Assembly: GCA_017521295.1 (NCBI GenBank) | Contig: JAFXDF010000068.1 | Span: 1 to 64,000 of the forward strand | Direction: 5' to 3' | From: Clostridia bacterium | GTDB lineage: Bacteria > Bacillota > Clostridia > Oscillospirales > Butyricicoccaceae | DNA: 64,000 nucleotides | In this document: positions 1-64,000 of the stretch, in pieces | Layout of the letters: every line of letters begins with the position of its first letter | How positions within the stretch are numbered: the first letter of the stretch is position 1 | Program-made: the position numbers and the translations under genes | The notes under the pieces: model-generated | Databases searched by the model: none | The model's input: the letters and a program-made list of their open reading frames with translations, nothing else | Told to the model about the DNA's origin: nothing

Positions 1-618
1 CATCAGCAGCTGCTTGAACTGCTGGGGAGCCTGAGGCAGGGCGTAGAACTTGCCGGGATGCTTACGGGCGGGAACCAGATAGTCACGGGCGCCCTCAGGA
101 GAGGAAGCGGTCAGAATGGGGGTGGTGATCTCCAGGAAGCCCTTGGCGGTCATGGCGGCGCGGATATAGGACACGGCCTGGCAGCGCTTGATGATGTTGG
201 CCTTGACGGCGGGGTTGCGCAGGTCCAGATAACGGTGCTTCAGGCGGGTCATCTCGTCGGCCTCACGGCTGCGGTTGATCTCAAAGGGCAGCTCGTTGTG
301 CTGGCAGGTGCCCAGAACCTTGATCTCAGAAGGAACCACCTCGATGTCGCCGGTGGCCTGCTTGGCGTTCTTGCTGGAACGCTCACGGACCAGACCGGTG
401 ACCTGGATGGTGGTCTCCTTGTTCAGCTCCTTGATGACGGACAGGATCTCGGGGGTCTCGGCCACCAGCTGAGTGGTGCCGTAGAAGTCGCGGAGGACGA
501 TGAAGGACAGGCCTGCGCCCACCTCACGGACGTTCTCCATAAAACCGGCCAGAGTGACGGTCTGGCCAACATGCTCCAGACGGAGCTCCCCACAGGTGTG
601 GGTACGGGACTGCATCAT
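1..618 (-). CDS. aspS: Aspartate--tRNA ligase, N-terminal part (cut by window edge)
   Basis: Charges tRNA-Asp with aspartate in the cytoplasm. The 206 visible codons hold the OB-fold anticodon-binding domain (about residues 1-105, with the VREVGAGLSFIVLRD segment) and the start of the class II catalytic core (HRYLDLRNP, then FLEITTPILTASSPEGARDYLVP). The rest lies beyond base 1. Two ATG codons occur in a row at 618 and 615. The AAAAGGAG ribosome binding site favours the first. It lies downstream of hisS in the same direction, the common hisS-aspS arrangement of Firmicutes, here with a small gene in between, so it may be co-transcribed under the hisS T-box. Identity is secure. Confidence 0.95.
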   Translation of the reverse strand, partial: MMQSRTHTCGELRLEHVGQTVTLAGFMENVREVGAGLSFIVLRDFYGTTQLVAETPEILSVIKELNKETTIQVTGLVRERSSKNAKQATGDIEVVPSEIKVLGTCQHNELPFEINRSREADEMTRLKHRYLDLRNPAVKANIIKRCQAVSYIRAAMTAKGFLEITTPILTASSPEGARDYLVPARKHPGKFYALPQAPQQFKQLLM

Positions 619-652
619 AAGTGATTACTCCTTTTATATTATCAGATTTATA

Positions 653-1138
653 CTATTTCAAGATTTGTGCTATGGTCTTCGAAAATGTGTTCTCGATGTC
701 TGCGGAAACGATCCAGATTCGGTCAGGATCCCGCAAATCCGCGAACCGTAACTGTCCGGCGGACATACTCACGCGGAATTGCGCGCCGGTTTGCAGGCCG
801 CCCGGAAACGGAATCGCCTCTTCCGTACACAGGGATAAACCCCAGATATCCGTCTCCTCGTAGCGTATGCGTATTCCGTTTTTCGGAAGCAGCATTCGTA
901 GAGAACGGCGATAACTTGTGCTCTGCAGCAGTTCCATCACAGATGTAAACCGCGGCACGTCCGGTGTCAATTGACGCTCGATTCGCTCGCCACCGGGTTC
1001 TTTGTAATAAGCCTGTATCTCCGTCACCTGTTCCGCATAGGGAAAAAAGGTATCAAACGGCAGCGGTCGGGTATACCAAATGCCAAACAGGATCAGACAT
1101 ACGATCACGGAAGCGGCAATAACGATCTTTTTTCTCAT
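653..1138 (-). CDS. Hypothetical single-pass membrane protein between hisS and aspS
   Basis: A 161-residue protein that I do not recognise. It starts MRKK, then has one hydrophobic segment (about residues 5-22) with no lipobox cysteine, so it is probably an N-terminally anchored protein with a roughly 135-residue extracytoplasmic domain. A longer in-frame start at 1207 exists, but ATG 1138 has an AAAGGAG site six bases upstream and directly precedes the basic, hydrophobic signal. Base composition is more AT-rich than the flanking synthetase genes, suggesting later acquisition (inference). It lies 90 bases after hisS and 34 bases before aspS in the same direction, so it probably shares their transcript. 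Confidence 0.7.
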   Translation of the reverse strand: MRKKIVIAASVIVCLILFGIWYTRPLPFDTFFPYAEQVTEIQAYYKEPGGERIERQLTPDVPRFTSVMELLQSTSYRRSLRMLLPKNGIRIRYEETDIWGLSLCTEEAIPFPGGLQTGAQFRVSMSAGQLRFADLRDPDRIWIVSADIENTFSKTIAQILK

Positions 1139-1228
1139 GGCAGGCTCCTTTCCAAAACATACGGCGGATTGTCTGTCAATGAAAACACGAATGCGAACTG
1201 TCGGCACCCGGGAACAATCTATTGCCTG

Positions 1229-2590
1229 TTATTTCTCCAGGATCACAGTACCGGCGTTCTTTTCCTTCAGGCCGGCCTTGATGTCGGCCACAGCCTCCCA
1301 GATGGGGGCGGTCTTCTGCTCGCCGGAGGTCATATCCTTGAGGGTGACGACGTTGTTCGCGATCTCATCCTCGCCAAGGAAGACCACATAGGGGATGCCC
1401 AGCTTGTCGGCGTAGCCGATCTTGGCCTTGAACTTCTTCTTCTCGGTGTACAGCTGGGTGCGGATACCGGCATCACGCAGGGCGGTGGCAACCTCCACGG
1501 CCTTGACGAAGTCGTCGGACATGGGGATGACCAGCACATCGGCGGGAGCGGTGGGCTGGGTGGGATTCAGCAGGCCCTGCTCCTCCAGCACGTAGAACAG
1601 GCGGGTGGCGCCGATGGAGATGCCCACGCCGGGCAGCTTCTTGTCGGTGTAGTACTCGGCCAGATTGTCATAGCGGCCGCCGGAGCAGATGGAGCCGATC
1701 TCGGGATAGTCCAGCATGGTGGTCTCATAAACCGTGCCGGTGTAGTAGTCCAGACCACGGGCGATGGTCAGGTCCACGGCAAAGTTGCTCTCGGGCACGC
1801 CGAAGGCGCCCAGGCAGGACACCACGGCCTGCAGTTCTTCATAACCCAGGTCGAACAGCTCGGCACGGCCCTTGTAGGCGGCCAGCTTTTCCAGGATCTC
1901 GGCGTTGGTGCCGCGGATGGAAATGAAGGTCAGGATCTCGTCGGCCTGCTCTGCGGTGAGGCCGATCTCCTCGTCCAGCAGCAGGGTCTTGACCTTTTCG
2001 GAGCCGATCTTGTCCAGCTTGTCCACGGTGCGCATGATGTCGCCGGCCTTTTCGGACAGGCCCAGCATGGCGTAGAAGCCGTTGAGGATCTTGCGGTTGT
2101 TGACACGGATCTGGAAGCGCTTGAGGCCCAGGGTGGAGAAGGTGCGGTAGATGACGGCGGGGATCTCGGCCTCGTTCATGATGTCCAGCTGGCCGTCGCC
2201 GATGATGTCGATGTCGGCCTGGTAGAACTCACGGAAGCGGCCGCGCTGGGCCCGCTCGCCGCGGTAGACCTTGCCGATCTGGAAACGGCGGAAGGGGAAG
2301 GTCAGCTGACCGTAGTTCAGGGCCACGTACTTGGCCAGAGGCACGGTCAGGTCAAAGCGCAGGGCCAGATCGCTGTCGCCCTTTTCAAAGCGGTAGATCT
2401 GCTTTTCGGTCTCGCCGCCGCCCTTGGCCAGCAGCACCTCGGCAGATTCAATAACGGGGGTGTCCAGAGGGGTGAAGCCGTAGAGGCTGTAGGTCTCCCG
2501 CAGGACCTGGAAAAAACGCTCCATCTGCTGCTGCTTCTGAGGGAGCAGCTCCATGAAGCCGGAAAGGGTGCGGGGTCTGATTTTTTCCAT
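1229..2590 (-). CDS. hisS: Histidine--tRNA ligase
   Basis: Class II synthetase that charges tRNA-His. The 453 residues match the family length. Motif 1 region (TLSGFMELLPQ), motif 2 (RGRFREFYQADID), the histidine-A loop (ARGLDYYTG) and the SGGRYDNL motif are all present, followed by the anticodon-binding domain (about residues 345-440). An in-frame extension to 2695 would run through the T-box terminator hairpin, so I chose ATG 2590, which follows a GAAAGGA site. It is the first gene after a T-box leader, hence predicted to be induced by uncharged tRNA. The hypothetical gene and aspS follow. Confidence 0.97.
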   Translation of the reverse strand: MEKIRPRTLSGFMELLPQKQQQMERFFQVLRETYSLYGFTPLDTPVIESAEVLLAKGGGETEKQIYRFEKGDSDLALRFDLTVPLAKYVALNYGQLTFPFRRFQIGKVYRGERAQRGRFREFYQADIDIIGDGQLDIMNEAEIPAVIYRTFSTLGLKRFQIRVNNRKILNGFYAMLGLSEKAGDIMRTVDKLDKIGSEKVKTLLLDEEIGLTAEQADEILTFISIRGTNAEILEKLAAYKGRAELFDLGYEELQAVVSCLGAFGVPESNFAVDLTIARGLDYYTGTVYETTMLDYPEIGSICSGGRYDNLAEYYTDKKLPGVGISIGATRLFYVLEEQGLLNPTQPTAPADVLVIPMSDDFVKAVEVATALRDAGIRTQLYTEKKKFKAKIGYADKLGIPYVVFLGEDEIANNVVTLKDMTSGEQKTAPIWEAVADIKAGLKEKNAGTVILEK

Positions 2591-2627
2591 AGTTTCGGTT
2601 CCTTTCGATCTATATTTTTCTATTGTT

Positions 2628-2670
2628 TTAAAAAATAAGCGCTCTCGTCCCGCAAATGGGACGAGAGCGC
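2628..2670 (-). terminator. Intrinsic terminator of the hisS T-box
   Basis: A 13-bp perfect stem (2639-2651 with 2658-2670, GCGCTCTCGTCCC on each arm) with a 6-base loop is followed on the minus strand by TTATTTTTT. It is the alternative structure to the T-box antiterminator just upstream. Confidence 0.9.
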
Positions 2671-2886
2671 GAAAATACGCACTTCGTGGTGCCACCCATG
2701 TTCGACGCAGAGCGTCCTTTGATTGTCCGATGGAGGCCGGACAGGGCCGCGCTTTCGGCGCAAAAGCGCCTTATACGCCCGCTCAGAGGCTGTCTTGGGC
2801 AAAGCCTGTGCCGGGGGCTTCCAGTCGCGGCTCCCCTTCCCTGTTGACACGGTGTTCTGCTTACTCCTGCCCCGTCTTTGCGGAAC
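2628..2886 (-). promoter_or_regulatory. T-box leader RNA of hisS
   Basis: The 14-base T-box core reads GGGTGGCACCACG on the minus strand at 2697-2685. It lies just upstream of a strong terminator hairpin, as in tRNA-sensing leaders of Firmicutes synthetase genes. About 190 bases of structured leader precede it. A candidate Stem I is closed by GGGCA (near 2866) pairing with TGCCC (near 2800). Inside it a CAC triplet at 2810-2808 could be the His specifier (inference). Uncharged tRNA-His would stabilise the antiterminator and let hisS be transcribed. Confidence 0.9.
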
Positions 2887-2892
2887 ACGGTT

Positions 2893-2921
2893 ATTATGTC
2901 ACCGAACTGCCGGAAAGTCAA
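2893..2921 (-). promoter_or_regulatory. Sigma-A-type promoter of the hisS T-box transcript
   Basis: TTGACT (2921-2916), 17-base spacer, CATAAT (2898-2893) on the minus strand, placing the start near 2886 just ahead of the T-box leader. Confidence 0.7.
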
Positions 2922-2942
2922 TGGTTTCCCGGAAAAATTCGG

Positions 2943-3350
2943 TTAAAAATTGGCGTTGGGATTGATCTCGCGCCAGGCCAGATCGCCCCGGGCCAGGCCC
3001 TGGATGAGCATTTCGGCGGTGGCCACGTTGGTGGCCACGGGGATGCAGTTCTGGTCGCAGGAACGGAGCAGATCGTTGATCTGGGCGTCGTTCTGATACT
3101 TCTCCATGGGATCCCGGAACATCAGCACCAGGTCGATCTCGTTATAGGAAACGCGGGCAGCGATCTGCTGCTCGCCGCCGGTGGAACCGGGCAGCAGGCA
3201 ATCGATGCGCAGGCCGGTAGCGTCAATGATCATTTTGCCGGTGGTGGCGGTGGCGCACAGGTTGTGCTTGGCCAGCAGACCGCAGTAAGCGATGCAAAAC
3301 TGTACCATAAGCTCTTTTTTGCGGTTCTGCGCGATGATGGCGATGTTCAT
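2943..3350 (-). CDS. Methylglyoxal synthase-like protein with altered active site
   Basis: A 135-residue MGS-like domain aligning end to end with MgsA, which turns dihydroxyacetone phosphate into methylglyoxal. Family landmarks are visible: ATATTGKMI (phosphate site), LPGSTGGEQQIAA, MFRDPM and IPVATNVATAEM. Against E. coli MgsA, however, H19 and D20 align with Gln8 and Asn9, and the catalytic base D71 aligns with Glu60; D101 is kept (Asp80). Activity is therefore doubtful, and I withhold the mgsA symbol. It lies 46 bases downstream of minD in the same direction, as mgsA does in many clostridia. Start ATG 3350 has a GGAGGAATCCT site. Confidence 0.82.
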   Translation of the reverse strand: MNIAIIAQNRKKELMVQFCIAYCGLLAKHNLCATATTGKMIIDATGLRIDCLLPGSTGGEQQIAARVSYNEIDLVLMFRDPMEKYQNDAQINDLLRSCDQNCIPVATNVATAEMLIQGLARGDLAWREINPNANF

Positions 3351-3396
3351 AGGATTCCTCCTTCGTCCCTTTTCTATATATGTAATATTGTGCGTG

Positions 3397-4167
3397 TTAT
3401 TTTTTCCATTCCCGGCCGGGCACCTGGTCCAGCAGGCGCACCCGCTGGCCGCAAAGGCGCTTGGCGATGTTCAGATAGGCCTGGGCCGCCGGACCGAAGC
3501 TGTCCAGGGCCATGATGCTGCCCCGGTTGCCGCTGGCGATGACCGCCTGGTCCTCTGGCACCACGCCCAGAAGGGACAGGCCGGAGGCGTCCATGGCCCG
3601 GTCGATGTTGGCCGCCGAGCCCTCCCGGATCATGCCGGGCCGCAGGCGGTTGACCACGATGGAGCAGTTGTCCTGGCCGATGCGTGAAAAGACGCTGGCC
3701 GTACTCTGGGCGCCCCGGAGGGCGGTATAGTCCGAGGTGGACACGATGACCGCCCGGTCGGCGGCGGCGGCAAAGGACAACACGTCGGCACCTAAACCTG
3801 CGGCGCAATCCACCAACGTATAGGTAAAGTGGGCCCGGACGCGGCTGAGCAGGGCGGCGATATCCTCGGGGGCATAGACCTCTCCGATGCCCGGCTCGCC
3901 GGGAGCGGTAAGCACCCGCAGATTGCGGGCCACCGGATGGGCCACGGCCGCCTCCTTGAGGCCGGCGTTGCCCCGGATCACGTCACCGTAGGAAAAGAGC
4001 AGGCTGTCGGTCATGCCCAGCACCAGATCCAGGCTTCGCATACCCGAATCGGCGTCGATGAGCAGGACCTTCTCCCCCAGGGCGCACAGGGAAACGGCCA
4101 CGTTGGCGCAAAAGGAAGTTTTTCCGGTGCCGCCTTTGCCCGAGGCTACCGCGATCACATTGCCCAT
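3397..4167 (-). CDS. minD: MinD/ParA-family ATPase (septum-site MinD-like)
   Basis: A deviant Walker A ATPase of the MinD/ParA class, 256 residues. The N-terminus has KGGTGKTS at residues 11-18, then DADSGMRSLDLVLGM (switch I-like, typical of MinD) and LVDCAAGLGAD (switch II). MinD dimerises on ATP, binds the membrane and positions the division septum through MinC. The usual amphipathic C-terminal membrane helix is not obvious, since the tail ends VPGREWKK. Neither minC nor minE lies beside it. It has its own promoter (4211-4239) and is followed by the MGS-like gene. It could be a diverged MinD with another partner. Confidence 0.8.
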   Translation of the reverse strand: MGNVIAVASGKGGTGKTSFCANVAVSLCALGEKVLLIDADSGMRSLDLVLGMTDSLLFSYGDVIRGNAGLKEAAVAHPVARNLRVLTAPGEPGIGEVYAPEDIAALLSRVRAHFTYTLVDCAAGLGADVLSFAAAADRAVIVSTSDYTALRGAQSTASVFSRIGQDNCSIVVNRLRPGMIREGSAANIDRAMDASGLSLLGVVPEDQAVIASGNRGSIMALDSFGPAAQAYLNIAKRLCGQRVRLLDQVPGREWKK

Positions 4168-4210
4168 GGAGGTGCTCCTTTCCGGTCTGCAACGCAGACT
4201 GATTTATCAT

Positions 4211-4239
4211 AGTATAATGGAGATTCACAAAAATCTCAA
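4211..4239 (-). promoter_or_regulatory. Promoter of minD
   Basis: TTGAGA (4239-4234), 17-base spacer, TATACT (4216-4211) on the minus strand, about 44 bases upstream of the minD start. It lies in the gap after mrdA, so minD and the MGS-like gene can be expressed apart from the mre operon. Confidence 0.65.
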
Positions 4240-4293
4240 GAGGGAAACGCAAATTGTTAGGGAATTGCAATAAAGCTGTGAGATTATTCCAGT

Positions 4294-6345
4294 TTACTGT
4301 GCGGTGTCCAGGCCCAGGCCGAAGTACTCGTCGTAGATGGCGATGGCCACAGGGGCCAGAGAGCCGCCGGAAGAGGCGTACTCGCCCACCACGCAGACGG
4401 CGATTTGGGGCTCGTCATAGGGGGCAAAGGACACGAACACGCCGGTGGCCGAGTGGTTGACCATCTGGGCCGAGCCGGTCTTGCCGCCCACCGGGATGGG
4501 GAAATTGGCAAAATAGGAGCTGGCGGTACCGTCCTCGGTGACCACGCCCCGCATACCTTCCTTGATGGCGTCCACCGAGGTTTTGGAGATCTCCACGGTA
4601 TTGAGCACGGTGGGCTGCACCTCTTCATAAACCTGGGTATTGGTATAGTCCATAACGGTTTTCAGCAGGTGGGGCTGGTAGCGGGTGCCGCCGTTGACCA
4701 GGGTGGCAACGTAGTTCACCAGCTGCAGAGGGGTGAACTGGTGGTCCGACTGGCCGATGGCCGCCATCAGGGTGTCGGCGGCGTACCACTTTTCGCCGCC
4801 CTTGGCCTCACGGGATTCGGGGCCGGCCAGGTTGCCGGCCTTTTCGCCGGACAGCTCCACGCCGGTCTTTTGACCCAGGCCCAGCTGGGTGGCGTATTTG
4901 TTCAGCCGGTCCATCTGCAGCAGATAGCCCATTTCATAGAAGAAATAGTTGCAGGAGTACTTCAGCGCCTGGCTGACGTTGATCTCGCCGTGGGTGCCGC
5001 CGTGCTGACGGTAGATCCAGCAGCGGGGGCTGTAGCCCACGTCGGCGTAGCGGGTATAGATACCCTTGTCCACGATCTTGGTGCGGGGGGTGATCTCCCC
5101 TTCTTCCAGGGCCGCCAGGGCGGTGCACATTTTAAAGGTGGAGCCGGGGGAGTAAACCGACTGGATGGTGCGGTTGAGGAAGGGCGACAGAGGATCGGTG
5201 GCGTTGGCGGCATAGTCCTTCTGGAAGGTCTCCAGACTGTAGGTGGGCCAGCTGGCCATGGCCAGGATCTCGCCGGTGTTCACGTCGATGGCCACGGCAG
5301 CGCCGCCCTCCACATCGGCGCCGTCGCCGTCACGGGAGGCTTCGCCCTTGGCCTTGATGTTGGCCAGGGTCTGGGCCAGGGCCTGTTCGGCCCGCTCCTG
5401 GAGCCGCAGGTCGATGGTCAGATAGCAGTTTTTGCCGGGTTGGGGCTCCTCCACCAGATATTCCGACACCAGCTGGCCGGTGCGGCCGTCCACCTCTACG
5501 GCACGGATGCCGTCGGTGCCCCGGAGCCGGCTTTCCAGGGCCTGCTCCATGCCGCTTTTGCCAATGGTATCGGTGAGGGTGTAGCCCTCGTCCTTGTGGG
5601 CTTCGTATTCGTCGGAGTCGATGGCGGCCACCCGGCCCAGGATCTGGGCGGCGGCGGCGGTGTGGTATTCCCGGCTGTCGGACACCTGGACGGTGACGCC
5701 GGGCAGCTCATAGCTCTGCTCGGACAGGCGGGCCACCGTGTGAATATCCAGGGCCTCCACCACGGTGATGGGGGTGTTGTAGCCGGAGAACTGCTTGTCC
5801 TCCAGATAATAGCGCAGGCCGATGACCGCCCGGCGCTCTTCCAGAGACAGGTCGGGGTCCACCTCGTACCGGTCGCACAGCAGACCGAACAGGCGGGCGG
5901 GGGTCAGCTCCTCTGCCGTGGGCCACTCCAGATTTTTGAGGAACCGGGCCAGCTTGCGGCCGTCGCCGCTTTCCAGAGAGGAATAGGTATAGGTCAGGGG
6001 CATTTCCCAGTTGAGGGGCAGCACGTCCAGACAGGCCACGTCGGCCTCCCGCAGGGTCTTGTACATCTGCAGCAGCACGTGGTTCTGGACCGACTTGTCC
6101 CACTGGTAATAGTCCAGCTGCACCGAAAACACCAGGGCGTTGCCCACCATGAGGTTTCCGTTGCGGTCGAGGATCTCGCCCCGGGAGGCGATCTCGTCAT
6201 ATTCCCGGATGGTGTTGCTGTAGGTGGTATCGTTGACGTTGGGGCCCTGGATCAGCTGCAGCTGGATCATCCGGTAGGCCAGCATGGCGCAGATCACCAA
6301 AAGGATGCCGCAGAGCCCGACGATACGTGTGGTTCGTGCTCTCAT
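4294..6345 (-). CDS. mrdA: Penicillin-binding protein 2 (elongasome transpeptidase)
   Basis: Class B PBP of 683 residues that crosslinks peptidoglycan during cell elongation. A single N-terminal membrane helix (about residues 8-28) is followed by the PBP dimerisation domain (about 50-300) and the transpeptidase domain. The active-site Ser402 is in STFK, the SxN motif is S464-C-N466 and KTG is at 622-624. GGTHGEINVSQALKYSCN is typical of PBP2/SpoVD relatives. The start overlaps the mreD stop by ATGA, showing translational coupling in the maf-mreC-mreD-mrdA operon. A sporulation paralogue is less likely given the mre context. Confidence 0.94.
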   Translation of the reverse strand: MRARTTRIVGLCGILLVICAMLAYRMIQLQLIQGPNVNDTTYSNTIREYDEIASRGEILDRNGNLMVGNALVFSVQLDYYQWDKSVQNHVLLQMYKTLREADVACLDVLPLNWEMPLTYTYSSLESGDGRKLARFLKNLEWPTAEELTPARLFGLLCDRYEVDPDLSLEERRAVIGLRYYLEDKQFSGYNTPITVVEALDIHTVARLSEQSYELPGVTVQVSDSREYHTAAAAQILGRVAAIDSDEYEAHKDEGYTLTDTIGKSGMEQALESRLRGTDGIRAVEVDGRTGQLVSEYLVEEPQPGKNCYLTIDLRLQERAEQALAQTLANIKAKGEASRDGDGADVEGGAAVAIDVNTGEILAMASWPTYSLETFQKDYAANATDPLSPFLNRTIQSVYSPGSTFKMCTALAALEEGEITPRTKIVDKGIYTRYADVGYSPRCWIYRQHGGTHGEINVSQALKYSCNYFFYEMGYLLQMDRLNKYATQLGLGQKTGVELSGEKAGNLAGPESREAKGGEKWYAADTLMAAIGQSDHQFTPLQLVNYVATLVNGGTRYQPHLLKTVMDYTNTQVYEEVQPTVLNTVEISKTSVDAIKEGMRGVVTEDGTASSYFANFPIPVGGKTGSAQMVNHSATGVFVSFAPYDEPQIAVCVVGEYASSGGSLAPVAIAIYDEYFGLGLDTAQ

Positions 6346-6860
6346 GTGGTCTCCTCCGTAAAGCGCCGATGGATCAGAAACACCAGGGCATAGGCCAAAG
6401 CGCCTGCCGGCAGCGACAGCAGCAGCTGGCGGCCAAACAGACCCATGGCCTGGGGCAGGCCCATGCCGTAGATCAGCAGGTCATGGAAAATGTAGCGGAA
6501 AAAGGACTCCACCGCCACACAGACCAGGCCGCCGGCCAGGGCGGAAAACAGGATATTGCGCAGATAATAGGCGCCGAACAGCCCGAACAGGATGCCAAAA
6601 AGGCCCAGGCTGAGGGAGGAAAAGCCCTCTACCCCGGGGCTGTTGAGGCTCAGCAGCACGCCCCCGGCAAAGCCAAAGGCGCCGCCGGCATAGGGGCCGT
6701 CCAGCAGGGCCACCGAGGCCACCACAAAGGGCAGGGCGTTGACGGTGGCGCCGTTCAGCCAGAAGGCGGTGCCACGGGCCGACTGCAACACGAAAAAGCC
6801 CAGCATCAGCAGGGCGTAGCTTCCGTATTTCAGCCAGGTGTATCGGTCAGATCGGATCAT
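6342..6860 (-). CDS. mreD: Rod shape-determining protein MreD
   Basis: A 172-residue polytopic inner membrane protein of the elongasome. Five or six hydrophobic segments span most of its length, with few charges outside the N-terminus (MIRSDRYTWLKYG). The sequence is weakly conserved, as usual for MreD. The call rests on length, topology and its place between mreC (3-base gap) and mrdA (ATGA overlap). Confidence 0.88.
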   Translation of the reverse strand: MIRSDRYTWLKYGSYALLMLGFFVLQSARGTAFWLNGATVNALPFVVASVALLDGPYAGGAFGFAGGVLLSLNSPGVEGFSSLSLGLFGILFGLFGAYYLRNILFSALAGGLVCVAVESFFRYIFHDLLIYGMGLPQAMGLFGRQLLLSLPAGALAYALVFLIHRRFTEETT

Positions 6861-6863
6861 AAG

Positions 6864-7691
6864 TCAGTTGTCAACCTGGAATTCCTTGACCACCAGAACG
6901 GTGCTCAGCTGGTCAAGATCCACGGCAGGGCGGACGGAGGCATAGCTGCTGATGCCATGGCTCTCCTGGCGGAACTCCTCCACCCGGCCGATGATCAGGT
7001 CGGGGGGATAGGCGCCGCCGTTGGTGAGGATCACGTCGCCGGGGCGCACGTCGGCGTCGTTCTCCAGATAGGATACCTTCAAAAGGCCGTCGGAGGCCAG
7101 CTCAAAGCTGCCGCCGGTGACCACAACCTCCCGGGTGCGGGAAACCGACGCCGAGGAGGAAAAGTCCACGTGGATCACCGTTTTGACCACGCAGTGGTTG
7201 AGGCCCACCGTGTCCACAAAGCCCACCAGGCCGTCGCCGGTGATGACGCAGTCCCCTGACTCGATGCCCGAGATGCTGCCCCGGTCCAGGGTGATGGCGC
7301 TTTCAAAGCCCTTGCCGGTGACCGACACCACCGAGCACAGTTCCAGGGAAAACTCGGCGCGCTTGGCCTTGACGCCGGCGGCCTCCCGCAGGGCGTCGTT
7401 TTCCTTGATGGCGGCGTTGTATTCGATCTCCAGCTTTTCATATTCCTGGATCTTCTGCCTGAGCTGCTGGTTTTCCAGCTGCAGGTCGTCGTAGCGGTAA
7501 AAATAGCCGAACAGGTCGGAAAGCCAGTCGGTGGCCGAGGAGACTCCCTTTTGCAAAGGGGTGACGATGGCGCCGGTGACGCTGCGCAGCACCGAGGGCC
7601 GGCCGGTGGCGGCCGAAAAGAGGGTCATGATAAGGCACACCAGCACCAGAATGGCGGCGAACCAGAAGAGTTTGGACTGGAACAGCTTCAT
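6864..7691 (-). CDS. mreC: Rod shape-determining protein MreC
   Basis: A 275-residue bitopic protein that scaffolds the elongasome and activates PBP2. One membrane helix (about residues 8-26) is followed by a coiled coil (about 70-105, LQLENQQLRQKIQEYEKLE) and the paired beta-barrel domain (about 115-270). That domain contains GDCVITGDGLVGFVD and GDVILTNGGAYPPDLIIGRV, both typical of MreC. Its ATG overlaps the maf stop (ATGA). No mreB is present in the window. Confidence 0.93.
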   Translation of the reverse strand: MKLFQSKLFWFAAILVLVCLIMTLFSAATGRPSVLRSVTGAIVTPLQKGVSSATDWLSDLFGYFYRYDDLQLENQQLRQKIQEYEKLEIEYNAAIKENDALREAAGVKAKRAEFSLELCSVVSVTGKGFESAITLDRGSISGIESGDCVITGDGLVGFVDTVGLNHCVVKTVIHVDFSSSASVSRTREVVVTGGSFELASDGLLKVSYLENDADVRPGDVILTNGGAYPPDLIIGRVEEFRQESHGISSYASVRPAVDLDQLSTVLVVKEFQVDN

Positions 7692-8272
7692 GCGCCGGCT
7701 CCTTCCTCCAGCGGCACGCCCATGTCCAGCAGCAGCCGGTACAGGGGGCTGACGGGCAGGCCCACCACGTTGGCGTAGTCGCCCTCAATACCCCGGACCA
7801 GCAGGGCGCCCTTGCCCTGGATGCCGTAGGCGCCGGCCTTGTCCATGGGCTCGCCGGTGGACACGTACCACAAAATCATCTCGTCGGACAGGTCGTGGAA
7901 GGTCACCCGGGTGCGCTCCACAAAGGAGCGGGTCTCCCCCCGGAAGGCCACGGCCACGCCGGTGCACACCGTATGGGTGTGGCCCGACAGGCGGCGGAGC
8001 ATGGCGCAGGCCTCGTCGGCGGTGGCGGGCTTTTCCAGCAGCGCGCCGTCCAGGAACACCACCGTGTCGGCGGCGATGACGGCGTCGGCTTCGGTGACCC
8101 CTTCGGCCTCCAGCGCGGCGGCGCACTTGCGCAGGGCCAGCTGGCGGGCGTGCTCGGCCGGGTCGGCGCAGCAGAAAGACTCGTCACAGCCGGTGGGGCG
8201 GACGAGGAAATGTTCGGTGATGAGCCCCAGCAGCTCCCGCCGCCGGGGGGATTGGGATGCGAGAATGAGCAT
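7688..8272 (-). CDS. maf: Maf-family nucleoside triphosphate pyrophosphatase
   Basis: House-cleaning enzyme that hydrolyses non-canonical or modified NTPs such as dTTP/UTP to the monophosphate. The 194-residue form starting MLILASQSPRRRELLG carries the Maf signature SQSPRRRELL, the D-x-V-I-A-A-D-T-V motif (ADAVIAADTVVFLDG) and GAYGIQGKGA. A longer start at 8311 lies in repeat copy a and adds residues absent from the family, so I place the start at 8272, although its ribosome binding site (GCAGG) is weak. It is the first gene of the mreC-mreD-mrdA operon, as in many clostridia. Confidence 0.9.
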   Translation of the reverse strand: MLILASQSPRRRELLGLITEHFLVRPTGCDESFCCADPAEHARQLALRKCAAALEAEGVTEADAVIAADTVVFLDGALLEKPATADEACAMLRRLSGHTHTVCTGVAVAFRGETRSFVERTRVTFHDLSDEMILWYVSTGEPMDKAGAYGIQGKGALLVRGIEGDYANVVGLPVSPLYRLLLDMGVPLEEGAGA

Positions 8273-8306
8273 AAACAAAAACCTGCTTTCGGGGAAAATC
8301 GCGTTT

Positions 8307-8340
8307 GTCATCCTAAGGAGCGAAGCGACGTGAGGATGAC
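8307..8340. repeat. Dispersed palindromic repeat, copy a (short form)
   Basis: A 34-bp copy: GTCATCCTAAGGAGCGAAGC through GTGAGGATGAC. It has both family ends but only a few bases of centre. It lies between maf and the first KPVIYLYP gene. Confidence 0.8.
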
Positions 8341-8348
8341 AGGGTAAT

Positions 8349-8978
8349 TCAGTCTATTTCGGTGCCGCCCCACTCCACCAGGGCAAAGCCGTGGCGGTCA
8401 AAGGCGGGCAAGGTCTGGGCAGGGATATCCACCGGCGCCTCCAGGGGCTGCCAGGCCATAAAGACCCGCAGGATGCTGTCGGGGGCGGGGGTGACGGTGA
8501 GTTTTGCCGCTTCGGTGTAGGCCTCCTGCTGGAAGGCGATGAGGTTGTAGGGGCTCTGCTCCATTCGGGGCAGCCAGTAGACGATGAACTCGTTGGCCTC
8601 TTTCCGGGTCAGACCCAGCTGTGCCAGGGTGTCCTCCAAAAAGGCGGCGGTATCGGCGCCGGCAACGCAAAAGCCCCGGGAAAAGTCGTACCGCTCGGTG
8701 CCCTCACCCTCCCAGTACAAATAATTATAAGTCTGGCCGGCGGCGTCGGTCAACGTGCCGTCGGGAGCGGCGGTGACCGTCCAGCCGTTTTCATAGGCCG
8801 GATAGGTACAGGTCAGTTTGCCGGTATAGTCCAACTGCACGGTGACATCGGTCACCTCCTCGGGGTAGAGATAGATGACGGGCTTTTCAGCCGGACGATC
8901 CGGTTCGATCAGATCCCGGCAGCCGCACAGGGACAGCAGGAGCAGGGCGGAAAGCAAAATCGTCAGATACTTTTTCAT
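8349..8978 (-). CDS. KPVIYLYP-family lipoprotein, tandem copy 1
   Basis: A 209-residue protein of unknown function and the third-transcribed of three tandem paralogues. The signal peptide ends in a lipobox (LCGC, Cys20), so it should be a membrane-anchored lipoprotein. After a short linker comes the shared domain: KPVIYLYPEEVTDVTVQL, GWTVTAAPDGTL, YNYLYWEGEGTERYDFSRGF, a Leu-rich helix and YWLPRMEQSPYNLIAFQQ, ending VEWGGTEID. The domain looks all-beta at first and mixed later. Start ATG 8978 follows AAAGGAGAAG; a longer frame to 9050 runs into repeat copy b. I know the domain only as conserved and uncharacterised. Confidence 0.8.
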   Translation of the reverse strand: MKKYLTILLSALLLLSLCGCRDLIEPDRPAEKPVIYLYPEEVTDVTVQLDYTGKLTCTYPAYENGWTVTAAPDGTLTDAAGQTYNYLYWEGEGTERYDFSRGFCVAGADTAAFLEDTLAQLGLTRKEANEFIVYWLPRMEQSPYNLIAFQQEAYTEAAKLTVTPAPDSILRVFMAWQPLEAPVDIPAQTLPAFDRHGFALVEWGGTEID

Positions 8979-9003
8979 AGCACTTCTCCTTTCCTGGAGC
9001 CAT

Positions 9004-9094
9004 GTCATTCTGAGGGCAACGCCCGAAGAATCTCCTCCGTCCGCGGACAAGCGCCTGTGGTGGGAGATCCTTCGCCGTTCCGGCTCAGGATGAC
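9004..9094. repeat. Dispersed palindromic repeat, copy b
   Basis: A 91-bp copy with GTCATTCTGAG at one end and CTCAGGATGAC at the other, and inner arms GAAGAATCTCC / GGGAGATCCTTC. It fills most of the gap between copies 1 and 2 of the KPVIYLYP genes. Confidence 0.9.
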
Positions 9095-9103
9095 ATTTTT
9101 ATA

Positions 9104-9760
9104 TTACTTCACTTCGGCCCCGCCCCACTCCACCAGGGTAAAGCCGTGGCGGTCAAAGGCGGGCAGGGTCTGGGCAGGGATATCCACCGGGGCCTCCAGG
9201 GGTTGCCAGGCCATAAAGACCCGCAGGATGCTGTCGGGGGCGGGGGTGACGGTGAGTTTTGCGGTATCGGTATAGGCCTCCTGCTGGAAGGCGATGAGGT
9301 TATAGGGGCTCTGCTCCATTCGGGGCAGCCAGTAGACGATGAACTCGTTGGCCTCTTTCCGGGTCAGCCCCAGCTGGGCCAGGGCGTCCTCCAAAAAGGC
9401 GGCGGTATCGGCCCCGGGGACGCAGAAACCCTTGGAAAAGTCGTACCGCTCGGTGCCTTCACCCTCCCAGTAGAGATAATTGTAGGTCTGGCCGGCGGCA
9501 TCGGTCAATGTGCCGTCGGGGGCGGCGGTGACCGTCCAGCCGTTTTTATAGGCCGGGTAGGTACAGGTCAGTTTGCCGGTATAGTCCAGCCGCACGGTGA
9601 CATCGGTCACCTCCTCGGGGTAGAGGTAGATGACGGGTTTGGCCGGGACAGAGTTTGGGCGGCCATCAAAGGGCAGGCCGGATTCCGCCAGCCGCAAAAG
9701 ACCGAAAATCAGCAAAAGCAGCACACACAGGGCGAGCAAAATCTTTAGGATCGTCTTCAT
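9104..9760 (-). CDS. KPVIYLYP-family membrane-anchored protein, tandem copy 2
   Basis: A 218-residue paralogue of the neighbours on both sides. The N-terminus differs from copy 1: a transmembrane helix (about residues 5-24) without a lipobox cysteine, then a linker into the same KPVIYLYPEEVTDVTVRL domain. From there to VEWGGAEVK it is near-identical to the other copies. Start ATG 9760 has an AAAAAGGAGG site; the longer frame to 9859 runs into copy 3. The domain probably faces outside (inference). Function unknown. Confidence 0.8.
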   Translation of the reverse strand: MKTILKILLALCVLLLLIFGLLRLAESGLPFDGRPNSVPAKPVIYLYPEEVTDVTVRLDYTGKLTCTYPAYKNGWTVTAAPDGTLTDAAGQTYNYLYWEGEGTERYDFSKGFCVPGADTAAFLEDALAQLGLTRKEANEFIVYWLPRMEQSPYNLIAFQQEAYTDTAKLTVTPAPDSILRVFMAWQPLEAPVDIPAQTLPAFDRHGFTLVEWGGAEVK

Positions 9761-9806
9761 AAAGAGCCTCCTTTTTCGGCAGGTGCGTGAACACTTTCCT
9801 TCGGCA

Positions 9807-10460
9807 TTATTGCACTTCGGCGCCGCCCCACTCCACCAGGGCAAAGCCGTGGCGGTCAAAGGCGGGCAGGGTCTGGGCAGGGATGTCCACCGGGGCCTCC
9901 AGGGGCTGCCAGGCCATAAAGACCCGCAGGATGCTGTCGGGGGCGGGTGTGACGGTCAGCGGGGCGGCGTCGGTGTAGGCCTCCTGCTGGAAGGCGATGA
10001 GGTTATAGGGGCTCTGCTCCATCCGGGGCAACCAGTAGACGATGAACTCGTTGGCCTCTTTCCGGGTCAGACCCAACTGGGCTAGGGCGTCCTCCAAAAA
10101 AGCGGCGGTATCGGCCCCGGGGACGCAAAAGCCCCGGGAAAAGTCGTACCGCTCAGTGCCCTCGCCCTCCCAGTAGAGGTAATTGTAGGTCTGGCCGCTT
10201 GCATCGGTCAATGTGCCGTCGGGGGCGGCGGTGACCGTCCAGCCATCCTTGTAGGCCGGGTAGGTACAGGTCAGTTTGCCGGTATAGTCCAGCCGCACGG
10301 TGACATCGGTCACCTCCTCGGGGTAGAGGTAGATGACGGGCTTGGCAAAGAGGACCTGGTCCTCTCTGGGTGCCAGACCCAGCAGCAGAAACAGGACAGA
10401 GACGATGACAAACAGATACAAAACTGCCTGCAGGATCCGTTTGAGGATATATTTTGTCAT
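9807..10460 (-). CDS. KPVIYLYP-family membrane-anchored protein, tandem copy 3
   Basis: A 217-residue, first-transcribed member of the triplet. Its own N-terminus (MTKYILKRILQ, then a transmembrane helix at about residues 12-30) joins the shared domain, which starts at KPVIYLYPEEVTDVTVRL and ends VEWGGAEVQ. Start ATG 10460 has an AGAAAGGAG site. It lies 71 bases after the serine hydrolase gene in the same direction. Different anchors on a nearly unchanged domain suggest recent tandem duplication or gene conversion limited to the domain (inference). Confidence 0.8.
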   Translation of the reverse strand: MTKYILKRILQAVLYLFVIVSVLFLLLGLAPREDQVLFAKPVIYLYPEEVTDVTVRLDYTGKLTCTYPAYKDGWTVTAAPDGTLTDASGQTYNYLYWEGEGTERYDFSRGFCVPGADTAAFLEDALAQLGLTRKEANEFIVYWLPRMEQSPYNLIAFQQEAYTDAAPLTVTPAPDSILRVFMAWQPLEAPVDIPAQTLPAFDRHGFALVEWGGAEVQ

Positions 10461-10531
10461 AAGTCGCTCCTTTCTGCGCGGGCCGATGTGGGCATCGGCC
10501 CCTACGGAAAACGGACACGCGGAATGACGGG

Positions 10532-12409
10532 TCACACGAAACTGATATAGCCTTCCTTCACCGGCAGATACTCGCCGGCAAGCATACTGTCGTAAACCAG
10601 AGACAGGTCACCGTTGTACACCATCAGCCGGCGGCCGGCGGGCACCTGGGGCAGGGTCTTCAGCTCGCCCGTGAGGCGGAACACGTGATTGAGCGCGCTT
10701 TCGGGCAGGGTCTCGAAGGTCTCGCCTTTGTATTCGGGCAGGGATTCCACATCCCGGAACAGATAGGAGCCCACCACACAGTATTCCACGCCGTCCCGGC
10801 GCTCAAACCAGGGATGGAAGGCGTCGCGGCTGCCGTTGGAGGGGGTGCGCATGACCGATTCGGCATGGTGATCGTTCAGCGGGGCGCAGCAGGACTCGAA
10901 GCGGTCGCCGCCGCCCGACTTCACATTGTCGCTGAAGGCGGCCACGAACAGGCCCTCAAAGCCCGGCAGAGGCTGGAGGGTCAGACCGCACATCATTTCG
11001 TTGCTGACAATATCCCGGAAGGTGTTGTCCACCGGCAGGTACCGCTTGCCCAGACGGGCTTTCCAGGCGTCGCTGAGAGGCGCGCGGTCCCGGGCCTTGA
11101 CCGCGGTGGGAACGGTCCGGCCGCGGAAGGTGGCGAAGAAATAGATGTCCTGGCCGTGCTCTTTGAAGAAATAGGTCTCGCCGTCGGTGCCCACGAAGCG
11201 CTCACCGGTCCAGCGCAGGTCCTTATACACCAGGCTGCGGTCGCCCAGGGTGTTGTCGTGGGTGATGTTGAGGGTGTCGCCGTCAAAATGGGTGTGGTAA
11301 ATGCCGCTGGGCACCAGATAGGTGCCGCCGAACTTGTCCCGGAATTCCTGGGGAATAACCTTGCCAGCTTTGTACAGATTGATGCCCCGTTTTTCCAGCA
11401 TGGCGGCGGCAAACAGCCGGGGCAGCAGCAGGCTCACGTCCACCTTGCAGTCGATGGTTCTGCTCATGGCCAGAACAGCATTGTATTCGGGAATGACCAG
11501 CAGGCGGCTGATGAACTGGAAGGTCCCGCCGCCCTTCATGAGGACGCCCTCGCCCATCTCGATATCGGGGTCCTTGAAGGCCACCTGGTCCCAGCCCAGG
11601 CCGTAGCAGGTGCTGGCGGTATCCTCGGGCAGGAAGGTGACGCCCTGGTGCCTGGCCATTTCGGCCTTGCTCTGTGCCGACAGCACCGGGCTGTCGGTGA
11701 GGAACATATTGCCGAACTTGCACAGGTCGGTCATGGTGGTGGTGATACCGCCGCAGCCCTGGATCCAGATGAGCTCGCTGGGCTTGCCGTTCTGGACGGT
11801 GAGGGGATAGTCGGGATTGCGGAAAAAGGCGGTCCGGGTGCTGTGGGCGCCCAGGGGCCGGGTGATGTGCTCCTCGCAGTACTGGGCGAAGGGCTGGCCG
11901 GTGACAGCGGCCACCGCCATTTCAGCCAGGGTGAAGCCGTCGTTGCAGTACACCGAATAGGCGCCGGGCTCGTCCTTCATCCAGCTGTGGGCAAGGTAGT
12001 GGTAGACCTCCCGGTAATAGGCCTCGATGTCGCCCTCTTGGATCTCCGAGGTGCAGAAGTTCTTCCACTGGGTGCCGGGCAGGGCGCAGGAGTGGTTGAG
12101 GCAGTGGCGCAGGGTGATCTTTTTGTACCGCTGGTCGGGCATCCAAAAGTCGGGCAGATAGGTACAGATGGGCTCGTCCAGCTCCATTTTGCCCTGTTCC
12201 ACCAGCTGCATGACGGCGGTGGTGCAGAAGATCTTGGAGATAGAGCCCACGTTGAAGGTATGGTCATTGGTGGCAGGCTTGCCTTGGCTGGTGCCGATGG
12301 TGTCGGCGCACCAGATCTCACCGTCCACCATGATGGCGTAGGAGATGGCGGTGTGATTTTTTGGCAGGCCCAGTTTGATGAGCTCGTTCAGCTTTTCGGT
12401 CAGAGACAT
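10532..12409 (-). CDS. Serine hydrolase of the beta-lactamase (class C) superfamily
   Basis: A 625-residue protein with an N-terminal class C beta-lactamase/esterase-type domain (about residues 1-340). The SxxK motif is in VGSISKIF and the YxN motif is in VYCNDGF. The roughly 280-residue C-terminal part has no domain I recognise. No signal peptide is visible, so it probably acts in the cytoplasm on an unknown ester, amide or peptide. Start ATG 12409 follows GAGAGGAG. It reads towards the KPVIYLYP genes with a 71-base gap and may be their operon leader. Confidence 0.8.
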   Translation of the reverse strand: MSLTEKLNELIKLGLPKNHTAISYAIMVDGEIWCADTIGTSQGKPATNDHTFNVGSISKIFCTTAVMQLVEQGKMELDEPICTYLPDFWMPDQRYKKITLRHCLNHSCALPGTQWKNFCTSEIQEGDIEAYYREVYHYLAHSWMKDEPGAYSVYCNDGFTLAEMAVAAVTGQPFAQYCEEHITRPLGAHSTRTAFFRNPDYPLTVQNGKPSELIWIQGCGGITTTMTDLCKFGNMFLTDSPVLSAQSKAEMARHQGVTFLPEDTASTCYGLGWDQVAFKDPDIEMGEGVLMKGGGTFQFISRLLVIPEYNAVLAMSRTIDCKVDVSLLLPRLFAAAMLEKRGINLYKAGKVIPQEFRDKFGGTYLVPSGIYHTHFDGDTLNITHDNTLGDRSLVYKDLRWTGERFVGTDGETYFFKEHGQDIYFFATFRGRTVPTAVKARDRAPLSDAWKARLGKRYLPVDNTFRDIVSNEMMCGLTLQPLPGFEGLFVAAFSDNVKSGGGDRFESCCAPLNDHHAESVMRTPSNGSRDAFHPWFERRDGVEYCVVGSYLFRDVESLPEYKGETFETLPESALNHVFRLTGELKTLPQVPAGRRLMVYNGDLSLVYDSMLAGEYLPVKEGYISFV

Positions 12410-12434
12410 GGTGGTTCTCCTCTCATAAAGAAGT

Positions 12435-12512
12435 GTCATCCTGAGGAGCGAAGCGACGTGAGGATCTCACGGTAAGTTTCCCTTGAGATCCCTCGACTGC
12501 GCTCGGGATGAC
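12435..12512. repeat. Dispersed palindromic repeat, copy c
   Basis: A 78-bp copy with GTCATCCTGAGG and GCTCGGGATGAC ends, in the gap between dut and the serine hydrolase. Confidence 0.88.
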
Positions 12513-12543
12513 GGGATTTTGGTACTTGGCATGACTGCATGTT

Positions 12544-13029
12544 TTACACGCCGGTGGAACCAAAGCCGCCCTCGCCACGGGCGGTCTCGTCCAGGGTATC
12601 GCACAGGAAGACCTCCACCTTGGGCACGCCCATCAGCAGAAACTGGGCGATGCGGTCGCCGTCGCGGACGGTGAAGGGCTCTTTGCCCTGGTTGATGAGG
12701 TTGACCCGCAGCTCGCCCCGGTAGTCGGCGTCGATGAGGCCCACGCTGTTGGTGAGGCCGATGCCGTATTTGGCCGCCAGGCCGGAACGGCCCAGCAGAA
12801 AGCCGCCGTAGTGCCTGGGGATGGCCATGCACAGGCCGGTGGGGATGAGCTTCCACTCACCGGGCTGGAGGGTGACCTCCCCCTCCTCGGGCAGGAAGGC
12901 GGCGATGTCCATGGCGGCGGCGTCCTCGGTCTGATATTTGGGCAGGGGCGGCTTTTTGCCGCAGCGCTCCAGCTGCTTGATCAGCAGCCGGGGGCGGTCC
13001 AGGGGATAGTGGTCCTGAAACATTCGCAT
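12544..13029 (-). CDS. dut: dUTP diphosphatase (trimeric dUTPase)
   Basis: Converts dUTP to dUMP and pyrophosphate, keeping uracil out of DNA and feeding dTMP synthesis. The 161 residues show the five dUTPase motifs: AAAMDIAA (1), LGRSGLAAKYGI (2), GLIDADYRGEL (3, with the catalytic Asp and the uracil-binding hairpin), RDGDRIAQFLL (4) and ARGEGGFGSTGV (5, the P-loop-like tail). The start at 13029 overlaps the stop of the U32 gene (TAATG) and uses a GAGGTG site inside that gene, so the two are translationally coupled. Confidence 0.95.
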   Translation of the reverse strand: MRMFQDHYPLDRPRLLIKQLERCGKKPPLPKYQTEDAAAMDIAAFLPEEGEVTLQPGEWKLIPTGLCMAIPRHYGGFLLGRSGLAAKYGIGLTNSVGLIDADYRGELRVNLINQGKEPFTVRDGDRIAQFLLMGVPKVEVFLCDTLDETARGEGGFGSTGV

Positions 13030-15146
13030 TACTGTACACCTCGGTAATAGAGACCCCGGGTGGCGCGCTCGGGAATGGAGCCCTCGCCACGGCGGTAGGC
13101 CTGGATGACGGCCTCGATCTCCTTGGAATTTTCGGTGGTGAAGTTGAGCCGCAGCCAGCGCAGGCCCAGCTCACGCAGCTCCTCCATCTTGTCGGCCAGC
13201 CAGAGCTTTTCGGCGTTGTACAGGGTGGAGCGGCAGTGGTTTTCCCGCAGGATGGGGAAGGAACGGCCGGTCTTGTCCACGATGGCGTTGTTGACGCCGC
13301 CGGCACAGGCTCTGCCGTCCCGGCTGCAGCCGTCGCCGTGGCGCTTGGTGATGCAGTTTTCGGTGATCATCAGCGGCAGGCGGCCGTAGGCGATGATCTG
13401 GCTGTCCAGGCCCAGGCTCATGTCCCGGATCTGGGCCAGGTTCATCTCAAAGGACAGGGTGCAGGAATTGAGGCCCATCTGGCGCAGCTCCTTGACACTC
13501 TGGGAGTTCATGATGTTCAGGCCGAAGTCCCCGTGGAGGGTGAAGTCCAGCTTCTGCACCAGGGGGATCTGGCCGATGTTGGTGAGCACCAGGTCGGTGA
13601 TGCCGCCGTCCCGCACCTTGCGCAGCAGCTCCAGTTCCCGGGGCCACTGGCTGTCAAAGGTGATGCGGTCCAGCACGGCAGCGAAGCGCAGGCCCTTGTC
13701 CTGCAGGGCCTGGATCATGGGCAGGTGACCGGCGATCTGGCCCAGAGGCAGCCAGATCATGTCGGGCTTGGAGGACAGAATGGGGCCGGACAGCTGCTCC
13801 ACCGACTGGAAGGAGTAGATAAAGCCGGGGGCCTGCTCATAGGGCAGGCGCTTGAGGCCGGGCTGCCAGTCGCCGGCCTTGCGCTTGGGGGGCTGGCGGC
13901 GCACCAGGTACAGGCCCTCCAGGCACTGACGGCGCATGGCGTTGAGGGCGGCGGCAGAGGCCCGCAGTCCCTGTTCCAGCTCGATGTGCACCTTTTCGGC
14001 CTTAAAGGCCGTGCCGCCGGTCTTGCTGAGGGCGGCAGCCACCTCTTCTTCGGTGGTGGCCCGGTTGATGGCCGGCTCGGCAGGCTGGCCAAAGGTCTCG
14101 TAACGGTTGCCGTCCCGGTCGGTGACCGCCAGGGTCATCTCCTGGCCGGAGCGGGCGGTGAAATGCAGCTCCACCGGCACCGTGGGGGGCTCGGGGCTGG
14201 TCTGGTAGATGGCCTGGGCCTGCTTGTACAGGGCACGGGCCTCCCGGCCGGACTCTTCCTTGCGGGTGCCGAACATGTGGTTGCCCCGCTTGCCCATGAG
14301 ATAGCCGTCGGTGAAGCCGTCACGGGAGAACACCGCCTGGAGCTGCTCCAGCTCTTCCCGGGTGGGCTCCCGGTTTTCCACCAGGGCCTTTTTGTAGATG
14401 CTGGTGACCAGGGCGGTGTATTCGGGGCGCTTCATGCGGCCCTCGATCTTGAGAGTGTGGACGCCGGCCTGCTCCAGCTCCTTGAGGTGCTGGGCCATGC
14501 TGGAGTCCTTCAGGCTCAGGGGATAGGAGGGGGCGCTGCTGGGGAAGCTGTACTGCATCCGGCAGGGCTGGGCGCACAGGCCCCGGTTGCCCGACCGTCC
14601 GCCGATGGCGGAGGACAGATAGCACTGGCCGGAATAGCACATGCACAGGGCGCCGTGGACGAACACCTCGATCTCCACCGGGCTGCGCTTGCAGATGAAC
14701 TCGATCTCCCTGAGGGGCAGCTCCCGGGACAGCACCACCCGGGTGAAGCCCAGCTTTTCACAGGCCAGAACGCCGGCCAGGTTGTGGACGGTCATCTGGG
14801 TGGAGGCATGGATGGGCAGCTCGGGGGCCAGGGCGCGGATCATCCGGGCCATGCCCAGGTCCTGGACGATGAGGGCGTCGGCCCCCAGCTCGTTGAGCTT
14901 GAGGATGAGCTCCTTTGCCCGCACCAGTTCCCGGTCGGTGACCAGGGTGTTCATGGTCACATAGGTCTTGACGCCCCGCAGGCGGCAGTACCGGAAGGCG
15001 TCCACCAGTTCTTCGCCTTCCAGATTTTTGGCATTGCGGCGGGCGTTGTAGTCGCCGGTGCCGAAATATACCGCGTCGGCGCCGCCCCGAACGGCGGCGA
15101 TGATGCCTTCCATGGAGCCCGCAGGGCTCATCAGTTCCATTGCCAT
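13029..15146 (-). CDS. U32 family peptidase / RlhA-like tRNA or rRNA hydroxylation protein
   Basis: A 705-residue U32 protein. The N-terminal half has the family core: ELMSPAGSMEGIIAAVRGGADAVYFG (written here in part), EVFVHGALCMCYSGQC and GNRGLCAQPCR, where cysteines bind an iron-sulfur cluster in related proteins. The C-terminal half matches the DUF3656 extension of the RlhA/YdcP branch, whose E. coli member hydroxylates C2501 of 23S rRNA. RNA hydroxylation is more likely than proteolysis, but the exact target is not decidable here. Start ATG 15146 follows GGGGAGAAGAG. zapA lies 38 bases upstream, a pairing common in clostridia. Confidence 0.88.
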   Translation of the reverse strand: MAMELMSPAGSMEGIIAAVRGGADAVYFGTGDYNARRNAKNLEGEELVDAFRYCRLRGVKTYVTMNTLVTDRELVRAKELILKLNELGADALIVQDLGMARMIRALAPELPIHASTQMTVHNLAGVLACEKLGFTRVVLSRELPLREIEFICKRSPVEIEVFVHGALCMCYSGQCYLSSAIGGRSGNRGLCAQPCRMQYSFPSSAPSYPLSLKDSSMAQHLKELEQAGVHTLKIEGRMKRPEYTALVTSIYKKALVENREPTREELEQLQAVFSRDGFTDGYLMGKRGNHMFGTRKEESGREARALYKQAQAIYQTSPEPPTVPVELHFTARSGQEMTLAVTDRDGNRYETFGQPAEPAINRATTEEEVAAALSKTGGTAFKAEKVHIELEQGLRASAAALNAMRRQCLEGLYLVRRQPPKRKAGDWQPGLKRLPYEQAPGFIYSFQSVEQLSGPILSSKPDMIWLPLGQIAGHLPMIQALQDKGLRFAAVLDRITFDSQWPRELELLRKVRDGGITDLVLTNIGQIPLVQKLDFTLHGDFGLNIMNSQSVKELRQMGLNSCTLSFEMNLAQIRDMSLGLDSQIIAYGRLPLMITENCITKRHGDGCSRDGRACAGGVNNAIVDKTGRSFPILRENHCRSTLYNAEKLWLADKMEELRELGLRWLRLNFTTENSKEIEAVIQAYRRGEGSIPERATRGLYYRGVQ

Positions 15147-15184
15147 CTTCTCTTCTCCCCTACTGTGTGTTGCGCTTTGGCCCA

Positions 15185-15487
15185 TCAGGCCTTTCTGGCC
15201 TCTTTCTTCAGCCGGGCCACTTCGGCCCGCAGACGGGCGCACTCTTCGGCATAGTCCTTGACCTGCAGGCGCAGACCGTCGGTGCCGTCCTGGGCCTTGT
15301 AGTACTTGTCAGCGATGTTCATGGCCGCCAGGACCACCGAGGTAACGGTGGACAGGTTGGTGGAGGCCTTCACTTCCTGGATGTTTTTGTCCACCAGCGC
15401 GGCGCTCTTGCGGATGTGCTCTTCGGAATCTTCGGACACGACGGTGTATTCAAAGCCGTCGATGGTAACTACCACTCGGTTCAGCAT
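15185..15487 (-). CDS. zapA: Cell division protein ZapA
   Basis: A 100-residue FtsZ-ring stabiliser. The N-terminal beta-alpha-beta head (NRVVVTIDGFEYTVVSEDSEE) is followed by a long helical coiled coil (about residues 40-98) ending LRAEVARLKKEARKA. Length and the conserved alanine-rich segment VVLAAMNIADKYYK fit ZapA. It heads the zapA-U32-dut gene set. Start ATG 15487 has a GGGGAGGAACG site. Confidence 0.9.
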   Translation of the reverse strand: MLNRVVVTIDGFEYTVVSEDSEEHIRKSAALVDKNIQEVKASTNLSTVTSVVLAAMNIADKYYKAQDGTDGLRLQVKDYAEECARLRAEVARLKKEARKA

Positions 15488-15549
15488 GGTTCGTTCCTCC
15501 CCAATTTTTCTATTTCAGCGAAATTTGTATATAAATATAGCTAGTTTAT

Positions 15550-15558
15550 ATTATAGCA
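15550..15558 (-). promoter_or_regulatory. Extended -10 promoter of zapA
   Basis: TGCTATAAT on the minus strand, about 62 bases upstream of zapA. No good -35 box is seen, consistent with an extended -10 element. Confidence 0.5.
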
Positions 15559-15625
15559 CGATATTCCCCGTAAAGAAAGGCAAAAACGCCGTTTTCTTAT
15601 GAAGTTTGTCTTAATTTTTTACCGG

Positions 15626-15654
15626 TTGCTCCCGGGGCTCCCACATGGTAAAAT
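15626..15654 (+). promoter_or_regulatory. Promoter of the CYTH-domain gene
   Basis: TTGCTC, 17-base spacer, TAAAAT, ending 24 bases before the start codon. Confidence 0.6.
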
Positions 15655-15678
15655 AGGGGTATCCGAAGGAGGGATCCC

Positions 15679-16281
15679 ATGGAGATCGAGATCAAGCTGG
15701 GCCCGCTGACCATGCAGCAGGTGGGCGACATCTTTTGCGATATCAAGCGTTTGCCGGTGAACGGCCCCGCCCGGGCCATCAAAATGCAGACCACCTATTT
15801 TGACACGCCGGAGGGCTTTTTCCGGCAGCACAGGCAGACCCTGCGCCTGCGGCAGGAGGACGACCGGTTCGTGTGTACCTTCAAGACGGCGGCAGCGGGC
15901 ATTTCCCGGCTGGAGCTGGACTGCGAGGCCAAAACCATCGAGGAGGGGGCCGTCCTGCTGGCCGCCCACCCCGATCTGCCCGAAAGCGCCCGGCAGGCGC
16001 TGGCCGGGGGCCGGTTTCTGCCCACCTGCGGGGCGCGATTCACCCGACAGGTGCGTTTGTGCAAGGTGAAAGACACCGCCTTTGAACTTTGTGCCGACAT
16101 GGGGCGACTGTTCAACGGACAGCGGACCCAGGAGCTGCGGGAGGTGGAGCTGGAGCTGACCGAGGGCGACCCGGCCGTTCTGGAGGCCGTGGCCCGGCAG
16201 CTGATGGAGGCTTACGGTGTTGCGGTATGCGAAAAGTCCAAGCAGCAGCGAGCCATGGAGCTGGGCGAGGTGTCCCTGTGA
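15679..16281 (+). CDS. CYTH-domain protein (inorganic triphosphatase-like)
   Basis: A 200-residue triphosphate tunnel metalloenzyme fold. It begins with the ExExK motif (MEIEIKL) and continues with the alternating charged strands that line the tunnel: TTYFDTPEG, TLRLRQEDDRFVCTFKT, SRLELDCEAK, RQVRLCK and REVELELTEGD, with KSKQQRA near the end. Bacterial relatives hydrolyse tripolyphosphate or thiamine triphosphate, but the substrate cannot be told here. Start ATG 15679 follows GGAGGGATCCC. Its stop overlaps the GTG of the next gene (GTGA). Confidence 0.9.
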   Translation: MEIEIKLGPLTMQQVGDIFCDIKRLPVNGPARAIKMQTTYFDTPEGFFRQHRQTLRLRQEDDRFVCTFKTAAAGISRLELDCEAKTIEEGAVLLAAHPDLPESARQALAGGRFLPTCGARFTRQVRLCKVKDTAFELCADMGRLFNGQRTQELREVELELTEGDPAVLEAVARQLMEAYGVAVCEKSKQQRAMELGEVSL

Positions 16282-17456
16282 GCGCCCCCCGTCTGAAAGG
16301 GAGGCTGCCCCTCGTCCGCCGCAGGCAGGATCCCCGCCGGGCCACCGGCTACCGGGGATACCGGGGCAGCGGACGGCCCCTGGACTGGTGGGTCTGGCTG
16401 GTGCTGGGGGCTGTTTTGCTGGCGGCCATGTGGGCCCTCTGGCAGGCCTGCGGCGCCTTCCCGGGCGTCAGCGCCTTTTTCCGCCGGATCGCCCAGTTTT
16501 TGTCCAACTGTCTGGCCTTTTTCACCGGGCTTTTGCCCATTCCGGTGGCCGAGCTGATGGTGGCCGGTCTGGTGATCGGCCCGGTGTGGGGACTGGTGTA
16601 TGTACTGCGGAAAGGCGACTGGAGCGCCCTGCTCCGTGGCGCCTGCCGTCTGGTCTGCGTGGGCTGCGCGGCAGCCTTCCTCTTCGTGTTTCTCTACGGC
16701 GTCCACCACACCGCCCCCACCCTGGCCTCTCAGATGGGGCTGGAGGTTGGCCAGTACTCGGTGGCCCAGCTGGAGGCCTTTGTTTCCCACGCGGTGGAGC
16801 AGGCCAACGGCCTGGCCACCCAGGTGCCCCGGGACGGAGAAGGCACCTGCGATTTCGGCTCTTTCCGGCAGATGGCAAAGCAGGGCCGGCGTGAATATTC
16901 ACGCATAAAGGAAGATTATGCAGTTTTTGACCGACCCCAGGCCGGCCTGGTAAAGCGCAGCTTTTTGGGTGGCCGCATCATGTCCTACATAGACCTGGCG
17001 GGCTACTACTGCCCCTGGGCGGCCGAATCCACCGTCAGCTCCGACGTGGTGGACACCCACATCCCCTTCAACATCGCCCACGAAACGGCCCACGCCCTGG
17101 GCATCGGGCCGGAGGCCGAGTGCAACTTTGCCGCCTGGCTGGCCTGCAAGGACAGCCAGGACCCCCGGTTTGCCTATTCCGGCTGGCTGCTGGCCTATAT
17201 TTACGCCGGAAACGCCCTGTATGCCAGCGACTACGAGGCCTGGGCCAAGCAGTACGACAGCCTCTGCCCGGAGACCGTCCACGACATCGCCGTGCTCAAC
17301 GAGAGCCTCAAGCCCTTTGAGGACAGCAAGGTCAACGAGCTGGGCAGCAAGGCCAACGACGCCCTCATTAAGGCCACCGGCCAGAGCGAGGGCATCCGCA
17401 GCTATGGCCGTGTGGTAGACCTGATGCTTGCATATTTTTCCGCCGAAGCTGAATAA
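16278..17456 (+). CDS. DUF3810-family membrane protein with HExxH motif
   Basis: A 392-residue membrane protein with about three hydrophobic segments in the first 160 residues (WWVWLVLGAVLLAAMWALW, PVAELMVAGLVIG and CVGCAAAFLFVFLYGV). A soluble part follows, with HETAH (HExxH) and a nearby Glu (GPEAECNFAAWLAC), which suggests a zincin-type metallopeptidase. DUF3810 proteins share this layout; activity and substrate are not known to me. The frame is open from 16089, but GTG 16278 has a GAGGTG site and overlaps the upstream stop, so I start there. A strong terminator follows. Confidence 0.85.
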   Translation: MSAPRLKGRLPLVRRRQDPRRATGYRGYRGSGRPLDWWVWLVLGAVLLAAMWALWQACGAFPGVSAFFRRIAQFLSNCLAFFTGLLPIPVAELMVAGLVIGPVWGLVYVLRKGDWSALLRGACRLVCVGCAAAFLFVFLYGVHHTAPTLASQMGLEVGQYSVAQLEAFVSHAVEQANGLATQVPRDGEGTCDFGSFRQMAKQGRREYSRIKEDYAVFDRPQAGLVKRSFLGGRIMSYIDLAGYYCPWAAESTVSSDVVDTHIPFNIAHETAHALGIGPEAECNFAAWLACKDSQDPRFAYSGWLLAYIYAGNALYASDYEAWAKQYDSLCPETVHDIAVLNESLKPFEDSKVNELGSKANDALIKATGQSEGIRSYGRVVDLMLAYFSAEAE

Positions 17457-17461
17457 AAGAC

Positions 17462-17500
17462 GGCCGTGCCGGGCAGTTTTTGCCGGTCACGGCCTTTTTT
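17462..17500 (+). terminator. Intrinsic terminator after the DUF3810 gene
   Basis: GGCCGTGCCGGGCA paired with TGCCGGTCACGGCC (one bulge) around a short T-rich loop, followed by TTTTTT. Confidence 0.9.
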
Positions 17501-17560
17501 ATAAGCAATTTCTGACCGAAACGCCCAAAATCCACCCGGAAACTTTGTGCAATGTCACCA

Positions 17561-17589
17561 TTGAATATTCATCCGTAATTTCGTATGAT
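17561..17589 (+). promoter_or_regulatory. Promoter of the first amino-acid ABC operon
   Basis: TTGAAT, 17-base spacer, TATGAT, 40 bases upstream of the binding-protein gene. Confidence 0.65.
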
Positions 17590-17628
17590 TATCCCACTAC
17601 CAACAAAAAAGAAAAGAGGCAACTTTTT

Positions 17629-18465
17629 ATGAAGAAATTTGCAAAACTGGCTGCCCTGCTGATGGCTGCCGCCATGCTGCTGAGCCTGTGCGCCTGCGGC
17701 AACGAACCCGAAGCAGATAATCCCTACAAGACCATTACCCCCGGCGTTCTGACCGTGGCTACCAGCCCCGACTACGCTCCCTATGAGTTCTATGCCATCG
17801 GCGCCGACGGCACCGCTGAGCTGGCTGGTTTTGACATCGCTCTGATCAAGTACATCGCCGATTACCTGAAGCTGGAGCTGGAGATCATCCCCATGGACTT
17901 TGACGGCGTCCTGCTGGAGCTGGCCAACGGTTCCGTGGACCTGGGTGTCGCCGGTATCTCTCCCGACCCCGACCGCGCTGAGAGCATGGACTTCTCCGAC
18001 ATTTATTACGAGGGCGGTCAGGCCTTCATCACCGTGAAGAGCAAGGCTGACATGTTCACCGATCTGGCTTCTGCCAACACTCCCGGCATCTCCGTCGGCG
18101 CTCAGAACGGTACCATTCAGATGGATCTGGCCCAGCAGTACAGCCCCGACGCCGACATCGTCACCCTGACCAAGGCCACCGACATCATTGCTGAGCTGGT
18201 TTCCGGCAAGCTGGACGGCGGTTACGTTGAGTGGGACGTGGCAGTTGCCTATCAGGTCAACTATCCCGATCTGCACATCGTCTGCGAAGTTCCCTATGAG
18301 GTCGAGGGCAATGCCGTTGGTGTCAAGAAGGGCAACGAGGCTCTGCTGGAAGGCGTGAACAAGGCCATCGCCGCCTGCATCGACGACGGTTCCTTCTCCC
18401 AGTATGTGGCCACCGCTCTGGAGCAGGCTTCCGGCGATATCTTCGAGGGTCTGATCGAAGAATAA
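17629..18465 (+). CDS. Amino-acid ABC transporter substrate-binding lipoprotein
   Basis: A 278-residue periplasmic-binding-protein type 3 (SBP_bac_3) lipoprotein. The signal ends in LCAC with Cys23 as the lipidation site. The mature part shows the family pattern: LTVATSPDYAPYEFY, ELAGFDIALIKYIADYL, LLELANGSVDLGVAGISPDPDRAESMDFS (quoted in part) and ISVGAQNGTIQ. It would capture a polar or basic amino acid for the permease and ATPase that follow. The frame is open from 17428, but that stretch crosses a terminator; ATG 17629 has an AAGAGG site and the signal peptide. Confidence 0.93.
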   Translation: MKKFAKLAALLMAAAMLLSLCACGNEPEADNPYKTITPGVLTVATSPDYAPYEFYAIGADGTAELAGFDIALIKYIADYLKLELEIIPMDFDGVLLELANGSVDLGVAGISPDPDRAESMDFSDIYYEGGQAFITVKSKADMFTDLASANTPGISVGAQNGTIQMDLAQQYSPDADIVTLTKATDIIAELVSGKLDGGYVEWDVAVAYQVNYPDLHIVCEVPYEVEGNAVGVKKGNEALLEGVNKAIAACIDDGSFSQYVATALEQASGDIFEGLIEE

Positions 18466-18496
18466 TCCATTCTATCAATAACCGTGCTTTTGGAAT

Positions 18497-18526
18497 CCTT
18501 CCCGGCTTTTGTCGGGAAGGTTTTCC
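18497..18526 (+). terminator. Attenuating hairpin between binding-protein and permease genes
   Basis: CCTTCCCG paired with CGGGAAGG around a 7-base loop, followed by TTTTCC. The T-tract is short, so it probably gives partial termination or 3' end protection, raising binding protein over permease (inference). Confidence 0.6.
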
Positions 18527-18562
18527 TGTGTATAATCGGAAAAAGAAAGGAGCCTCAAATCT

Positions 18563-19331
18563 ATGGGAGGCCTCATTAAGCTTTCAAACTTTGCCAAGCT
18601 GTCCGGCTATGCGGAGATGTTTGGACAGGGTCTTGCCATCACCGTCATGCTGTCTATCGGCACGGTGGTCGTGGGCGCTCTGCTGGGTATCGTTCTAGCG
18701 CTGATGCGCATGAGTGACATCCGTCCCCTCCGTTTCCTCGGTCTGGACAAAGAGGGCCATCTGCGGGGTCCCGGTGTTCTGACCACCCTGAGCAAGTTCA
18801 ACCCCCTGTCCTTTTTGGCCACTGCCTACGTGGAGATTCTCCGTTCTACCCCCGTCATCGTTCAGATCGCCGTTATTTACTACGGTATTTTCGGCGTGAT
18901 CGATCTGCCCACCTTCTCCCTGTTTGGCATCACCAAGTTTCACCGGTTTTTCCCCGGCGTGGTGGCGCTGGGCATGAACTCGGGCGCTTATCTGTGCGAG
19001 ATCATTCGTTCCGGTATTCAGTCCATTGACGGCGGTCAGAGCGAAGCGGCCCGTTCCCTGGGTCTGAATCAGAACCAGACCCTGCGCTTTATCATTCTGC
19101 CCCAGGCAATCCGCAACATTCTTCCCGCCATCGCCAACGAGTTCGTGGTCATCATCAAGGAATCTGCCGTTACCTACACCATCGGTGTGCAGGACATCAT
19201 GGCAGTAGTCCAGTCGGTCAAGGGTGCCACTTACCTGATCATGGAACCCCTGCTGGTGGCAACGGCGCTGTATTTCTGCCTGTGTTTCCCCACGTCCAAG
19301 ATCATCGCGCACTTCGAGAGGAGGATGAGCC

Positions 19332-19348
<17 letters not shown>
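18563..19348 (+). CDS. Amino-acid ABC transporter permease (HisM/GlnP type)
   Basis: A 261-residue membrane subunit with five predicted helices. It contains the polar amino-acid permease pattern ([23 protein letters not shown] in part, [19 protein letters not shown]) and the EAA loop ([20 protein letters not shown]) that contacts the ATPase. It carries substrate across the membrane. Start ATG 18563 has an AAAGGAG site. The last 17 bases overlap the ATPase gene. Confidence 0.93.
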
Positions 19349-20111
<763 letters not shown>

Positions 20112-20122
20112 GGCAAAAAAGC

Positions 20123-20153
20123 AACGCACCCACAGTTGTGGGTGCGTTTTTTG
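20123..20153 (+). terminator. Intrinsic terminator of the first ABC operon
   Basis: AACGCACCCAC paired with GTGGGTGCGTT around a 4-base loop, then TTTTTTG. truA ends just beyond on the other strand. Confidence 0.92.
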
Positions 20154-20155
20154 TT

Positions 20156-20896
20156 TCAGTAGGTCACTTCCATGAGCATCAGGCCGCAGGCAGGGGCCAG
20201 GGGGCCGGCCTGTTTGCGGTCCTTTGCCGCCAGGATGCCGGGGATCTGCCCGGGGAGCAGGCGGCGGGCGCCCACCTCGGCCAGGGTGCCGGTCATGATG
20301 CGCACCATGTGGTAAAGGAAGCCCTCACCGGTGAAATCCAGCACGATGTCGGTGTTTTCCTGATAGATCTCGATGGCGTCCACCCGGCGGACGGTGGATT
20401 TTTTGCTGTTTTTCACATCGCAGAAGGACTGGAAATCCTGCCTGCCCACCATGTGGGCGGCGGCGGCGCGCATGGCCTCCAGGTCCAGCTCGTCGGCGCA
20501 GGGCCAGCTGTACCGGCGGCCGAACACGTCGGGGATCTCCCCCTGGTGGATGCGGTAGCGGTAGGTCTTGCCCCTGGCGTTGAGCCGGGCGTGGAACCGG
20601 GGCTCGGCCTCAGACAGGGCCACCACGGCGATGTCCCGGGGCAGGTAGCGGTTGAGATAGGCCATGACCTCCCGGGGCTCCATGGGGTGCTCCAGGGCAA
20701 AGGAGGCCACCTGGCCGAAGGCGTGGACCCCGGCATCGGTGCGGCCCGAGCCCCGAACCTCCACCTCGGCCCCGTCCAGTTTTTGCAGGATGGCCTCCAG
20801 CTTTTCCTGGATGGTGTTGGGGGTGTTGCCCTGCTTCTGCCAGCCGTTGTATTTGGTGCCCTCGTACTGGAGGGTCATGCGGTAATTCTGCTTCAT
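20156..20896 (-). CDS. truA: tRNA pseudouridine(38-40) synthase TruA
   Basis: Isomerises uridines 38-40 in the tRNA anticodon arm. A 246-residue protein with the catalytic Asp54 in GSGRTDAGVHA, the N-terminal MTLQYEGTKYNGWQKQ, RYRIHQG and FLYHMVRIMTGTL. Start ATG 20896 follows GGGAGGCGCGTT. A TATAAT (20929-20924) upstream is back to back with a TATACT for the divergent YgjP-type gene. It appears monocistronic. Confidence 0.95.
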   Translation of the reverse strand: MKQNYRMTLQYEGTKYNGWQKQGNTPNTIQEKLEAILQKLDGAEVEVRGSGRTDAGVHAFGQVASFALEHPMEPREVMAYLNRYLPRDIAVVALSEAEPRFHARLNARGKTYRYRIHQGEIPDVFGRRYSWPCADELDLEAMRAAAAHMVGRQDFQSFCDVKNSKKSTVRRVDAIEIYQENTDIVLDFTGEGFLYHMVRIMTGTLAEVGARRLLPGQIPGILAAKDRKQAGPLAPACGLMLMEVTY

Positions 20897-20973
20897 AACG
20901 CGCCTCCCGGCGTTTTTTCTTTCATTATACCCTATTTTTCAAAAGTGTGCTATACTGTTTTGGAGGTGAGTGC

Positions 20974-21489
20974 ATGGAATATCAGCTGATCCGCTCCAGG
21001 CGAAAGACCCTGGCCATTGAGATCACCCGGGAGGCCCGGGTGTTGGTCCGTGCGCCCCTGCGGTGTCCCCAGCGGACCGTTGACCGGTTTTTGCGGGAAA
21101 AAGAGGGCTGGATCGCCACCCATCTGGCCCAAATGCAGGCCCGGCGGCAGGCCCATCCCGAGCCTACGGCCGAGCAGGAGGCCGCCCTGCGGCAGCGTGC
21201 CAAGGAGGTGCTTCCGCCGCTGGTGGCCCGCTGGGCAGAAATCATGGGCGTGGAGCCCTGCGGCATCACGGTCACCGGGGCGCGGACCCGGTTCGGCTCC
21301 TGCAGTCCCAAAAACCGCCTGTGCTTTTCCTTCCGGCTGATGGACTATCCCATGGCGGCGGTGGAGTATGTGGTGGTCCACGAGCTGGCCCACATCCGGC
21401 ACAAAAACCACGGCCCGGATTTTTACGCCGAGGTGGAGACCTATCTGCCCGACTGGCAGACCCGGCGGCAATTGCTGAAGAGATCGTAG
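20974..21489 (+). CDS. YgjP-type M48-like metal-dependent hydrolase (DUF45)
   Basis: A 171-residue protein of the YgjP/DUF45 family. The C-terminal half holds the zinc site HELAHIRHKNHGPDFY (HExxH plus a third ligand region), preceded by TRFGSCSPKNRLCFSFRLM, the family signature. The N-terminal part is a small domain (LIRSRRKTLAIEI). Members are annotated as metallopeptidases or UTP pyrophosphatases; which applies is unknown to me. Start ATG 20974 has a TGGAGGTGA site. It reads away from truA. Confidence 0.88.
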   Translation: MEYQLIRSRRKTLAIEITREARVLVRAPLRCPQRTVDRFLREKEGWIATHLAQMQARRQAHPEPTAEQEAALRQRAKEVLPPLVARWAEIMGVEPCGITVTGARTRFGSCSPKNRLCFSFRLMDYPMAAVEYVVVHELAHIRHKNHGPDFYAEVETYLPDWQTRRQLLKRS

Positions 21490-21498
21490 CAATTGCTT

Positions 21499-21580
21499 GT
21501 CATTCTGAGGCCAAAGGCCGAAGAATCCCCCTATACAGACAGGAGATCCTTCGACTTCGCTGCGCTGCGCTCAGGATGAC
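21499..21580. repeat. Dispersed palindromic repeat, copy d
   Basis: An 82-bp copy with GTCATTCTGAGG and CTCAGGATGAC ends and inner GAAGAATCC / GGAGATCCTTC. Its right edge contains the stop codon of the small Cys-rich gene. Confidence 0.9.
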
Positions 21581-21780
21581 AACGAGGAGTCGCTGTGCTT
21601 CGCAGGGGTTCTTGTCTCCCGTAGTTTATACTGTTCACAGCACTTACTGTCCGGCAGCACTTTTCTCTGCAAGCGATAAACACAATGTCCACAAAATACC
21701 CAGGAATATCGGCTCCCTGTTTTGATATAGTGTTGCCGATAATGCACGCAACTGCCACAACAGTTTTGCAATTCTACCAT
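21571..21780 (-). CDS. Small cysteine-rich protein, unknown function
   Basis: A 69-residue protein with nine cysteines, including CCGSCVHY, CGHCVY and a CC pair (SKCCEQY), a pattern suggesting metal or Fe-S binding. No signal peptide. Start ATG 21780 has an AGAAAGGAGACGAC site; an upstream ATG at 21876 lies in the pgeF terminator. The stop codon falls inside palindromic repeat copy d, and the last dozen residues are low-complexity, as if the repeat replaced the original end (inference). The gene and its upstream region are AT-rich compared with the neighbours. Confidence 0.6.
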   Translation of the reverse strand: MVELQNCCGSCVHYRQHYIKTGSRYSWVFCGHCVYRLQRKVLPDSKCCEQYKLRETRTPAKHSDSSLSS

Positions 21781-21874
21781 ACAAGTCGTCTCCTTTCTGT
21801 GTTGTTGTATGGCATTATATTGTGTGTTTTCGTGGTTGTTAAGGGGATATAATCCCCATATACGTTCTTTTCTC

Positions 21875-21903
21875 ATAAAAAACGCTCCGGTTTCCCGGAG
21901 CGT
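21875..21903 (-). terminator. Intrinsic terminator after pgeF
   Basis: On the minus strand CGCTCCGG, loop GAAA, CCGGAGCG, then TTTTTTATG, directly after the pgeF stop. Confidence 0.9.
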
Positions 21904-21917
21904 TTGGTTTTATTCAA

Positions 21918-22730
21918 TTACTCGGCCATGGTGATCATGCCGGCCTGGACGCCCCGTTCCTCGCCGTTGCGGCGGTGGGACCAGAACTGGGTCTTGTCAC
22001 CGCAGCAGGGGCAGATGTTGGAAACGTCGATGTTATAGGGCAGGATATCGGCCCGGAGCAGCATGGTGTAGGTGATGTTTTTCAGATCCACACGCCACTT
22101 GTCGCCCTCTTTGTACATGTACTCCTGCACCATGTCGCCAAAGGTCTCCCGCATCTTTTCGGGCACGTCGTCGTCGGTGGCAAAGCAGGAGCGGCAGATG
22201 GAGGGGCCAACTACGGCGATCATCTCGCTGGGGTTGGAGCCGTACAGCTCGGTCATCTTTTCGATGGTCTTGCGGGTGATCTCCTTGGCGATGCCCCGCC
22301 AGCCGGCGTGGACCAGACCGCAGGCCTTGTGCTTGTGGTCATAGAGCATGATGAGCTGGCAGTCGGCGTAAAAGCCGCAGAGCACCACGCCGGGGATGTT
22401 GGTGATGAGGGCGTCCACCCCGTCGCCGTCGCCCATCTGGACGAAGCTGTTGACCTGGGTGACCTCCACGATGTTGTCGGTGTGCATCTGGCAGGTACGG
22501 GCCACATGATTCACATCGGAGCCCACCACATGGGCGGCGATATCAAAGTTCCGCAGAACATTTTCCCGGCTGTCCCGGCTGTTGAAGCGGAAGTTGAGGC
22601 TGTCATAAGGTGCGGCGGACACACCGCCGGTACGGGTGAAAAAAGCGTGCCGCAGTCTGGGATAAACCGAAAGCTGGGGCGAGGTATAATAGATCAGATC
22701 ATCCTTGACCTGTTTGCGAAGTTCAGACAT
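21918..22730 (-). CDS. pgeF: Multicopper-oxidase-fold purine nucleoside phosphorylase (YfiH/PgeF family)
   Basis: A 270-residue YfiH-family protein, once called polyphenol oxidase or laccase domain. Relatives act as purine nucleoside phosphorylase/deaminase, and E. coli PgeF edits peptidoglycan precursors. Zinc-site elements are present: QMHTDNIVEV, GFYADCQLIML and LVHAGWRGIAKEI, with the conserved GPSICRSCF. Start ATG 22730 is 10 bases after AAAAGGAG; a longer open frame to 22922 is antisense to nothing but overlaps ymdB. ymdB ends 22 bases upstream, so the two likely form an operon. Confidence 0.9.
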   Translation of the reverse strand: MSELRKQVKDDLIYYTSPQLSVYPRLRHAFFTRTGGVSAAPYDSLNFRFNSRDSRENVLRNFDIAAHVVGSDVNHVARTCQMHTDNIVEVTQVNSFVQMGDGDGVDALITNIPGVVLCGFYADCQLIMLYDHKHKACGLVHAGWRGIAKEITRKTIEKMTELYGSNPSEMIAVVGPSICRSCFATDDDVPEKMRETFGDMVQEYMYKEGDKWRVDLKNITYTMLLRADILPYNIDVSNICPCCGDKTQFWSHRRNGEERGVQAGMITMAE

Positions 22731-22752
22731 GTATACGGTACTCCTTTTCTCG

Positions 22753-23523
22753 TTACGCGATCTCCACGCGGCGGACAGCCACGCATTTGCCTTGCTCGTT
22801 GATGTCAAACACCGCGCCCTGGACGCGGCAGTCCCGGTCGGAGGGCTTGAACCGCTCGGTGAGCTCGCCACGGAACATCTTGAGGCTCTGTTCCCAGCGG
22901 ACGCCGATGACCGAATCCACACCGCCGGTCATGCCGATGTCGGTGATATAGCCGGTGCCCTTGGACAGCACCCGCTCGTCGGCGGTGGGCACGTGGGTGT
23001 GGGTGCCCCACACGGCGGCGGCCCGTCCGTTGAGGTGGTGGCCCATGGCCTGTTTTTCCGAGGTGGCTTCGGCGTGGAAGTCCACCAGATAGATATCGGC
23101 CTCGATCTCCTCCACCAGCCAGTCGGCGGCGGCAAAGGGATCGGAGGGGATGTAGTCCAGCCCTACCCTGCCCTGGAGATTGCAAATGCAGACGGTCTTT
23201 CCGCAGCACTCCAGCCGGGTATAGCCGTGGCCGGGCTGCTGGATGGGATAGTTCAGGGGCCGCAGGATGTATTCCTGCTCTTCCAGATAATCGCAGATCT
23301 GGCGGTTGCCGTAGGTGTGGTTGCCCAGGGTGATCACGTCGGCGCCGGCGTTGAAGATCTCCTCGGCCAGGGCGGGGGTGATGCCCTTGCCCACGGGGGT
23401 GGCGTTTTCGCCGTTGACGATGGTCAGGTGGGCGCCCACCTGCTTTTTCAGTTGTCGCAGACGGCGGCAGAGCACATCCATTCCGGGATCGCCCACCACG
23501 TCGCCGATGACCAGAACGATCAT
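22753..23523 (-). CDS. ymdB: YmdB-family metallophosphoesterase
   Basis: A 256-residue binuclear phosphodiesterase. Metal ligands are visible in VIGDVVGDPG, NGENATPVGKG, TLGNHTYGNR, LVDFHAEATSEK and GTHTHVPTAD. B. subtilis YmdB cleaves 2',3'-cyclic nucleotides and influences biofilm and spore development. Start ATG 23523 follows GGGAGGCGC. It is followed by pgeF on the same strand. Confidence 0.92.
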   Translation of the reverse strand: MIVLVIGDVVGDPGMDVLCRRLRQLKKQVGAHLTIVNGENATPVGKGITPALAEEIFNAGADVITLGNHTYGNRQICDYLEEQEYILRPLNYPIQQPGHGYTRLECCGKTVCICNLQGRVGLDYIPSDPFAAADWLVEEIEADIYLVDFHAEATSEKQAMGHHLNGRAAAVWGTHTHVPTADERVLSKGTGYITDIGMTGGVDSVIGVRWEQSLKMFRGELTERFKPSDRDCRVQGAVFDINEQGKCVAVRRVEIA

Positions 23524-23618
23524 AGCGCCTCCCACAATCTTAAATAATACACTACATTATAACGCCAGTTTCCAAAAGATACAACCGAAAAAACCACGAA
23601 AATTTTGGAAATATTTCA

Positions 23619-23648
23619 AGTGCCTCCGGGTGTCTCCCGGAGGCACTC
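23619..23648 (-). terminator. Hairpin after the second amino-acid ABC operon
   Basis: AGTGCCTCCGGG paired with CCCGGAGGCACTT around a short loop on the minus strand, right after the ATPase stop. The T-tract is interrupted. Confidence 0.7.
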
Positions 23649-23651
23649 TGC

Positions 23652-24413
23652 TTATGCTTGACTGTAGCGCTGGAGGAACTGCCGTGTGCGGGCCTGCTGG
23701 GGATTGCCAAAGACCTGTTCGGGAGGTCCCTGCTCCACGATGACGCCGCCGTCCATAAAGACCACGTGCTCGGCCACGTCCCGGGCAAAGGCCATCTCGT
23801 GGGTGACGATGACCATGGTCATGTCCTCGTGGGCCAGCTCCCGGATGATCTTGAGCACCTCGCCGGTGAGCTCGGGGTCCAGGGCGGAGGTAGGCTCGTC
23901 AAAAAACAGGATCTGGGGGTCCATGGCCAGGGCGCGGGCGATGGCCACACGCTGCTGCTGACCGCCGGACAGCTGGAAGGGATAGGCGTCGGCCTTGTCG
24001 TCCAGGCCCATCTTTTTCAGCAGGGCGTGGGCCTTTTCCTCGGCCTGGTCCTTACTGCGGCCCAAAACGGAGATCTGGGCGTCGGTGAGGTTTTTCAGCA
24101 CGGAATAATGGGGGAACAGGTTGAAGTTCTGGAACACCAGGCCGAACACCGAGCGCAGCTTTTTCAGCTGCTCCTTGCCGGCGTAAAGGGCCTTGCCGTC
24201 GCGGCTTTCGGCGGCGGGCTGATCCAGATAATAGAGGCTGCCGTCGGTCATTTCGGTGAGCAGGGTGGCGCACCGGAGGAGGGTGGATTTGCCCGAGCCG
24301 GAGGGGCCGATGATGGCCAGCACCTGGCCGTGTTCCACCGTCAGGCTGATGTCCCGCAACACTTCCACGTCGCCGAAGGACTTTTTCACATTCTTCATGG
24401 TCAAAACGCTCAT
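23652..24413 (-). CDS. Amino-acid ABC transporter ATP-binding protein (second operon)
   Basis: A 253-residue GlnQ-like ATPase with Walker [11 protein letters not shown]-loop FQNFNLFPHYS, signature LSGGQQQR, Walker [15 protein letters not shown] and H-loop IVTHE. It powers the permease encoded just upstream, and its own start (AAGGAGGTG site) is 12 bases after that gene. It differs in sequence from the ATPase at 19332-20111, so the two systems are not a recent duplication. Confidence 0.95.
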   Translation of the reverse strand: MSVLTMKNVKKSFGDVEVLRDISLTVEHGQVLAIIGPSGSGKSTLLRCATLLTEMTDGSLYYLDQPAAESRDGKALYAGKEQLKKLRSVFGLVFQNFNLFPHYSVLKNLTDAQISVLGRSKDQAEEKAHALLKKMGLDDKADAYPFQLSGGQQQRVAIARALAMDPQILFFDEPTSALDPELTGEVLKIIRELAHEDMTMVIVTHEMAFARDVAEHVVFMDGGVIVEQGPPEQVFGNPQQARTRQFLQRYSQA

Positions 24414-24425
24414 GGGGACACCTCC

Positions 24426-25082
24426 TTACTGGTAATAGGACAGCTTCTTCTCCACCTGATCCATGATCACGGTGACGATGAAGTTAAAGACGTAATAGAT
24501 CACACCGGCCACCACAAAGGCCAGCATACCGGGGCTGTCGGGGGCCACGGCGATCTGCTTGGCCCGGGTGAACATCTCCACCACGCCGATGACATAGGCC
24601 AGGGAGGTGTCTTTCACCAGGGTGATGACCTCGTTGGTGACCGAGGGCATGACACGCTTGACCATCTGGGGCAGGATGATCTTCACAAAGGTCTGGGACT
24701 TGGTATAGCCCAGCACCTCGGCGGCCTCATACTGGCCAACGGGGATGGACTCGATACCGCCGCGGTAGATCTCGGCGAAATAGGCGGCGTAGTTGATGAT
24801 AAAGCCCACGATGACCGCCAGAAAACGCCAGTTGGAAGGAGGCGTCAGACCGAAGAGCAGGTTGGGGCCGAAATAGACCACCATCAGCTGCAAAATCAGC
24901 GGCGTGCCCCGCATGATGGAGATATAAACGTTGACCACCCAGCGCAGAGGGGCGAAGCGGCTCTTTTTGCCAAAGTAGACCAAAAGGCCCAGGGGCAGGG
25001 AGCCCACAAGGGTCAGCATGAAAATGGCCAGTGTGGTGAGGAAGCCCTCACACAGCAGGGTGACCATGGTTTGGATCGTCAT
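24426..25082 (-). CDS. Amino-acid ABC transporter permease (second operon)
   Basis: A 218-residue polar amino-acid permease with about five membrane helices, the segment YISIMRGTPLILQLMVVYF and the EAA loop (SIPVGQYEAAEVLGYTKSQT). It forms the channel with the ATPase encoded next. Start ATG 25082 has a GAGGACC site. It lies 86 bases after the binding-protein gene. Confidence 0.94.
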   Translation of the reverse strand: MTIQTMVTLLCEGFLTTLAIFMLTLVGSLPLGLLVYFGKKSRFAPLRWVVNVYISIMRGTPLILQLMVVYFGPNLLFGLTPPSNWRFLAVIVGFIINYAAYFAEIYRGGIESIPVGQYEAAEVLGYTKSQTFVKIILPQMVKRVMPSVTNEVITLVKDTSLAYVIGVVEMFTRAKQIAVAPDSPGMLAFVVAGVIYYVFNFIVTVIMDQVEKKLSYYQ

Positions 25083-25168
25083 AGAAAGGTCCTCATTTCA
25101 TAGGAATTGGCGGAGGCAGACAGGCTGCCTCCGCCGGGAGGGGGATATCTCGAAAAGAGAGGATGTTG

Positions 25169-25951
25169 TTACTTCTTGATCATGCACAGGCTGTCGATGA
25201 CCAGACCGGCATCCACATACTGTTCGGCGATCTTCAACATGGTGCCGTCCTCGGCCATCTTCTTCAGCTCGGCATTGACGGCGTCACGGAGCTCGGTGTT
25301 GCCCTTCAGGAAGCCAACGGCGTACTGCTCGGTGGAGATGGCTTCTTCCAGGATGATGTACTCGCCCTCGTTGTTGGCGATCTGGTAGGCGGCAACGCCC
25401 AGGTCGGCGGCGATGGCGTCCACGGTGCCCTGCTTGAGCTCCATGAAGCCCATGTTGTAGTCGGCCAGCTCGATGACTTCCTTCAGAGAGGACTTGAAGG
25501 CCTCGTTGCCGTTGATGGCGTCGGCGGCGGAAGAGGCGGCCTGGGCCATGACGGTCTTGCCGGCCAGGTCAGCCATGGTGGCGATACCGGCGTCCTTCTT
25601 CACCACCAGAACGATGCTGTTGTCCACATAGGGATCGGACCAGGTGTACTGATCCTCACGGCCGGTGCAGGTGAAGCCGTTCCAGATGCAGTTGATGTTG
25701 CCGGAGGACAGCTCGCTGTCCTTGGAGTTCCAGTCGATGGCGGTTTCTTTATAATCCCAGCCCAGGCGCTTGCACAGCTCGCGGGCCATGGCCAGGTCAA
25801 AGCCGTCGTACTTGCCGTCGGTGCCCACAAAGCCAAAGGGCGGGAACTCGGCGTCAAAGCCAACGCTCAGGGTCTGCTTATCAGAGCCGCCGCAGGCGCA
25901 CAGGGACAGGCACAGGACGACACACAGGATCAGGGCAAAAAACTTTTTCAT
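25169..25951 (-). CDS. Amino-acid ABC transporter substrate-binding lipoprotein (second operon)
   Basis: A 260-residue SBP_bac_3 lipoprotein. The signal peptide ends LSLCACGG with the lipobox Cys near residue 20. The mature part shows LSVGFDAEFPPFGFV, YDGFDLAMARELCKRLG, INCIWNGFTCTGRE and VDAIAADLGVAAY. It is first in its operon, followed by permease and ATPase. Start ATG 25951 has a TGGAGGAACC site; the in-frame upstream ATG at 25990 lacks one. Confidence 0.93.
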   Translation of the reverse strand: MKKFFALILCVVLCLSLCACGGSDKQTLSVGFDAEFPPFGFVGTDGKYDGFDLAMARELCKRLGWDYKETAIDWNSKDSELSSGNINCIWNGFTCTGREDQYTWSDPYVDNSIVLVVKKDAGIATMADLAGKTVMAQAASSAADAINGNEAFKSSLKEVIELADYNMGFMELKQGTVDAIAADLGVAAYQIANNEGEYIILEEAISTEQYAVGFLKGNTELRDAVNAELKKMAEDGTMLKIAEQYVDAGLVIDSLCMIKK

Positions 25952-25988
25952 AAGGGGTTCCTCCAAAGTGATGTATTTCATGGTTACC

Positions 25989-26016
25989 ATTTTATCACTT
26001 TAGTAAATTAAAACAA
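25989..26016 (-). promoter_or_regulatory. Promoter of the second amino-acid ABC operon
   Basis: TTGTTT (26016-26011), 16-base spacer, TAAAAT (25994-25989) on the minus strand in a short AT-rich gap. Confidence 0.55.
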
Positions 26017-26071
26017 GCGGAGGAATCGCCAAATTTCCCCCGGGGAATTTGTGTATTTTGTGCGATTGTGA

Positions 26072-26103
26072 TGGAAAAAGCCGGCCCGAAGGCCGGCTTT
26101 TCT
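26072..26103 (-). terminator. Intrinsic terminator after the UPF0173 hydrolase gene
   Basis: Minus strand AAAAGCCGGCC, loop TTCG, GGCCGGCTTTTT. Confidence 0.92.
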
Positions 26104-26106
26104 TTT

Positions 26107-26724
26107 TTACTTTACATTGAGCACAATGGTGGTCTCGGGCATATCCGCAGTGATCTCCAGGGTGTTTCCGGGCAGCTCCTGATGGCCGGGACGGAGAATG
26201 AGGAACTCCTCCAGGGTCTGCAGCACCTCAAAGCCCATGTTCCCCCGGCGGTAGTGCATGGGGATGACGGTTTTGACCTGCAGCCGGTCGGCCAGGTCGG
26301 AGGCCTGCTGGCAGTCCAGGGTATAGGTGCCGCCGATGGGGATGAGCACCGCGTCCAGCGCTCCCAGGGCCTCGATATCATCCTCGTCCAGATCGTGGCC
26401 CAGGTCGCCCAGATGGGCCACCCGGATGCCTTCATACTCGATGACGTGGATGGTGTTCAGGCCCCGTTTGGAGCCCATGTCCTCGTCATGGAAGGCGGGG
26501 ACGGCGGTGACGGTAAAGGGACAGCGGACCTCGTTGAGGGGCATGGGAATGCCCTCTTTCCAGCCGTGATCGGCGTGGTCGTGGCTGCAAAGCACCAGAT
26601 TGGCAGAGGTCTCCACCCGGCCCAGACCGGGCACATAATCGGGTGCGTAGGGGTCCAGCAGGATGCGGTAGCCTTCGGCCTCCAGCGCAAAGCAGGCGTG
26701 GCCGAGCCAGGTCAGTTTCAGCAT
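26107..26724 (-). CDS. Metallo-beta-lactamase-fold hydrolase (UPF0173/UlaG-like)
   Basis: A 205-residue MBL-fold protein. The HxHxDH motif is SHDHADHG, with WLGHACFAL at the start, AVPAFHDED, VAHLGDLGHDL and VIPMHYRRGN supplying further ligands. This short form fits UPF0173, related to L-ascorbate-6-phosphate lactonase. The substrate is unknown. Start ATG 26724 has a GAAAGGAGC site; the frame stays open to 26838 but without a start signal. Divergent from tldD. Confidence 0.87.
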   Translation of the reverse strand: MLKLTWLGHACFALEAEGYRILLDPYAPDYVPGLGRVETSANLVLCSHDHADHGWKEGIPMPLNEVRCPFTVTAVPAFHDEDMGSKRGLNTIHVIEYEGIRVAHLGDLGHDLDEDDIEALGALDAVLIPIGGTYTLDCQQASDLADRLQVKTVIPMHYRRGNMGFEVLQTLEEFLILRPGHQELPGNTLEITADMPETTIVLNVK

Positions 26725-26830
26725 AAGCGGGCTCCTTTCGGCGGGCTTGTTATTTGCCCCAATATTTAGTATAATAACTTCATTATATCCGATAAAAACC
26801 ATCAACGCAAGCTTTTTACAGGAGGTGCCT

Positions 26831-28216
26831 ATGATCACACAAGCCCTTGCTCAGGCGGTGCTGGCTGCCGCGCTGGAAACCGGCGGCGATTTCTCCGAGC
26901 TGTATCTGGAGGACACCGAGAGCAACAACCTTTCCATGATGGGCGGAACGGTGGAAAACGCCGCCTACTCCCGCCGCCACGGCGCAGGCGTCCGCGTTCT
27001 CAAGGGGACCCGCTACGCCTATGCCTATACAGCCGATACATCCGAGCAGGCCCTTTTGGCCACCGCCCGGGCGGCTGCCGCCGCCATCGCCGGCGACGAG
27101 CGCTATGCCCCCAAGGCCTTTGCCGTCAATGACTGCCGCAAGGCCCCCGTTATCGCCCCCGCCGACGTGAACAACGCCCAGAGAGTCAACTGGCTCCGGG
27201 AGGCCTCCAGGGCCGCCAAGGAGCACTCTCCCGAGATCACCCAGACCATCGCCGGCCTGGCCGACGTGGACCAGCGGGTGCTGATCTGCAACTCCGAAGG
27301 GGTCTTTGCCTATGACCGCCGCCCCCGGGTGCGCATCAACGTGCAGGCCGTTGCCTCCGACGGAAAGCAGGCCCAGACCGGCCGCCGCTCTCCCGGCCGT
27401 GGCTGCGGCTACGAGCTGTTTGACACGGTAGACCCCGCCGAGCTGGGTCTGCAGGCGGCCAGAAGCGCCGTCACCATGCTCCACGCCGTAGACTGCCCTG
27501 CCGGCGTGTTCCCCGTGGTCATCGACGGCGGCTTCGGCGGCGTCATCTTCCACGAGGCCTGCGGCCATTCCCTGGAAGCCACCTCGGTTTCCCGCGGCAA
27601 CAGCGTGTTCTGCGGCAAGCTGGGCCAGCAGATCGCCGCCTCCTGCGTTACCGCCATCGACGACGGCATCATGCCCGGCGAGTGGGGCTCCATCAACGTG
27701 GACGACGAGGGCACCCCCTCCCGCCGCCGTGTTTTGATCGAAAACGGCATCCTGAAGAGCTATATGGTGGACATTCTGGGCGGCCGCCGCATGGGCATGG
27801 AGCCCACCGGCTCCTCCCGCCGCCAGAACTACACCTTTGCCCCCACTTCCCGTATGACCAACACCTTCATCGCCCCCGGCAAGGACGACGCCGAAGAGAT
27901 GATCCGCACCATGGGCGACGGTCTGTTTGCCGCCTCCATGGGCGGCGGCTCGGTGAACCCCCTCACCGGCGAGTTCAACTTCGCCGTGGACGAGGGCTAT
28001 TGGGTGAAGGACGGCAAGATCCTCTGCCCCGTCCGGGGCGCCACCCTCATCGGCAAGGGCCATGAGGTGCTCCACAACATCGACCGGGTTGGCCCGGAGA
28101 TGTGGATGGCACCCGGCATGTGCGGCTCCATGTCGGGCAGCGTGCCCACCAACGTGGGCCAGCCCCGCATCCGTGTTTCTTCCATCATCGTTGGCGGCAA
28201 GGGAGGTGCCTTATGA
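26831..28216 (+). CDS. tldD: TldD-family metalloprotease subunit
   Basis: A 461-residue catalytic partner of the TldD/TldE protease, which degrades unfolded peptides and matures ribosomal peptide products such as microcin B17. The zinc motif HExxxH is H241-E-A-C-G-H246 with a Glu two residues on. The central GGFGGVIFHEACGHSLEAT and the GSSRRQNYTFAPTSRM region (partly quoted) are typical. Start ATG 26831 follows AGGAGGTGCC. The stop overlaps the tldE start (ATGA), so the pair is coupled. Confidence 0.94.
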   Translation: MITQALAQAVLAAALETGGDFSELYLEDTESNNLSMMGGTVENAAYSRRHGAGVRVLKGTRYAYAYTADTSEQALLATARAAAAAIAGDERYAPKAFAVNDCRKAPVIAPADVNNAQRVNWLREASRAAKEHSPEITQTIAGLADVDQRVLICNSEGVFAYDRRPRVRINVQAVASDGKQAQTGRRSPGRGCGYELFDTVDPAELGLQAARSAVTMLHAVDCPAGVFPVVIDGGFGGVIFHEACGHSLEATSVSRGNSVFCGKLGQQIAASCVTAIDDGIMPGEWGSINVDDEGTPSRRRVLIENGILKSYMVDILGGRRMGMEPTGSSRRQNYTFAPTSRMTNTFIAPGKDDAEEMIRTMGDGLFAASMGGGSVNPLTGEFNFAVDEGYWVKDGKILCPVRGATLIGKGHEVLHNIDRVGPEMWMAPGMCGSMSGSVPTNVGQPRIRVSSIIVGGKGGAL

Positions 28217-29541
28217 CTTTTGAAGCCTATCGTGACGCGCTGCTGAAGATCGCCCTGGAACAGGGCTGTGAGGCCGCCGAAGTCTATGCCCAGGAGGCAG
28301 AAGAGTTTTCGGTGGAGGTCATGGAGCAGCAGATCGACAGTTATTCGGTGAGCCGCAGCATGGGCCTTTCGGTCCGCGTGTGCCTGGAGGGCAAGAACGG
28401 CTACGCCTATACCGAGCTGTTTGAGGACCCCCAGGGCCTGGTGGCCAGAGCCATGGACAACGCCCGTGCCTCCGAGACCGAGGACGTGCACCCCATGCAG
28501 GGAGTATCCGACTATCCCGCCGTCACCCTGCCGGATAATCCCCTGGAAAGCCTCACCGACGCCCAGCGCATCGACCTGGCCATGGAGCTGGAAAAGCGGA
28601 CCCTGCCCATGGATCCCCGCTGTACCCGGGTTGCCGACAACCAGGTGGCCTTTGTAAAGGGCAAGACCCACATCGCCAATACCCTGGGCCTGCGGGCCAG
28701 CCGGGACCACTCGGTGGCCCTGTGCTATGTGTGCCCCGTGCTGCAGGAGGGCGAGCAGATGCAGGACGGCCTGGCCTTCCGTACCGGCGCGCAGGTCTTT
28801 GACCTGGAGGGCTGCGCCAAGGAGGCCATCGCCGACGCCGCTCGCAAGTTCGGCGCCTCCACCATCCCCTCGGGCAAGTATCCCGTAGTGCTGGAAAAGC
28901 ACGCAGCCTCTTCCCTGCTGGCCGGCTTCTTCTCCCTGTTCTCCGGTGAGAGCGCCCAGAAGGGCCTTTCCCTGCTGGCCGGCAAGGAGGGCCAGGTCAT
29001 CGCCGCCCCCTGCCTGTCCATTGTGGACGATCCCCTGCTGGAGGCCAACCCCCGGTCCTTTGACGACGAGGGCGTACCCTCTGTCCGCACCGAAGTGGTG
29101 AAGGACGGCGTCCTCAAGACCCTGCTGCACAACCTGAAAACCGCCCACAAGGCGGGCTGCGCCTCCACCTCCAACGGCGGCCGCGGCTCTGCCGCCTCCC
29201 CTGTGGGCGTGGCGCCCTCCAACTTTATGATCGTTCCCGGCGAAAAGTCCTATGAGGAACTGCTGGAGACCATGGGCGAGGGCCTCATTATCCGGGATGT
29301 TTCCGGTCTGCACGCCGGTCTGGATCCCATCTCGGGCGACTTTTCCCTGCTGGCCGGCGGCTGGCTGCGCAAGGACGGCAAGCTGCAGCCGGTGGAGCAG
29401 ATCACCGTGGCGGGAAACTTCTTCACCCTGCTGAAAGAGGTGGAGGAGGTGGGCGCCGACTTGTGGCTGGGCATCCCCCAGGGCAGCGTAGTGGCCTCTC
29501 CCTCCCTGCGTGTTCAGGGTCTGATGGTGTCGGGCTCCTGA
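28213..29541 (+). CDS. tldE: TldE/PmbA-family protease subunit
   Basis: The 442-residue non-catalytic partner of TldD. It shares the fold but lacks HExxxH, as expected. Recognisable parts are EVYAQEAEEFSVEVMEQQID, GLSVRVCLEGKNGYAYTE, SLFSGESAQKGLSLLAGK and FMIVPGEKSYEELL. The start overlaps the tldD stop and uses a GGGAGGTGCC site. No peptide precursor gene is visible nearby, so the substrate is unknown. Confidence 0.93.
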   Translation: MTFEAYRDALLKIALEQGCEAAEVYAQEAEEFSVEVMEQQIDSYSVSRSMGLSVRVCLEGKNGYAYTELFEDPQGLVARAMDNARASETEDVHPMQGVSDYPAVTLPDNPLESLTDAQRIDLAMELEKRTLPMDPRCTRVADNQVAFVKGKTHIANTLGLRASRDHSVALCYVCPVLQEGEQMQDGLAFRTGAQVFDLEGCAKEAIADAARKFGASTIPSGKYPVVLEKHAASSLLAGFFSLFSGESAQKGLSLLAGKEGQVIAAPCLSIVDDPLLEANPRSFDDEGVPSVRTEVVKDGVLKTLLHNLKTAHKAGCASTSNGGRGSAASPVGVAPSNFMIVPGEKSYEELLETMGEGLIIRDVSGLHAGLDPISGDFSLLAGGWLRKDGKLQPVEQITVAGNFFTLLKEVEEVGADLWLGIPQGSVVASPSLRVQGLMVSGS

Positions 29542-29667
29542 TCTTCGGTTTCCTTTCCATAAATTTTCGACAGGCGCGGAAACGCGCCTGTCTTTTTTGG
29601 GGTTTTCCGGTACTATTTGCGATTTTTAAGTATCTTATTCTTTTTTCCGACATTTTTCACTTTTCTC

Positions 29668-29697
29668 TTGCGTAACAGTTTGTTCATATTATATAAT
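29668..29697 (+). promoter_or_regulatory. Promoter of the DUF819 gene
   Basis: TTGCGT, 18-base spacer, perfect TATAAT in an AT-rich gap, 49 bases upstream of the start codon. Confidence 0.6.
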
Positions 29698-29745
29698 AGA
29701 CACAAGGGAGTTGCCTTTATATTCCATTATTAAGGAGGAAACATT

Positions 29746-30996
29746 ATGACATTAATGGAAAAACTGTTCGGCCACACTTTGATCGCGGCTGACAACACCA
29801 TCGCCCTGCTGGCCGTCATGTGCCTGGGTGTCGCATTCTCCATCTGGCTGGAGCAGAAGTACAATTGGGCTTCCAAGGTCTCCGGCGCAATCATCGCTCT
29901 GATCCTGGCCATGGTCCTGGCCAACCTGGGCGTGATCCCCACCAGCTGCGTCCTGTACGACGATATCGTCTGGGGCGTCGTGGTTCCCGTGGGTATCCCC
30001 CTGCTGCTGCTGCAGTGTAACCTGAACAAGATCGGTAAGCTCACCGGTAAGATGCTGATCGTCTTCCTGGTCGGTGCTGTGGGTACCACGCTGGGTGCTC
30101 TGATCGCCTTCTACGCTCTGAAGGGCGTCTATTCCGGCAGCGTCGCCGACCTGGCCGGCGTGGCTTCCATGATGACCGGTTCCTATATCGGCGGCGGCGT
30201 CAACTTTGCCGCTATGGCTGATACCGCCGGTCTGAAGGGCACCGACGTGGCCGCTGCTGCCACCGTGGCCGACAACCTGCTGATGGCTGCCTACTTCTTC
30301 GTGCTGATCTTCATCGCCGGCATGAAGTTCTTCCGCGCCAAGTTCGCCCATCCCTACATCGACGCCGTCGAGTCCGGTGCCGGTAAGGAAGCCGGCAAGA
30401 CCCAGGCCGCCGCTTTCTGGAACCGCAAGGATATCTCTCTGAAGGACATCGCCATCAACGTGGCTTACGCCGTTACCGTGGTTTGGATCTCCCAGATCAT
30501 CGCCGGCCTGTTCTCCGGCCTGGTTCCCGAGAATCCCAACGCCTTCATGGACTTCGTTGGCAAGTTCTTCGGTTCTCAGTACGTGTGGATCACCACCATT
30601 TCTGTCATCGTGGCCACCTTCTGCACCAAGCAGGTTGAGAAGATGAACGGCTCTCAGGAGATCGGCACCTATCTGATCTATCTGTTCCTGTTCGTCATCG
30701 GTGTTCCCGCCAACATCATGACCGTCGTCACCAAGTCCCCCCTGTTCCTGGTGCTGTGCTTCATCATGGTCTGCGTGAACATGGTGTTCTGCTTCGTGGG
30801 CGCCAAGCTGTGCAAGGCTTCTCTGGAAGACGCCATCATTGCCTCCAACGCCAACATCGGCGGCCCCACCACCGCTGCCGGTATGGCCATCTCCCAGGGC
30901 TGGAGCGCTCTGGTCGGCCCCGCTATGCTGGTCGGTACCCTGGGTTACGTTTTGGGTAACTACATGGGCACGCTGGTCAACTTCATCATTGGCTAA
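29746..30996 (+). CDS. DUF819-family integral membrane protein
   Basis: A 416-residue membrane protein with about ten helices in two similar halves, each with a Gly-rich re-entrant-like segment (MMTGSYIGGGVNFAAM and SNANIGGPTTAAGMA). That pattern recalls secondary carriers of the aspartate:alanine or gluconate type. DUF819 (YjcL) has no assigned substrate that I know. Codon use is unusually uniform (GCC/CTG rich), as in highly expressed genes. Start ATG 29746 has an AAGGAGGAAAC site. Monocistronic, between its own promoter and a strong terminator. Confidence 0.88.
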   Translation: MTLMEKLFGHTLIAADNTIALLAVMCLGVAFSIWLEQKYNWASKVSGAIIALILAMVLANLGVIPTSCVLYDDIVWGVVVPVGIPLLLLQCNLNKIGKLTGKMLIVFLVGAVGTTLGALIAFYALKGVYSGSVADLAGVASMMTGSYIGGGVNFAAMADTAGLKGTDVAAAATVADNLLMAAYFFVLIFIAGMKFFRAKFAHPYIDAVESGAGKEAGKTQAAAFWNRKDISLKDIAINVAYAVTVVWISQIIAGLFSGLVPENPNAFMDFVGKFFGSQYVWITTISVIVATFCTKQVEKMNGSQEIGTYLIYLFLFVIGVPANIMTVVTKSPLFLVLCFIMVCVNMVFCFVGAKLCKASLEDAIIASNANIGGPTTAAGMAISQGWSALVGPAMLVGTLGYVLGNYMGTLVNFIIG

Positions 30997-31010
30997 CTTC
31001 CCTACATAAC

Positions 31011-31038
31011 AAAAAGCCACCCGAAAGGGTGGCTTTTT
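31011..31038 (+). terminator. Intrinsic terminator, probably bidirectional (DUF819 / pdxY)
   Basis: AAAAAGCCACCC, loop GAAA, GGGTGGCTTTTTTC between converging genes. Confidence 0.92.
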
Positions 31039-31048
31039 TCTGTCTTTT

Positions 31049-31885
31049 TTATTTCAGCAGCTTGCCCAGCAGGGGTTCGAAATCCACGCCGTGGAACCGG
31101 GGCAGGTCCCGTTGGGCGGTGCGTACGATGCAGTCGTGGACGAAGTTTTCGGCCAGGGCGGCGCTTTCGGGCAGGGTCCGTCCCTGCATCAGGCCGCCGC
31201 ACAGCACGCTGGCGAACAGGTCGCCAGTGCCGGGAAAGGACCGCTCCACACAGAGGTTTTCGGTGACGGTGACCGTTCCGTTTTTGGCATCCAGGCACAA
31301 AGAGCCGGTGTTTTTGCCCCGGCGGTAACCGGTGAGTACCACCGAGCGGCGGCCCTCCAGGGACAGGCGCTTTACCGCCTCTTCGGGAGAGATCGCGCCG
31401 GTTTTCAAAGCGTCACCGGGCAGTCCCAGCAAAAAGGCGGCCTCGGTGAAGTTGGGGGTGATGATATGGGCCCGCTGGGCCAGATGGCGCATCCCCTGAA
31501 TGAGCGCCGGGCCGTAGGTATCGTAGGCCTCGCCGTCATCCCCCATGACGGGGTCCACCAGCAGGAGGGTGTCCTTTTGGGCGAAATCGTCAAAAAACCG
31601 CTCCACGATGGACAGCTGGGCCTCGCTGCCCAGAAAGCCGGTGTAGATGGCGTCAAACCGGGCGTCCACCGCCTTCCAGTGGGCGGCGATGGGTGCCATC
31701 TGGTCGGTCATATCCAAAAAGGTATAGCCGGTAACGCCGCCGGTCTGACTGGACAGCACGGCGGTGGGCATGGGGGCGCACTGGCAGCCCATGACAGACA
31801 GCACGGGCAGGGCCACCGTCAGCGAACAGCGGCCCAGGCCGGACAGGTCATGGATGGCGGCGACACGGGGGGTGTGATCAAGCAT
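31049..31885 (-). CDS. pdxY: Pyridoxal/pyridoxamine kinase (PdxY/PdxK type)
   Basis: A 278-residue ribokinase-fold kinase that phosphorylates B6 vitamers in the salvage pathway. Markers: RVAAIHDLSGLGRCSL at the start, LSSQTGGVTGY, DPVMGDDGEAYDTYG and the FPGTGDLFASVLCGG motif with the catalytic Asp. The reading frame continues upstream through recR to 32314, but ATG 31885 has a GAGGTGTCCC site and matches the family N-terminus. It lies 8 bases after recR, so it probably rides on the dnaX-ybaB-recR transcript. Confidence 0.9.
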   Translation of the reverse strand: MLDHTPRVAAIHDLSGLGRCSLTVALPVLSVMGCQCAPMPTAVLSSQTGGVTGYTFLDMTDQMAPIAAHWKAVDARFDAIYTGFLGSEAQLSIVERFFDDFAQKDTLLLVDPVMGDDGEAYDTYGPALIQGMRHLAQRAHIITPNFTEAAFLLGLPGDALKTGAISPEEAVKRLSLEGRRSVVLTGYRRGKNTGSLCLDAKNGTVTVTENLCVERSFPGTGDLFASVLCGGLMQGRTLPESAALAENFVHDCIVRTAQRDLPRFHGVDFEPLLGKLLK

Positions 31886-31893
31886 GGGACACC

Positions 31894-32493
31894 TCAAATC
31901 TCTCTTCTGCCTTCCAGGGCCCGGGTGAGGGTGACCTCGTCGGAGAACTCCAGATGGCCGCCCACCGGCACGCCGTAGGCCAGCCGGGTGACCTTCACGT
32001 TGAAGGGCTTGAGCAGCCGGGTCAGGTACAGGGCGGTGGTCTCCCCCTCGGTGTCGGGGTTGGTGGCCATGATGATCTCCTGCACGTCCCCCTCGGCCAC
32101 CCGGTGGAGCAGCTCCTTGATGCGCAGCTGCTCGGGGCCCACGTCGTTCAGGGGCGAAATCACCCCGTGGAGCACATGGTACAGGCCGTGATACTCCCGG
32201 GTGCGCTCGATGGCGATCAGGTCCTTGGGGTCGGTGACCACGCAGATGGTGGAGCTGTCCCGGCGGCTGTCGGCACAGATGGGACAGAGCTCCCCCTCGG
32301 TAAGATTCTGACACACCTTACAGGTGTGGATGCTTCCTCTGGCGTCCAGGATGGCCTGGGCAAACTCCTCGGCGCCGCCCTCGGGCAGGCCCAGCACATA
32401 AAAGGCCAGCCGCTGGGCGGTCTTGTGGCCGATGCCCGGCAGGCGCTGGAACTGCTCGATGAGGGTCTCCAGCGGCGCGGCGTAATACTGCAT
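31894..32493 (-). CDS. recR: Recombination protein RecR
   Basis: A 199-residue DNA repair protein acting with RecF/RecO to load RecA at gaps. Shows the helix-hairpin-helix (FQRLPGIGHKTAQRLAFYVL), a four-cysteine zinc finger (CKVCQNLTEGELCPIC), the Toprim motif (ICVVTDPKDLIAIERT) and TNPDTEGETTALYL. It is separated by one base from ybaB, the standard dnaX-ybaB-recR order. Confidence 0.96.
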   Translation of the reverse strand: MQYYAAPLETLIEQFQRLPGIGHKTAQRLAFYVLGLPEGGAEEFAQAILDARGSIHTCKVCQNLTEGELCPICADSRRDSSTICVVTDPKDLIAIERTREYHGLYHVLHGVISPLNDVGPEQLRIKELLHRVAEGDVQEIIMATNPDTEGETTALYLTRLLKPFNVKVTRLAYGVPVGGHLEFSDEVTLTRALEGRREI

Positions 32494-32494
32494 C

Positions 32495-32824
32495 TTAGAA
32501 GCCCAGGTTCATGCCGCCGGTGAGCTTCTGCATCTCACGGCTGGTGGTCTCTTCACACTGGCGCAGGGCGTCGTTGACGGCGGTCATCACCAGGTCGGTG
32601 AGCATCTCCACGTCGTCGGGGTCCACAGCTTCGGGCTTGATGGTCAGGCCGGTGATCTGCTTGGAGACCACGGTGGCAGTGACCACGCCGCCGCCGGCAG
32701 AGGCGGTGAACTCCATCTTTTCCAGCTCTTCCTGCTTCTTCATCATCTCGTTCTGCAGCTTCTGAGCCTGCTTCATCATGGCCTGCATATTCATGCCGCC
32801 GGGGATCATTCTTCCGGGTTTCAT
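32495..32824 (-). CDS. ybaB: Nucleoid-associated protein YbaB/EbfC
   Basis: A 109-residue DNA-binding dimer. Contains the Met-rich N-terminus (GGMNMQAMMKQAQKLQNEM), a coiled-coil segment, and the beta-strand core ASAGGGVVTATVVSKQITGL. It lies between dnaX and recR. Copy e of the palindromic repeat sits between it and dnaX. Confidence 0.94.
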   Translation of the reverse strand: MKPGRMIPGGMNMQAMMKQAQKLQNEMMKKQEELEKMEFTASAGGGVVTATVVSKQITGLTIKPEAVDPDDVEMLTDLVMTAVNDALRQCEETTSREMQKLTGGMNLGF

Positions 32825-32857
32825 AGGTGTAATCTCCTTTATATTCTCAATATTTGT

Positions 32858-32948
32858 GTCATTCTGAGGGGCGAGCCCCGAAGAATCTCCTCCCGAGGTG
32901 GGGGATCCTTCGCGTTCGCTCAGGATGACAGCCGCGGAGCGGCTGTCA
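32858..32948. repeat. Dispersed palindromic repeat, copy e, with extra hairpin at the dnaX stop
   Basis: Core 32858-32929 has GTCATTCTGAGG and CTCAGGATGAC ends. It continues on the right into TGACAGCCGC..GCGGCTGTCA (32926-32948), a second small hairpin. On the minus strand its first TGA is the stop codon of dnaX. Confidence 0.88.
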
Positions 32949-34652
32949 TTTCACTTCCACGCCCAGGGCCTTTGCCCGGGCCAGGATGTCGGCCATGGGG
33001 TCGGCGGGGGCGGGTTTCGCGGCGGGGGCAGGGGCCGCGCCCTGGGGCATGGGCTCACCCATTTTGCGGACGGCCACAGCGGTGTAGCCGCAGGCCTTGG
33101 CCGCCTCGGTGAGCACTTCCTGCACGGCAGGCTTCTTCATAAAGATCATGCTCTCTTCCCGGCAGGCGATGTGCAGGGTGCCGTTTGCCACCTCCATGTC
33201 GGCCAGCTTCAGATAGGTGCGGACGGCGCCGCTGACCTTGCTGGAAGCCACCGCCAAAAAGGCGTCCTTAACGACGGCATCACCGCCGGCCACAGGCGGT
33301 GCCGACCGCTGGGGCGCTGCCGTGCGGACAGGGGCAGGCGCGGGAGCCTCCCGGCGGACGGGGGCAGGCTGGGGAGCGGCAGGAGCCATATCGGGGGGCA
33401 CCTGTTCAAAGTCGCCGGTCTCCCAGGGGGGCATATCCATGTCGGAGAAGGGAGGCGGCCCATCATCGGCAACGGGGGCCGGGGCGGGCTTTGCCGCGGT
33501 GGGTGCCACGGGAGCCGCCACAGGGGCGGCGGGGGCCATCTGCACCGGCTTGGCGTCCAGGCTCTGGTGCCGCAGGCACATTTTCAAAAGGCACATCTCG
33601 CCGTCGGTGCGCTTGATGGCGGTTCGGGTGAGCCGGGTCAGCAGGTCGCTGACGCAGCTGACGAAATATTCCAGAGTGGGGCCGTCGGCCTGGTTGGCCA
33701 GGGCCTGCAGGGCCTTGGGGTCGGCGGCGGAGGAGCTCATGAGATACTCCTGCCGGCCGGTGGCCTTGAGCACATACAGGTCTCGCAGCAGGCTCAAAAG
33801 CTGGTCAAAGAGGGACACGATATCCCGGCCCTCCAGATAGCAGTCGGTGAAAATTTCCAGGGCCTTTGCGCCGTCGCCGGCGGTAACGGCCTGGTAGACC
33901 TGCATCACCGTGTCGGCAGAGGGCACGCCCAAAGCTTCGGTGACCCGGACCAGGTCGATGTTGCCGTCGGCAGACACCGAGCGGTCCAGCAAAGAGATGG
34001 CGTCACGCATACTGCCGTCGCCCAGCCGGGCCAGCAGGGCTGCGGCAGGGGTGGACAGGGTGAAGCCCTCTTCGGCGGCGATCTGATTCAGACGGGCGGC
34101 GATGATCTCCGGCGGAATACGGCGGAAATCGTAGCGCTGGCACCGGGAAAGGATGGTGGCGGGCACCTTGTGGATCTCGGTGGTGGCCAGGATGAACAGA
34201 ACGTGCTCGGGGGGCTCTTCCAGGGTCTTCAGCAGGGCGTTGAAGGCGCCGGCGGACAGCATGTGCACCTCGTCGATGATGTACACACGCTTGGTGAGGG
34301 CGGTGGGAGAAAAGGCGGCCTCCTCCCGGATGTCGCGGATGTTGTCCACGCCGTTGTTGGAAGCGGCGTCGATCTCGCTGACGTCCAGGGCGGAATCCTC
34401 CAGAATGGAGCGGCAGGCGGCGCACTTGTTGCAGGGGCTGCCGTTGACGGGGCTTTCACAGCACACCGCCCGGGCCAGGATCTTGGCGCAGGTGGTCTTG
34501 CCGGTGCCCCGGGTGCCGGTGAACAGATAGGCGTGGCTGGTGCGCCCCGACGCCACCTGGTTGCGCAGGGCGGCGGTGACGTGGTCCTGGCCAAAGACAT
34601 CGTCAAAGGTCAGGGGCCGCCATTTGCGGTATAGGGCAAGATGCTGTTCCAC
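32946..34652 (-). CDS. dnaX: DNA polymerase III subunit gamma/tau
   Basis: Clamp-loader ATPase, 568 residues. The N-terminal AAA+ domain shows YRKWRPLTFDDVFGQ, Walker A GTRGTGKTT, a four-Cys zinc module (CCESPVNGSPCNKCAAC) and IIDEVHMLS. After about residue 365 comes an Ala/Pro-rich linker and a C-terminal tail with a further small domain (about 460-545). Start is GTG 34652 with a GGAGGAAAC site. The stop codon TGA is the first triplet of the hairpin attached to repeat copy e. The SRP RNA gene lies just upstream, as in Bacillus. Confidence 0.95.
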   Translation of the reverse strand: MEQHLALYRKWRPLTFDDVFGQDHVTAALRNQVASGRTSHAYLFTGTRGTGKTTCAKILARAVCCESPVNGSPCNKCAACRSILEDSALDVSEIDAASNNGVDNIRDIREEAAFSPTALTKRVYIIDEVHMLSAGAFNALLKTLEEPPEHVLFILATTEIHKVPATILSRCQRYDFRRIPPEIIAARLNQIAAEEGFTLSTPAAALLARLGDGSMRDAISLLDRSVSADGNIDLVRVTEALGVPSADTVMQVYQAVTAGDGAKALEIFTDCYLEGRDIVSLFDQLLSLLRDLYVLKATGRQEYLMSSSAADPKALQALANQADGPTLEYFVSCVSDLLTRLTRTAIKRTDGEMCLLKMCLRHQSLDAKPVQMAPAAPVAAPVAPTAAKPAPAPVADDGPPPFSDMDMPPWETGDFEQVPPDMAPAAPQPAPVRREAPAPAPVRTAAPQRSAPPVAGGDAVVKDAFLAVASSKVSGAVRTYLKLADMEVANGTLHIACREESMIFMKKPAVQEVLTEAAKACGYTAVAVRKMGEPMPQGAAPAPAAKPAPADPMADILARAKALGVEVK

Positions 34653-34677
34653 GGTGTTTCCTCCATTCTGTACGATT

Positions 34678-34906
34678 AAAAATAGCGGCTGTCCGCCCGG
34701 CGGTCAGTCCTCCGTCATCAGTCCCATGGCAGCCCCTGCCGGTTGGCCGCGGCACACACGAAGTACCGCTTAATGCTGCTCGGTTCCCCGCCTGACATGG
34801 TTCACGGTCACGCGCTGCGCGGGACCGGCAGAGACTGCCACAGGGCTGATGAAACGGAACGGGACTTTGACCTTGGAAGGCGCAACAGCCGCTTACGTTT
34901 ACGTTA
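34678..34906 (-). ncRNA. ffs: Signal recognition particle RNA, large bacterial type
   Basis: Minus strand RNA of about 225 bases. The domain IV signature is intact: ATGTCAGG, then a CGG stem capped by a GGAA tetraloop, then CCGAGCAGC, with the flanking GTGAACC and GCATTAAG also seen in the B. subtilis scRNA. The two ends pair (AGCGGCTGTTGCG near 34893 with GACAGCCGCT near 34684), and a short T-run follows at 34680-34676. With Ffh it targets membrane proteins. The Alu-like 5' part makes it the large form. It precedes dnaX, the classic scr-dnaX order. Confidence 0.92.
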
Positions 34907-34913
34907 CCAAAAT

Positions 34914-34942
34914 ATTATATACGAAAGTTTGGAAAAATGCAA
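34914..34942 (-). promoter_or_regulatory. Promoter of the SRP RNA
   Basis: TTGCAT (34942-34937), 17-base spacer, TATAAT (34919-34914) on the minus strand. The same hexamers and spacing precede tRNA-Gly at 62386-62414. Confidence 0.85.
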
Positions 34943-34946
34943 TCAT

Positions 34947-36584
34947 TTAATCCATCAAATCTGCATTTTTCACGTCGGCGATGAGCATATGGCCGGGGGC
35001 GTGGGTGATGGCAAAGGGCGGGCAGACGTTCATCACCACCGACTGGGGGGTGACGCCGCAGGGCCAGAACACCGGGATCTCCCCCTCCTTCACGGTGACC
35101 ATGTCGCCGAAATCGGGGTGATACAGGTCGTGGATGCCGATTTTTTCGGGCTCACCGATGCAGACGGGTGCGCCGTGGACACGGGGCATCCGGGCGGTGA
35201 TCTTTCTCGCCTCTTCGGCCTGTTCGGGGGTCATGGGCCGCATGCTCACCACCATCTTGCCGGAAAAGGCGCCGTAGGGGGTGCAGTCGATGTTGGTGCG
35301 GTACATGGGCACGTTTCTGCCCTCCTCGATGTGGCGGACGGGCAGACCGGCCTGGAGCAGGGCATCCTCAAAGGAGAAACTGCAGCCGATCAAAAAGGCC
35401 ACCAGGTCGTCGTTCCAGTACTGCTCCACGTCCAGAGGCTCTTCCACCAGATGGCCGTCCTTCCACACCCGGTACTTGGGGAAGTCCCGGGCCAGGTCCA
35501 CGTCGGCGGCGATGGCCTTCAGCAGGCGGCTGCCCTTTTCGCTCTCCTCCAGCACGGGGCAGGAGAAGGGATTGCGGCGGGCAAACTCCCGGAAGTCCTC
35601 TGCCAGGGCGGAGGGCAGCACGATCAGGTTGCACTGGGCGCGGCCGGCGCACATGCCGGCGGTGGGGCGCACGATGGCATTGTCCCGGAACAGGCGGCGG
35701 GCGGCGGCGGGCTCCATCTGCTCATAGTCGGGCAGCTGCAGGGCCACACGCAGTTCCCGCAGCACCCGGAGATTCTCCTCCTGGGACAGGTGGTCCACGG
35801 TGAGGACGGCCTCGCCGGTGACGCCGTCCACGCAGCCGTTGCCCACAACGGCCCGCAGCAGGCGGTTTTCCTGCTCGTCGGTGGGCATCAGATCCCGGCC
35901 GGTGATGGCCGACAGCACGGCACGGATGCCCCAGCCCCACCAGTTGGACACACCGGAGGTGAGGGTGAAGTCGGCGGGGGCGTCGGCGCAGATCACGTCA
36001 CCGTGGTTGACACGCTCTTCGATCATGTTGCGGAAATTGCCCATGCCCAGCTCGTTGCCGCCGTCGCCGATGCCGATGGTGACGGTGCTCTTGTCATAGA
36101 GCAGCAGGTCGGTGTCGGCCAGCAGGTCGTCGATGTACTCGCCCCGGAAGTTGTGGAAATGGCCGTCCAGGCCCCGGCCGGGACGCTCGATGGCGATGAC
36201 GTGGGTGGGCTTGTGATGCTTCAGCAGACTGTAGCAAAAGGCCTGGGCGCCCAGCTTGGGCACGCACAGCACCTCGGCCGAGGGGGCATAGATGGCGCAG
36301 GCGGCCAGCATGGCGGCACAGGAGGGCTCATCGGTGATGACGGTGACCTTTTTGCCGATCTGCTCCAGCACGGCGGCCAGGTTGGCGGTGCCGATGGGGC
36401 CGTCGGTCTCACCCTTGCCGCCGGCACGCTGGACAGGGAAGCCGGAAATAATGAACACCTCGCCGGCGTTCAGCAGGGAAAAGCCCAGCTTTTTCAGGTC
36501 GGCCCGGGGCAGGTCGGTGGTGAGGCCCCGGTGGCCGGGGTCGGTCTCCATAACGCTCCAGATGCGGCTGAATACATCGCTCAT
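34947..36584 (-). CDS. DUF4392-DUF1445 fusion (D-glutamate cyclase-like)
   Basis: A 545-residue two-domain protein. The N-terminal half (about 1-270) is DUF4392-like: SGFPVQRAGGKGETDGPIG, AIERPGRGLDGHFHNFRGE and IGIGDGGNELGMGNF. The C-terminal half (about 285-545) is DUF1445/YcsI-like: MCAGRAQCNLIVLP, RNPFSCPVLEE, FLIGCSFSFEDAL, RVHGAPVCIGEPEKIGI, FWPCGVTPQ and ITHAPGHMLIADV. Human DGLUCY combines the same two domains and turns D-glutamate into 5-oxo-D-proline. A similar reaction is plausible but unproven. Start ATG 36584 has an AAGGGTG site; the frame stays open to 36707. Confidence 0.86.
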   Translation of the reverse strand: MSDVFSRIWSVMETDPGHRGLTTDLPRADLKKLGFSLLNAGEVFIISGFPVQRAGGKGETDGPIGTANLAAVLEQIGKKVTVITDEPSCAAMLAACAIYAPSAEVLCVPKLGAQAFCYSLLKHHKPTHVIAIERPGRGLDGHFHNFRGEYIDDLLADTDLLLYDKSTVTIGIGDGGNELGMGNFRNMIEERVNHGDVICADAPADFTLTSGVSNWWGWGIRAVLSAITGRDLMPTDEQENRLLRAVVGNGCVDGVTGEAVLTVDHLSQEENLRVLRELRVALQLPDYEQMEPAAARRLFRDNAIVRPTAGMCAGRAQCNLIVLPSALAEDFREFARRNPFSCPVLEESEKGSRLLKAIAADVDLARDFPKYRVWKDGHLVEEPLDVEQYWNDDLVAFLIGCSFSFEDALLQAGLPVRHIEEGRNVPMYRTNIDCTPYGAFSGKMVVSMRPMTPEQAEEARKITARMPRVHGAPVCIGEPEKIGIHDLYHPDFGDMVTVKEGEIPVFWPCGVTPQSVVMNVCPPFAITHAPGHMLIADVKNADLMD

Positions 36585-36702
36585 ATCAAAAAACACCCTT
36601 TTTCTCTCATAGTTGGTAACAGTATAGCAGAAAAAGCGACAAAAAGGAAGAGGGAAACGGCCGGTCTTTCCAGCCTCGATATCCGCCCGCACCCGGAGCA
36701 TG

Positions 36703-36774
36703 GTCATCCTGAGGGATCTCAGGGCAAGTCCGCCGTGAGATCCCTCGGCTCCGCTTCGCTCCGCTCAGGATGAC
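36703..36774. repeat. Dispersed palindromic repeat, copy f
   Basis: A 72-bp copy with GTCATCCTGAGG and CTCAGGATGAC ends, lying in a 311-base gene-free stretch (36585-36895). The part before it (36585-36702) shows nothing else that I recognise. The left 14-bp direct repeat starts two bases after it. Confidence 0.88.
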
Positions 36775-36776
36775 AA

Positions 36777-36790
36777 GAGGCGCCTTTCCC
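36777..36790. repeat. Left 14-bp direct repeat flanking an AT-rich regulator module
   Basis: GAGGCGCCTTTCCC, identical to 37567-37580. The two copies enclose a 776-bp AT-rich stretch with the HTH and small membrane protein genes, and may be an insertion or excision footprint. Confidence 0.75.
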
Positions 36791-36846
36791 AATTACCATT
36801 TTGTCTGATTTCATATAGAATTCAAATTCTTTCGTCGAACCGCATA

Positions 36847-36884
36847 GAAAAGGGTCCCCTCTTTGAATGGGGGGAGACCCTAAA
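36847..36884 (-). terminator. Intrinsic terminator after the small membrane protein gene
   Basis: Minus strand AGGGTCTCCCC paired with GGGGACCCTTTTC around a loop, just downstream of the stop codon. Confidence 0.8.
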
Positions 36885-36895
36885 ATCAAACATGC

Positions 36896-37189
36896 TTAGC
36901 CAGTAAATCCAAACCAGATAAGCAATCCGATACCTATCAAGCCGGCGATAACACCGGTATATAAATAAGGCTTTTCTTCATATTTATGATATTTATAGAA
37001 TAATTCTGCTGCTGCGCCGATGAACAGGAGTGCCAAACTGCCTTTCCAGGCTGGATTACCTTTGAACAGGCAAATGATGGTCAAAATCTGTGTTGCGGCA
37101 ATAACGAAGTTGAGTGCGAGACTCTCTGATTTAATCTGTATTTCTTGGTCACGTTCATCTTTGAGCGGACGATTGATTTTCTTGCTCAT
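36896..37189 (-). CDS. Small membrane protein partnered with an HTH regulator (DUF6442-like)
   Basis: A 97-residue protein. A polar, charged N-terminus (MSKKINRPLKDERDQEIQIK) leads to about three hydrophobic segments (residues 27-43, 50-62 and 76-94). Such DERDxxI-headed small membrane proteins commonly sit next to XRE regulators in Firmicutes and are annotated with DUF numbers; I am not sure of the exact family. Its start lies inside the HTH gene (35-base overlap), so translation is coupled. AT-rich, unlike the host DNA. Function unknown. Confidence 0.72.
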   Translation of the reverse strand: MSKKINRPLKDERDQEIQIKSESLALNFVIAATQILTIICLFKGNPAWKGSLALLFIGAAAELFYKYHKYEEKPYLYTGVIAGLIGIGLLIWFGFTG

Positions 37190-37406
37190 ACTGTTGATCC
37201 TCCAGTTCTTTGTTTTCTTTTAAGCAACACAGTTCTTCAACCGTCACACCAAAGATTTGTGCAATACGGTAAGCCAACATCAAGGAAGGGCTGTATTGCT
37301 CTTTTTCAATCGAGATAATTGTACGGGAGGAAACATGAACTAAGCTCGCTAACTGTTGTTGTGTCATATTTGCCTCTGTCCGTAACGCTTTTACCTTTGT
37401 TTTCAA
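37155..37406 (-). CDS. XRE-family HTH transcriptional regulator
   Basis: An 83-residue Cro/CI-like repressor. The helix-turn-helix is TQQQLASLVHVSSRTIISIEK (residues 15-34 region), followed by YSPSLMLAYRIAQIFGVTVEEL, the standard XRE tail. No ligand domain. Start is TTG 37406 behind AAAGGAGGCAG, a strong site for a weak start codon. It precedes and overlaps the small membrane protein gene. Overlapping palindromes just after its -10 box suggest autorepression. Confidence 0.9.
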   Translation of the reverse strand: MKTKVKALRTEANMTQQQLASLVHVSSRTIISIEKEQYSPSLMLAYRIAQIFGVTVEELCCLKENKELEDQQYEQENQSSAQR

Positions 37407-37434
37407 ATCACTGCCTCCTTTTGATTATGAAGCA

Positions 37435-37485
37435 AACTTCACGTGAAGTTGACTTCATCATAACGTGACACAACCACATTGTCAA
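37435..37485 (-). promoter_or_regulatory. Promoter with overlapping palindromic operators of the HTH gene
   Basis: Minus strand TTGACA (37485-37480), 17-base spacer, TATGAT (37462-37457). Right after the -10 box lie two overlapping inverted repeats: TGAAGT-TG-ACTTCA (37444-37457) and the perfect 16-bp palindrome AACTTCACGTGAAGTT (37435-37450). They cover the expected transcription start, a position suited to repression by the encoded XRE dimer (inference). Confidence 0.78.
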
Positions 37486-37566
37486 GTGCCATAGTGGAAT
37501 ATCAAAAGGAACTCAATTGTTGAATTCAACGAACTTCTCAGTATCAGACAAACTGGTAAAAGGGAC

Positions 37567-37580
37567 GAGGCGCCTTTCCC
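37567..37580. repeat. Right 14-bp direct repeat flanking the AT-rich regulator module
   Basis: GAGGCGCCTTTCCC, the same as 36777-36790. It ends one base before the tRNA-Ser promoter. Confidence 0.75.
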
Positions 37581-37581
37581 C

Positions 37582-37610
37582 TTGACAAGATTTCACAAAT
37601 AGGATAAACT
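37582..37610 (+). promoter_or_regulatory. Promoter of tRNA-Ser
   Basis: TTGACA, 17-base spacer, TAAACT, 12 bases upstream of the tRNA. Confidence 0.75.
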
Positions 37611-37622
37611 GGTTGGGTACAC

Positions 37623-37714
37623 GGAGGAGTACCCAAGAGGCTGAAGGGTCCGCACTCGAAATGCGGTAGGCGTCTAAACAGCGCGCAAGGGTTCAAATCC
37701 CTTCTCCTCCGCCA
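37623..37714 (+). tRNA. tRNA-Ser (anticodon CGA)
   Basis: A 92-base type II tRNA with encoded CCA. Acceptor GGAGGAG pairs with CTCCTCC; the anticodon stem CCGCA/TGCGG holds the loop CTCGAAA with anticodon CGA (reads UCG). A long variable arm (GGCGTCTAAACAGCGC) and TTCAAAT T-loop confirm serine. Followed by its own terminator. Confidence 0.96.
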
Positions 37715-37716
37715 GA

Positions 37717-37744
37717 AAAGCACCGCTTTCGCGGTGCTTTTTTC
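37717..37744 (+). terminator. Intrinsic terminator of tRNA-Ser
   Basis: AAAAGCACCGC, loop TTTC, GCGGTGCTTTTTTC. Confidence 0.93.
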
Positions 37745-37853
37745 TTGTTTGCCGACATTTTTCAGCGATTTATCAGAATAAAATCTTGCTTTTCCCGGAA
37801 AGCCGTGCTACAATATAAAAACTATGCACTTCCCAAAAGGAGATTTGATCAAT

Positions 37854-39248
37854 ATGGAACAGAAACGCAGTAATTTCACCGGTTCGCTGGGCTTTGTCCT
37901 GGCCGCGGCAGGCTCTGCCGTGGGTCTGGGCAACATCTGGCGCTTTCCCTATCTGGCCGCCAAGGACGGCGGCGGCATTTTCCTGCTGACCTATATCATT
38001 CTGGCACTGACCTTTGGCTTCGCTCTGCTGACCACCGAGATCGCTATCGGCCGCAAGACCGCTCAGAGCCCCCTCACCGCCTATAAGGTGCTGCATCCCC
38101 AGTGGGGCTGGATCGGCATCGTTGCCTGCATCGTCCCCATGATGATCCTGCCCTATTACAGCGCCATCGGCGGCTGGATCCTCAAGTACCTGTTCGCCTT
38201 CCTCACCGGAAGCGCCCCCACCGCCGCTGAGGCCGACGGCTTCTTCGGCGCCTTCATCACCTCCCCCGTGGAGCCCATCATCTGGTTCCTGCTCTTCCTG
38301 GGCGCCACCACCTTCGTGGTTTATAAGGGCGTCAACGCCGGTATCGAGCGCATGAGCAAGGTGATGATGCCCATCCTGCTGGTGCTGATCATCTGCATCG
38401 CCGTGTTCTCCCTGACCCTGTCCCACACCGACGACGCCGGCGTCACCCGCACCGGTCTCCAGGGCCTGAAGGTCTATCTGATCCCCAACTTTGAGGGCAT
38501 GACCGCCTCCAAGCTGCTGACCGTAGTCACCGACGCCATGGGCCAGCTGTTCTATTCCATCAGCGTGGCCATGGGTATCATGATCACCTACGGCTCCTAC
38601 GTGAAGAAGGATACCGACCTGACCAAGTCTGTCAACCAGATCGAGATCTTCGACACCGCCGTGGCTTTCCTGGCCGGTATGATGATCATCCCCGCCGTGT
38701 ACGCCTTCATGGGCCCCGAGGGTCTGAACAACTCCGGCCCCGGCCTGATGTTCAAGGCTCTGCCCAAGATCTTTGACACCATGGGCGGCATCGGTACCGT
38801 GGTGGGCGTTGCCTTCTTCGTGATGGTGGTCTTTGCCGCGCTGACCTCCTCCATCTCCATTATGGAGGCGCTGGTCTCCTCCGCCATGGACAAGTTCAAG
38901 ATGGACCGTAAAAAGGCCGTTCTGATCGTGGCCGCCATCGCTCTGGTGGTGGGCGTCATCGTCTGCATGGGCTACACCGCCTTCTACTTCGAGGCCGACT
39001 TCGGCACCGTGGTGGCCGGCCAGATCCTGGATGTTCTGGACTATATCTCCAACTCCGTGCTGATGCCCATCGTGGCCATCGCCACCTGCATCCTGATCGG
39101 CTGGGTGGTCAAGCCCCAGACCGTCATCGACGAGATCACCCTGGGCGGCGTCAAGTTCGGCCGCCAGAAGCTGTACGTGGTCATGGTGAAGTACGTCACC
39201 CCCGTCATGCTGGTGGTGCTGCTGGCCAAGTCTCTGAATCTTCTGTAA
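37854..39248 (+). CDS. Neurotransmitter:sodium symporter (NSS/SNF) family transporter
   Basis: A 464-residue Na+-coupled transporter of amino acids or related amines, LeuT fold. The N-terminus GSLGFVLAAAGSAVGLGNIW and RFPYLAAKDGGGIFLLTYI carries the unwound TM1 with the family's Na+ and substrate residues. About 11 helices follow. The bacterial NSS signature FYSISVAMGIMITYGSY is present. The substrate cannot be told. ATG 37854 follows AAAAGGAG at 11 bases; an in-frame ATG at 37824 has no site. Ends at a terminator. Confidence 0.93.
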   Translation: MEQKRSNFTGSLGFVLAAAGSAVGLGNIWRFPYLAAKDGGGIFLLTYIILALTFGFALLTTEIAIGRKTAQSPLTAYKVLHPQWGWIGIVACIVPMMILPYYSAIGGWILKYLFAFLTGSAPTAAEADGFFGAFITSPVEPIIWFLLFLGATTFVVYKGVNAGIERMSKVMMPILLVLIICIAVFSLTLSHTDDAGVTRTGLQGLKVYLIPNFEGMTASKLLTVVTDAMGQLFYSISVAMGIMITYGSYVKKDTDLTKSVNQIEIFDTAVAFLAGMMIIPAVYAFMGPEGLNNSGPGLMFKALPKIFDTMGGIGTVVGVAFFVMVVFAALTSSISIMEALVSSAMDKFKMDRKKAVLIVAAIALVVGVIVCMGYTAFYFEADFGTVVAGQILDVLDYISNSVLMPIVAIATCILIGWVVKPQTVIDEITLGGVKFGRQKLYVVMVKYVTPVMLVVLLAKSLNLL

Positions 39249-39260
39249 TTTTTCCCGCAA

Positions 39261-39286
39261 AGGGAGGGCACAAGCCCTCCCTTTTG
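39261..39286 (+). terminator. Intrinsic terminator after the NSS transporter
   Basis: AGGGAGGGC, loop ACAA, GCCCTCCCTTTT. Confidence 0.85.
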
Positions 39287-39325
39287 TGTTATAATGGCTT
39301 TATGATAAGGAAGGAGGGCGTTATC

Positions 39326-39913
39326 GTGGCAAAACAGAAGCGCAACACCAAGGGCAAGATCATCTCGGCGGCCTGGGAGCTCTTTTACGAGCAGGGCTAC
39401 GACGACACCACGGTGGAGGAGATCATCGAGCGCTCGGGCACCAGCAAAGGCTCTTTTTACCATTATTTCGACGGCAAGGACGCCCTTTTGTCCTCCCTTT
39501 CCTTTCTGTTTGATGAGGAATACGCCCGGCTGCAGCAGGAGCTGGACCCGGACATCGACGCCTGGGACAAGCTGCTGCATCTGAACCGGGCGCTGTTCGC
39601 CATGATCGACAGCCGCATCTCCATGGAGCTGCTGGCACGGCTGCTGTCCTCCCAGCTGATCACCAAGGGCAACAAGCACCTTCTGGATCACGACCGGCTG
39701 TACTTCAAGTACCTGCGGCAGATCGTCCGGGAGGGCCAGGACCGGGGACAGATCACCGACGCGCTGACGGCCAACGAGATCGTCAAGCTGTACGCCCTCA
39801 CCGAGCGGTCGCTGATGTACGACTGGTGCCTGTGCGGCGGCGAGTACTCCCTCACCTCCTATGCCGAAAAAATGATGCCCATGTTCCTGGGGGAGCTGCG
39901 GGCGAAAAAATAA
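39326..39913 (+). CDS. TetR/AcrR-family transcriptional regulator
   Basis: A 195-residue regulator. The N-terminal HTH has TKGKIISAAWELFYEQGYDD and TTVEEIIERSGTSKGSFYHYF, the TetR signature; the C-terminal helical domain (about 60-190) is the ligand part and is not recognisable. GTG 39326 follows AAGGAGGG; an upstream ATG at 39302 has no site. A TATAAT lies at 39290. Its target may be the flanking NSS or putP transporter genes (inference from place only). Confidence 0.92.
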   Translation: MAKQKRNTKGKIISAAWELFYEQGYDDTTVEEIIERSGTSKGSFYHYFDGKDALLSSLSFLFDEEYARLQQELDPDIDAWDKLLHLNRALFAMIDSRISMELLARLLSSQLITKGNKHLLDHDRLYFKYLRQIVREGQDRGQITDALTANEIVKLYALTERSLMYDWCLCGGEYSLTSYAEKMMPMFLGELRAKK

Positions 39914-39945
39914 TTTTTATCCCAAAAAATCGTAATAAAAATCGT

Positions 39946-39990
39946 ACAGCCGAAAACCGTTGCATTTTCAATGGTTTCGGCTGTTTTTCT
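39946..39990 (+). terminator. Intrinsic terminator after the TetR gene
   Basis: ACAGCCGAAAACCGTTG paired imperfectly with CAATGGTTTCGGCTGT, followed by TTTTTCTTT. Confidence 0.9.
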
Positions 39991-40017
39991 TTAAAATCGT
40001 TCAGACTATGTTCTGTA

Positions 40018-40046
40018 TTGCAGTCTACTTTTCTTTGTGGTATACT
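40018..40046 (+). promoter_or_regulatory. Promoter of putP
   Basis: TTGCAG, 17-base spacer, TATACT, 33 bases before the start codon. Confidence 0.75.
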
Positions 40047-40079
40047 CTGCCCATCACTTGATCCCGGGAGGGTTTTCGT

Positions 40080-41609
40080 ATGGCTAACATTTGTATTCTG
40101 ATCTCCATCGTTCTGTATCTGGCGTTCATGGTGGGCGTGGGTGTCTGGTACACCAAGCGCAACAACAGCGCCGACGACTTTTATCTGGGCGGCCGCAAGC
40201 TGGGCCCCTATGCCACCGCTATGAGCGCCGAAGCCTCTGACATGAGTTCCTGGCTGCTGATGGGTCTGCCCGGTCTGGCCTTCTTCAACGGCCTGGCCGA
40301 TCCCTTCTGGACGGCTGTAGGCCTGGCCGTGGGCACCTGGTTCAACTGGCTGCTGGTGGCCAAACCCCTGCGCTACTACAGCGCCGAGATCTCCGCCATC
40401 ACCGTGCCCGAGTTCTTCTCCAAGCGGTTCGGCGACAAAAAGCGCCTGCTGCAGGGCCTGGCCGCCGTGGTCATCATCGTGTTCTTCGTGCCCTATACCG
40501 CCTCGGGCTTTGCCGCCTGCGGCAAGCTGTTCTCCTCCCTGTTCGGCTGGGATTACATGGCCTGTATGATCGTCAGCGCCGTGGTCATCGTGGGCTACAC
40601 CGTATTGGGCGGCTTCCTGGCAGCCTCCGTCACCGACCTGATCCAGTCCGTCATCATGTCCATCGCCCTGGCCTGCGTGCTGGTGTTCGGCATCTTCTCC
40701 GCCGGCGGTCTGGACAACGTGATCTCCAACGCCTCCCAGGTGGCCGGCTATCTGAAGGTCACCGCCATGGGCAACATCCTCACCGGCGAAAGCACCCCCT
40801 ACGGTCTGCTGACCATCGTTTCCACCATGGCCTGGGGCCTGGGCTACTTTGGTATGCCCCACATCCTGCTGCGGTTCATGGCCATTGAGGAGCCCGACAA
40901 GCTGAAGGTCTCCCGCCGGGTGGGCACCATCTGGGTGGTCATCTCCATGTTCGTGGCCATCTTCATCGGCATCGTGGGTTACGGCATGGTGCAGAACGGC
41001 GCTATGAGCGGCTTTGAAAGCGCCTCCGCCGCCGAAGCCATCATCGTTTCCATTGCCAAGCTGATCTCTCAGCACGGCGTGCTGGCCGCCCTGCTGGCCG
41101 GTCTGATCCTGGCAGGCATCCTGGCCTCCACCATGTCCACCGCCGACTCTCAGCTGCTGGCAGCCTCCTCCAGCGTGTCCCACGACCTGCTGGGCGGCTT
41201 GTTCAAAAAGGAACTGTCCACCAAGCAGAAGATGCTGGTGGCCCGCACTTCTCTGGCGGTCATCGCCGTGCTGGGCGTGCTGCTGGCACAGGATCCCAAC
41301 AGTTCGGTGTTCACCATCGTGTCCTTTGCCTGGGCCGGTTTCGGCGCCTCCTTCGGTCCCTCCATGCTGTGCGCCCTGTTCTGGAAGCGCACCACCTGGC
41401 AGGGCTCCCTGGCGGGTATGCTGTCCGGCGGCGTGATGGTCTTTGTGTGGAAGTTCCTGGTGAAGCCCATGGGCGGCGTGTTTGGCATCTACGAGCTGCT
41501 GCCCGCCTTCCTGGTGGGTCTGGCCGCCATCATCATCGTCAGCCTGATCACCAAGGCTCCCGAAAAGGACATCACCGGCACCTTCGACGCCGTCAAGGCC
41601 ATGAAGTAA
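40080..41609 (+). CDS. putP: Sodium/proline symporter (SSS family)
   Basis: A 509-residue Na+:proline symporter with about 13 helices. PutP landmarks: DDFYLGGRKLGPYATAMSAE, ASDMSSWLLMGLPG (the Na+/proline region in TM2), SAITVPEFFSKRFGDK and ILASTMSTADSQLLAASS. It probably imports proline as osmolyte or energy source. Start ATG 40080 has a GGGAGGG site. Its own promoter and terminator bracket it. Confidence 0.93.
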   Translation: MANICILISIVLYLAFMVGVGVWYTKRNNSADDFYLGGRKLGPYATAMSAEASDMSSWLLMGLPGLAFFNGLADPFWTAVGLAVGTWFNWLLVAKPLRYYSAEISAITVPEFFSKRFGDKKRLLQGLAAVVIIVFFVPYTASGFAACGKLFSSLFGWDYMACMIVSAVVIVGYTVLGGFLAASVTDLIQSVIMSIALACVLVFGIFSAGGLDNVISNASQVAGYLKVTAMGNILTGESTPYGLLTIVSTMAWGLGYFGMPHILLRFMAIEEPDKLKVSRRVGTIWVVISMFVAIFIGIVGYGMVQNGAMSGFESASAAEAIIVSIAKLISQHGVLAALLAGLILAGILASTMSTADSQLLAASSSVSHDLLGGLFKKELSTKQKMLVARTSLAVIAVLGVLLAQDPNSSVFTIVSFAWAGFGASFGPSMLCALFWKRTTWQGSLAGMLSGGVMVFVWKFLVKPMGGVFGIYELLPAFLVGLAAIIIVSLITKAPEKDITGTFDAVKAMK

Positions 41610-41625
41610 GGTTTTCCATTTCATA

Positions 41626-41652
41626 AAAAAGCGGCCAACCGGCCGCTTTTTC
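41626..41652 (+). terminator. Intrinsic terminator after putP
   Basis: AAAAAGCGGCC, loop AACC, GGCCGCTTTTTC. The promoter of the next gene starts in its T-tract. Confidence 0.92.
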
Positions 41653-41681
41653 TTGTCTTTGGGGGCAAAATGCCGTATAAT
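41653..41681 (+). promoter_or_regulatory. Promoter of the MFS transporter gene
   Basis: TTGTCT, 17-base spacer, TATAAT, abutting the putP terminator. Confidence 0.7.
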
Positions 41682-41712
41682 GAGGACGATCTTTTTGCCC
41701 CAAGGAGTTTTT

Positions 41713-42903
41713 ATGAAACTGAGCGCAAAACGGGTGGAAGTCCACTACGCCGCCGTGCAGGGCACCTATTGGGCCTCCAACTGCACCCTGCGCGGTCTGA
41801 TGGCGGTGTTCCTCACCTTTCACGGCTTTAACGACGCCCAGATCGGCTACACCTCGTCGCTGGTCTATTGCTTTACCATTTCTCTCTCCCTGCTGCTGTC
41901 GGCCTGGGCCGACAAACATCCCCTCACCCCGCTGAAGCGCACGGTGACCGCCCTTTATCTGGTGGGTCTGGCGGCGGCTGCGGTCCTCTATCTGCTGCCC
42001 CTGCCGGTGCTGCTGTTCATGCTGGTGTACGCCCTGAACTGCTGCTTCCACAACTGCGCCGACAGCATCCTCAACGCCCTGATGATGCAGTATGTGGACA
42101 ACGGCATCCCCGCCCGCTACGGCTGGCCCCGGGGCGTAGGCTCCATCACCTATGCCATCATGGCCTGGGTGCTGGGCGCTTTGATGGAGACCTATACCCC
42201 CAACGTGATCCTGCCGGTGTTTCTGGGGCTGTGCACCCTTTCTCTGGCGGCGCTGCTGGTGCTGCCCGACCCGGGCCCCCGGCGTCTGCGGGAGCAGCGG
42301 GAAAACAAGGTCTCCTACGGTCAAATGCTGAAAACCAACCCCACCCTGGTGCTGCTGCTGGTGGCCTGCATCCTTTCGGGCATGGGCCAGTGCGCCAGCA
42401 CCACCTTCCTCATCCGGGTGGTGGAAAAGCTAGGGGGCACCTCCCGGGAGCTGGGCATCGCCATGTTCATCCAGGCCGGAGTGGAGCTGCCTATGATGTT
42501 TGCCTCCGGCTGGCTGCTCAAGCGGTTTTCGGCCGGCGGTCTGCTGACCCTGTCCTTTTTCTGCAACGGCGTCAAGCTGCTGCTGCTGTGTGTCGCCCCC
42601 AGCCTGCCCTTTTTGTACGCCGTCATGGTGTTTTCCATGTTTTGCTTCGGCATTTTCGGCTTTGCCTCGGTTTTGTTCGTCAACTCCATCGCCGGCGTCC
42701 AGGAAAAGGTCCGGGCCCAGTCGCTGCTGTCCCTCTGCTACACCGGCGGCCTGGGCGGCATTCTGGGCAATCTGCTGTCGGGCGCCCTCATCGGCGTCAT
42801 CGGTCTGAACTGCCTGTTCCTGCTGTCCGCCGGGCTGTGCCTGGCAGGCGCCGGCGTGATGGTGCTGTGTTTGCGGCAGTACCGCAAACAGTTTTTACAG
42901 TAA
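41713..42903 (+). CDS. MFS transporter (LacY/HcaT-like)
   Basis: A 396-residue major facilitator protein with 12 predicted helices and a central hydrophilic loop (RRLREQRENKVSYGQMLKTN). The N-terminus YWASNCTLRGLMAVFLTFHG resembles the MFS_1-like group that includes LacY and HcaT. Substrate unknown. Start ATG 41713 has a CAAGGAG site. The racemase-family gene follows after 21 bases, so they probably share a transcript; a linked substrate such as an amino acid is possible (inference). Confidence 0.87.
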   Translation: MKLSAKRVEVHYAAVQGTYWASNCTLRGLMAVFLTFHGFNDAQIGYTSSLVYCFTISLSLLLSAWADKHPLTPLKRTVTALYLVGLAAAAVLYLLPLPVLLFMLVYALNCCFHNCADSILNALMMQYVDNGIPARYGWPRGVGSITYAIMAWVLGALMETYTPNVILPVFLGLCTLSLAALLVLPDPGPRRLREQRENKVSYGQMLKTNPTLVLLLVACILSGMGQCASTTFLIRVVEKLGGTSRELGIAMFIQAGVELPMMFASGWLLKRFSAGGLLTLSFFCNGVKLLLLCVAPSLPFLYAVMVFSMFCFGIFGFASVLFVNSIAGVQEKVRAQSLLSLCYTGGLGGILGNLLSGALIGVIGLNCLFLLSAGLCLAGAGVMVLCLRQYRKQFLQ

Positions 42904-42924
42904 TTCTTCCGTTGGAGGGGTAGT

Positions 42925-43995
42925 ATGCCTCGTTTATTGGTGAATCTTTCGAATATCCGTCGCAACGCGGAGGCGATTTGCCGCTTGTGCACCGGCCGGG
43001 GCATTTCGGTGGCCGGCGTGGTCAAGGGTGCCTGCGGCGCTCTGCCGGTGGCCCGTGCGGTACTGGAGGGCGGCTGCGCCCAGCTGGCCTCCTCCCGGCT
43101 GTCTCAGCTGGAGGGCATCCGGGCCGCCCTGCCCCAGGCCAGGACCCTGCTCATCCGTATGCCGGCGCCCCAGGAGGCCCAGCGGGTGGTGCGGGCCTGT
43201 GACCTGAGCCTCAACACCGAGGAGGGCACCCTCCGGGCCCTCAGCGCCGCCGCCCGGGAGGCCGGGGTGACCCACGGGGTCATCCTCATGTACGAGTTGG
43301 GAGACCTGCGGGAGGGCGTTGCCTCCCGGGAGGCTCTGGTGGCTCTGGCAAAGACCGCCGAAGAACTGCCCGGCCTGCATCTGGCGGGCATCGGCGGCAC
43401 GCTGAACGATATTTACGGCGTCAGCCCCTCCCGGGAAAACATGCAGGAGCTGGTGAACGCCTTCCACGCCGTGGAAGCGGCCCTGGGCCGCAAGTTGGAC
43501 ATCCTGTCGGGCGGTAGCACCACCTCCCTGCCCATGCTGCTCCAGGGCCAGCTGCCCCCGGAGATCAACCATCTGCGCATCGGCGAAGCCATCCTCACCG
43601 GGCGGGATCTGCCCGATCTGTGGGGCTGCCAGGTGCCCGGCTGCGGCTGTGACACCCTGGTGCTGGAGGCGTCCGTCATCGAGTGCAACCGAAAGCCCAC
43701 CCGGCCCTGGGGCCTGCGCAGCCAGAACGGCTTCGGCGAGCAGCCGCCCCTGCCCCCCGACCGGGGCATCCGCCAGCGGGCCATCCTCAACGTGGGCCGC
43801 TGCGACGTGGGCGAGGTGAGCCAGCTGATCTGTCCCGAGGGGGTCTCGGTGATCGGCGCCAGCTCCGACCATCTGGTGGTGGACGTGCAGGAGCTGCCCG
43901 GCCTCTCGGTGGGAGACAGCCTGGGTTTCCGCCTGTTTTACCAGGGTATGCTGTTCGCCTTCCACTCGGAGGACGTGGAAAAAGTCTATCTCTAA
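42925..43995 (+). CDS. Alanine/ornithine racemase family PLP enzyme
   Basis: A 356-residue fold-type III PLP enzyme. The PLP lysine is Lys34 in VAGVVKGACG. GVILMYELGDLREGV, LAGIGGTLNDIYGV, LSGGSTTSLPML (phosphate site) and NHLRIGEAILTGRD follow the pattern of the YhfX/Orr group, related to ornithine racemase. A 60-residue C-terminal beta domain completes it. The substrate may be ornithine, lysine or alanine. Start ATG 42925 has a GGAGGGG site. It ends near a long hairpin shared with the gene on the other strand. Confidence 0.87.
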   Translation: MPRLLVNLSNIRRNAEAICRLCTGRGISVAGVVKGACGALPVARAVLEGGCAQLASSRLSQLEGIRAALPQARTLLIRMPAPQEAQRVVRACDLSLNTEEGTLRALSAAAREAGVTHGVILMYELGDLREGVASREALVALAKTAEELPGLHLAGIGGTLNDIYGVSPSRENMQELVNAFHAVEAALGRKLDILSGGSTTSLPMLLQGQLPPEINHLRIGEAILTGRDLPDLWGCQVPGCGCDTLVLEASVIECNRKPTRPWGLRSQNGFGEQPPLPPDRGIRQRAILNVGRCDVGEVSQLICPEGVSVIGASSDHLVVDVQELPGLSVGDSLGFRLFYQGMLFAFHSEDVEKVYL

Positions 43996-44000
43996 ACAAC

Positions 44001-44137
44001 AAGGGCCCGTTGCAAAACACCTGTCATTCTGAGGTGGAACACCGGAGAATTCCCCCGAAACGGCAGAATCTTGCCGGTGGAAGGAGATCCTTCGACTTCG
44101 CTCAGGATGACAGCGGGGTGTTTTGCAACGGGCCCTT
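44001..44137. terminator. Long hairpin between converging genes, with a repeat copy inside its loop
   Basis: A perfect 20-bp inverted repeat (44001-44020 with 44118-44137; AAGGGCCCGTTGCAAAACAC) encloses palindromic repeat copy g. It lies between the ends of the racemase-family gene and the carbonic anhydrase gene and would end transcripts from both sides, although its T-tracts are short. Confidence 0.75.
44023..44111. repeat. Dispersed palindromic repeat, copy g
   Basis: An 89-bp copy with GTCATTCTGAGG and CTCAGGATGAC ends. It occupies the loop of the 20-bp inverted repeat at 44001-44137. Confidence 0.9.
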
Positions 44138-44147
44138 TCGCCGTATT

Positions 44148-44654
44148 TTACAGTGCTTTGTGTTCCTTTGCCAGGTGGATGTAGTGGTCGGCGTTCCAGG
44201 TGTTGTCGGCGATCTGCTCTGCCGTCACTTCCCGGAGGATCTTTGCCGGGCAGCCCACCACCAGGGAGTTTTCGGGGATGACCTGACCCTCCCGCACCAA
44301 CGCGCCGGCGCCGATGATGGAGTTCTTTCCGATCCTGCAGCCGTTGAGCAGGGTGGCGTGCATACCGATGATGACGTTGTCTCCCACCTCCGCTCCGTGG
44401 ACCACGGCGCTGTGCCCCACGGTGACCTTTTCACCCAGGGTGATTTGGAAGCCCTTGTCGGTGTGCAGCACGGCGCAGTCCTGGATGTTGGAGCCCCTGC
44501 CGATGAAAATGCTGTCGGCGTCGCCCCGGACCACCGCGCCGTACCAGACCGAGGCATCCTCCTGCAGGGTCACGTCGCCGATGACGGTGGCGTTGTCGGC
44601 CACGAAGCAGGATGCCCGGATGGCGGGCGTATGTCCGTTGAATGATTTAATCAT
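44148..44654 (-). CDS. Gamma-class carbonic anhydrase family protein
   Basis: A 168-residue left-handed beta-helix trimer protein. Three zinc histidines of the family are present: His64 (LHTDKG), His81 and His86 (VGHSAVVHGAEV), plus hexapeptide repeats (IGRGSNIQD, IGMHATLLNGCRIG). It may hydrate CO2 or be one of the many related acyl- or CoA-linked proteins (YrdA/PaaY-like). Start ATG 44654 overlaps the upstream LOG gene by 8 bases and uses an AAGGAGGT site within it. Confidence 0.88.
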   Translation of the reverse strand: MIKSFNGHTPAIRASCFVADNATVIGDVTLQEDASVWYGAVVRGDADSIFIGRGSNIQDCAVLHTDKGFQITLGEKVTVGHSAVVHGAEVGDNVIIGMHATLLNGCRIGKNSIIGAGALVREGQVIPENSLVVGCPAKILREVTAEQIADNTWNADHYIHLAKEHKAL

Positions 44655-45222
44655 GGTCTACCTCCTTAAAAAAGCCGATCTCGCCGCGGTACTGTTCCAG
44701 ATAATCCAGCAGGGCATCGGCATTGTCAAAGGCCGCCCACAGGGTGCGGCATTCTTCCTTCATAAAGCCGTCGGCCATGGCCTTTTCCAGCATGGCCAGC
44801 AGCGGGTCAAAATACCCCCGGAGATTCAGCAGGGCCACGGGCTTGCTGTGCCGCCCCAGCTGCTTGAGGGTCAAAATCTCGAACAACTCGTCAAAGGTGC
44901 CGATGCCGCCGGGCACCGCCACAAAGGCGTCGGCCTTGTCCTCTAAAATCTGCTTGCGTTCCCGCATGGTGTCGGTAAAAAAGAACTCGTCACAGGCCGG
45001 GTACAAAATGCCGTCCGCGTTGAAAAACCGGGGCGCCACGCCGATGACCCGGCCCTCTGCCCCCTTGACGCCACGGGCAGCCGCCCCCATGAGGCCCTTG
45101 TCGCCGCCGCCGAAAAGCAGGGTATGCCCGCGCTTTCCCATGGCGCGGCCAAAGTCCTCCACCCCCGTAAAATAGTCGGGATGGATGTTCTGACTGGACG
45201 CGCCGTATAAACAGATGACCAT
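44647..45222 (-). CDS. LOG-family (TIGR00730) nucleotide 5'-monophosphate phosphoribohydrolase
   Basis: A 191-residue Rossmann-fold protein. The signature PGGIGTFDELFE is present, with LFGGGDKGLMG (GGGxxGLMG) and RERKQILEDKADAFVAVPGG (quoted in part). Family members cleave AMP or cytokinin riboside monophosphates into base and ribose 5-phosphate. Start ATG 45222 has a GGGGGAAAGG site. A promoter (45249-45277) is divergent from that of the flavodiiron gene. Confidence 0.9.
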   Translation of the reverse strand: MVICLYGASSQNIHPDYFTGVEDFGRAMGKRGHTLLFGGGDKGLMGAAARGVKGAEGRVIGVAPRFFNADGILYPACDEFFFTDTMRERKQILEDKADAFVAVPGGIGTFDELFEILTLKQLGRHSKPVALLNLRGYFDPLLAMLEKAMADGFMKEECRTLWAAFDNADALLDYLEQYRGEIGFFKEVDHD

Positions 45223-45248
45223 AGCCTTTCCCCCTTGCTTTTTTGCAT

Positions 45249-45277
45249 AGTATACCGCATTTTGCCAAAGAATTCAA
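45249..45277 (-). promoter_or_regulatory. Promoter of the LOG / carbonic anhydrase gene pair
   Basis: TTGAAT (45277-45272), 17-base spacer, TATACT (45254-45249) on the minus strand. Confidence 0.7.
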
Positions 45278-45282
45278 TTTAC

Positions 45283-45311
45283 TGGACATTTTTCTCCGAC
45301 CGTGCTATGAT
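45283..45311 (+). promoter_or_regulatory. Promoter of the BFD-flavodiiron gene
   Basis: TGGACA, 17-base spacer, TATGAT. Its -35 box lies 5 bases from the -35 box of the divergent LOG promoter. Confidence 0.68.
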
Positions 45312-45346
45312 TTCACCACAGAAACTGAAATAAAGGAGTGTCTCCT

Positions 45347-46783
45347 ATGTTTGAATATGATCCCAGCAAGAGCATTTGCACCTGCGCCAGAGTCACCTAC
45401 GGCGATATGGCCGAAGCGGTGGAAAAGGGCGCCAAAACGGTGGCCGACATCCGGGAAAAGACCCGGGCCACCGCCTTCTGCGGCAGCTGCACCGAGCGTG
45501 TGGAAGCCTTTCTGACCGCCCTGCAGACCGGCCAGGCCAAGGCCATGGTCCGGGCTGACGAGCCGGTGTCCGACGACGAGGTGGTAGCTCCCGGCTACCG
45601 CCAGGTGGGCCCCGAGCTGTACTATGTGGGCGCTTCCGACCGGGCGGCCGACCGGTTTGAAAAACAGTACCCCGTGCCCCGGGGCATGAGCTTCAACAGC
45701 TATCTGCTGCTGGACCGTCAGACCATCCTGTTCGACACGGTGGACCAGTCGGTGCGGGAGGTGTTCCTCCGCAATCTGGAGTCCCTGCTGGGCGAGCGCA
45801 GGCTGGACTTTTTGGTGATCCACCACATGGAGCCCGACCACGCCGCCACCATCGCCGAAGTGCTGCGCCGCTGGCCCAAGTGCCAGGCCATCTGCACCGC
45901 CGGCGCCAAAAAGATGATGGGCCAGTTCTTCGGCCCCCAGTTCTCCAAGCGCATCCAGGAGATCCGCGACGGCGTGTCCATGCTCACCGGCAAGCACGTT
46001 TTGTCCTTCCACACCGCCCCCATGGTCCACTGGCCCGAGGTGATGGTCACCTATGACCGCACCTCCGGCACCCTGTTTTCCGCCGATGCCTTCGGCACCT
46101 TTGGTGCGCTGGACGGCAACCTGTTCGCCGATCAGGTGAACTTCGGCGACTGGCTGGAGGAATACCGCCGCTACTACACCAACATCGTTGGCAAATACGG
46201 CGGCCCGGTGCAGCAGCTGCTGCAAAAGACCTCCGGTCTGGAGATCCGGCAGATCTGCCCCCTCCACGGCTCCATCTGGCGCAAGGATCTGGGCGCCATC
46301 CTGGAAAAATACCAGCAGTGGAGCACCTACACCCCCGAAGAGCAGGGCGTGGTCATCGCCTACGCCTCCATTTACGGCAACACCGAGCTGGCCTGTCAGG
46401 CACTGGCCAACACCCTGTCCGACAAGGGCGTCCGGGATGTCAAGCTGATGGATCTGTCCCGGGAGCATCCCTCCTATGTCATCGCCGAGGCCTTCCGCCG
46501 CAGCCATCTGGTGCTGGCGTCGGTGACCTACAACAGCGGCCTGTTCCCCGACATGGAGCACTTCCTCCACCAGCTGAAGCACCACGGCCTGAAAAACCGC
46601 ACCGTGGCTCTCATGGAAAACGGCTCCTGGGCCCCGGTGGCTGCCCGCAAGATGGACGAGCTGCTCACCGGCTCGGGCAACCACGTACTGGGCAAAAAGA
46701 TCACCCTGCTGTCCACCCTCAAGCGCAGCCAGCTGCAGGAACTGGAAGAGTTGGCCGACGCCATCCTTTCCAGCATGAAATAA
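45347..46783 (+). CDS. BFD [2Fe-2S]-flavodiiron protein fusion
   Basis: A 478-residue three-part protein that probably reduces O2 or NO in the cytoplasm. Residues 1-60 are a bacterioferritin-associated-ferredoxin (BFD) module: Cys11-x-Cys13 and Cys45-x2-Cys48, a CxC-x31-CxxC pattern. Then the metallo-beta-lactamase diiron domain with all ligands (HHMEPDHAA, PMVHWPE, SADAFG and CPLHGS), and the flavodoxin domain (YASIYGNTELA, LASVTYNSGLFPDM). The usual rubredoxin is missing, so the [2Fe-2S] module may take over electron delivery (inference). ATG 45347 is 8 bases after AAAGGAG. Confidence 0.92.
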   Translation: MFEYDPSKSICTCARVTYGDMAEAVEKGAKTVADIREKTRATAFCGSCTERVEAFLTALQTGQAKAMVRADEPVSDDEVVAPGYRQVGPELYYVGASDRAADRFEKQYPVPRGMSFNSYLLLDRQTILFDTVDQSVREVFLRNLESLLGERRLDFLVIHHMEPDHAATIAEVLRRWPKCQAICTAGAKKMMGQFFGPQFSKRIQEIRDGVSMLTGKHVLSFHTAPMVHWPEVMVTYDRTSGTLFSADAFGTFGALDGNLFADQVNFGDWLEEYRRYYTNIVGKYGGPVQQLLQKTSGLEIRQICPLHGSIWRKDLGAILEKYQQWSTYTPEEQGVVIAYASIYGNTELACQALANTLSDKGVRDVKLMDLSREHPSYVIAEAFRRSHLVLASVTYNSGLFPDMEHFLHQLKHHGLKNRTVALMENGSWAPVAARKMDELLTGSGNHVLGKKITLLSTLKRSQLQELEELADAILSSMK

Positions 46784-46808
46784 CGGAAATATTTGCATAA
46801 ACTGCCAT

Positions 46809-46842
46809 CACCTCGGTCACAATAGGGCCGAGGTGATTTTTT
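46809..46842 (+). terminator. Terminator hairpin that contains the next gene's ribosome binding site
   Basis: CACCTCGG paired with CCGAGGTG around an 11-base loop, then ATTTTTT running into the ATG of the coat protein gene. The right arm supplies GAGGTGA, the only ribosome binding site for that gene. Confidence 0.75.
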
Positions 46843-47289
46843 ATGTGGAACCAGAAAGAACGCGACCTGCTGAAGGATCTGAAGGGTCAGGAGCAGCTGT
46901 GTGTGGACAAGTACCTGCGCCACAGCGAATGCGCCCACGATCCTCAGCTGAAAAACCTGTTTTCCCAGCTGGCCCAGCAGGAGGCCCAGCATCTGAAGAC
47001 CGTGACCGAGATGGAAAGCGGCACCATCCCCCAGATGAACGGCGGAAGCCAGAACAAGCCTACCTTTACCGCCGCCTACACCGCCGAAAGCAAGGAGAAA
47101 AAGGACGACTGCTACCTGTGCTCCGACACCCTGGCCGGGGAAAAGCACGTGTCCGGGCTGTACGACACCTGTGTGTTCGAGTTCCGAAATCAGCAGGCCC
47201 GCAGCGTCCTCAACCACATCCAGAAAGAGGAGCAGGAGCACGGCAAGCTGATCTACGACTATATGCAGACCAACAGCATGTATTCCTGA
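46843..47289 (+). CDS. CotF-like spore coat / ferritin-fold protein
   Basis: A 148-residue mostly helical protein of the coat F family. It begins with a charged helix (KERDLLKDLKGQEQLCVDKY) and has a second helix pair with EQEHGKLIYDYMQ, both with the His/Glu-rich look of ferritin-like bundles. Three Cys sit in the middle (CYLCSD and DTCVF). Its presence suggests that the host can form spores. Start ATG 46843 uses the GAGGTGA site inside the preceding hairpin. Confidence 0.8.
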   Translation: MWNQKERDLLKDLKGQEQLCVDKYLRHSECAHDPQLKNLFSQLAQQEAQHLKTVTEMESGTIPQMNGGSQNKPTFTAAYTAESKEKKDDCYLCSDTLAGEKHVSGLYDTCVFEFRNQQARSVLNHIQKEEQEHGKLIYDYMQTNSMYS

Positions 47290-47319
47290 CAAGCACTGAC
47301 CCACGAAACAATCTGCGGC

Positions 47320-47401
47320 GTCATCCTGAGCGGAACGAAGTATAGTCGAAGGATCTCAGGTTATGCCCGCCGTAAGATCCCCCGGCTGCGCTCGGGATGA
47401 C
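47320..47401. repeat. Dispersed palindromic repeat, copy h
   Basis: An 82-bp copy with GTCATCCTGAG and CTCGGGATGAC ends between the coat gene and the HAD gene. Confidence 0.88.
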
Positions 47402-47412
47402 CGACACAGACG

Positions 47413-47440
47413 AAAAGAGCCGCCCGCAGGCGGCTTTTTC
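47413..47440. terminator. Intrinsic terminator between converging genes (coat protein / HAD)
   Basis: AAAAGAGCCGCC, loop CGCA, GGCGGCTTTTT; usable from both strands. Confidence 0.88.
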
Positions 47441-48238
47441 TTATAAGACGAACTTGTTGAGGGCCTCTTCCACGCCCTGCCAGCGTTGGCCGGCGCAGAC
47501 GTAGTCGGCCTCCTGTTTGGCGGCCTCCACACCGTTGGACACCACCACGCCCAGGCCCGCCCAGCGGATCATGGGCAGATCGTTGGTGTTGTCCCCCAAT
47601 GCCATGACCTCCTGCCGGTCAATGCGCATGAGCCCGGCCAGGGTCTCCACAGCCTTGCCCTTGCCGGCATTTTTGGGGAGTACTTCGATGAGCCAGGGCT
47701 GGCTCTGGCAGAAGTCCAGGTTGGGGAAGGTTTCGGCCAGCTCCAAAAGCCGGGCGGCCACCTTGTCCTCCTGCTCCACGATGAGCATTTTGGGGGTGGG
47801 ATGCAGGCCCCCGAAGGTGAGATAGTCGCCGATCTCCCGGAAGCCCACCACCTTCACGTCGGGGTCCACCCGGAGGCCCTCGCAGTCTTTTTCGCAGATG
47901 ACCACATCGTCGTAGTCGTAGCACTGAAGGTACAGGCCTTCCTTCCGGCAGAAGGCGGCCACCTGCCGGATGGTCTCCACTTCAATATAAGACCGGGCGA
48001 TGACCTCGCCGGTGTCGCCCCACTTGATGAGGGAGCCGTTGTAGCAGATCACCGGGGTGCGGGCACCGATTTTTTTGGCGGCGGCCAGGGCCGAAGGAAA
48101 GCACCGGCCGGTGGCCACGGCGGTGAGCACGCCCTTTTGGGCGGCCAGGTGGAACAGGTGGGCGGTGCTTTCGGGAACTTCGCCGGTGATGTGATCCAAC
48201 AGGGTGTTGTCCAGATCGGTTGCGATGAGTTTGATCAT
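47441..48238 (-). CDS. HAD-superfamily Cof-type phosphatase
   Basis: A 265-residue Cof/YidA-type hydrolase. Motif I is DLDNTLL with both aspartates, motif II is VATGR, and motif IV is ALGDNTNDLPMI. The C2-type cap lies at about residues 85-185. These enzymes dephosphorylate sugar phosphates, PLP or flavin intermediates; the substrate is not known. Its start overlaps the stop of the upstream membrane protein gene (ATGA). Confidence 0.92.
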   Translation of the reverse strand: MIKLIATDLDNTLLDHITGEVPESTAHLFHLAAQKGVLTAVATGRCFPSALAAAKKIGARTPVICYNGSLIKWGDTGEVIARSYIEVETIRQVAAFCRKEGLYLQCYDYDDVVICEKDCEGLRVDPDVKVVGFREIGDYLTFGGLHPTPKMLIVEQEDKVAARLLELAETFPNLDFCQSQPWLIEVLPKNAGKGKAVETLAGLMRIDRQEVMALGDNTNDLPMIRWAGLGVVVSNGVEAAKQEADYVCAGQRWQGVEEALNKFVL

Positions 48239-48792
48239 TTCTTGGTTTCCTCCACGATGCGGCCGATGGCCTCTTCCAGATTGGAGACCACCTCTTCGGT
48301 GAAATAGAAGCCACCGCCGGTGGTGGACTGGGTGGCCTTCCAGATCAGATAGGCCGTCAGCAGCGCCAGGGCGGCAAAGGTGGACCAGTACAGGGCTTTA
48401 AAGATCTTCCGGGTGCGGCCCTCGTGGATCTTGTGATGCTTGTCAGGGGAATAATTGCCGTACAGATAGCAGGGCTCTTCCTGGCCGATGAGGGTACACC
48501 AGCGGGTGTCGCAGGCGGCGGCCTTTTTCATATGGTCGTCAAAGACCCCCTGCCACCGCTCGTTGAGCTTGGCCGACACAAGGCCAAAGGCGGCCAGCAA
48601 ACCGGCCACAATGGCGGCGATCACGTTGTTTTCCAGACCGAACACCACCGCCACGGCACCGATGACCATGGCGATATAAATGGAGGTGAAGGTCAGCCGC
48701 TCGTTCTCCACATGGCGGGCGTGGTTGAGATTTTCGCTGACACAGTGCTGGAGATAGGCGATCTGTTCGGCTCTGCGGTCGATTTCGTTCAT
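48235..48792 (-). CDS. Hypothetical membrane protein with paired N-terminal helices
   Basis: A 185-residue protein that I do not recognise. A charged helix (residues 1-32) precedes two membrane helices forming a hairpin (about 34-52 and 57-73). A soluble stretch with Cys and His follows, then a third helix (about 131-149) and a short amphipathic tail. The layout recalls small SLATT-like two-helix membrane proteins, without a clear match. It lies between ptb and the HAD gene, coupled to the latter. ATG 48792 has a GAGGGACC site. Confidence 0.65.
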   Translation of the reverse strand: MNEIDRRAEQIAYLQHCVSENLNHARHVENERLTFTSIYIAMVIGAVAVVFGLENNVIAAIVAGLLAAFGLVSAKLNERWQGVFDDHMKKAAACDTRWCTLIGQEEPCYLYGNYSPDKHHKIHEGRTRKIFKALYWSTFAALALLTAYLIWKATQSTTGGGFYFTEEVVSNLEEAIGRIVEETKK

Positions 48793-48813
48793 AACGGTCC
48801 CTCGTTTCTCTCT

Positions 48814-49719
48814 TTAAGCTCTGGCGATGACGGCGCCCAGGGCGATGGAGGCCAGCTTGCTGTCGGCGCTGTCCGAACGGGACACCAGGATGATGGGCAC
48901 CCGGGCACCGATGATGAGGCCGGCCGCCCGACAGCCTGTGAGGCACAGGGCGGTCTTGTAGATGGCGTTGCCCATCTCGTAGTTGGTCACCAGAAGCAGG
49001 TCGGCGTCGCCGGCGCCGGGGGCGTCAAAGTGCTTGTGGGCGCAGGCGTCCTTGCTGAGGGCCAGGTCCACCGACACCGGGCCGATGACGTCCATGTTGT
49101 ACTTCTGCCACTTTTCGGTCATTTGGGTCAGTTCAAAGGCGTCCACCGTGCTCTGGATCTTGGGGTTTACCGTTTCGGCGCCGCAGACGCAGGCGGCGTG
49201 GATGCGCTCATAGCCCAGCTTGTGGAGCACCCCGGCGGCGTTGTCCAGAATCTGCACCTTTTTGTCCAGATCGGGGAAGGTGTTCATGCCGCCATCGGAC
49301 ATGAGGATCATCTTGTGGTAACCGGGGGTCTCAAAGAGCATCACATGGCTCAAAAGGCTGTCGGTGCGCAGGTTGGCCTCCTTGTCCAGCACGGCCCGCA
49401 TCAGGTCGGCGGTGCCCAGAATGCCCTTCATCAGGAAGTGGGCCCGGCCCTGGGTCACCAGGGCCACGGCGGCCTTGGCACAGTCCACGTCGGAATCGGC
49501 GGGAACGATCTCGTAGTCGGCGGGGTTTTCGCCCACGTCGGTGAGCATTCTGGCGATCACATCGGCATGGCCCACCAGAATGGGAGTGACGATGCCCTCC
49601 CGTTTGGCGGCGGAAACCGCCTCGATGACGGCGGTATCGTGGGCGGCGGCCACCGCCACCACGCCGGATGCGCCCGATCTTGCCGCCCGAATGACGGCGT
49701 CCAGAGAATTCAAAGCCAT
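48814..49719 (-). CDS. ptb: Phosphate butyryltransferase
   Basis: Exchanges CoA for phosphate on butyryl-CoA, feeding butyrate kinase for ATP. A 301-residue member of the phosphate acetyl/butyryltransferase fold: AHDTAVIEAVSAAKREGIVT, LMKGILGTADLMRAVLD, GGMNTFPDLDKKVQIL, VIGPVSVDLALSKDAC, LLLVTNYEMGNAIYK and GLIIGARVPIILVSRSDSA. Size and the buk neighbour favour butyryl over acetyl. It starts 11 bases after buk with a GGAGGCG site. A branched-chain acyl substrate is possible. Confidence 0.92.
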   Translation of the reverse strand: MALNSLDAVIRAARSGASGVVAVAAAHDTAVIEAVSAAKREGIVTPILVGHADVIARMLTDVGENPADYEIVPADSDVDCAKAAVALVTQGRAHFLMKGILGTADLMRAVLDKEANLRTDSLLSHVMLFETPGYHKMILMSDGGMNTFPDLDKKVQILDNAAGVLHKLGYERIHAACVCGAETVNPKIQSTVDAFELTQMTEKWQKYNMDVIGPVSVDLALSKDACAHKHFDAPGAGDADLLLVTNYEMGNAIYKTALCLTGCRAAGLIIGARVPIILVSRSDSADSKLASIALGAVIARA

Positions 49720-49730
49720 AGCGCGCCTCC

Positions 49731-50792
49731 TTAGAACTTTCTGGCCTGCTCTTCGCCCCGGAGCACCCGCAGGGCGCCCTGGGCCAGAGACAGCATCTCG
49801 TTTTCGCCGGGGAGGATCATGATGGGGGCGATCTTTTTCACATATTCCTCGATGGCGGCGGGCAGGCGCTTGGAATAGGCCATGCCGCCGGTGAGGACAA
49901 TGGCGTCCACGTCAAACTTCAGCACGGCAGACATGGAGCCGATGTCCCGGCTCAGCTGGTACACCATGGCGTCGAAGATCAGTTTGGCCTTTTGGTTGCC
50001 CTCTTCAAAGGCCATGCGCTCCACGTCACGGAAGTCCCGGGTGCCCAGATAGGACACCACGCCGGAGTTGGTCTCCAGCTGACGGAGGATCTCGGCCTGG
50101 GTCTTGCCGGAATGGAAGCAGTAATCCACTACCTGCTGCACCGGCAGGTTGCCGGCACGGTCCATGGAGAAGCAACCCTCGTCAAAGACGTTGTTGACCT
50201 CTACCATACGGCCCTTCTGATGGGCGGCTGTGGTGACGCCGCCGCCCAGGTGGGCCACCACGAAGTTGCACTGGTCATAGGTCTTGCCCAGCATGGCGGC
50301 CGCCTTGCGGGCCATGCTGCGGTGGTTGAGGGCGTGGACAAAGCTGACACGCTCCATCTCGGCAAAGCCGGTGACACGGGCCACATCGGGCAGCTCGTCC
50401 ACCGAAACGGGGTCCACGAAGTAGGCGGGGATGTCGGTGCCCTTTGTCAGCTCCCAGGCCAGCAGGCTGCCCAGGTTAGCGGCGTGCTCCTTGCGGGCGT
50501 GGTGAAGCATCTCATCCACCACATCCTCATCGATGCGGTAGGTGCCGGCCACCACCGGCTTGGTAAAGCCGCCCCGGGCGGAGACGGCCTCCAGCTCGGA
50601 CAGGGGGAAGCCCGCCTTGTCCAGCGCGGCGCGGATCATTGCCAGGCGGTACTCCAGCTGATCCAGCACACCGGGGAAGGGCGCCAGGTCGGCGGGGGTG
50701 TGGCTGATGGATTCGGTATAGATGGGATTTTCGTCCTGATAGATGGCGATCTTGGTGGAAGTGGAACCGGGATTGATGACCAGAATTTCCAT
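49731..50792 (-). CDS. buk: Butyrate kinase
   Basis: Makes ATP and butyrate from butyryl phosphate. A 353-residue ASKHA-fold acid kinase: ILVINPGSTSTKIAIYQDE (phosphate 1), RGGFTKPV, VVAHLGGGVTTAAH (phosphate 2), YLGTRDFRDVERM and IVLTGGMAYSKRL (adenosine site). The ATG at 50792 has a GGAGGGC site and gives the standard N-terminus. First gene of a probable operon buk-ptb-membrane protein-HAD, transcribed from the promoter at 50835-50863. Branched-chain acids are an alternative substrate. Confidence 0.94.
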   Translation of the reverse strand: MEILVINPGSTSTKIAIYQDENPIYTESISHTPADLAPFPGVLDQLEYRLAMIRAALDKAGFPLSELEAVSARGGFTKPVVAGTYRIDEDVVDEMLHHARKEHAANLGSLLAWELTKGTDIPAYFVDPVSVDELPDVARVTGFAEMERVSFVHALNHRSMARKAAAMLGKTYDQCNFVVAHLGGGVTTAAHQKGRMVEVNNVFDEGCFSMDRAGNLPVQQVVDYCFHSGKTQAEILRQLETNSGVVSYLGTRDFRDVERMAFEEGNQKAKLIFDAMVYQLSRDIGSMSAVLKFDVDAIVLTGGMAYSKRLPAAIEEYVKKIAPIMILPGENEMLSLAQGALRVLRGEEQARKF

Positions 50793-50834
50793 ATCAAAGC
50801 CCTCCTGCGGCAAATTTAGTCCATATGTAATTTT

Positions 50835-50863
50835 ATTTTATAATGTATGAAGAGGATTGTCAA
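50835..50863 (-). promoter_or_regulatory. Promoter of the buk-ptb operon
   Basis: TTGACA (50863-50858), 17-base spacer, TAAAAT (50840-50835) on the minus strand. Confidence 0.72.
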
Positions 50864-50977
50864 CGAAAAGACAAAGTCTGCCAGTATCCGCCCTTGATTA
50901 CGGCTGAAAATTGTGCTATCGTGTAAAATGAAGGAATGTGCGAAAAAATTCTTTTTTTAAAAAATTTTTGAAAAACG

Positions 50978-51006
50978 TGTGACCTCGGGCCGGGGTCATC
51001 CGTGTT
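50978..51006 (+). promoter_or_regulatory. Candidate ECF-type promoter of the sigma factor operon
   Basis: TGTGACC (50978-50984), 16 bases, CGTGTT (51001-51006), after a run of A/T tracts. AAC- or ACC-containing -35 and CGT-type -10 boxes are typical of ECF sigma targets, so this could be autoregulatory. The call rests on one site only. Confidence 0.4.
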
Positions 51007-51024
51007 ACAGACAGGAGGCAAGCG

Positions 51025-51519
51025 ATGGCACCCCAGGAACGCATCGGTCGTGCATACGACCTGTACGGCGCACAGCTGTACCGTGTGGCCTTTTCCCTGC
51101 TGCAGAGCCGGGAAAGCGCCGAGGACGCGGTGCAGGACGCCTTTGCCCGGTATCTGACCTATGACAAGCCCTTCCGTGACGACGAGCACGAAAAGGCCTG
51201 GCTCATCCGGGTGACCATCAACCGCTGCCGGGACCTGCAGAGAGCGGGCACGGTGCGGGCTTATACCCCCCTGGAGGATCTGCTGCATCATCCCGGTCAG
51301 CCCGACGACGGCTGGCAGGAGGGTCAGCCGGTGCTGCAGGCGGTGCTGGCGCTGCCGGAGAAATACCGGACGGTGCTGGTGCTCCACGGGCTGGAGGGCC
51401 AGCCGGTGGATGTGATCGCCTCCGAGCTGCGCGTTACCCCCTCTGCCGTAAAAATGCGGCTGAAACGGGGGCGGGAAATGCTGCAGCAGGCCCTTGCAAA
51501 GGAGGACATCCATGTTTGA
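51025..51519 (+). CDS. ECF-type RNA polymerase sigma factor
   Basis: A 164-residue sigma-70 family factor. Region 2 is about residues 8-75 (LYGAQLYRVAFSLLQ, ESAEDAVQDAFARYL, EKAWLIRVTINRCRDLQR) and region 4 about 105-155 (LPEKYRTVLVLHGLEGQPVD, VTPSAVKMRLKRGREML). It would redirect RNA polymerase on an envelope signal. Start ATG 51025 has an AGGAGGC site. The gene overlaps the putative anti-sigma gene by 8 bases. It heads the operon of lipoproteins, MBOAT and DHHW. Confidence 0.94.
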   Translation: MAPQERIGRAYDLYGAQLYRVAFSLLQSRESAEDAVQDAFARYLTYDKPFRDDEHEKAWLIRVTINRCRDLQRAGTVRAYTPLEDLLHHPGQPDDGWQEGQPVLQAVLALPEKYRTVLVLHGLEGQPVDVIASELRVTPSAVKMRLKRGREMLQQALAKEDIHV

Positions 51520-51985
51520 CGAAAGCACAAAAGCTGCCTGGCAGGGCATCCAGCCCAGCCCGGAGCTGAAGGAAAAGGTGCTGCGGCAGCAGCCCAAAAA
51601 AGTGACGCCCTTCCCCGGAAATCTGGTAAAGACCGCCGCGGCCGTGGCCGCCTGTCTCATCATCGGTGTGAACGTGCTGGGTCTGGGTCAGCCGCTGGTG
51701 GAGGTCAACGGCCAGCCGGTGAGCCAGCCGATGGTGCTGCAAAGCGCAGCGGCCCTCAGCCGGGAAGTGTCGGCCCTGTCGGCCGATGAAGGCATCACGG
51801 TGGAACTGACAGCCGACGATGACACCGACCTTGCGGTGTCGGAGGGACGGCTGGAGGGCAACCTCTGGACGGTGGAGGCGCCGGGAGACTATCTCCTGCG
51901 GGCCATCAAGGGAAACAAGACCCAGTATTTCCTGCTGTCCTTTGACGCAGAGACCGGTCTCTGGACGCTGCGTCCCGAAAGTTAA
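51512..51985 (+). CDS. Putative membrane-bound anti-sigma factor
   Basis: A 157-residue protein with a cytoplasmic N-terminus of about 40 residues (MFDESTKAAWQGIQPSPELK), one membrane helix (about 47-64) and a roughly 90-residue extracytoplasmic domain. That layout and its 8-base overlap with the ECF sigma gene mark it as the likely anti-sigma partner. No zinc HxxxCxxC motif is present. ATG 51512 follows AAAGGAGG within the sigma gene. Confidence 0.75.
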   Translation: MFDESTKAAWQGIQPSPELKEKVLRQQPKKVTPFPGNLVKTAAAVAACLIIGVNVLGLGQPLVEVNGQPVSQPMVLQSAAALSREVSALSADEGITVELTADDDTDLAVSEGRLEGNLWTVEAPGDYLLRAIKGNKTQYFLLSFDAETGLWTLRPES

Positions 51986-52027
51986 GAAAACAATTTTAAA
52001 AAAATGATTATTTGGAGGAACATTACC

Positions 52028-52552
52028 ATGAAAAAGTTTATTTCTGTCATTCTGATGGCCGCTCTGGCCCTGTCCCTGTTTGCCGCCTGCGGCAAGGACG
52101 AAGCCCCCAAGGGCGCCGACCTGTCCGGCGAGACCTGCGAGGCTCTGGTCAACAAGATCTACGAGACCAAGATGCCCGAGTTCGCTCTGATGACCATGCC
52201 CGTTGACCTGGCCGATGCTGAGACCACCGCCTGGCTCACCGGCGTTTCCGATCCCGCTCTGCTGAAGGAAGCCGTTGTTTCCGAGTCCATGATGGGCTCC
52301 CAGGCCTACTCCCTGGTGATGGCCCGCGTCAACGACGCCGCCAAGGCCGAGGAAGTTGCCAACATGATGCTGGAGAACATCGATCCCGTCAAGTGGATCT
52401 GCGTCCAGGCCGATGACATCGACGCCGCCATCTACGGCGACCTGGTGCTGTTCGTCATGATCGACAGCCAGTTCGGCATCCCCGCCGCCGACTTCATCGG
52501 CGCTTTCAAGACCATCGCCGGCGGCAACCTGGACAAGGAGCTGTCCAAGTAA
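52028..52552 (+). CDS. DUF4358-like lipoprotein, copy 1
   Basis: A 174-residue lipoprotein (lipobox FAAC, Cys21) with a domain of about 140 residues. It is followed by a paralogue sharing MTMPVDLADA, TTAWLTGVSDPALL, QAYSLV.ARV.DAAKAEEVA, ML.NIDP.KWICV.ADDI and FIMIDSQ-type segments. I believe this is DUF4358, found in Firmicutes often beside MBOAT and DHHW genes, as here. Function unknown. ATG 52028 follows TTGGAGGAAC. It lies 42 bases after the anti-sigma gene. Confidence 0.8.
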   Translation: MKKFISVILMAALALSLFAACGKDEAPKGADLSGETCEALVNKIYETKMPEFALMTMPVDLADAETTAWLTGVSDPALLKEAVVSESMMGSQAYSLVMARVNDAAKAEEVANMMLENIDPVKWICVQADDIDAAIYGDLVLFVMIDSQFGIPAADFIGAFKTIAGGNLDKELSK

Positions 52553-52637
52553 GGGACGCCTGCTGTTTTCCCACGCGGGGCGGCTCTGCCGCCCCCTTTT
52601 CACGCCAATTTAGAGAGAAATCACGGAGGTATCTTCC

Positions 52638-53450
52638 ATGAAAAAGATCCTGGCCCTGCTGCTGAGCCTGACCATGCTGGCCTCTCTGGCCGCCTGCGGC
52701 AGCAATGAGCAGCCCGCCGAGACCCCCACCGAGCCCGCTACCCAGCCTTCCATTCTGCCGGCACCCGGCGATCTGACCAAGCCTGCCCCTCCTTATGAGA
52801 CCGGCACCGAGGCCTCCACCGAGGCTCCTACCGAGGCCCCCACCGAGGCTCCTACTGAGGCTCCCACTGAGGCTCCCACCGAGGCTCCTACCGAGGCTCC
52901 CACCGAGGCTCCTACCGAGGCTCCTACCGAGGCTCCTACCGAGGCTCCCACCGAGGCTCCCACCGAGGCTCCTACTGAGGCCCCTACTGAGGCCCCCACT
53001 GAGGCTCCTGCCGAACCCCAGATGCCCGTGGACACCCTGAGCCCCATGGTGGACCAGATCTATGCCATCAAGGGCCCCCAGTTCATGCACATGACCATGC
53101 CCGTTGACCTGGCCGATGCCGACACCACCGCCTGGCTCACCGGCGTTTCCGATCCCGCTCTGCTGACCGAGGCCGTTGTCAACGAGTCCATGATGGGCGC
53201 CCAGGCCTATTCTCTGGTGCTGGCCCGGGTCAAGGACGCCGCCAAGGCCGAGGAAGTCGCCCAGATGATGCTGGACAACATTGATCCCCGCAAGTGGATC
53301 TGTGTGGAGGCCGACGACATCGCCGCCGCCATCAAGGGCGACCTGGTGATGTTCATCATGATCGACAGCCAGATGGGCCTGCCTGCCGCCGACATGGTGG
53401 ATGCCTTCTCCCAGGTGGCCGGCGGTGTGGACAAGACCCTGTCCAAGTGA
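52638..53450 (+). CDS. DUF4358-like lipoprotein, copy 2, with Thr-Glu-Ala-Pro repeat linker
   Basis: A 270-residue paralogue of copy 1. After the lipobox (LAAC, Cys20) comes a Pro/Thr-rich stretch and then 17 tetrapeptide units, one TEAS and sixteen TEAP (residues 57-124), then the DUF4358-like domain (about 130-270). The linker would hold the domain well away from the membrane, perhaps across the wall. The stop TGA is also the first triplet of a hairpin attached to repeat copy i. ATG 52638 follows ACGGAGGTATC. Confidence 0.83.
   Translation: MKKILALLLSLTMLASLAACGSNEQPAETPTEPATQPSILPAPGDLTKPAPPYETGTEASTEAPTEAPTEAPTEAPTEAPTEAPTEAPTEAPTEAPTEAPTEAPTEAPTEAPTEAPTEAPTEAPAEPQMPVDTLSPMVDQIYAIKGPQFMHMTMPVDLADADTTAWLTGVSDPALLTEAVVNESMMGAQAYSLVLARVKDAAKAEEVAQMMLDNIDPRKWICVEADDIAAAIKGDLVMFIMIDSQMGLPAADMVDAFSQVAGGVDKTLSK
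52806..53009 (+). repeat. In-frame 12-bp minisatellite, 17 units
   Basis: ACCGAGGCTCCT-type units, 17 in a row, coding Thr-Glu-Ala-Pro (the first is Thr-Glu-Ala-Ser). Units differ only at synonymous third positions (ACC/ACT, CCT/CCC, GCT/GCC). A length change in steps of 12 keeps the frame, so the linker can vary by slippage. Confidence 0.95.
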
Positions 53451-53530
53451 CAGCCCTGCTGTCATCCTGAGCACAGCGAAGGATCTCCCCTGTCCGTCGG
53501 AGATTCTTCGGCTCCTGGCCTCAGAATGAC
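53448..53530. repeat. Dispersed palindromic repeat, copy i, with extra hairpin at the lipoprotein stop
   Basis: Core 53461-53530 has GTCATCCTGAG and CTCAGAATGAC ends. It is preceded by TGACAGC..GCTGTCA (53448-53464), whose first TGA is the stop of the DUF4358-like lipoprotein. Only 26 bases then separate it from the MBOAT start. Confidence 0.88.
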
Positions 53531-53556
53531 ACAACTTTTTTGAAAGGAGCGCATTT

Positions 53557-54945
53557 ATGCTCTTCTCCAGTATCCCTTTCGCCTATTATTTCCTGCCGGC
53601 AGTGCTGGTGCTGTATTTTCTGGTGCCCTTCCGGTTTAAAAATGCCGTTCTGCTGGCCTTCTCCCTGGTGTTTTACGGCTGGGGCGAGCCGGTCTATCTG
53701 ATCCTGATGACCCTGTCCATCCTGATGGGCTGGGTGTTCGGACTGCTCATCGGCAAATACCGGGGCACCAAACGGGCAAAGCTGTTCCTCACCGCTTCGG
53801 TGGTGACCTCCCTGGGCCTTTTGGGCTGGTTCAAGTACGCCGACTTCGCGGTGGAGAACCTCAACGCCCTGGGCCTGAATCTGGCTCTGCCCCGGGTGGC
53901 CCTGCCCATCGGCATCAGCTTTTACACCTTCCAGATCCTGAGCTACACCATCGACGTGTACCGTGGCAACGCCGAAAGCCAAAAATCTCTGGTGAACTTC
54001 GGCGCTTACGTGTCCATGTTCCCCCAGCTGATCGCCGGCCCCATCGTCCGCTATGCCGACGTGGCCCGTCAGCTGGAAAGCCGGGAGCACTCGGTGGAAA
54101 AGGCCAGCCTGGGCGTGCGGAGGTTTGTCATCGGCCTTGCCAAAAAGGTCCTCATCGCCAACCAGCTGGGTCAGCTCATCGAGCTGTACCGGGCATCCAG
54201 CCAGCCCTCGGTGCTGTTTGTGTGGATGTACGCCGCCGCCTTTGCCCTGCAGATCTATTTTGACTTCTCGGGCTACAGCTACATGGCCATCGGCCTGGGC
54301 AAGATCTTTGGCTTTGACCTGCTGGAAAACTTCAACTATCCCTTTATCTCCCGGAGCATTTCGGAGTTCTGGCGGAGATGGCACATGTCCCTGGGCGGCT
54401 GGTTCCGGGACTATGTGTATATCCCCCTGGGGGGCAACCGGGTGAAACCCCTGCGGTATGTGTTCAACGTGCTGGCCGTCTGGGCCCTCACCGGCCTGTG
54501 GCACGGCGCGGCCTGGAACTTCGTCCTGTGGGGCCTGCTGTTCGCCGCTTTGCTGACGGCGGAAAAGTTCCTGCTGGGCAAGGCCATGGCCAAGCTGCCC
54601 GGCTGGCTGGTGCGGGTGCCCATTCTGGTGGTGCTGCTCATCAGCTTTGTGCTGTTCAACGCCAGCTCCCTGTCCCAGGCCGCCGCCGACGTGGGCGGTA
54701 TGCTGGGTCTGGGCGGCCTGCCCGCCGTGTCGGCCGAGAGCCTCTACTACCTGCGCTCCTACGGCCTGCTGCTGGTGATGGCCGTGGTGGGCGCCACCCC
54801 TCTGGTGAAAAACCTGGCCCTGCGGCTGGAAAAGGGCAAGGCCTTTGCCATTCTGGAGCCTGTGGTGCTGTGCGCCCTGCTGCTGGCCGTCACCGCCTTT
54901 CTGGTGGGCGGCAGCTTCAACCCCTTCCTCTATTTCCGTTTCTAA
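53557..54945 (+). CDS. MBOAT-family O-acyltransferase (AlgI/DltB-like)
   Basis: A 462-residue membrane-bound acyltransferase with about 11 helices. The catalytic His lies in LTGLWHGAAWNFVLWG, and RRWHMSLGGWFRDYVYIPLGGN (quoted in part) and PIGISFYTFQILSY are AlgI-type motifs. It would pass acetyl or another acyl group from inside to an exported polymer with the DHHW protein. Start ATG 53557 follows GAAAGGAG, close to repeat copy i. The next gene is 12 bases on. Confidence 0.93.
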   Translation: MLFSSIPFAYYFLPAVLVLYFLVPFRFKNAVLLAFSLVFYGWGEPVYLILMTLSILMGWVFGLLIGKYRGTKRAKLFLTASVVTSLGLLGWFKYADFAVENLNALGLNLALPRVALPIGISFYTFQILSYTIDVYRGNAESQKSLVNFGAYVSMFPQLIAGPIVRYADVARQLESREHSVEKASLGVRRFVIGLAKKVLIANQLGQLIELYRASSQPSVLFVWMYAAAFALQIYFDFSGYSYMAIGLGKIFGFDLLENFNYPFISRSISEFWRRWHMSLGGWFRDYVYIPLGGNRVKPLRYVFNVLAVWALTGLWHGAAWNFVLWGLLFAALLTAEKFLLGKAMAKLPGWLVRVPILVVLLISFVLFNASSLSQAAADVGGMLGLGGLPAVSAESLYYLRSYGLLLVMAVVGATPLVKNLALRLEKGKAFAILEPVVLCALLLAVTAFLVGGSFNPFLYFRF

Positions 54946-54957
54946 GGAGGTGCCATC

Positions 54958-56058
54958 ATGAACGCCAAGAAAACCGCTTATCTCCGGCTGCTTCCGGTGG
55001 CCATCCTGTTCTGCGGCCTGTGCCTTTTTGCATGGCTCAAGCCGGCCGATGATTTTTCCCTCACCGAGCGCCGTCCCCTGGCCCAGATGCCAGAGCTCAA
55101 AGGCGACGAGGTGCTGTCCGGCGATTTTATGACCGATTTTGAGGACTACGCCACCGACCAGTTTCCCCTGCGGGAGCCCTTCCGCAAGCTGAAGTCCTTC
55201 ATCCAGTTCAACCTGCTGGGCCAGAAGGACGTGAACGACATCTATATCGCCCAGGGCTCGGCCGCCAAGATCGAGGATCCCTTCAACGAAAAGTGGGTGC
55301 AGCAGAACGCCCAGAAGCTGCAGGCCGTCTTTGAGAGCCACTTCCAGGCCGGCGGCAGCAAGGCCTTCTTCGCCCTCATCCCCGACAAGGGCTTTTACCT
55401 GGCCGACAAGTACGGCTACCCGGGCATGGACCACAAGGCCATGTGGGAGGCCGTGGAGCAGAACACCGGCTTTGCCCAGTGGATCGACCTCACCGGCAGG
55501 CTGGACATCACCGACTACTACACCACCGACAGCCACTGGCGTCAGGAGTGCATCGGAGAGGCCGCCCAGGCTCTGGCCGACGCTCTGGGGGTGGATATCT
55601 CCCAGGTCTATACCGAAAATCTGGCCCGGGAGGACTTCGCCGGTGTGTACGCCGGTCAGTCGGCCCTGCCCCTGCCTGCCGAGCCCATGTACTATCTGAC
55701 CTCGGAGGTGCTCAACGGCGCCACCGTATTCGATTTCGAGACCAACAAGACCACCGGCATCTACGACCTGGAGGAGCTGTGGGGCCGGGACCCCTATGAC
55801 CTGTTCCTGTCGGGCGCCGCCGCCCTGCAGGTCATCGAAAACCCCGCCTGTGACACCGGCCGGGAGCTGGTGATCTTCCGGGATTCCTTCGGAAGCAGCA
55901 TGGCGCCCCTGCTGGTGCCCGGCTACAGCAAGGTCACCCTGGTGGACCTGCGGTATTTCAGCTCCATGCTGCTGCCCCAGTTCGTGCCCGCCCAGGGCCA
56001 GGACGTTCTGTTCCTGCTGAGCCCCGGCATCCTCAACAGCGTGAATCTGATCAAATAA
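54958..56058 (+). CDS. DHHW-family protein (AlgJ/AlgX-like)
   Basis: A 366-residue secreted or membrane-anchored protein with one N-terminal hydrophobic segment (about 11-24). It has the SGNH/AlgX-like motif Thr-Asp-Ser-His-Trp (YYTTDSHWRQ) and, near the C-terminus, VIFRDSFGSSMAPLL with the probable catalytic Ser. In AlgJ/AlgX relatives these form the acetyltransferase triad that finishes the transfer started by MBOAT. Start ATG 54958 has a TAAGGAGGTG site. The final polymer is not known. Confidence 0.9.
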   Translation: MNAKKTAYLRLLPVAILFCGLCLFAWLKPADDFSLTERRPLAQMPELKGDEVLSGDFMTDFEDYATDQFPLREPFRKLKSFIQFNLLGQKDVNDIYIAQGSAAKIEDPFNEKWVQQNAQKLQAVFESHFQAGGSKAFFALIPDKGFYLADKYGYPGMDHKAMWEAVEQNTGFAQWIDLTGRLDITDYYTTDSHWRQECIGEAAQALADALGVDISQVYTENLAREDFAGVYAGQSALPLPAEPMYYLTSEVLNGATVFDFETNKTTGIYDLEELWGRDPYDLFLSGAAALQVIENPACDTGRELVIFRDSFGSSMAPLLVPGYSKVTLVDLRYFSSMLLPQFVPAQGQDVLFLLSPGILNSVNLIK

Positions 56059-56068
56059 CCCCAAAATA

Positions 56069-56206
56069 CCCCGCTGCAAACCCCTGTCATTCTGAGGCGA
56101 AAAGCCGAAGAATCTCCCCTAAACAGCAGAAGCTGCCAAAAACGGGAGATCCTTCGACTGCGCTCAGGATGACAGATGGGGTTTTGCCGCAGGGTCTTTT
56201 TTTTTA
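56069..56206 (+). terminator. Terminator with a repeat copy in its loop (end of MBOAT-DHHW operon)
   Basis: Left arm CCCCGCTGCAAACCCC (56069-56084) pairs imperfectly with GGGGTTTTGCCGCAGGG (56178-56194), followed by a long T-run (56196-56205). Palindromic repeat copy j fills the loop. Confidence 0.8.
56086..56173. repeat. Dispersed palindromic repeat, copy j
   Basis: An 88-bp copy with GTCATTCTGAGG and CTCAGGATGAC ends, and inner GAAGAATCTCCCC / GGGAGATCCTTC. It lies between the arms of the terminator at 56069-56206. Confidence 0.9.
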
Positions 56207-56256
56207 TCTTTTTCCGTGGTAAAATAAAATATAACCCTCAAAAAGGAGGATTTTTC

Positions 56257-56937
56257 ATGATTTATCTGGTAGAAGACGACGCCGGCATCCGGGAGCTGGT
56301 GCTCTATGCCCTCAACAATTCGGGCTACCCTGCCCAGGGGTTTGAGACCCCTTCGGCCTTCTGGCAGGCCCTGTCCAAACAAAAGCCCCGGATGATCCTG
56401 CTGGACATCATGCTGCCCGAGGAGGACGGTCTGCAGATCCTGCGCAAGCTGCGGCAGGACCCCGCCACCCGGCGGACGCCGGTGATCATGCTCACCGCAA
56501 AGGGCAGCGAATACGACAAGGTGCTGGGCCTGGAGGCCGGCGCCGACGATTACATCCCCAAGCCCTTTGGTATGATGGAGCTCATCGCCCGGGTGAAGGC
56601 CCTGCTGCGCCGCGCCGACGACCGGGAGCCGGCCGCCGAGGGCTATACCGCCGGGGTGCTTTCGGTGCAGCCCGACCGCCATCTGGTGACGGTGGAGGGC
56701 CAGCCGGTGTCCCTCACCCTCAAGGAGTTCGAGCTGCTCTGTATGCTGCTGAAAAACCGGGGCATGGTACTCACCCGGGACCAGCTGCTCAACCAGATCT
56801 GGGGCTATTCCTTCGACGGCGAAAACCGCACGGTGGACGTACACATCCGCACCCTGCGGCAAAAGCTGGGCCCGGCCGGCGATCTTATCGAGACCGTCCG
56901 CGGCGTTGGCTATAAGATCGGAGGGGACGGCCGTTGA
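56257..56937 (+). CDS. PhoB/OmpR-type response regulator
   Basis: A 226-residue two-domain regulator. The receiver domain has the acidic pair Asp7-Asp8, the phosphorylation site Asp50 (ILLDIMLPEEDG) and the MLTAKG switch. The C-terminal winged helix (about 125-225: LTLKEFELLCMLLKNRGMVL, VDVHIRTLRQKLG) is the OmpR/PhoB type. Start ATG 56257 has an AAAAAGGAGGA site. The stop overlaps the kinase start (TTGA). Confidence 0.95.
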   Translation: MIYLVEDDAGIRELVLYALNNSGYPAQGFETPSAFWQALSKQKPRMILLDIMLPEEDGLQILRKLRQDPATRRTPVIMLTAKGSEYDKVLGLEAGADDYIPKPFGMMELIARVKALLRRADDREPAAEGYTAGVLSVQPDRHLVTVEGQPVSLTLKEFELLCMLLKNRGMVLTRDQLLNQIWGYSFDGENRTVDVHIRTLRQKLGPAGDLIETVRGVGYKIGGDGR

Positions 56938-57959
56938 GGAACAAGATCTTCCAGAACATCTTTCTGGCGGCCATGGCGGTCTTTGGGGTGGGCGTAGTCT
57001 TTACCCTGGGAGCCATTTACAGCCGCATTTCCCACCTGTACACCCTGGGCGAGTTGATGCTGGAGCTGTTCACCCCCATTCTGGCGGTGTTGGTGCTGGC
57101 GCTGACCCTGTCCTTTTTGCTAGCCGCCCGGCTTTCCCGGCAGATCACCCGCCCCCTGGGCCGGATCGACCTGCAGAACCCCGACGACCGGGAGGTCTAT
57201 GAAGAGCTGCGCCCCCTGGTGGAGCGCATCCGGGGCCAGAACCGCCTGTTGCAGCAAAAGGTGGACGAGCTGAAGGTGGAGCACTTCCGGCAGGACACCA
57301 TGCGCCGGGAGTTCACCGCCAACGTATCCCATGAGCTGAAAACCCCGCTGACCTCCATTTCGGGCTATGCCGAACTGATCCAGAACGGCCTGGTGAAGCA
57401 GGAGGATGTGCCCCGGTTCGCCGGCACCATCTATCGGGAGGCCCAGCGCCTCATCGTGCTGGTGAACGACATCATCCGCCTGTCCCGGCTGGAGGACAAG
57501 GAGATCCATCAGGAGACCCAGGACATCAACCTGCTGGAGCTGTGCCGTGAGACCTGCTCCTATCTGGAGGAGGCCGCCCGCCGGCGGGAGGTGACGGTGA
57601 CGGTCACCGGCCAGACCCAGACCCTCCGGGGAGTCTATCAGATCGTGGAGGAGATCCTTTACAACCTGTGCGACAACGCCATCAAGTACAACAAGCCCGG
57701 CGGCACCGTGACGGTCACTGTCTTTTCCCGGAAGGGCAGACCTGCCGTGGAGGTACGTGACACCGGCATCGGTATCCCCGAAGGGGAGCAGAGCCGGGTG
57801 TTCGAGCGGTTTTACCGGGTGGACAAGAGCCACTCCAAGGAGCTGGGCGGCACCGGTCTGGGCCTTTCCATCGTCAAGCACGGCGCGGCCTTTTTGGGGG
57901 CCAGCCTGGAGCTGGACAGCCGGGAGGGGGAAGGCACCGCCATCCGGGTGATTTTTTAA
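56934..57959 (+). CDS. PhoR-like sensor histidine kinase with almost no external domain
   Basis: A 341-residue kinase. Two membrane helices (about 8-27 and 43-64) are separated by only about 15 residues, so there is no room for an external sensor fold. A linker and coiled coil lead to the H box (FTANVSHELKTPLTSISGYA), N box (LCDNAIKYNKPGG) and G boxes (RDTGIGIP, GGTGLGLSIVK). Start is TTG 56934 with a GGAGGGG site, coupled to the regulator gene. The next gene encodes a Na/Pi carrier, so phosphate sensing is likely (inference). Confidence 0.93.
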   Translation: MRNKIFQNIFLAAMAVFGVGVVFTLGAIYSRISHLYTLGELMLELFTPILAVLVLALTLSFLLAARLSRQITRPLGRIDLQNPDDREVYEELRPLVERIRGQNRLLQQKVDELKVEHFRQDTMRREFTANVSHELKTPLTSISGYAELIQNGLVKQEDVPRFAGTIYREAQRLIVLVNDIIRLSRLEDKEIHQETQDINLLELCRETCSYLEEAARRREVTVTVTGQTQTLRGVYQIVEEILYNLCDNAIKYNKPGGTVTVTVFSRKGRPAVEVRDTGIGIPEGEQSRVFERFYRVDKSHSKELGGTGLGLSIVKHGAAFLGASLELDSREGEGTAIRVIF

Positions 57960-57966
57960 CACCGAT

Positions 57967-57994
57967 TTAACATTCCCCTGCTTTTCTTTTAACA
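57967..57994 (+). promoter_or_regulatory. Candidate Pho-box pair upstream of the Na/Pi cotransporter
   Basis: Two TTAACA hexamers (57967-57972 and 57989-57994) start 22 bases apart, two helical turns. The second ends 9 bases before a TACACT (58004-58009) that could be a -10 box. PhoB/PhoP boxes replace the -35 box at this distance. No third copy appears at the 11-base midpoint, which weakens the call. Confidence 0.4.
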
Positions 57995-58055
57995 TGGACC
58001 CGATACACTAAAATTGGAAATGTCTGCGAATCTTTGTGTCAAAGGAGTGCCGAAT

Positions 58056-59813
58056 ATGACAATTTTCAATCTGATCTCCATGATCGGCGGTCTGACCTTC
58101 TTCCTCTACGGTATGAACGTCATGTCCTCCAGTCTGGAGAAAATGGCCGGCGGCAAGCTGGAAGAAATGCTCCGCAAGATGACCGCCAGCCCCCTGCTGA
58201 GCCTGGCTCTGGGCGCTGTGATCACCATCGCCGTCCAGTCCTCTTCGGCCGTCACCGTTATGCTGGTGGGTCTGGTCAACTCGGGCATCATGTCCTTTGT
58301 CCAGACGGTCCACGTGGTGTTCGGCTCCAACATCGGCACCACGCTGACTGCCTGGCTCACCTCCCTCACCGGTATCGAAAGCTCCAGCTTCTGGATGCAG
58401 ATGCTCAAGCCCATCAACTTCTCCCCCATTCTGGCCTTCATCGGCATCGGCTTCATCATGCTGTCCAAGAATGACAAGAAAAAGACCCTGGGCACCATTT
58501 TCGTGGGCTTTGCCATTCTGATGTTCGGTATGGACGTGATGAGCGACGCCGTCAGCCCCCTGGCCGACATGCCCCAGTTCGGCCAGCTTTTGATCCACTT
58601 CAAGAATCCCATCGTGGGCGTGCTCATCGGCACCCTGTTCACCGCCGCCATCCAGAGCTCGGCAGCTTCGGTGGGTATCTTGCAGGCCCTGTCCCTCACG
58701 GGCAGCATCACCTATGGCATGGCCTTCCCCATCGTCATGGGTCAGAACATCGGTACCTGTATTACCGCGCTGATCTCTTCCATCGGCACCAGCGCCAAGG
58801 CCAAGCGGGTGGCCTGTCTGCATGTGGTCATCAACACCCTGTGCAGCGTGATCTGCCTCGTTGTGATGATGATCGGTCAGGCTGCCATCCCCTCTGTGGC
58901 TGCCATGCTGAACCAGGCCGTACAGCCCTGGGATATCGCTCTGCTGCACACCTGCTTCAACATCGTGGCCACCGTCACGCTGATGCCCTTTGCCAAGCAG
59001 CTGGTCAAGCTGGTGGAAACCCTGGTCAAGGACAAGGGCGGCGCAGCGCCCGCCTCCAAGGTCCCCATGCTGGACGAGCGTCTGCTGCGTTCTCCCTCCG
59101 TGGCCGTTGGCGAGTCCTTCCACGTGTCCAAGGAGATGTGCCGTGAGGCCCATGAGATCCTGCAGGAGTCCATCACCCTCTTTGAAAAGTTCGACCCCAA
59201 CATGGAAAGCAACATCCTGTGGATGGAGGACCGGCTGGACGATTACGAGGATCAGCTGGGCACCTATCTGGTGAAGCTGTCCTCCCAGGCCCTGTCCAAC
59301 GAGGACAGCCATGTGGTGTCCAAGATCCTCCACGCCATCGGCGACTTCGAGCGTCTGGGCGACCACGCCTGCAACCTAGCCGAGGTGGCCAAGGAGCTGT
59401 ACGACAAGAAGATCACCTTCTCTCCCCAGGCCCAGCAGGAGATCAAGGTGCTCACCGACGCCCTGCAGGAGATCCTCAACCTCACCGCCTGTGCCTATGA
59501 CGGCGACAGCATCGAGCTGGCCGCCAAGGTGGAGCCGCTGGAGCAGGTCATCGACGGTCTGATCTCCAAGATCCGCGCCAATCATATCCGCCGTCTGCAA
59601 AAGGGCACCTGTACCATCGAGGGCGGCTTTATCCTGGCCGATCTGCTGAACAACTACGAGCGCGTGTCCGACCACTGCTCCAACATCGCCGTGGCCATCA
59701 TCGAGGTGGAGCACGACAGCTTCGATACCCACAAGTATCTGAACGGCGTGAAGTACGGCAACAGCGTGTTCAACGAGGTCTACGAGAGCTACGAAAGAAA
59801 ATACGCTCTGTAA
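58056..59813 (+). CDS. Na/Pi cotransporter with C-terminal PhoU-like domain
   Basis: A 585-residue NptA-type carrier. The N-terminal half has two inverted Na/Pi repeats with the QSSSA motifs (AVITIAVQSSSAVTVMLVG and FTAAIQSSAASVGILQALS) and about nine helices. The C-terminal part (about 345-580) is a PhoU-like helical bundle with repeated acidic motifs (HAIGDFERLGDHACN, LNNYERVSDHCSNIA). PhoU tails link Pi transport to signalling. ATG 58056 has an AAAGGAG site. It follows the PhoB/PhoR-like pair. Confidence 0.92.
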   Translation: MTIFNLISMIGGLTFFLYGMNVMSSSLEKMAGGKLEEMLRKMTASPLLSLALGAVITIAVQSSSAVTVMLVGLVNSGIMSFVQTVHVVFGSNIGTTLTAWLTSLTGIESSSFWMQMLKPINFSPILAFIGIGFIMLSKNDKKKTLGTIFVGFAILMFGMDVMSDAVSPLADMPQFGQLLIHFKNPIVGVLIGTLFTAAIQSSAASVGILQALSLTGSITYGMAFPIVMGQNIGTCITALISSIGTSAKAKRVACLHVVINTLCSVICLVVMMIGQAAIPSVAAMLNQAVQPWDIALLHTCFNIVATVTLMPFAKQLVKLVETLVKDKGGAAPASKVPMLDERLLRSPSVAVGESFHVSKEMCREAHEILQESITLFEKFDPNMESNILWMEDRLDDYEDQLGTYLVKLSSQALSNEDSHVVSKILHAIGDFERLGDHACNLAEVAKELYDKKITFSPQAQQEIKVLTDALQEILNLTACAYDGDSIELAAKVEPLEQVIDGLISKIRANHIRRLQKGTCTIEGGFILADLLNNYERVSDHCSNIAVAIIEVEHDSFDTHKYLNGVKYGNSVFNEVYESYERKYAL

Positions 59814-59834
59814 TTTTTGCAAATCATACAACAA

Positions 59835-59863
59835 AACGGAGAGGAATATCCTCTCCGTTTTTC
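59835..59863 (+). terminator. Intrinsic terminator after the Na/Pi cotransporter
   Basis: AACGGAGAGGA, short loop, TCCTCTCCGTTTTTCC. Confidence 0.92.
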
Positions 59864-59899
59864 CTTATTCTGCTAACGCTTTAATGCGGTGTCTTTTGC

Positions 59900-59928
59900 T
59901 TGTGTTTGTCGGGCCCGTCGGATATAAT
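59900..59928 (+). promoter_or_regulatory. Promoter of the yitT-family gene
   Basis: TTGTGT, 17-base spacer, TATAAT, 33 bases before the start codon. Confidence 0.65.
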
Positions 59929-59961
59929 GAAAATAGGAATGTTTTTGTCGGAGGTGCGCCC

Positions 59962-60813
59962 ATGTCCCTCAAAAAGCTCGCCATCATGCTGATGGCCAAT
60001 CTGATGTTTTCCTTTGGCTCGGCCTATTTTCTGGTGCCCTCGGGCATGATCTCGGGCGGCGTCACCGGTCTGGCCCTGGGCCTGGACCGGGGCTTTGGCA
60101 TCCCCAAGGATATCACCGTCTGGGTGCTGCAGGTGGCCCTCTTCCTGCTGGGCCTCTGGCTGGTGGGAAAGACCTTTGCCGCCACCACCCTCATCGGCAG
60201 CTTTGCCTATCCCCTGCTCTTTTCGCTGTTTACCCGGCTGCAGGACCGCACCGGCCCGCTGACCGACGATCCCCTGCTATGCATGGTGTTCGCCGGCCTG
60301 ACCTTTGGCATCGGCATCGGCCTGGTGCTGCGCCAGGGCGGCTCCACCGGCGGCACCGACATCGTGGCTGTGATCCTCAACAAAAAGCTGGGCCTCCCGG
60401 TGTCGGGCACCCTGTACGCCGTGGACGCGGTGGTGCTGGTGACCCAGCTGTTCTTTGTGGATTCGGCCGAGCAGGTGCTTTACGGCATTCTGTTCGTGCT
60501 GTGCTATTCGGTGCTGGTGGACGTGGTGCTCACCTCGGGCAAAAGCCGCATCCAGCTGCAGATCATCAGCCCCCAGTACGAGGCCATCAACCACATGATC
60601 CTCCGGCAGTTCGACCGGGGCAGCACCCTGTACCGCACCGAGGGCGGCTTCAGCCGTAGGGAATCCTACGCCGTCCAGACCATCATCGGCAAGCGGGAGC
60701 TCTTCCGCCTGCGGGAGGCGGTGCTGACCATCGACCAAGACGCCTTTATCGTCATCAGCCAGGTGTCGGAGGTCAACGGACGGGGCTTTACCCTGGAAAA
60801 AATCGCGGAATAA
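59962..60813 (+). CDS. YitT-family membrane protein with DUF2179 domain
   Basis: A 283-residue protein. Five or six membrane helices (about 1-190) include FLVPSGMISGGVTGLALGL and RQGGSTGGTDIVAVIL, the repeated YitT_membrane signature. The C-terminal cytoplasmic DUF2179 domain (about 215-280, FDRGSTLYRTEGGFSRRESY) resembles a small ligand-sensing fold. Function unknown. Start ATG 59962 has a CGGAGGTGC site; the frame stays open from 59884 but that part overlaps the promoter. Confidence 0.9.
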   Translation: MSLKKLAIMLMANLMFSFGSAYFLVPSGMISGGVTGLALGLDRGFGIPKDITVWVLQVALFLLGLWLVGKTFAATTLIGSFAYPLLFSLFTRLQDRTGPLTDDPLLCMVFAGLTFGIGIGLVLRQGGSTGGTDIVAVILNKKLGLPVSGTLYAVDAVVLVTQLFFVDSAEQVLYGILFVLCYSVLVDVVLTSGKSRIQLQIISPQYEAINHMILRQFDRGSTLYRTEGGFSRRESYAVQTIIGKRELFRLREAVLTIDQDAFIVISQVSEVNGRGFTLEKIAE

Positions 60814-60814
60814 C

Positions 60815-60849
60815 AAAAAGCCGGCTCAACCGAGCCGGCTTTCTTTTTT
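60815..60849. terminator. Bidirectional intrinsic terminator (YitT / DUF554)
   Basis: AAAAAGCCGGCTC, loop AACC, GAGCCGGCTTTCTTTTTT between converging genes. Confidence 0.93.
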
Positions 60850-61567
60850 ATAACGGCAAAAAGGCGTAAGCCACCGCCACGATGAGTGCAGGCAGCAGGT
60901 TGGCCACCCGGATGGTCTTTTTCCAGATGAGGTTGAGGCCCACGCAGAAGATGAGGGCCGAGCCCACCAGGGACAGGTTGCTGAGGGCGGCGTCGGTGAG
61001 CAGGGGCTGCACCAGCCGGGCCAGCAGGGTCACCGACCCCTGCAAAAGTCCCACCGGGATGGCGGAAAACAGACAGCCCTTGCCCATGGAGGAGGCCATC
61101 ACCAGAATGATGACAAAGTCCATCAGTGACTTGGCGGCCAACACGGTGTAGTCGCCGTAAATACCGTCCTGAACGGCGCCCACGATGGCCATAGCGCCGA
61201 TGGACACCGTCATGGTGGCGGTGATAAAGCCGTCCAGAAACCGGGCGTCCCGGCTGTTGCCGCTCTTTTCCCGCAGCCAGCGGCCGAAGCCCTCCAGCCG
61301 TCCGTCCAGGTTCAACGCTTCGCCCAAAAGGCCCCCCAGGGCAACGGAGATCACCAGCATGAGGGTGCCCTGGGTGGTGACAACGCCGTTTTGAATAACC
61401 AGCATCTCGCTCATGACGCCGGCGATGGCCACAAAGAGCACGCACACCGCCATGCCCCGGATGAGGGTCTCCTGGGTGCGGTCATTGAGCCATTTGCCGC
61501 CCACCAGGCCGATGCCGCCGCCCACGACGATGGCGGCCACATTGATCAGGGTTCCGGTTCCGATCAT
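60848..61567 (-). CDS. DUF554-family membrane protein
   Basis: A 239-residue membrane protein with six or seven helices. Matches the family start (MIGTGTLINVAAIVVGGGIG) and the conserved DARFLDGFITATMTVSIGAM and GDYTVLAAKSLMDFVIILV. Function unknown; relatives are called YdfK or YqgA. Start ATG 61567 has only a poor GAAGG site, at 3-4 bases. Its stop codon overlaps the shared terminator. Repeat copy k lies upstream. Confidence 0.87.
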   Translation of the reverse strand: MIGTGTLINVAAIVVGGGIGLVGGKWLNDRTQETLIRGMAVCVLFVAIAGVMSEMLVIQNGVVTTQGTLMLVISVALGGLLGEALNLDGRLEGFGRWLREKSGNSRDARFLDGFITATMTVSIGAMAIVGAVQDGIYGDYTVLAAKSLMDFVIILVMASSMGKGCLFSAIPVGLLQGSVTLLARLVQPLLTDAALSNLSLVGSALIFCVGLNLIWKKTIRVANLLPALIVAVAYAFLPL

Positions 61568-61590
61568 ATCCTTCGCTTCTTTCTCTCAAT

Positions 61591-61685
61591 GTCATTCCGA
61601 GCACAGCGAGGAATCTCCCCCTGGCTGGCAGGAGATCCTTCGACTTCGCTGCGCTTCGCTCAGGATGACAGCCCGGGGGCTGTCA
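61591..61685. repeat. Dispersed palindromic repeat, copy k, with extra hairpin at the flavin reductase stop
   Basis: Core 61591-61669 has GTCATTCCGAG and CTCAGGATGAC ends. It continues into TGACAGCCC..GGGCTGTCA (61666-61685). On the minus strand the first TGA of that hairpin is the stop codon of the flavin reductase-like gene. Confidence 0.88.
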
Positions 61686-62243
61686 TTTCAGCTTGACGCC
61701 GTCGGAAAAGGCGTTGCCCACCTTGTCGCCCAGCTCCAGATAGGCGTTGTTCATGGGGTCAAAGGTGATGGGCCGCAGCTTTTTGGGGTCCACCTTGCCC
61801 TGGTCGTTGAGGACGCTTTCGTCGGCGCTGACGTTGACGATCCTGCCCACCAGACGGCAGGTTTCGGGGATATAGGAGATCAGCTCGCACTCCATGGCCA
61901 CGGGCAGCTGGTCGAAAAGGGGCGCGTCCACAAACTCCGACCGGGTCACCGTCCAGCCGGCCCGGGCCACCTTATCGGGGACCTTGGAGCCGCTTTCGAT
62001 GCCCACATAGTCGCAGGCCACGGCCTGATCCGCCGTGCCCATGCTGACGGTGAAGGCCTTTTTCACCAGGATGTTTTCGGTGGTCTTGTGGTTTTCGCTG
62101 ATGCAGACCGACACCTCGTTTTCCTCGGAGATGCCGCCCCAGGCGGCGTTCATGGCGTCGGGGACGCCGTTTTCGTCATAGGTGCCCAGAATAAAGACCG
62201 GCTGCGGATAGCACAGAGGCTTGGGGCCAAAATTTTTACGCAT
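61683..62243 (-). CDS. Flavin reductase-like FMN-binding protein
   Basis: A 186-residue split-barrel flavin protein of the flavin_reduct family: PQPVFILGTYDENGVPDAMN, WGGISEENEVSVCISENHKT, AFTVSMGTADQAVACDYVGI and ELISYIPETCRLVGRIVNVS. It probably binds FMN and reduces a flavin or small substrate. Start ATG 62243 follows AAGGAGG; the frame stays open through tRNA-Gly to 62351, which cannot be right. The stop is the first triplet of the hairpin of repeat copy k. Confidence 0.9.
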   Translation of the reverse strand: MRKNFGPKPLCYPQPVFILGTYDENGVPDAMNAAWGGISEENEVSVCISENHKTTENILVKKAFTVSMGTADQAVACDYVGIESGSKVPDKVARAGWTVTRSEFVDAPLFDQLPVAMECELISYIPETCRLVGRIVNVSADESVLNDQGKVDPKKLRPITFDPMNNAYLELGDKVGNAFSDGVKLK

Positions 62244-62265
62244 ACAGGGTTCCTCCTTACTGTAA

Positions 62266-62292
62266 ACAAAAAGCCGATGCAGACGCATCGGC
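62266..62292 (-). terminator. Intrinsic terminator of tRNA-Gly
   Basis: Minus strand GCCGATGC, loop GTCT, GCATCGGCTTTTTG, 8 bases after the tRNA. Confidence 0.92.
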
Positions 62293-62299
62293 AACGGTT

Positions 62300-62373
62300 T
62301 GGAGCGGGGTACGGGAGTCGAACCCGCCTGTTCAGCTTGGGAAGCTGACATACTACCGATGTATTAACCCCGC
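62300..62373 (-). tRNA. tRNA-Gly (anticodon CCC)
   Basis: A 74-base tRNA with encoded CCA. Acceptor GCGGGGT pairs with ACCCCGC; the anticodon stem TCAGC/GCTGA holds the loop TTCCCAA with anticodon CCC (reads GGG). The T-loop is TTCGACT. Promoter and terminator flank it. Confidence 0.95.
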
Positions 62374-62385
62374 GGGTACTGCTCT

Positions 62386-62414
62386 ATTATAGCCTCTCCC
62401 GGCGGCGAATGCAA
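62386..62414 (-). promoter_or_regulatory. Promoter of tRNA-Gly
   Basis: TTGCAT (62414-62409), 17-base spacer, TATAAT (62391-62386) on the minus strand; identical in boxes and spacing to the SRP RNA promoter. Confidence 0.85.
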
Positions 62415-62425
62415 GGGGATTTTCT

Positions 62426-62466
62426 GCAAAAAGAAGGGTGCGCGCAATTTGCACGCACCCTTTTTC
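62426..62466 (-). terminator. Intrinsic terminator after the CapA-type gene
   Basis: Minus strand GGGTGCGTGC, loop AAATT, GCGCGCACCC, then TTCTTTTTGC. It ends just before the tRNA-Gly promoter. Confidence 0.92.
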
Positions 62467-62468
62467 TG

Positions 62469-63629
62469 TTACAGCTGCTTGAGGATGTATTCCTTGACCT
62501 TTTCCAGCTTGCTCTTTTTCCATTCGCCGGCGTCGGCCTTTTCGGAATAGGGCACGATGACGTTGAAGTCCATGTGGGCGCCCTCAAAATAGCCGTCGGG
62601 CTCTTTGGAGAAGAAATAGCCGTCCCATACCTCTTTGGGTGCGTCGGTGAACCGCTGGGGCTCCAGATAGACCATCTTGCGGCGGTCTTCCTCCACAAAG
62701 GCCTTGGCCGACAGGGGGGCCAGCAGGTCATATTCCTCGGCGGGGATGTTGGTGAACACATCGGGCAGGGGTGCCTCCACGATGCGCTCTTCACCCCGGA
62801 TGATCTGAATACCCATGGCCTCAAAGTCCAGCTTGTCCTCGGTGAAGATCAGCTTGAGCAGCACGCCCAGGTCGGTGTACAGGTGGACCCGCTGATAGTT
62901 GGTGTCAAAAATGAAGTTGCCCAGAGAGTAGAAGATGGCCTTGCCGCCGTCGAACAGCTCGTAGTTTTCGGGCACGTGGGGATGGTGGCCCACCACCACG
63001 TCGGCGCCCAGCTCCAGGAACTTCAGATACCGGTCCCGGGTATAGGGGCTGGGCAGAGAGGTGAACTCCTCACCGCCGTGGGACACGATGACGCACCAGC
63101 GGCACTTTGCCTTGATCTCGTCAATACGGCGCTTGATATAGTCCAGATCGTCCCAGCGGAAGATGCCCGGTTCGGTGGCGGTGGCGGGGATGCACTCGTT
63201 CATATAGGACACGCAGAACATGCCGATGCCGCCGGCCTCCTCCAGATAGACCGGTTCGGAAGCCTCCACCTCATTGAGGCCGGCGCCGATGGTGCGGCAG
63301 CCCAGCTCTTTGGCGATCTTCCGGGTGCTGATGACGCCCTCTTTACCGGCGTCCATGGTGTGGTTGTTGCCGATGGACCAGATGTCGGCCTCCATGGCCT
63401 TGAGCACCCGGGTGGCCGCGGGGTTCATGCTGTGGAAGAACACGCCCCGGGAGCCGTCATCCTCGGCGTCGATGAGGGCACCCTCCACGTTGGCCACCAC
63501 ATGGTCGGCAGAGTGGAAAAAGTCCAGTACGGGCTTGGACAACAGGTTGTCGTCCTCCCAGCGTTTGTCCATATAGCGGTCAAAACCGATGTCGCCGGTA
63601 AATACGATGGAAGTTTTGTTCTTGCTCAT
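62469..63629 (-). CDS. CapA-family (PGA_cap) metallophosphatase-fold protein
   Basis: A 386-residue protein of the poly-gamma-glutamate capsule CapA family. The calcineurin-like core shows FTGDIGFDRYM, VVANVEGALID, WSIGNNHTMDAG, VIVSHGGEEFTSLPSP and VVGHHPHVPENYELFDGGK (in part), with the metal ligands of this fold. No signal peptide is seen, so it may act inside the cell. Start ATG 63629 has a GGGGAGGAAC site. The gene upstream on the same strand is a close paralogue, 19 bases away. Confidence 0.9.
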   Translation of the reverse strand: MSKNKTSIVFTGDIGFDRYMDKRWEDDNLLSKPVLDFFHSADHVVANVEGALIDAEDDGSRGVFFHSMNPAATRVLKAMEADIWSIGNNHTMDAGKEGVISTRKIAKELGCRTIGAGLNEVEASEPVYLEEAGGIGMFCVSYMNECIPATATEPGIFRWDDLDYIKRRIDEIKAKCRWCVIVSHGGEEFTSLPSPYTRDRYLKFLELGADVVVGHHPHVPENYELFDGGKAIFYSLGNFIFDTNYQRVHLYTDLGVLLKLIFTEDKLDFEAMGIQIIRGEERIVEAPLPDVFTNIPAEEYDLLAPLSAKAFVEEDRRKMVYLEPQRFTDAPKEVWDGYFFSKEPDGYFEGAHMDFNVIVPYSEKADAGEWKKSKLEKVKEYILKQL

Positions 63630-63648
63630 GGTCGTTCCTCCCCGTTCG

Positions 63649-64000
63649 TTATTTCAGCTGATTGAGAAGATAGGCTTTTACCGCCTCCAGCCTGCTTTCT
63701 TTCCAGCGGCCCTCTTGGGCGGTTTGGGAATAGGGCAGCATGATACCAAAGTCCATGTGGGCGCCCTCCACGTAGCCTTCCGGCTCGTCAGACAGGAAAT
63801 AGCTGTCCCACTCCGCCTGGGTGGCGTCGCTGAACCGCTGGGGTTCCAGATAGATCATGCGGCGCTGTTCCTCCCGGACGAAGGTTTTGGCCGCCAGGGG
63901 TGCCAGCAGGTCATATTCCTCGGCCGGGATGTTAGTGAACACACCGGGCAGGGGCGCCTCTTTGATACGCTCCTCGCCCCGGAGGATCTCAATGCCCATG
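63649..64000 (-). CDS. CapA-family paralogue, C-terminal part (cut by window edge)
   Basis: The last 116 residues of a second CapA-type protein. It aligns throughout with the tail of the neighbour (shared VFTNIPAEEYDLLAPL, VYLEPQRF-type and VEGAHMDF-type segments), so the two arose by tandem duplication. The start lies beyond the window. It would be translated first in a two-gene unit. Confidence 0.9.
   Translation of the reverse strand, partial: MGIEILRGEERIKEAPLPGVFTNIPAEEYDLLAPLAAKTFVREEQRRMIYLEPQRFSDATQAEWDSYFLSDEPEGYVEGAHMDFGIMLPYSQTAQEGRWKESRLEAVKAYLLNQLK

Follow-up and report, generated by a model that had tools for sequence, protein, structure and literature searches.

Mobile insertion cassettes are defined by inverted repeats, a lack of any transposase gene nearby, a target duplication in the usual case and cargo that has its own promoter (PMC3913671). 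For some accepted mic elements, no transposase has been found (PMC3913671). A stretch of DNA from a Clostridia bacterium of the family Butyricicoccaceae (the first 64,000 nucleotides of contig JAFXDF010000068.1, here termed the window) contains a small AT-rich island that is best read as a non-autonomous insertion cassette resembling these elements, with a target duplication of 9 or 14 bp. The probability of this reading is put at roughly 0.55. Two inverted repeats of 23 nt, with 20 of 23 positions matched, bracket the island at both edges. There is no transposase gene inside or nearby: the genes within encode an XRE regulator and a DUF6442 protein, and the identified neighbours are D-glutamate cyclase, tRNA-Ser and an SNF transporter. 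A direct repeat is also present, the right copy of which is native, and it abuts the inverted repeats inexactly. The features of the locus are collected in Table 1.

Table 1. Features of the island and its immediate surroundings, in window coordinates
Feature	Position	Strand	Basis or remark
Repeat copy f, dispersed palindromic intergenic repeat	36703..36774	.	Adjoins the cassette's left side; RNA-fold z -3.95
Left 14-bp direct repeat GAGGCGCCTTTCCC	36777..36790	+	Putative duplicated target copy
Left inverted repeat TCCCAATTACCATTTTGTCTGAT	36787..36809	+	20/23 complementary to 37543-37565
Terminator-like hairpin downstream of the operon	36852..36880	-	MFE -19.2 kcal/mol, z -1.94
DUF6442 (PF20040) small membrane protein, 97 aa	36896..37189	-	Pfam E 3.4e-10
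XRE/HTH_3 regulator, 83 aa, TTG start	37155..37406	-	Pfam HTH_3 E 2.2e-13
Palindromic operator ATGAAGCAAACTTCACGTGAAGTTGACTTCAT overlapping the -10 box	37427..37458	.	Inverted repeat; same layout upstream of nearly all relatives
Operon promoter TTGACA-17-TATGAT	37457..37485	-	11 of 12
Right inverted repeat TCCCTTTTACCAGTTTGTCTGAT, read on the minus strand	37543..37565	-	Sequence, flank shuffles
Right 14-bp direct repeat	37567..37580	+	Native sequence directly upstream of the tRNA-Ser -35 box
tRNA-Ser(CGA) promoter TTGACA-17-TAAACT and gene (37623-37714)	37582..37714	+	Neighbouring host gene

The direct repeat, GAGGCGCCTTTCCC, is exact over 14 bp, and its two copies are separated by 776 bp with 40% GC, compared with 61% GC in the window. 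No third copy is found in the genome with one mismatch allowed, and membership of a wider repeat family was rejected on this ground. The length of the repeat by itself is little proof, since about ten other direct repeats of at least 14 bp and less than 3 kb apart occur in the window outside duplicated genes. Shuffles of the local region gave an exact direct repeat of at least 14 bp in 6 of 3000 cases. The telling feature is the placement of GAGGCGCCTTTCCC at both edges of the island: shuffling of the two 150-bp flanks, which were picked after the repeats had been seen, gave a direct pair as good in 0 of 3000 cases. Other repeats are present in the window. Positions 8364-10350 contain three similar tandem stretches of ~700-755 bp, apparently repeats within a coding region, and 52190-53370 contain a direct duplication spaced at ~900 bp, with short repeats lying in between (52816-53010).

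The inverted repeat is imperfect and lies immediately inside the direct repeats. It was missed in the preliminary description of this DNA. The core reads TTACCA[T/G]TTTGTCTGAT. With the same flanks, chosen with the repeats in view, an inverted pair as good appeared in 1 of 3000 shuffles, and in none of 3000 once the direct-repeat bases were excluded. The inverted and direct repeats meet asymmetrically: between the 17-bp core and the direct repeat there are 2 nt on the left and 7 nt on the right. When joined, the ends give ATCAGACAAACTGGTAAAAGGGA-CGAGGCGCCTT-TCCCAATTACCATTTTGTCTGAT, a symmetric site in which, by the inverted-repeat coordinates, 23-bp arms surround an 11-bp spacer.

The XRE and DUF6442 genes overlap and are the sole genes inside the island. 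The regulator scores 50.5 bits with HTH_3 (curated cut-off 23) and the membrane protein 40.5 bits with PF20040 (curated cut-off 25), which places both in these families. The preliminary description had proposed an exact 14-bp repeat pair around AT-rich DNA, within it an XRE regulator overlapping a small membrane protein, with an operon promoter, palindromic operators and a terminator. The repeat pair, both genes, the promoter and an operator were recovered, and the membrane protein could be assigned to DUF6442. Of the terminator, the hairpin stands; its tail comprises only four T residues, and a consensus terminator scan gave it no score. The DUF6442 protein is 72-41% identical to those of four relatives. 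Searches for membership of defence or toxin-antitoxin systems returned generic HTH matches only for the XRE protein and none for the membrane protein. DUF6442 was not found in plasmids, phages or viral contigs, and a literature search on DUF6442 or DUF2178 returned nothing. The XRE protein is most likely a self-repressed regulator, with TGAAGTnnnCTTCA as the operator to which it would bind across the -10 box of its promoter, and it may be tuned by the membrane protein.

A search for the module at other loci, as suggested in the preliminary description, was productive. XRE homologues with 56-86% identity are found at unrelated sites in L072 and in ten further genomes from the family, the closest of them in other genera. 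The module homologues are widespread yet patchy in the family. An operator of the form ATGAAGTnnnCTTCAnnTGAAGTnnnCTTCAT overlapping the -10 region is common to nearly all relatives, with only a shorter form in L081; L079 is a degraded copy of the module. Two very AT-rich contigs catalogued as viral, L111 and L112, carry an XRE and DUF2178-like gene pair with the same operator.

Eleven relatives are readable at the junction behind the XRE gene, comprising ten family or genome contigs and the viral contig L111, of which L112 is a near copy. In all eleven, a gene for a DUF2178-like membrane protein comes next and begins at offset 217, counted from the start of XRE; the DUF2178 match falls just under the curated cut-off in the two members scanned. 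L072, L075, L076 and L083 have DUF6442 in third position, and L078 has it in part. Only the window has DUF6442 at the second position. As DUF6442 itself begins at offset 217 there, the window operon is a reduced three-gene operon from which the DUF2178-like middle gene was deleted from start codon to start codon. This loss produced the overlap of the XRE and DUF6442 genes and the XRE read-through tail QENQSSAQR; the XRE proteins of the relatives end in ...QYENL/EDL. As a natural deletion, it points to the part that the operon might be able to do without. The module flanks of eleven relatives, scored alike, reach 7-9 for inverted and 8-12 for direct repeats, and the window scores 14 and 14. Among the modules compared, the window copy alone has end repeats.

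Repeat copy f, to the left of the island, belongs to a repeat with ~66-bp matches at dozens of genome sites and has the palindrome GTCATCCTGAG...CTCAGGATGAC. It probably lies outside the cassette. The 14-bp repeat was considered as a piece of repeat f and rejected, other copies of repeat f being without it. The module is absent from all eight congeners searched, with one genome per species in the comparison. In the congener G004, the cyclase, tRNA-Ser and transporter genes are in the same order, and the cyclase-to-tRNA gap is ~120 bp, without the module and without repeat f. As repeat f is missing there too, this gap is not a one-event empty site. In G005, a gene for an SLH-domain protein, unrelated to the module, is situated between the cyclase and tRNA-Ser. 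Homology of the left side with both G004 and G005 stops near 36657, and from this we infer that repeat f with its flanks is also extra relative to these two genomes; the order of events is likewise a reconstruction.

The sequence ahead of the tRNA -35 box is GACACCTTTCCCCTTGACAA in G005 and GGGCGCTTTCCCCTTGACA in G006. Each of these genomes thus has one copy of the repeat, in diverged form, immediately before the tRNA promoter, with CRCCTTTCCCCTTGACAA common to the window and G005, and GGCGCTTTCCCCTTGACA in G006. Because of these single copies, the 14-bp copy on the tRNA side is native and the other copy is its presumed duplicate. The tRNA-Ser(CGA) neighbourhood displays gene turnover in these congeners. 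A BspA-type leucine-rich-repeat gene with terminator-like copies on both sides lies between the tRNA and the transporter in G004 (L084, 3100-4660). The SLH-domain gene precedes the tRNA in G005 (L085, 4620-6547), where the tRNA-Ser 3′ end and terminator are repeated downstream near the contig end (6276-6547), the pattern expected if an element had integrated at an att site there.

A self-contained cassette, inserted beside the tRNA gene and without an integrase of its own, had been put forward in the preliminary description, and it is the reading best supported by the eight congeners without the module, the inverted repeats at the ends and the native copy on the tRNA side. The end repeats, the patchy presence, the bare site in a congener and that native copy are its observational basis. 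Two findings had been named as counting against it, a module with diverged flanks in all relatives and both 14-bp copies without the module. The module is missing from the eight congeners, and the two copies were never found together without it.

The cassette would comprise ~780 bp, with imperfect inverted repeats at the ends, an XRE-DUF6442 operon that runs from promoter to terminator and no gene for a transposase or integrase. Its insertion point would be native sequence immediately ahead of the tRNA-Ser(CGA) promoter, and the target would have been duplicated on insertion. The target duplication may be 14 bp with unequal tips. Alternatively, if the tips are placed at 36786 and 37566, it may be 9 bp (GAGGCGCCT); the tips would then be mismatched, and tip and target would have to share TTCCC by chance. 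The likely route is transposition, with the transposase supplied in trans by an insertion sequence whose ends match those of the cassette. Such a donor insertion sequence would be flanked by TCCCnnTTACCAnTTTGTCTGAT, and the uninserted allele would read ...GGATGACAAGAGGCGCCTTTCCCCTTGACAAG..., with repeat f beside the tRNA promoter and one 14-bp copy. If the cassette does move, small operons of unknown function encoding an XRE regulator and a membrane protein can spread without a mobility gene, and this would go some way towards accounting for their patchy occurrence in the family.

No mobilising enzyme or donor was found among end pairs in the genome, the genus and 394 genomes of the order, in two transposase families or in the integrase neighbourhoods. 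A second inverted arm pair is present neither in the genome nor in the genus when the arm pattern is searched with at most two mismatches, nor in the 394 order genomes with at most one, and 59 arm matches in viral contigs include none with an inverted partner. The transposase search of the genome covered PF01609 (DDE_Tnp_1) and PF00872 (Transposase_mut) and detected no protein of either family. Casposons produce duplications of 14-15 bp. A casposon-like duplication was rejected, there being no Cas1 and no tRNA 3′-end target. IS4-family elements produce target duplications of ~7-13 bp (PMC2266710), and a 9-bp duplication would fit, but their conserved ends (CA.., CT..) differ and no family is claimed.

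Ordinary horizontal transfer with illegitimate or micro-homology recombination in an often re-used gap, the end repeats being by-products or coincidence, is a possible but distinctly less probable account. The gaps between the cyclase, tRNA-Ser and transporter genes hold differing genes across congeners, so that turnover here needs no ends of this element, and 14-bp repeats are common in the window at large. Against this, the occurrence of both repeat types at both edges is jointly improbable, and the module's other copies lack such repeats.

It is unlikely that the cassette was integrated site-specifically by an enzyme of the tyrosine-recombinase type provided in trans. The 14-bp repeats would then be the att core, and the circle would contain the 23-bp inverted arms and 11-bp spacer. 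The symmetry of the joined ends, the tRNA neighbourhood and seven Phage_integrase matches in the genome are in its favour. However, the core lies outside the tRNA gene, ahead of its promoter, the element has no integrase gene, and sequence beside the seven integrase matches resembles the arms no better than random stretches used as control. The fused ends gave only weak, chance-level matches in plasmids and phages, none of note as an attP, and their generalised pattern gave one match in a viral contig. Slightly more doubtful still is the proposal of a minimal integrase-less site-specific gene cassette, whose end repeats would form a symmetric recombination site by which the 0.8-kb operon enters and leaves upstream of the tRNA promoter with the enzyme of another element.

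An ancestral module at this locus that was lost in the congeners is improbable. Homologues do occur across much of the family, if unevenly, but all eight congeners are without the module, other copies in the family are at unrelated sites and the composition is strongly unlike that of the host. An assembly or binning artefact can practically be dismissed: the draft is fragmented (113 contigs, 88% complete, 3.4% contamination), but the island is inside a 75-kb contig, its two sides are linked in G004 too, and a 14-bp repeat would be too short to mislead an assembler easily.

As with integrase-dependent islands and satellites associated with tRNA genes, the insertion cassette proposed here has direct repeats near a tRNA gene. 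It differs in having no integrase and a size of only 0.8 kb, and its repeat, in place of an att core in the tRNA gene, is outside the tRNA and upstream of the promoter. The related operons of an XRE gene with a DUF2178-like gene, in some cases also with DUF6442 (L072, L074-L083, L111, L112), share a regulator up to 86% identical, a conserved layout of palindromic operator and promoter and a DUF6442 protein up to 72% identical. Unlike the window copy, they contain the middle membrane-protein gene and are without comparable end repeats.

Differences from mobile insertion cassettes are seen in the cargo, which is an XRE-DUF6442 operon, in repeats that do not abut symmetrically and in the size of the putative duplication, 9 or 14 bp compared with 2 bp in mic-qnrD (PMC3913671). 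The MIC231 type has ends that match an insertion sequence with a trans-acting transposase. As searches of the genome, the genus and the order sample gave no second copy of the ends, and PF01609 and PF00872 transposases were not found in the genome, the window cassette is described as mobile-insertion-cassette-like and not as a member of the MIC231 type. With MIC231 of Bacillus cereus and mic-qnrD it has in common imperfect inverted repeats of ~24 bp around the passenger gene or genes, a cargo promoter of its own, the lack of a transposase gene and, putatively, a target duplication (PMC3913671).
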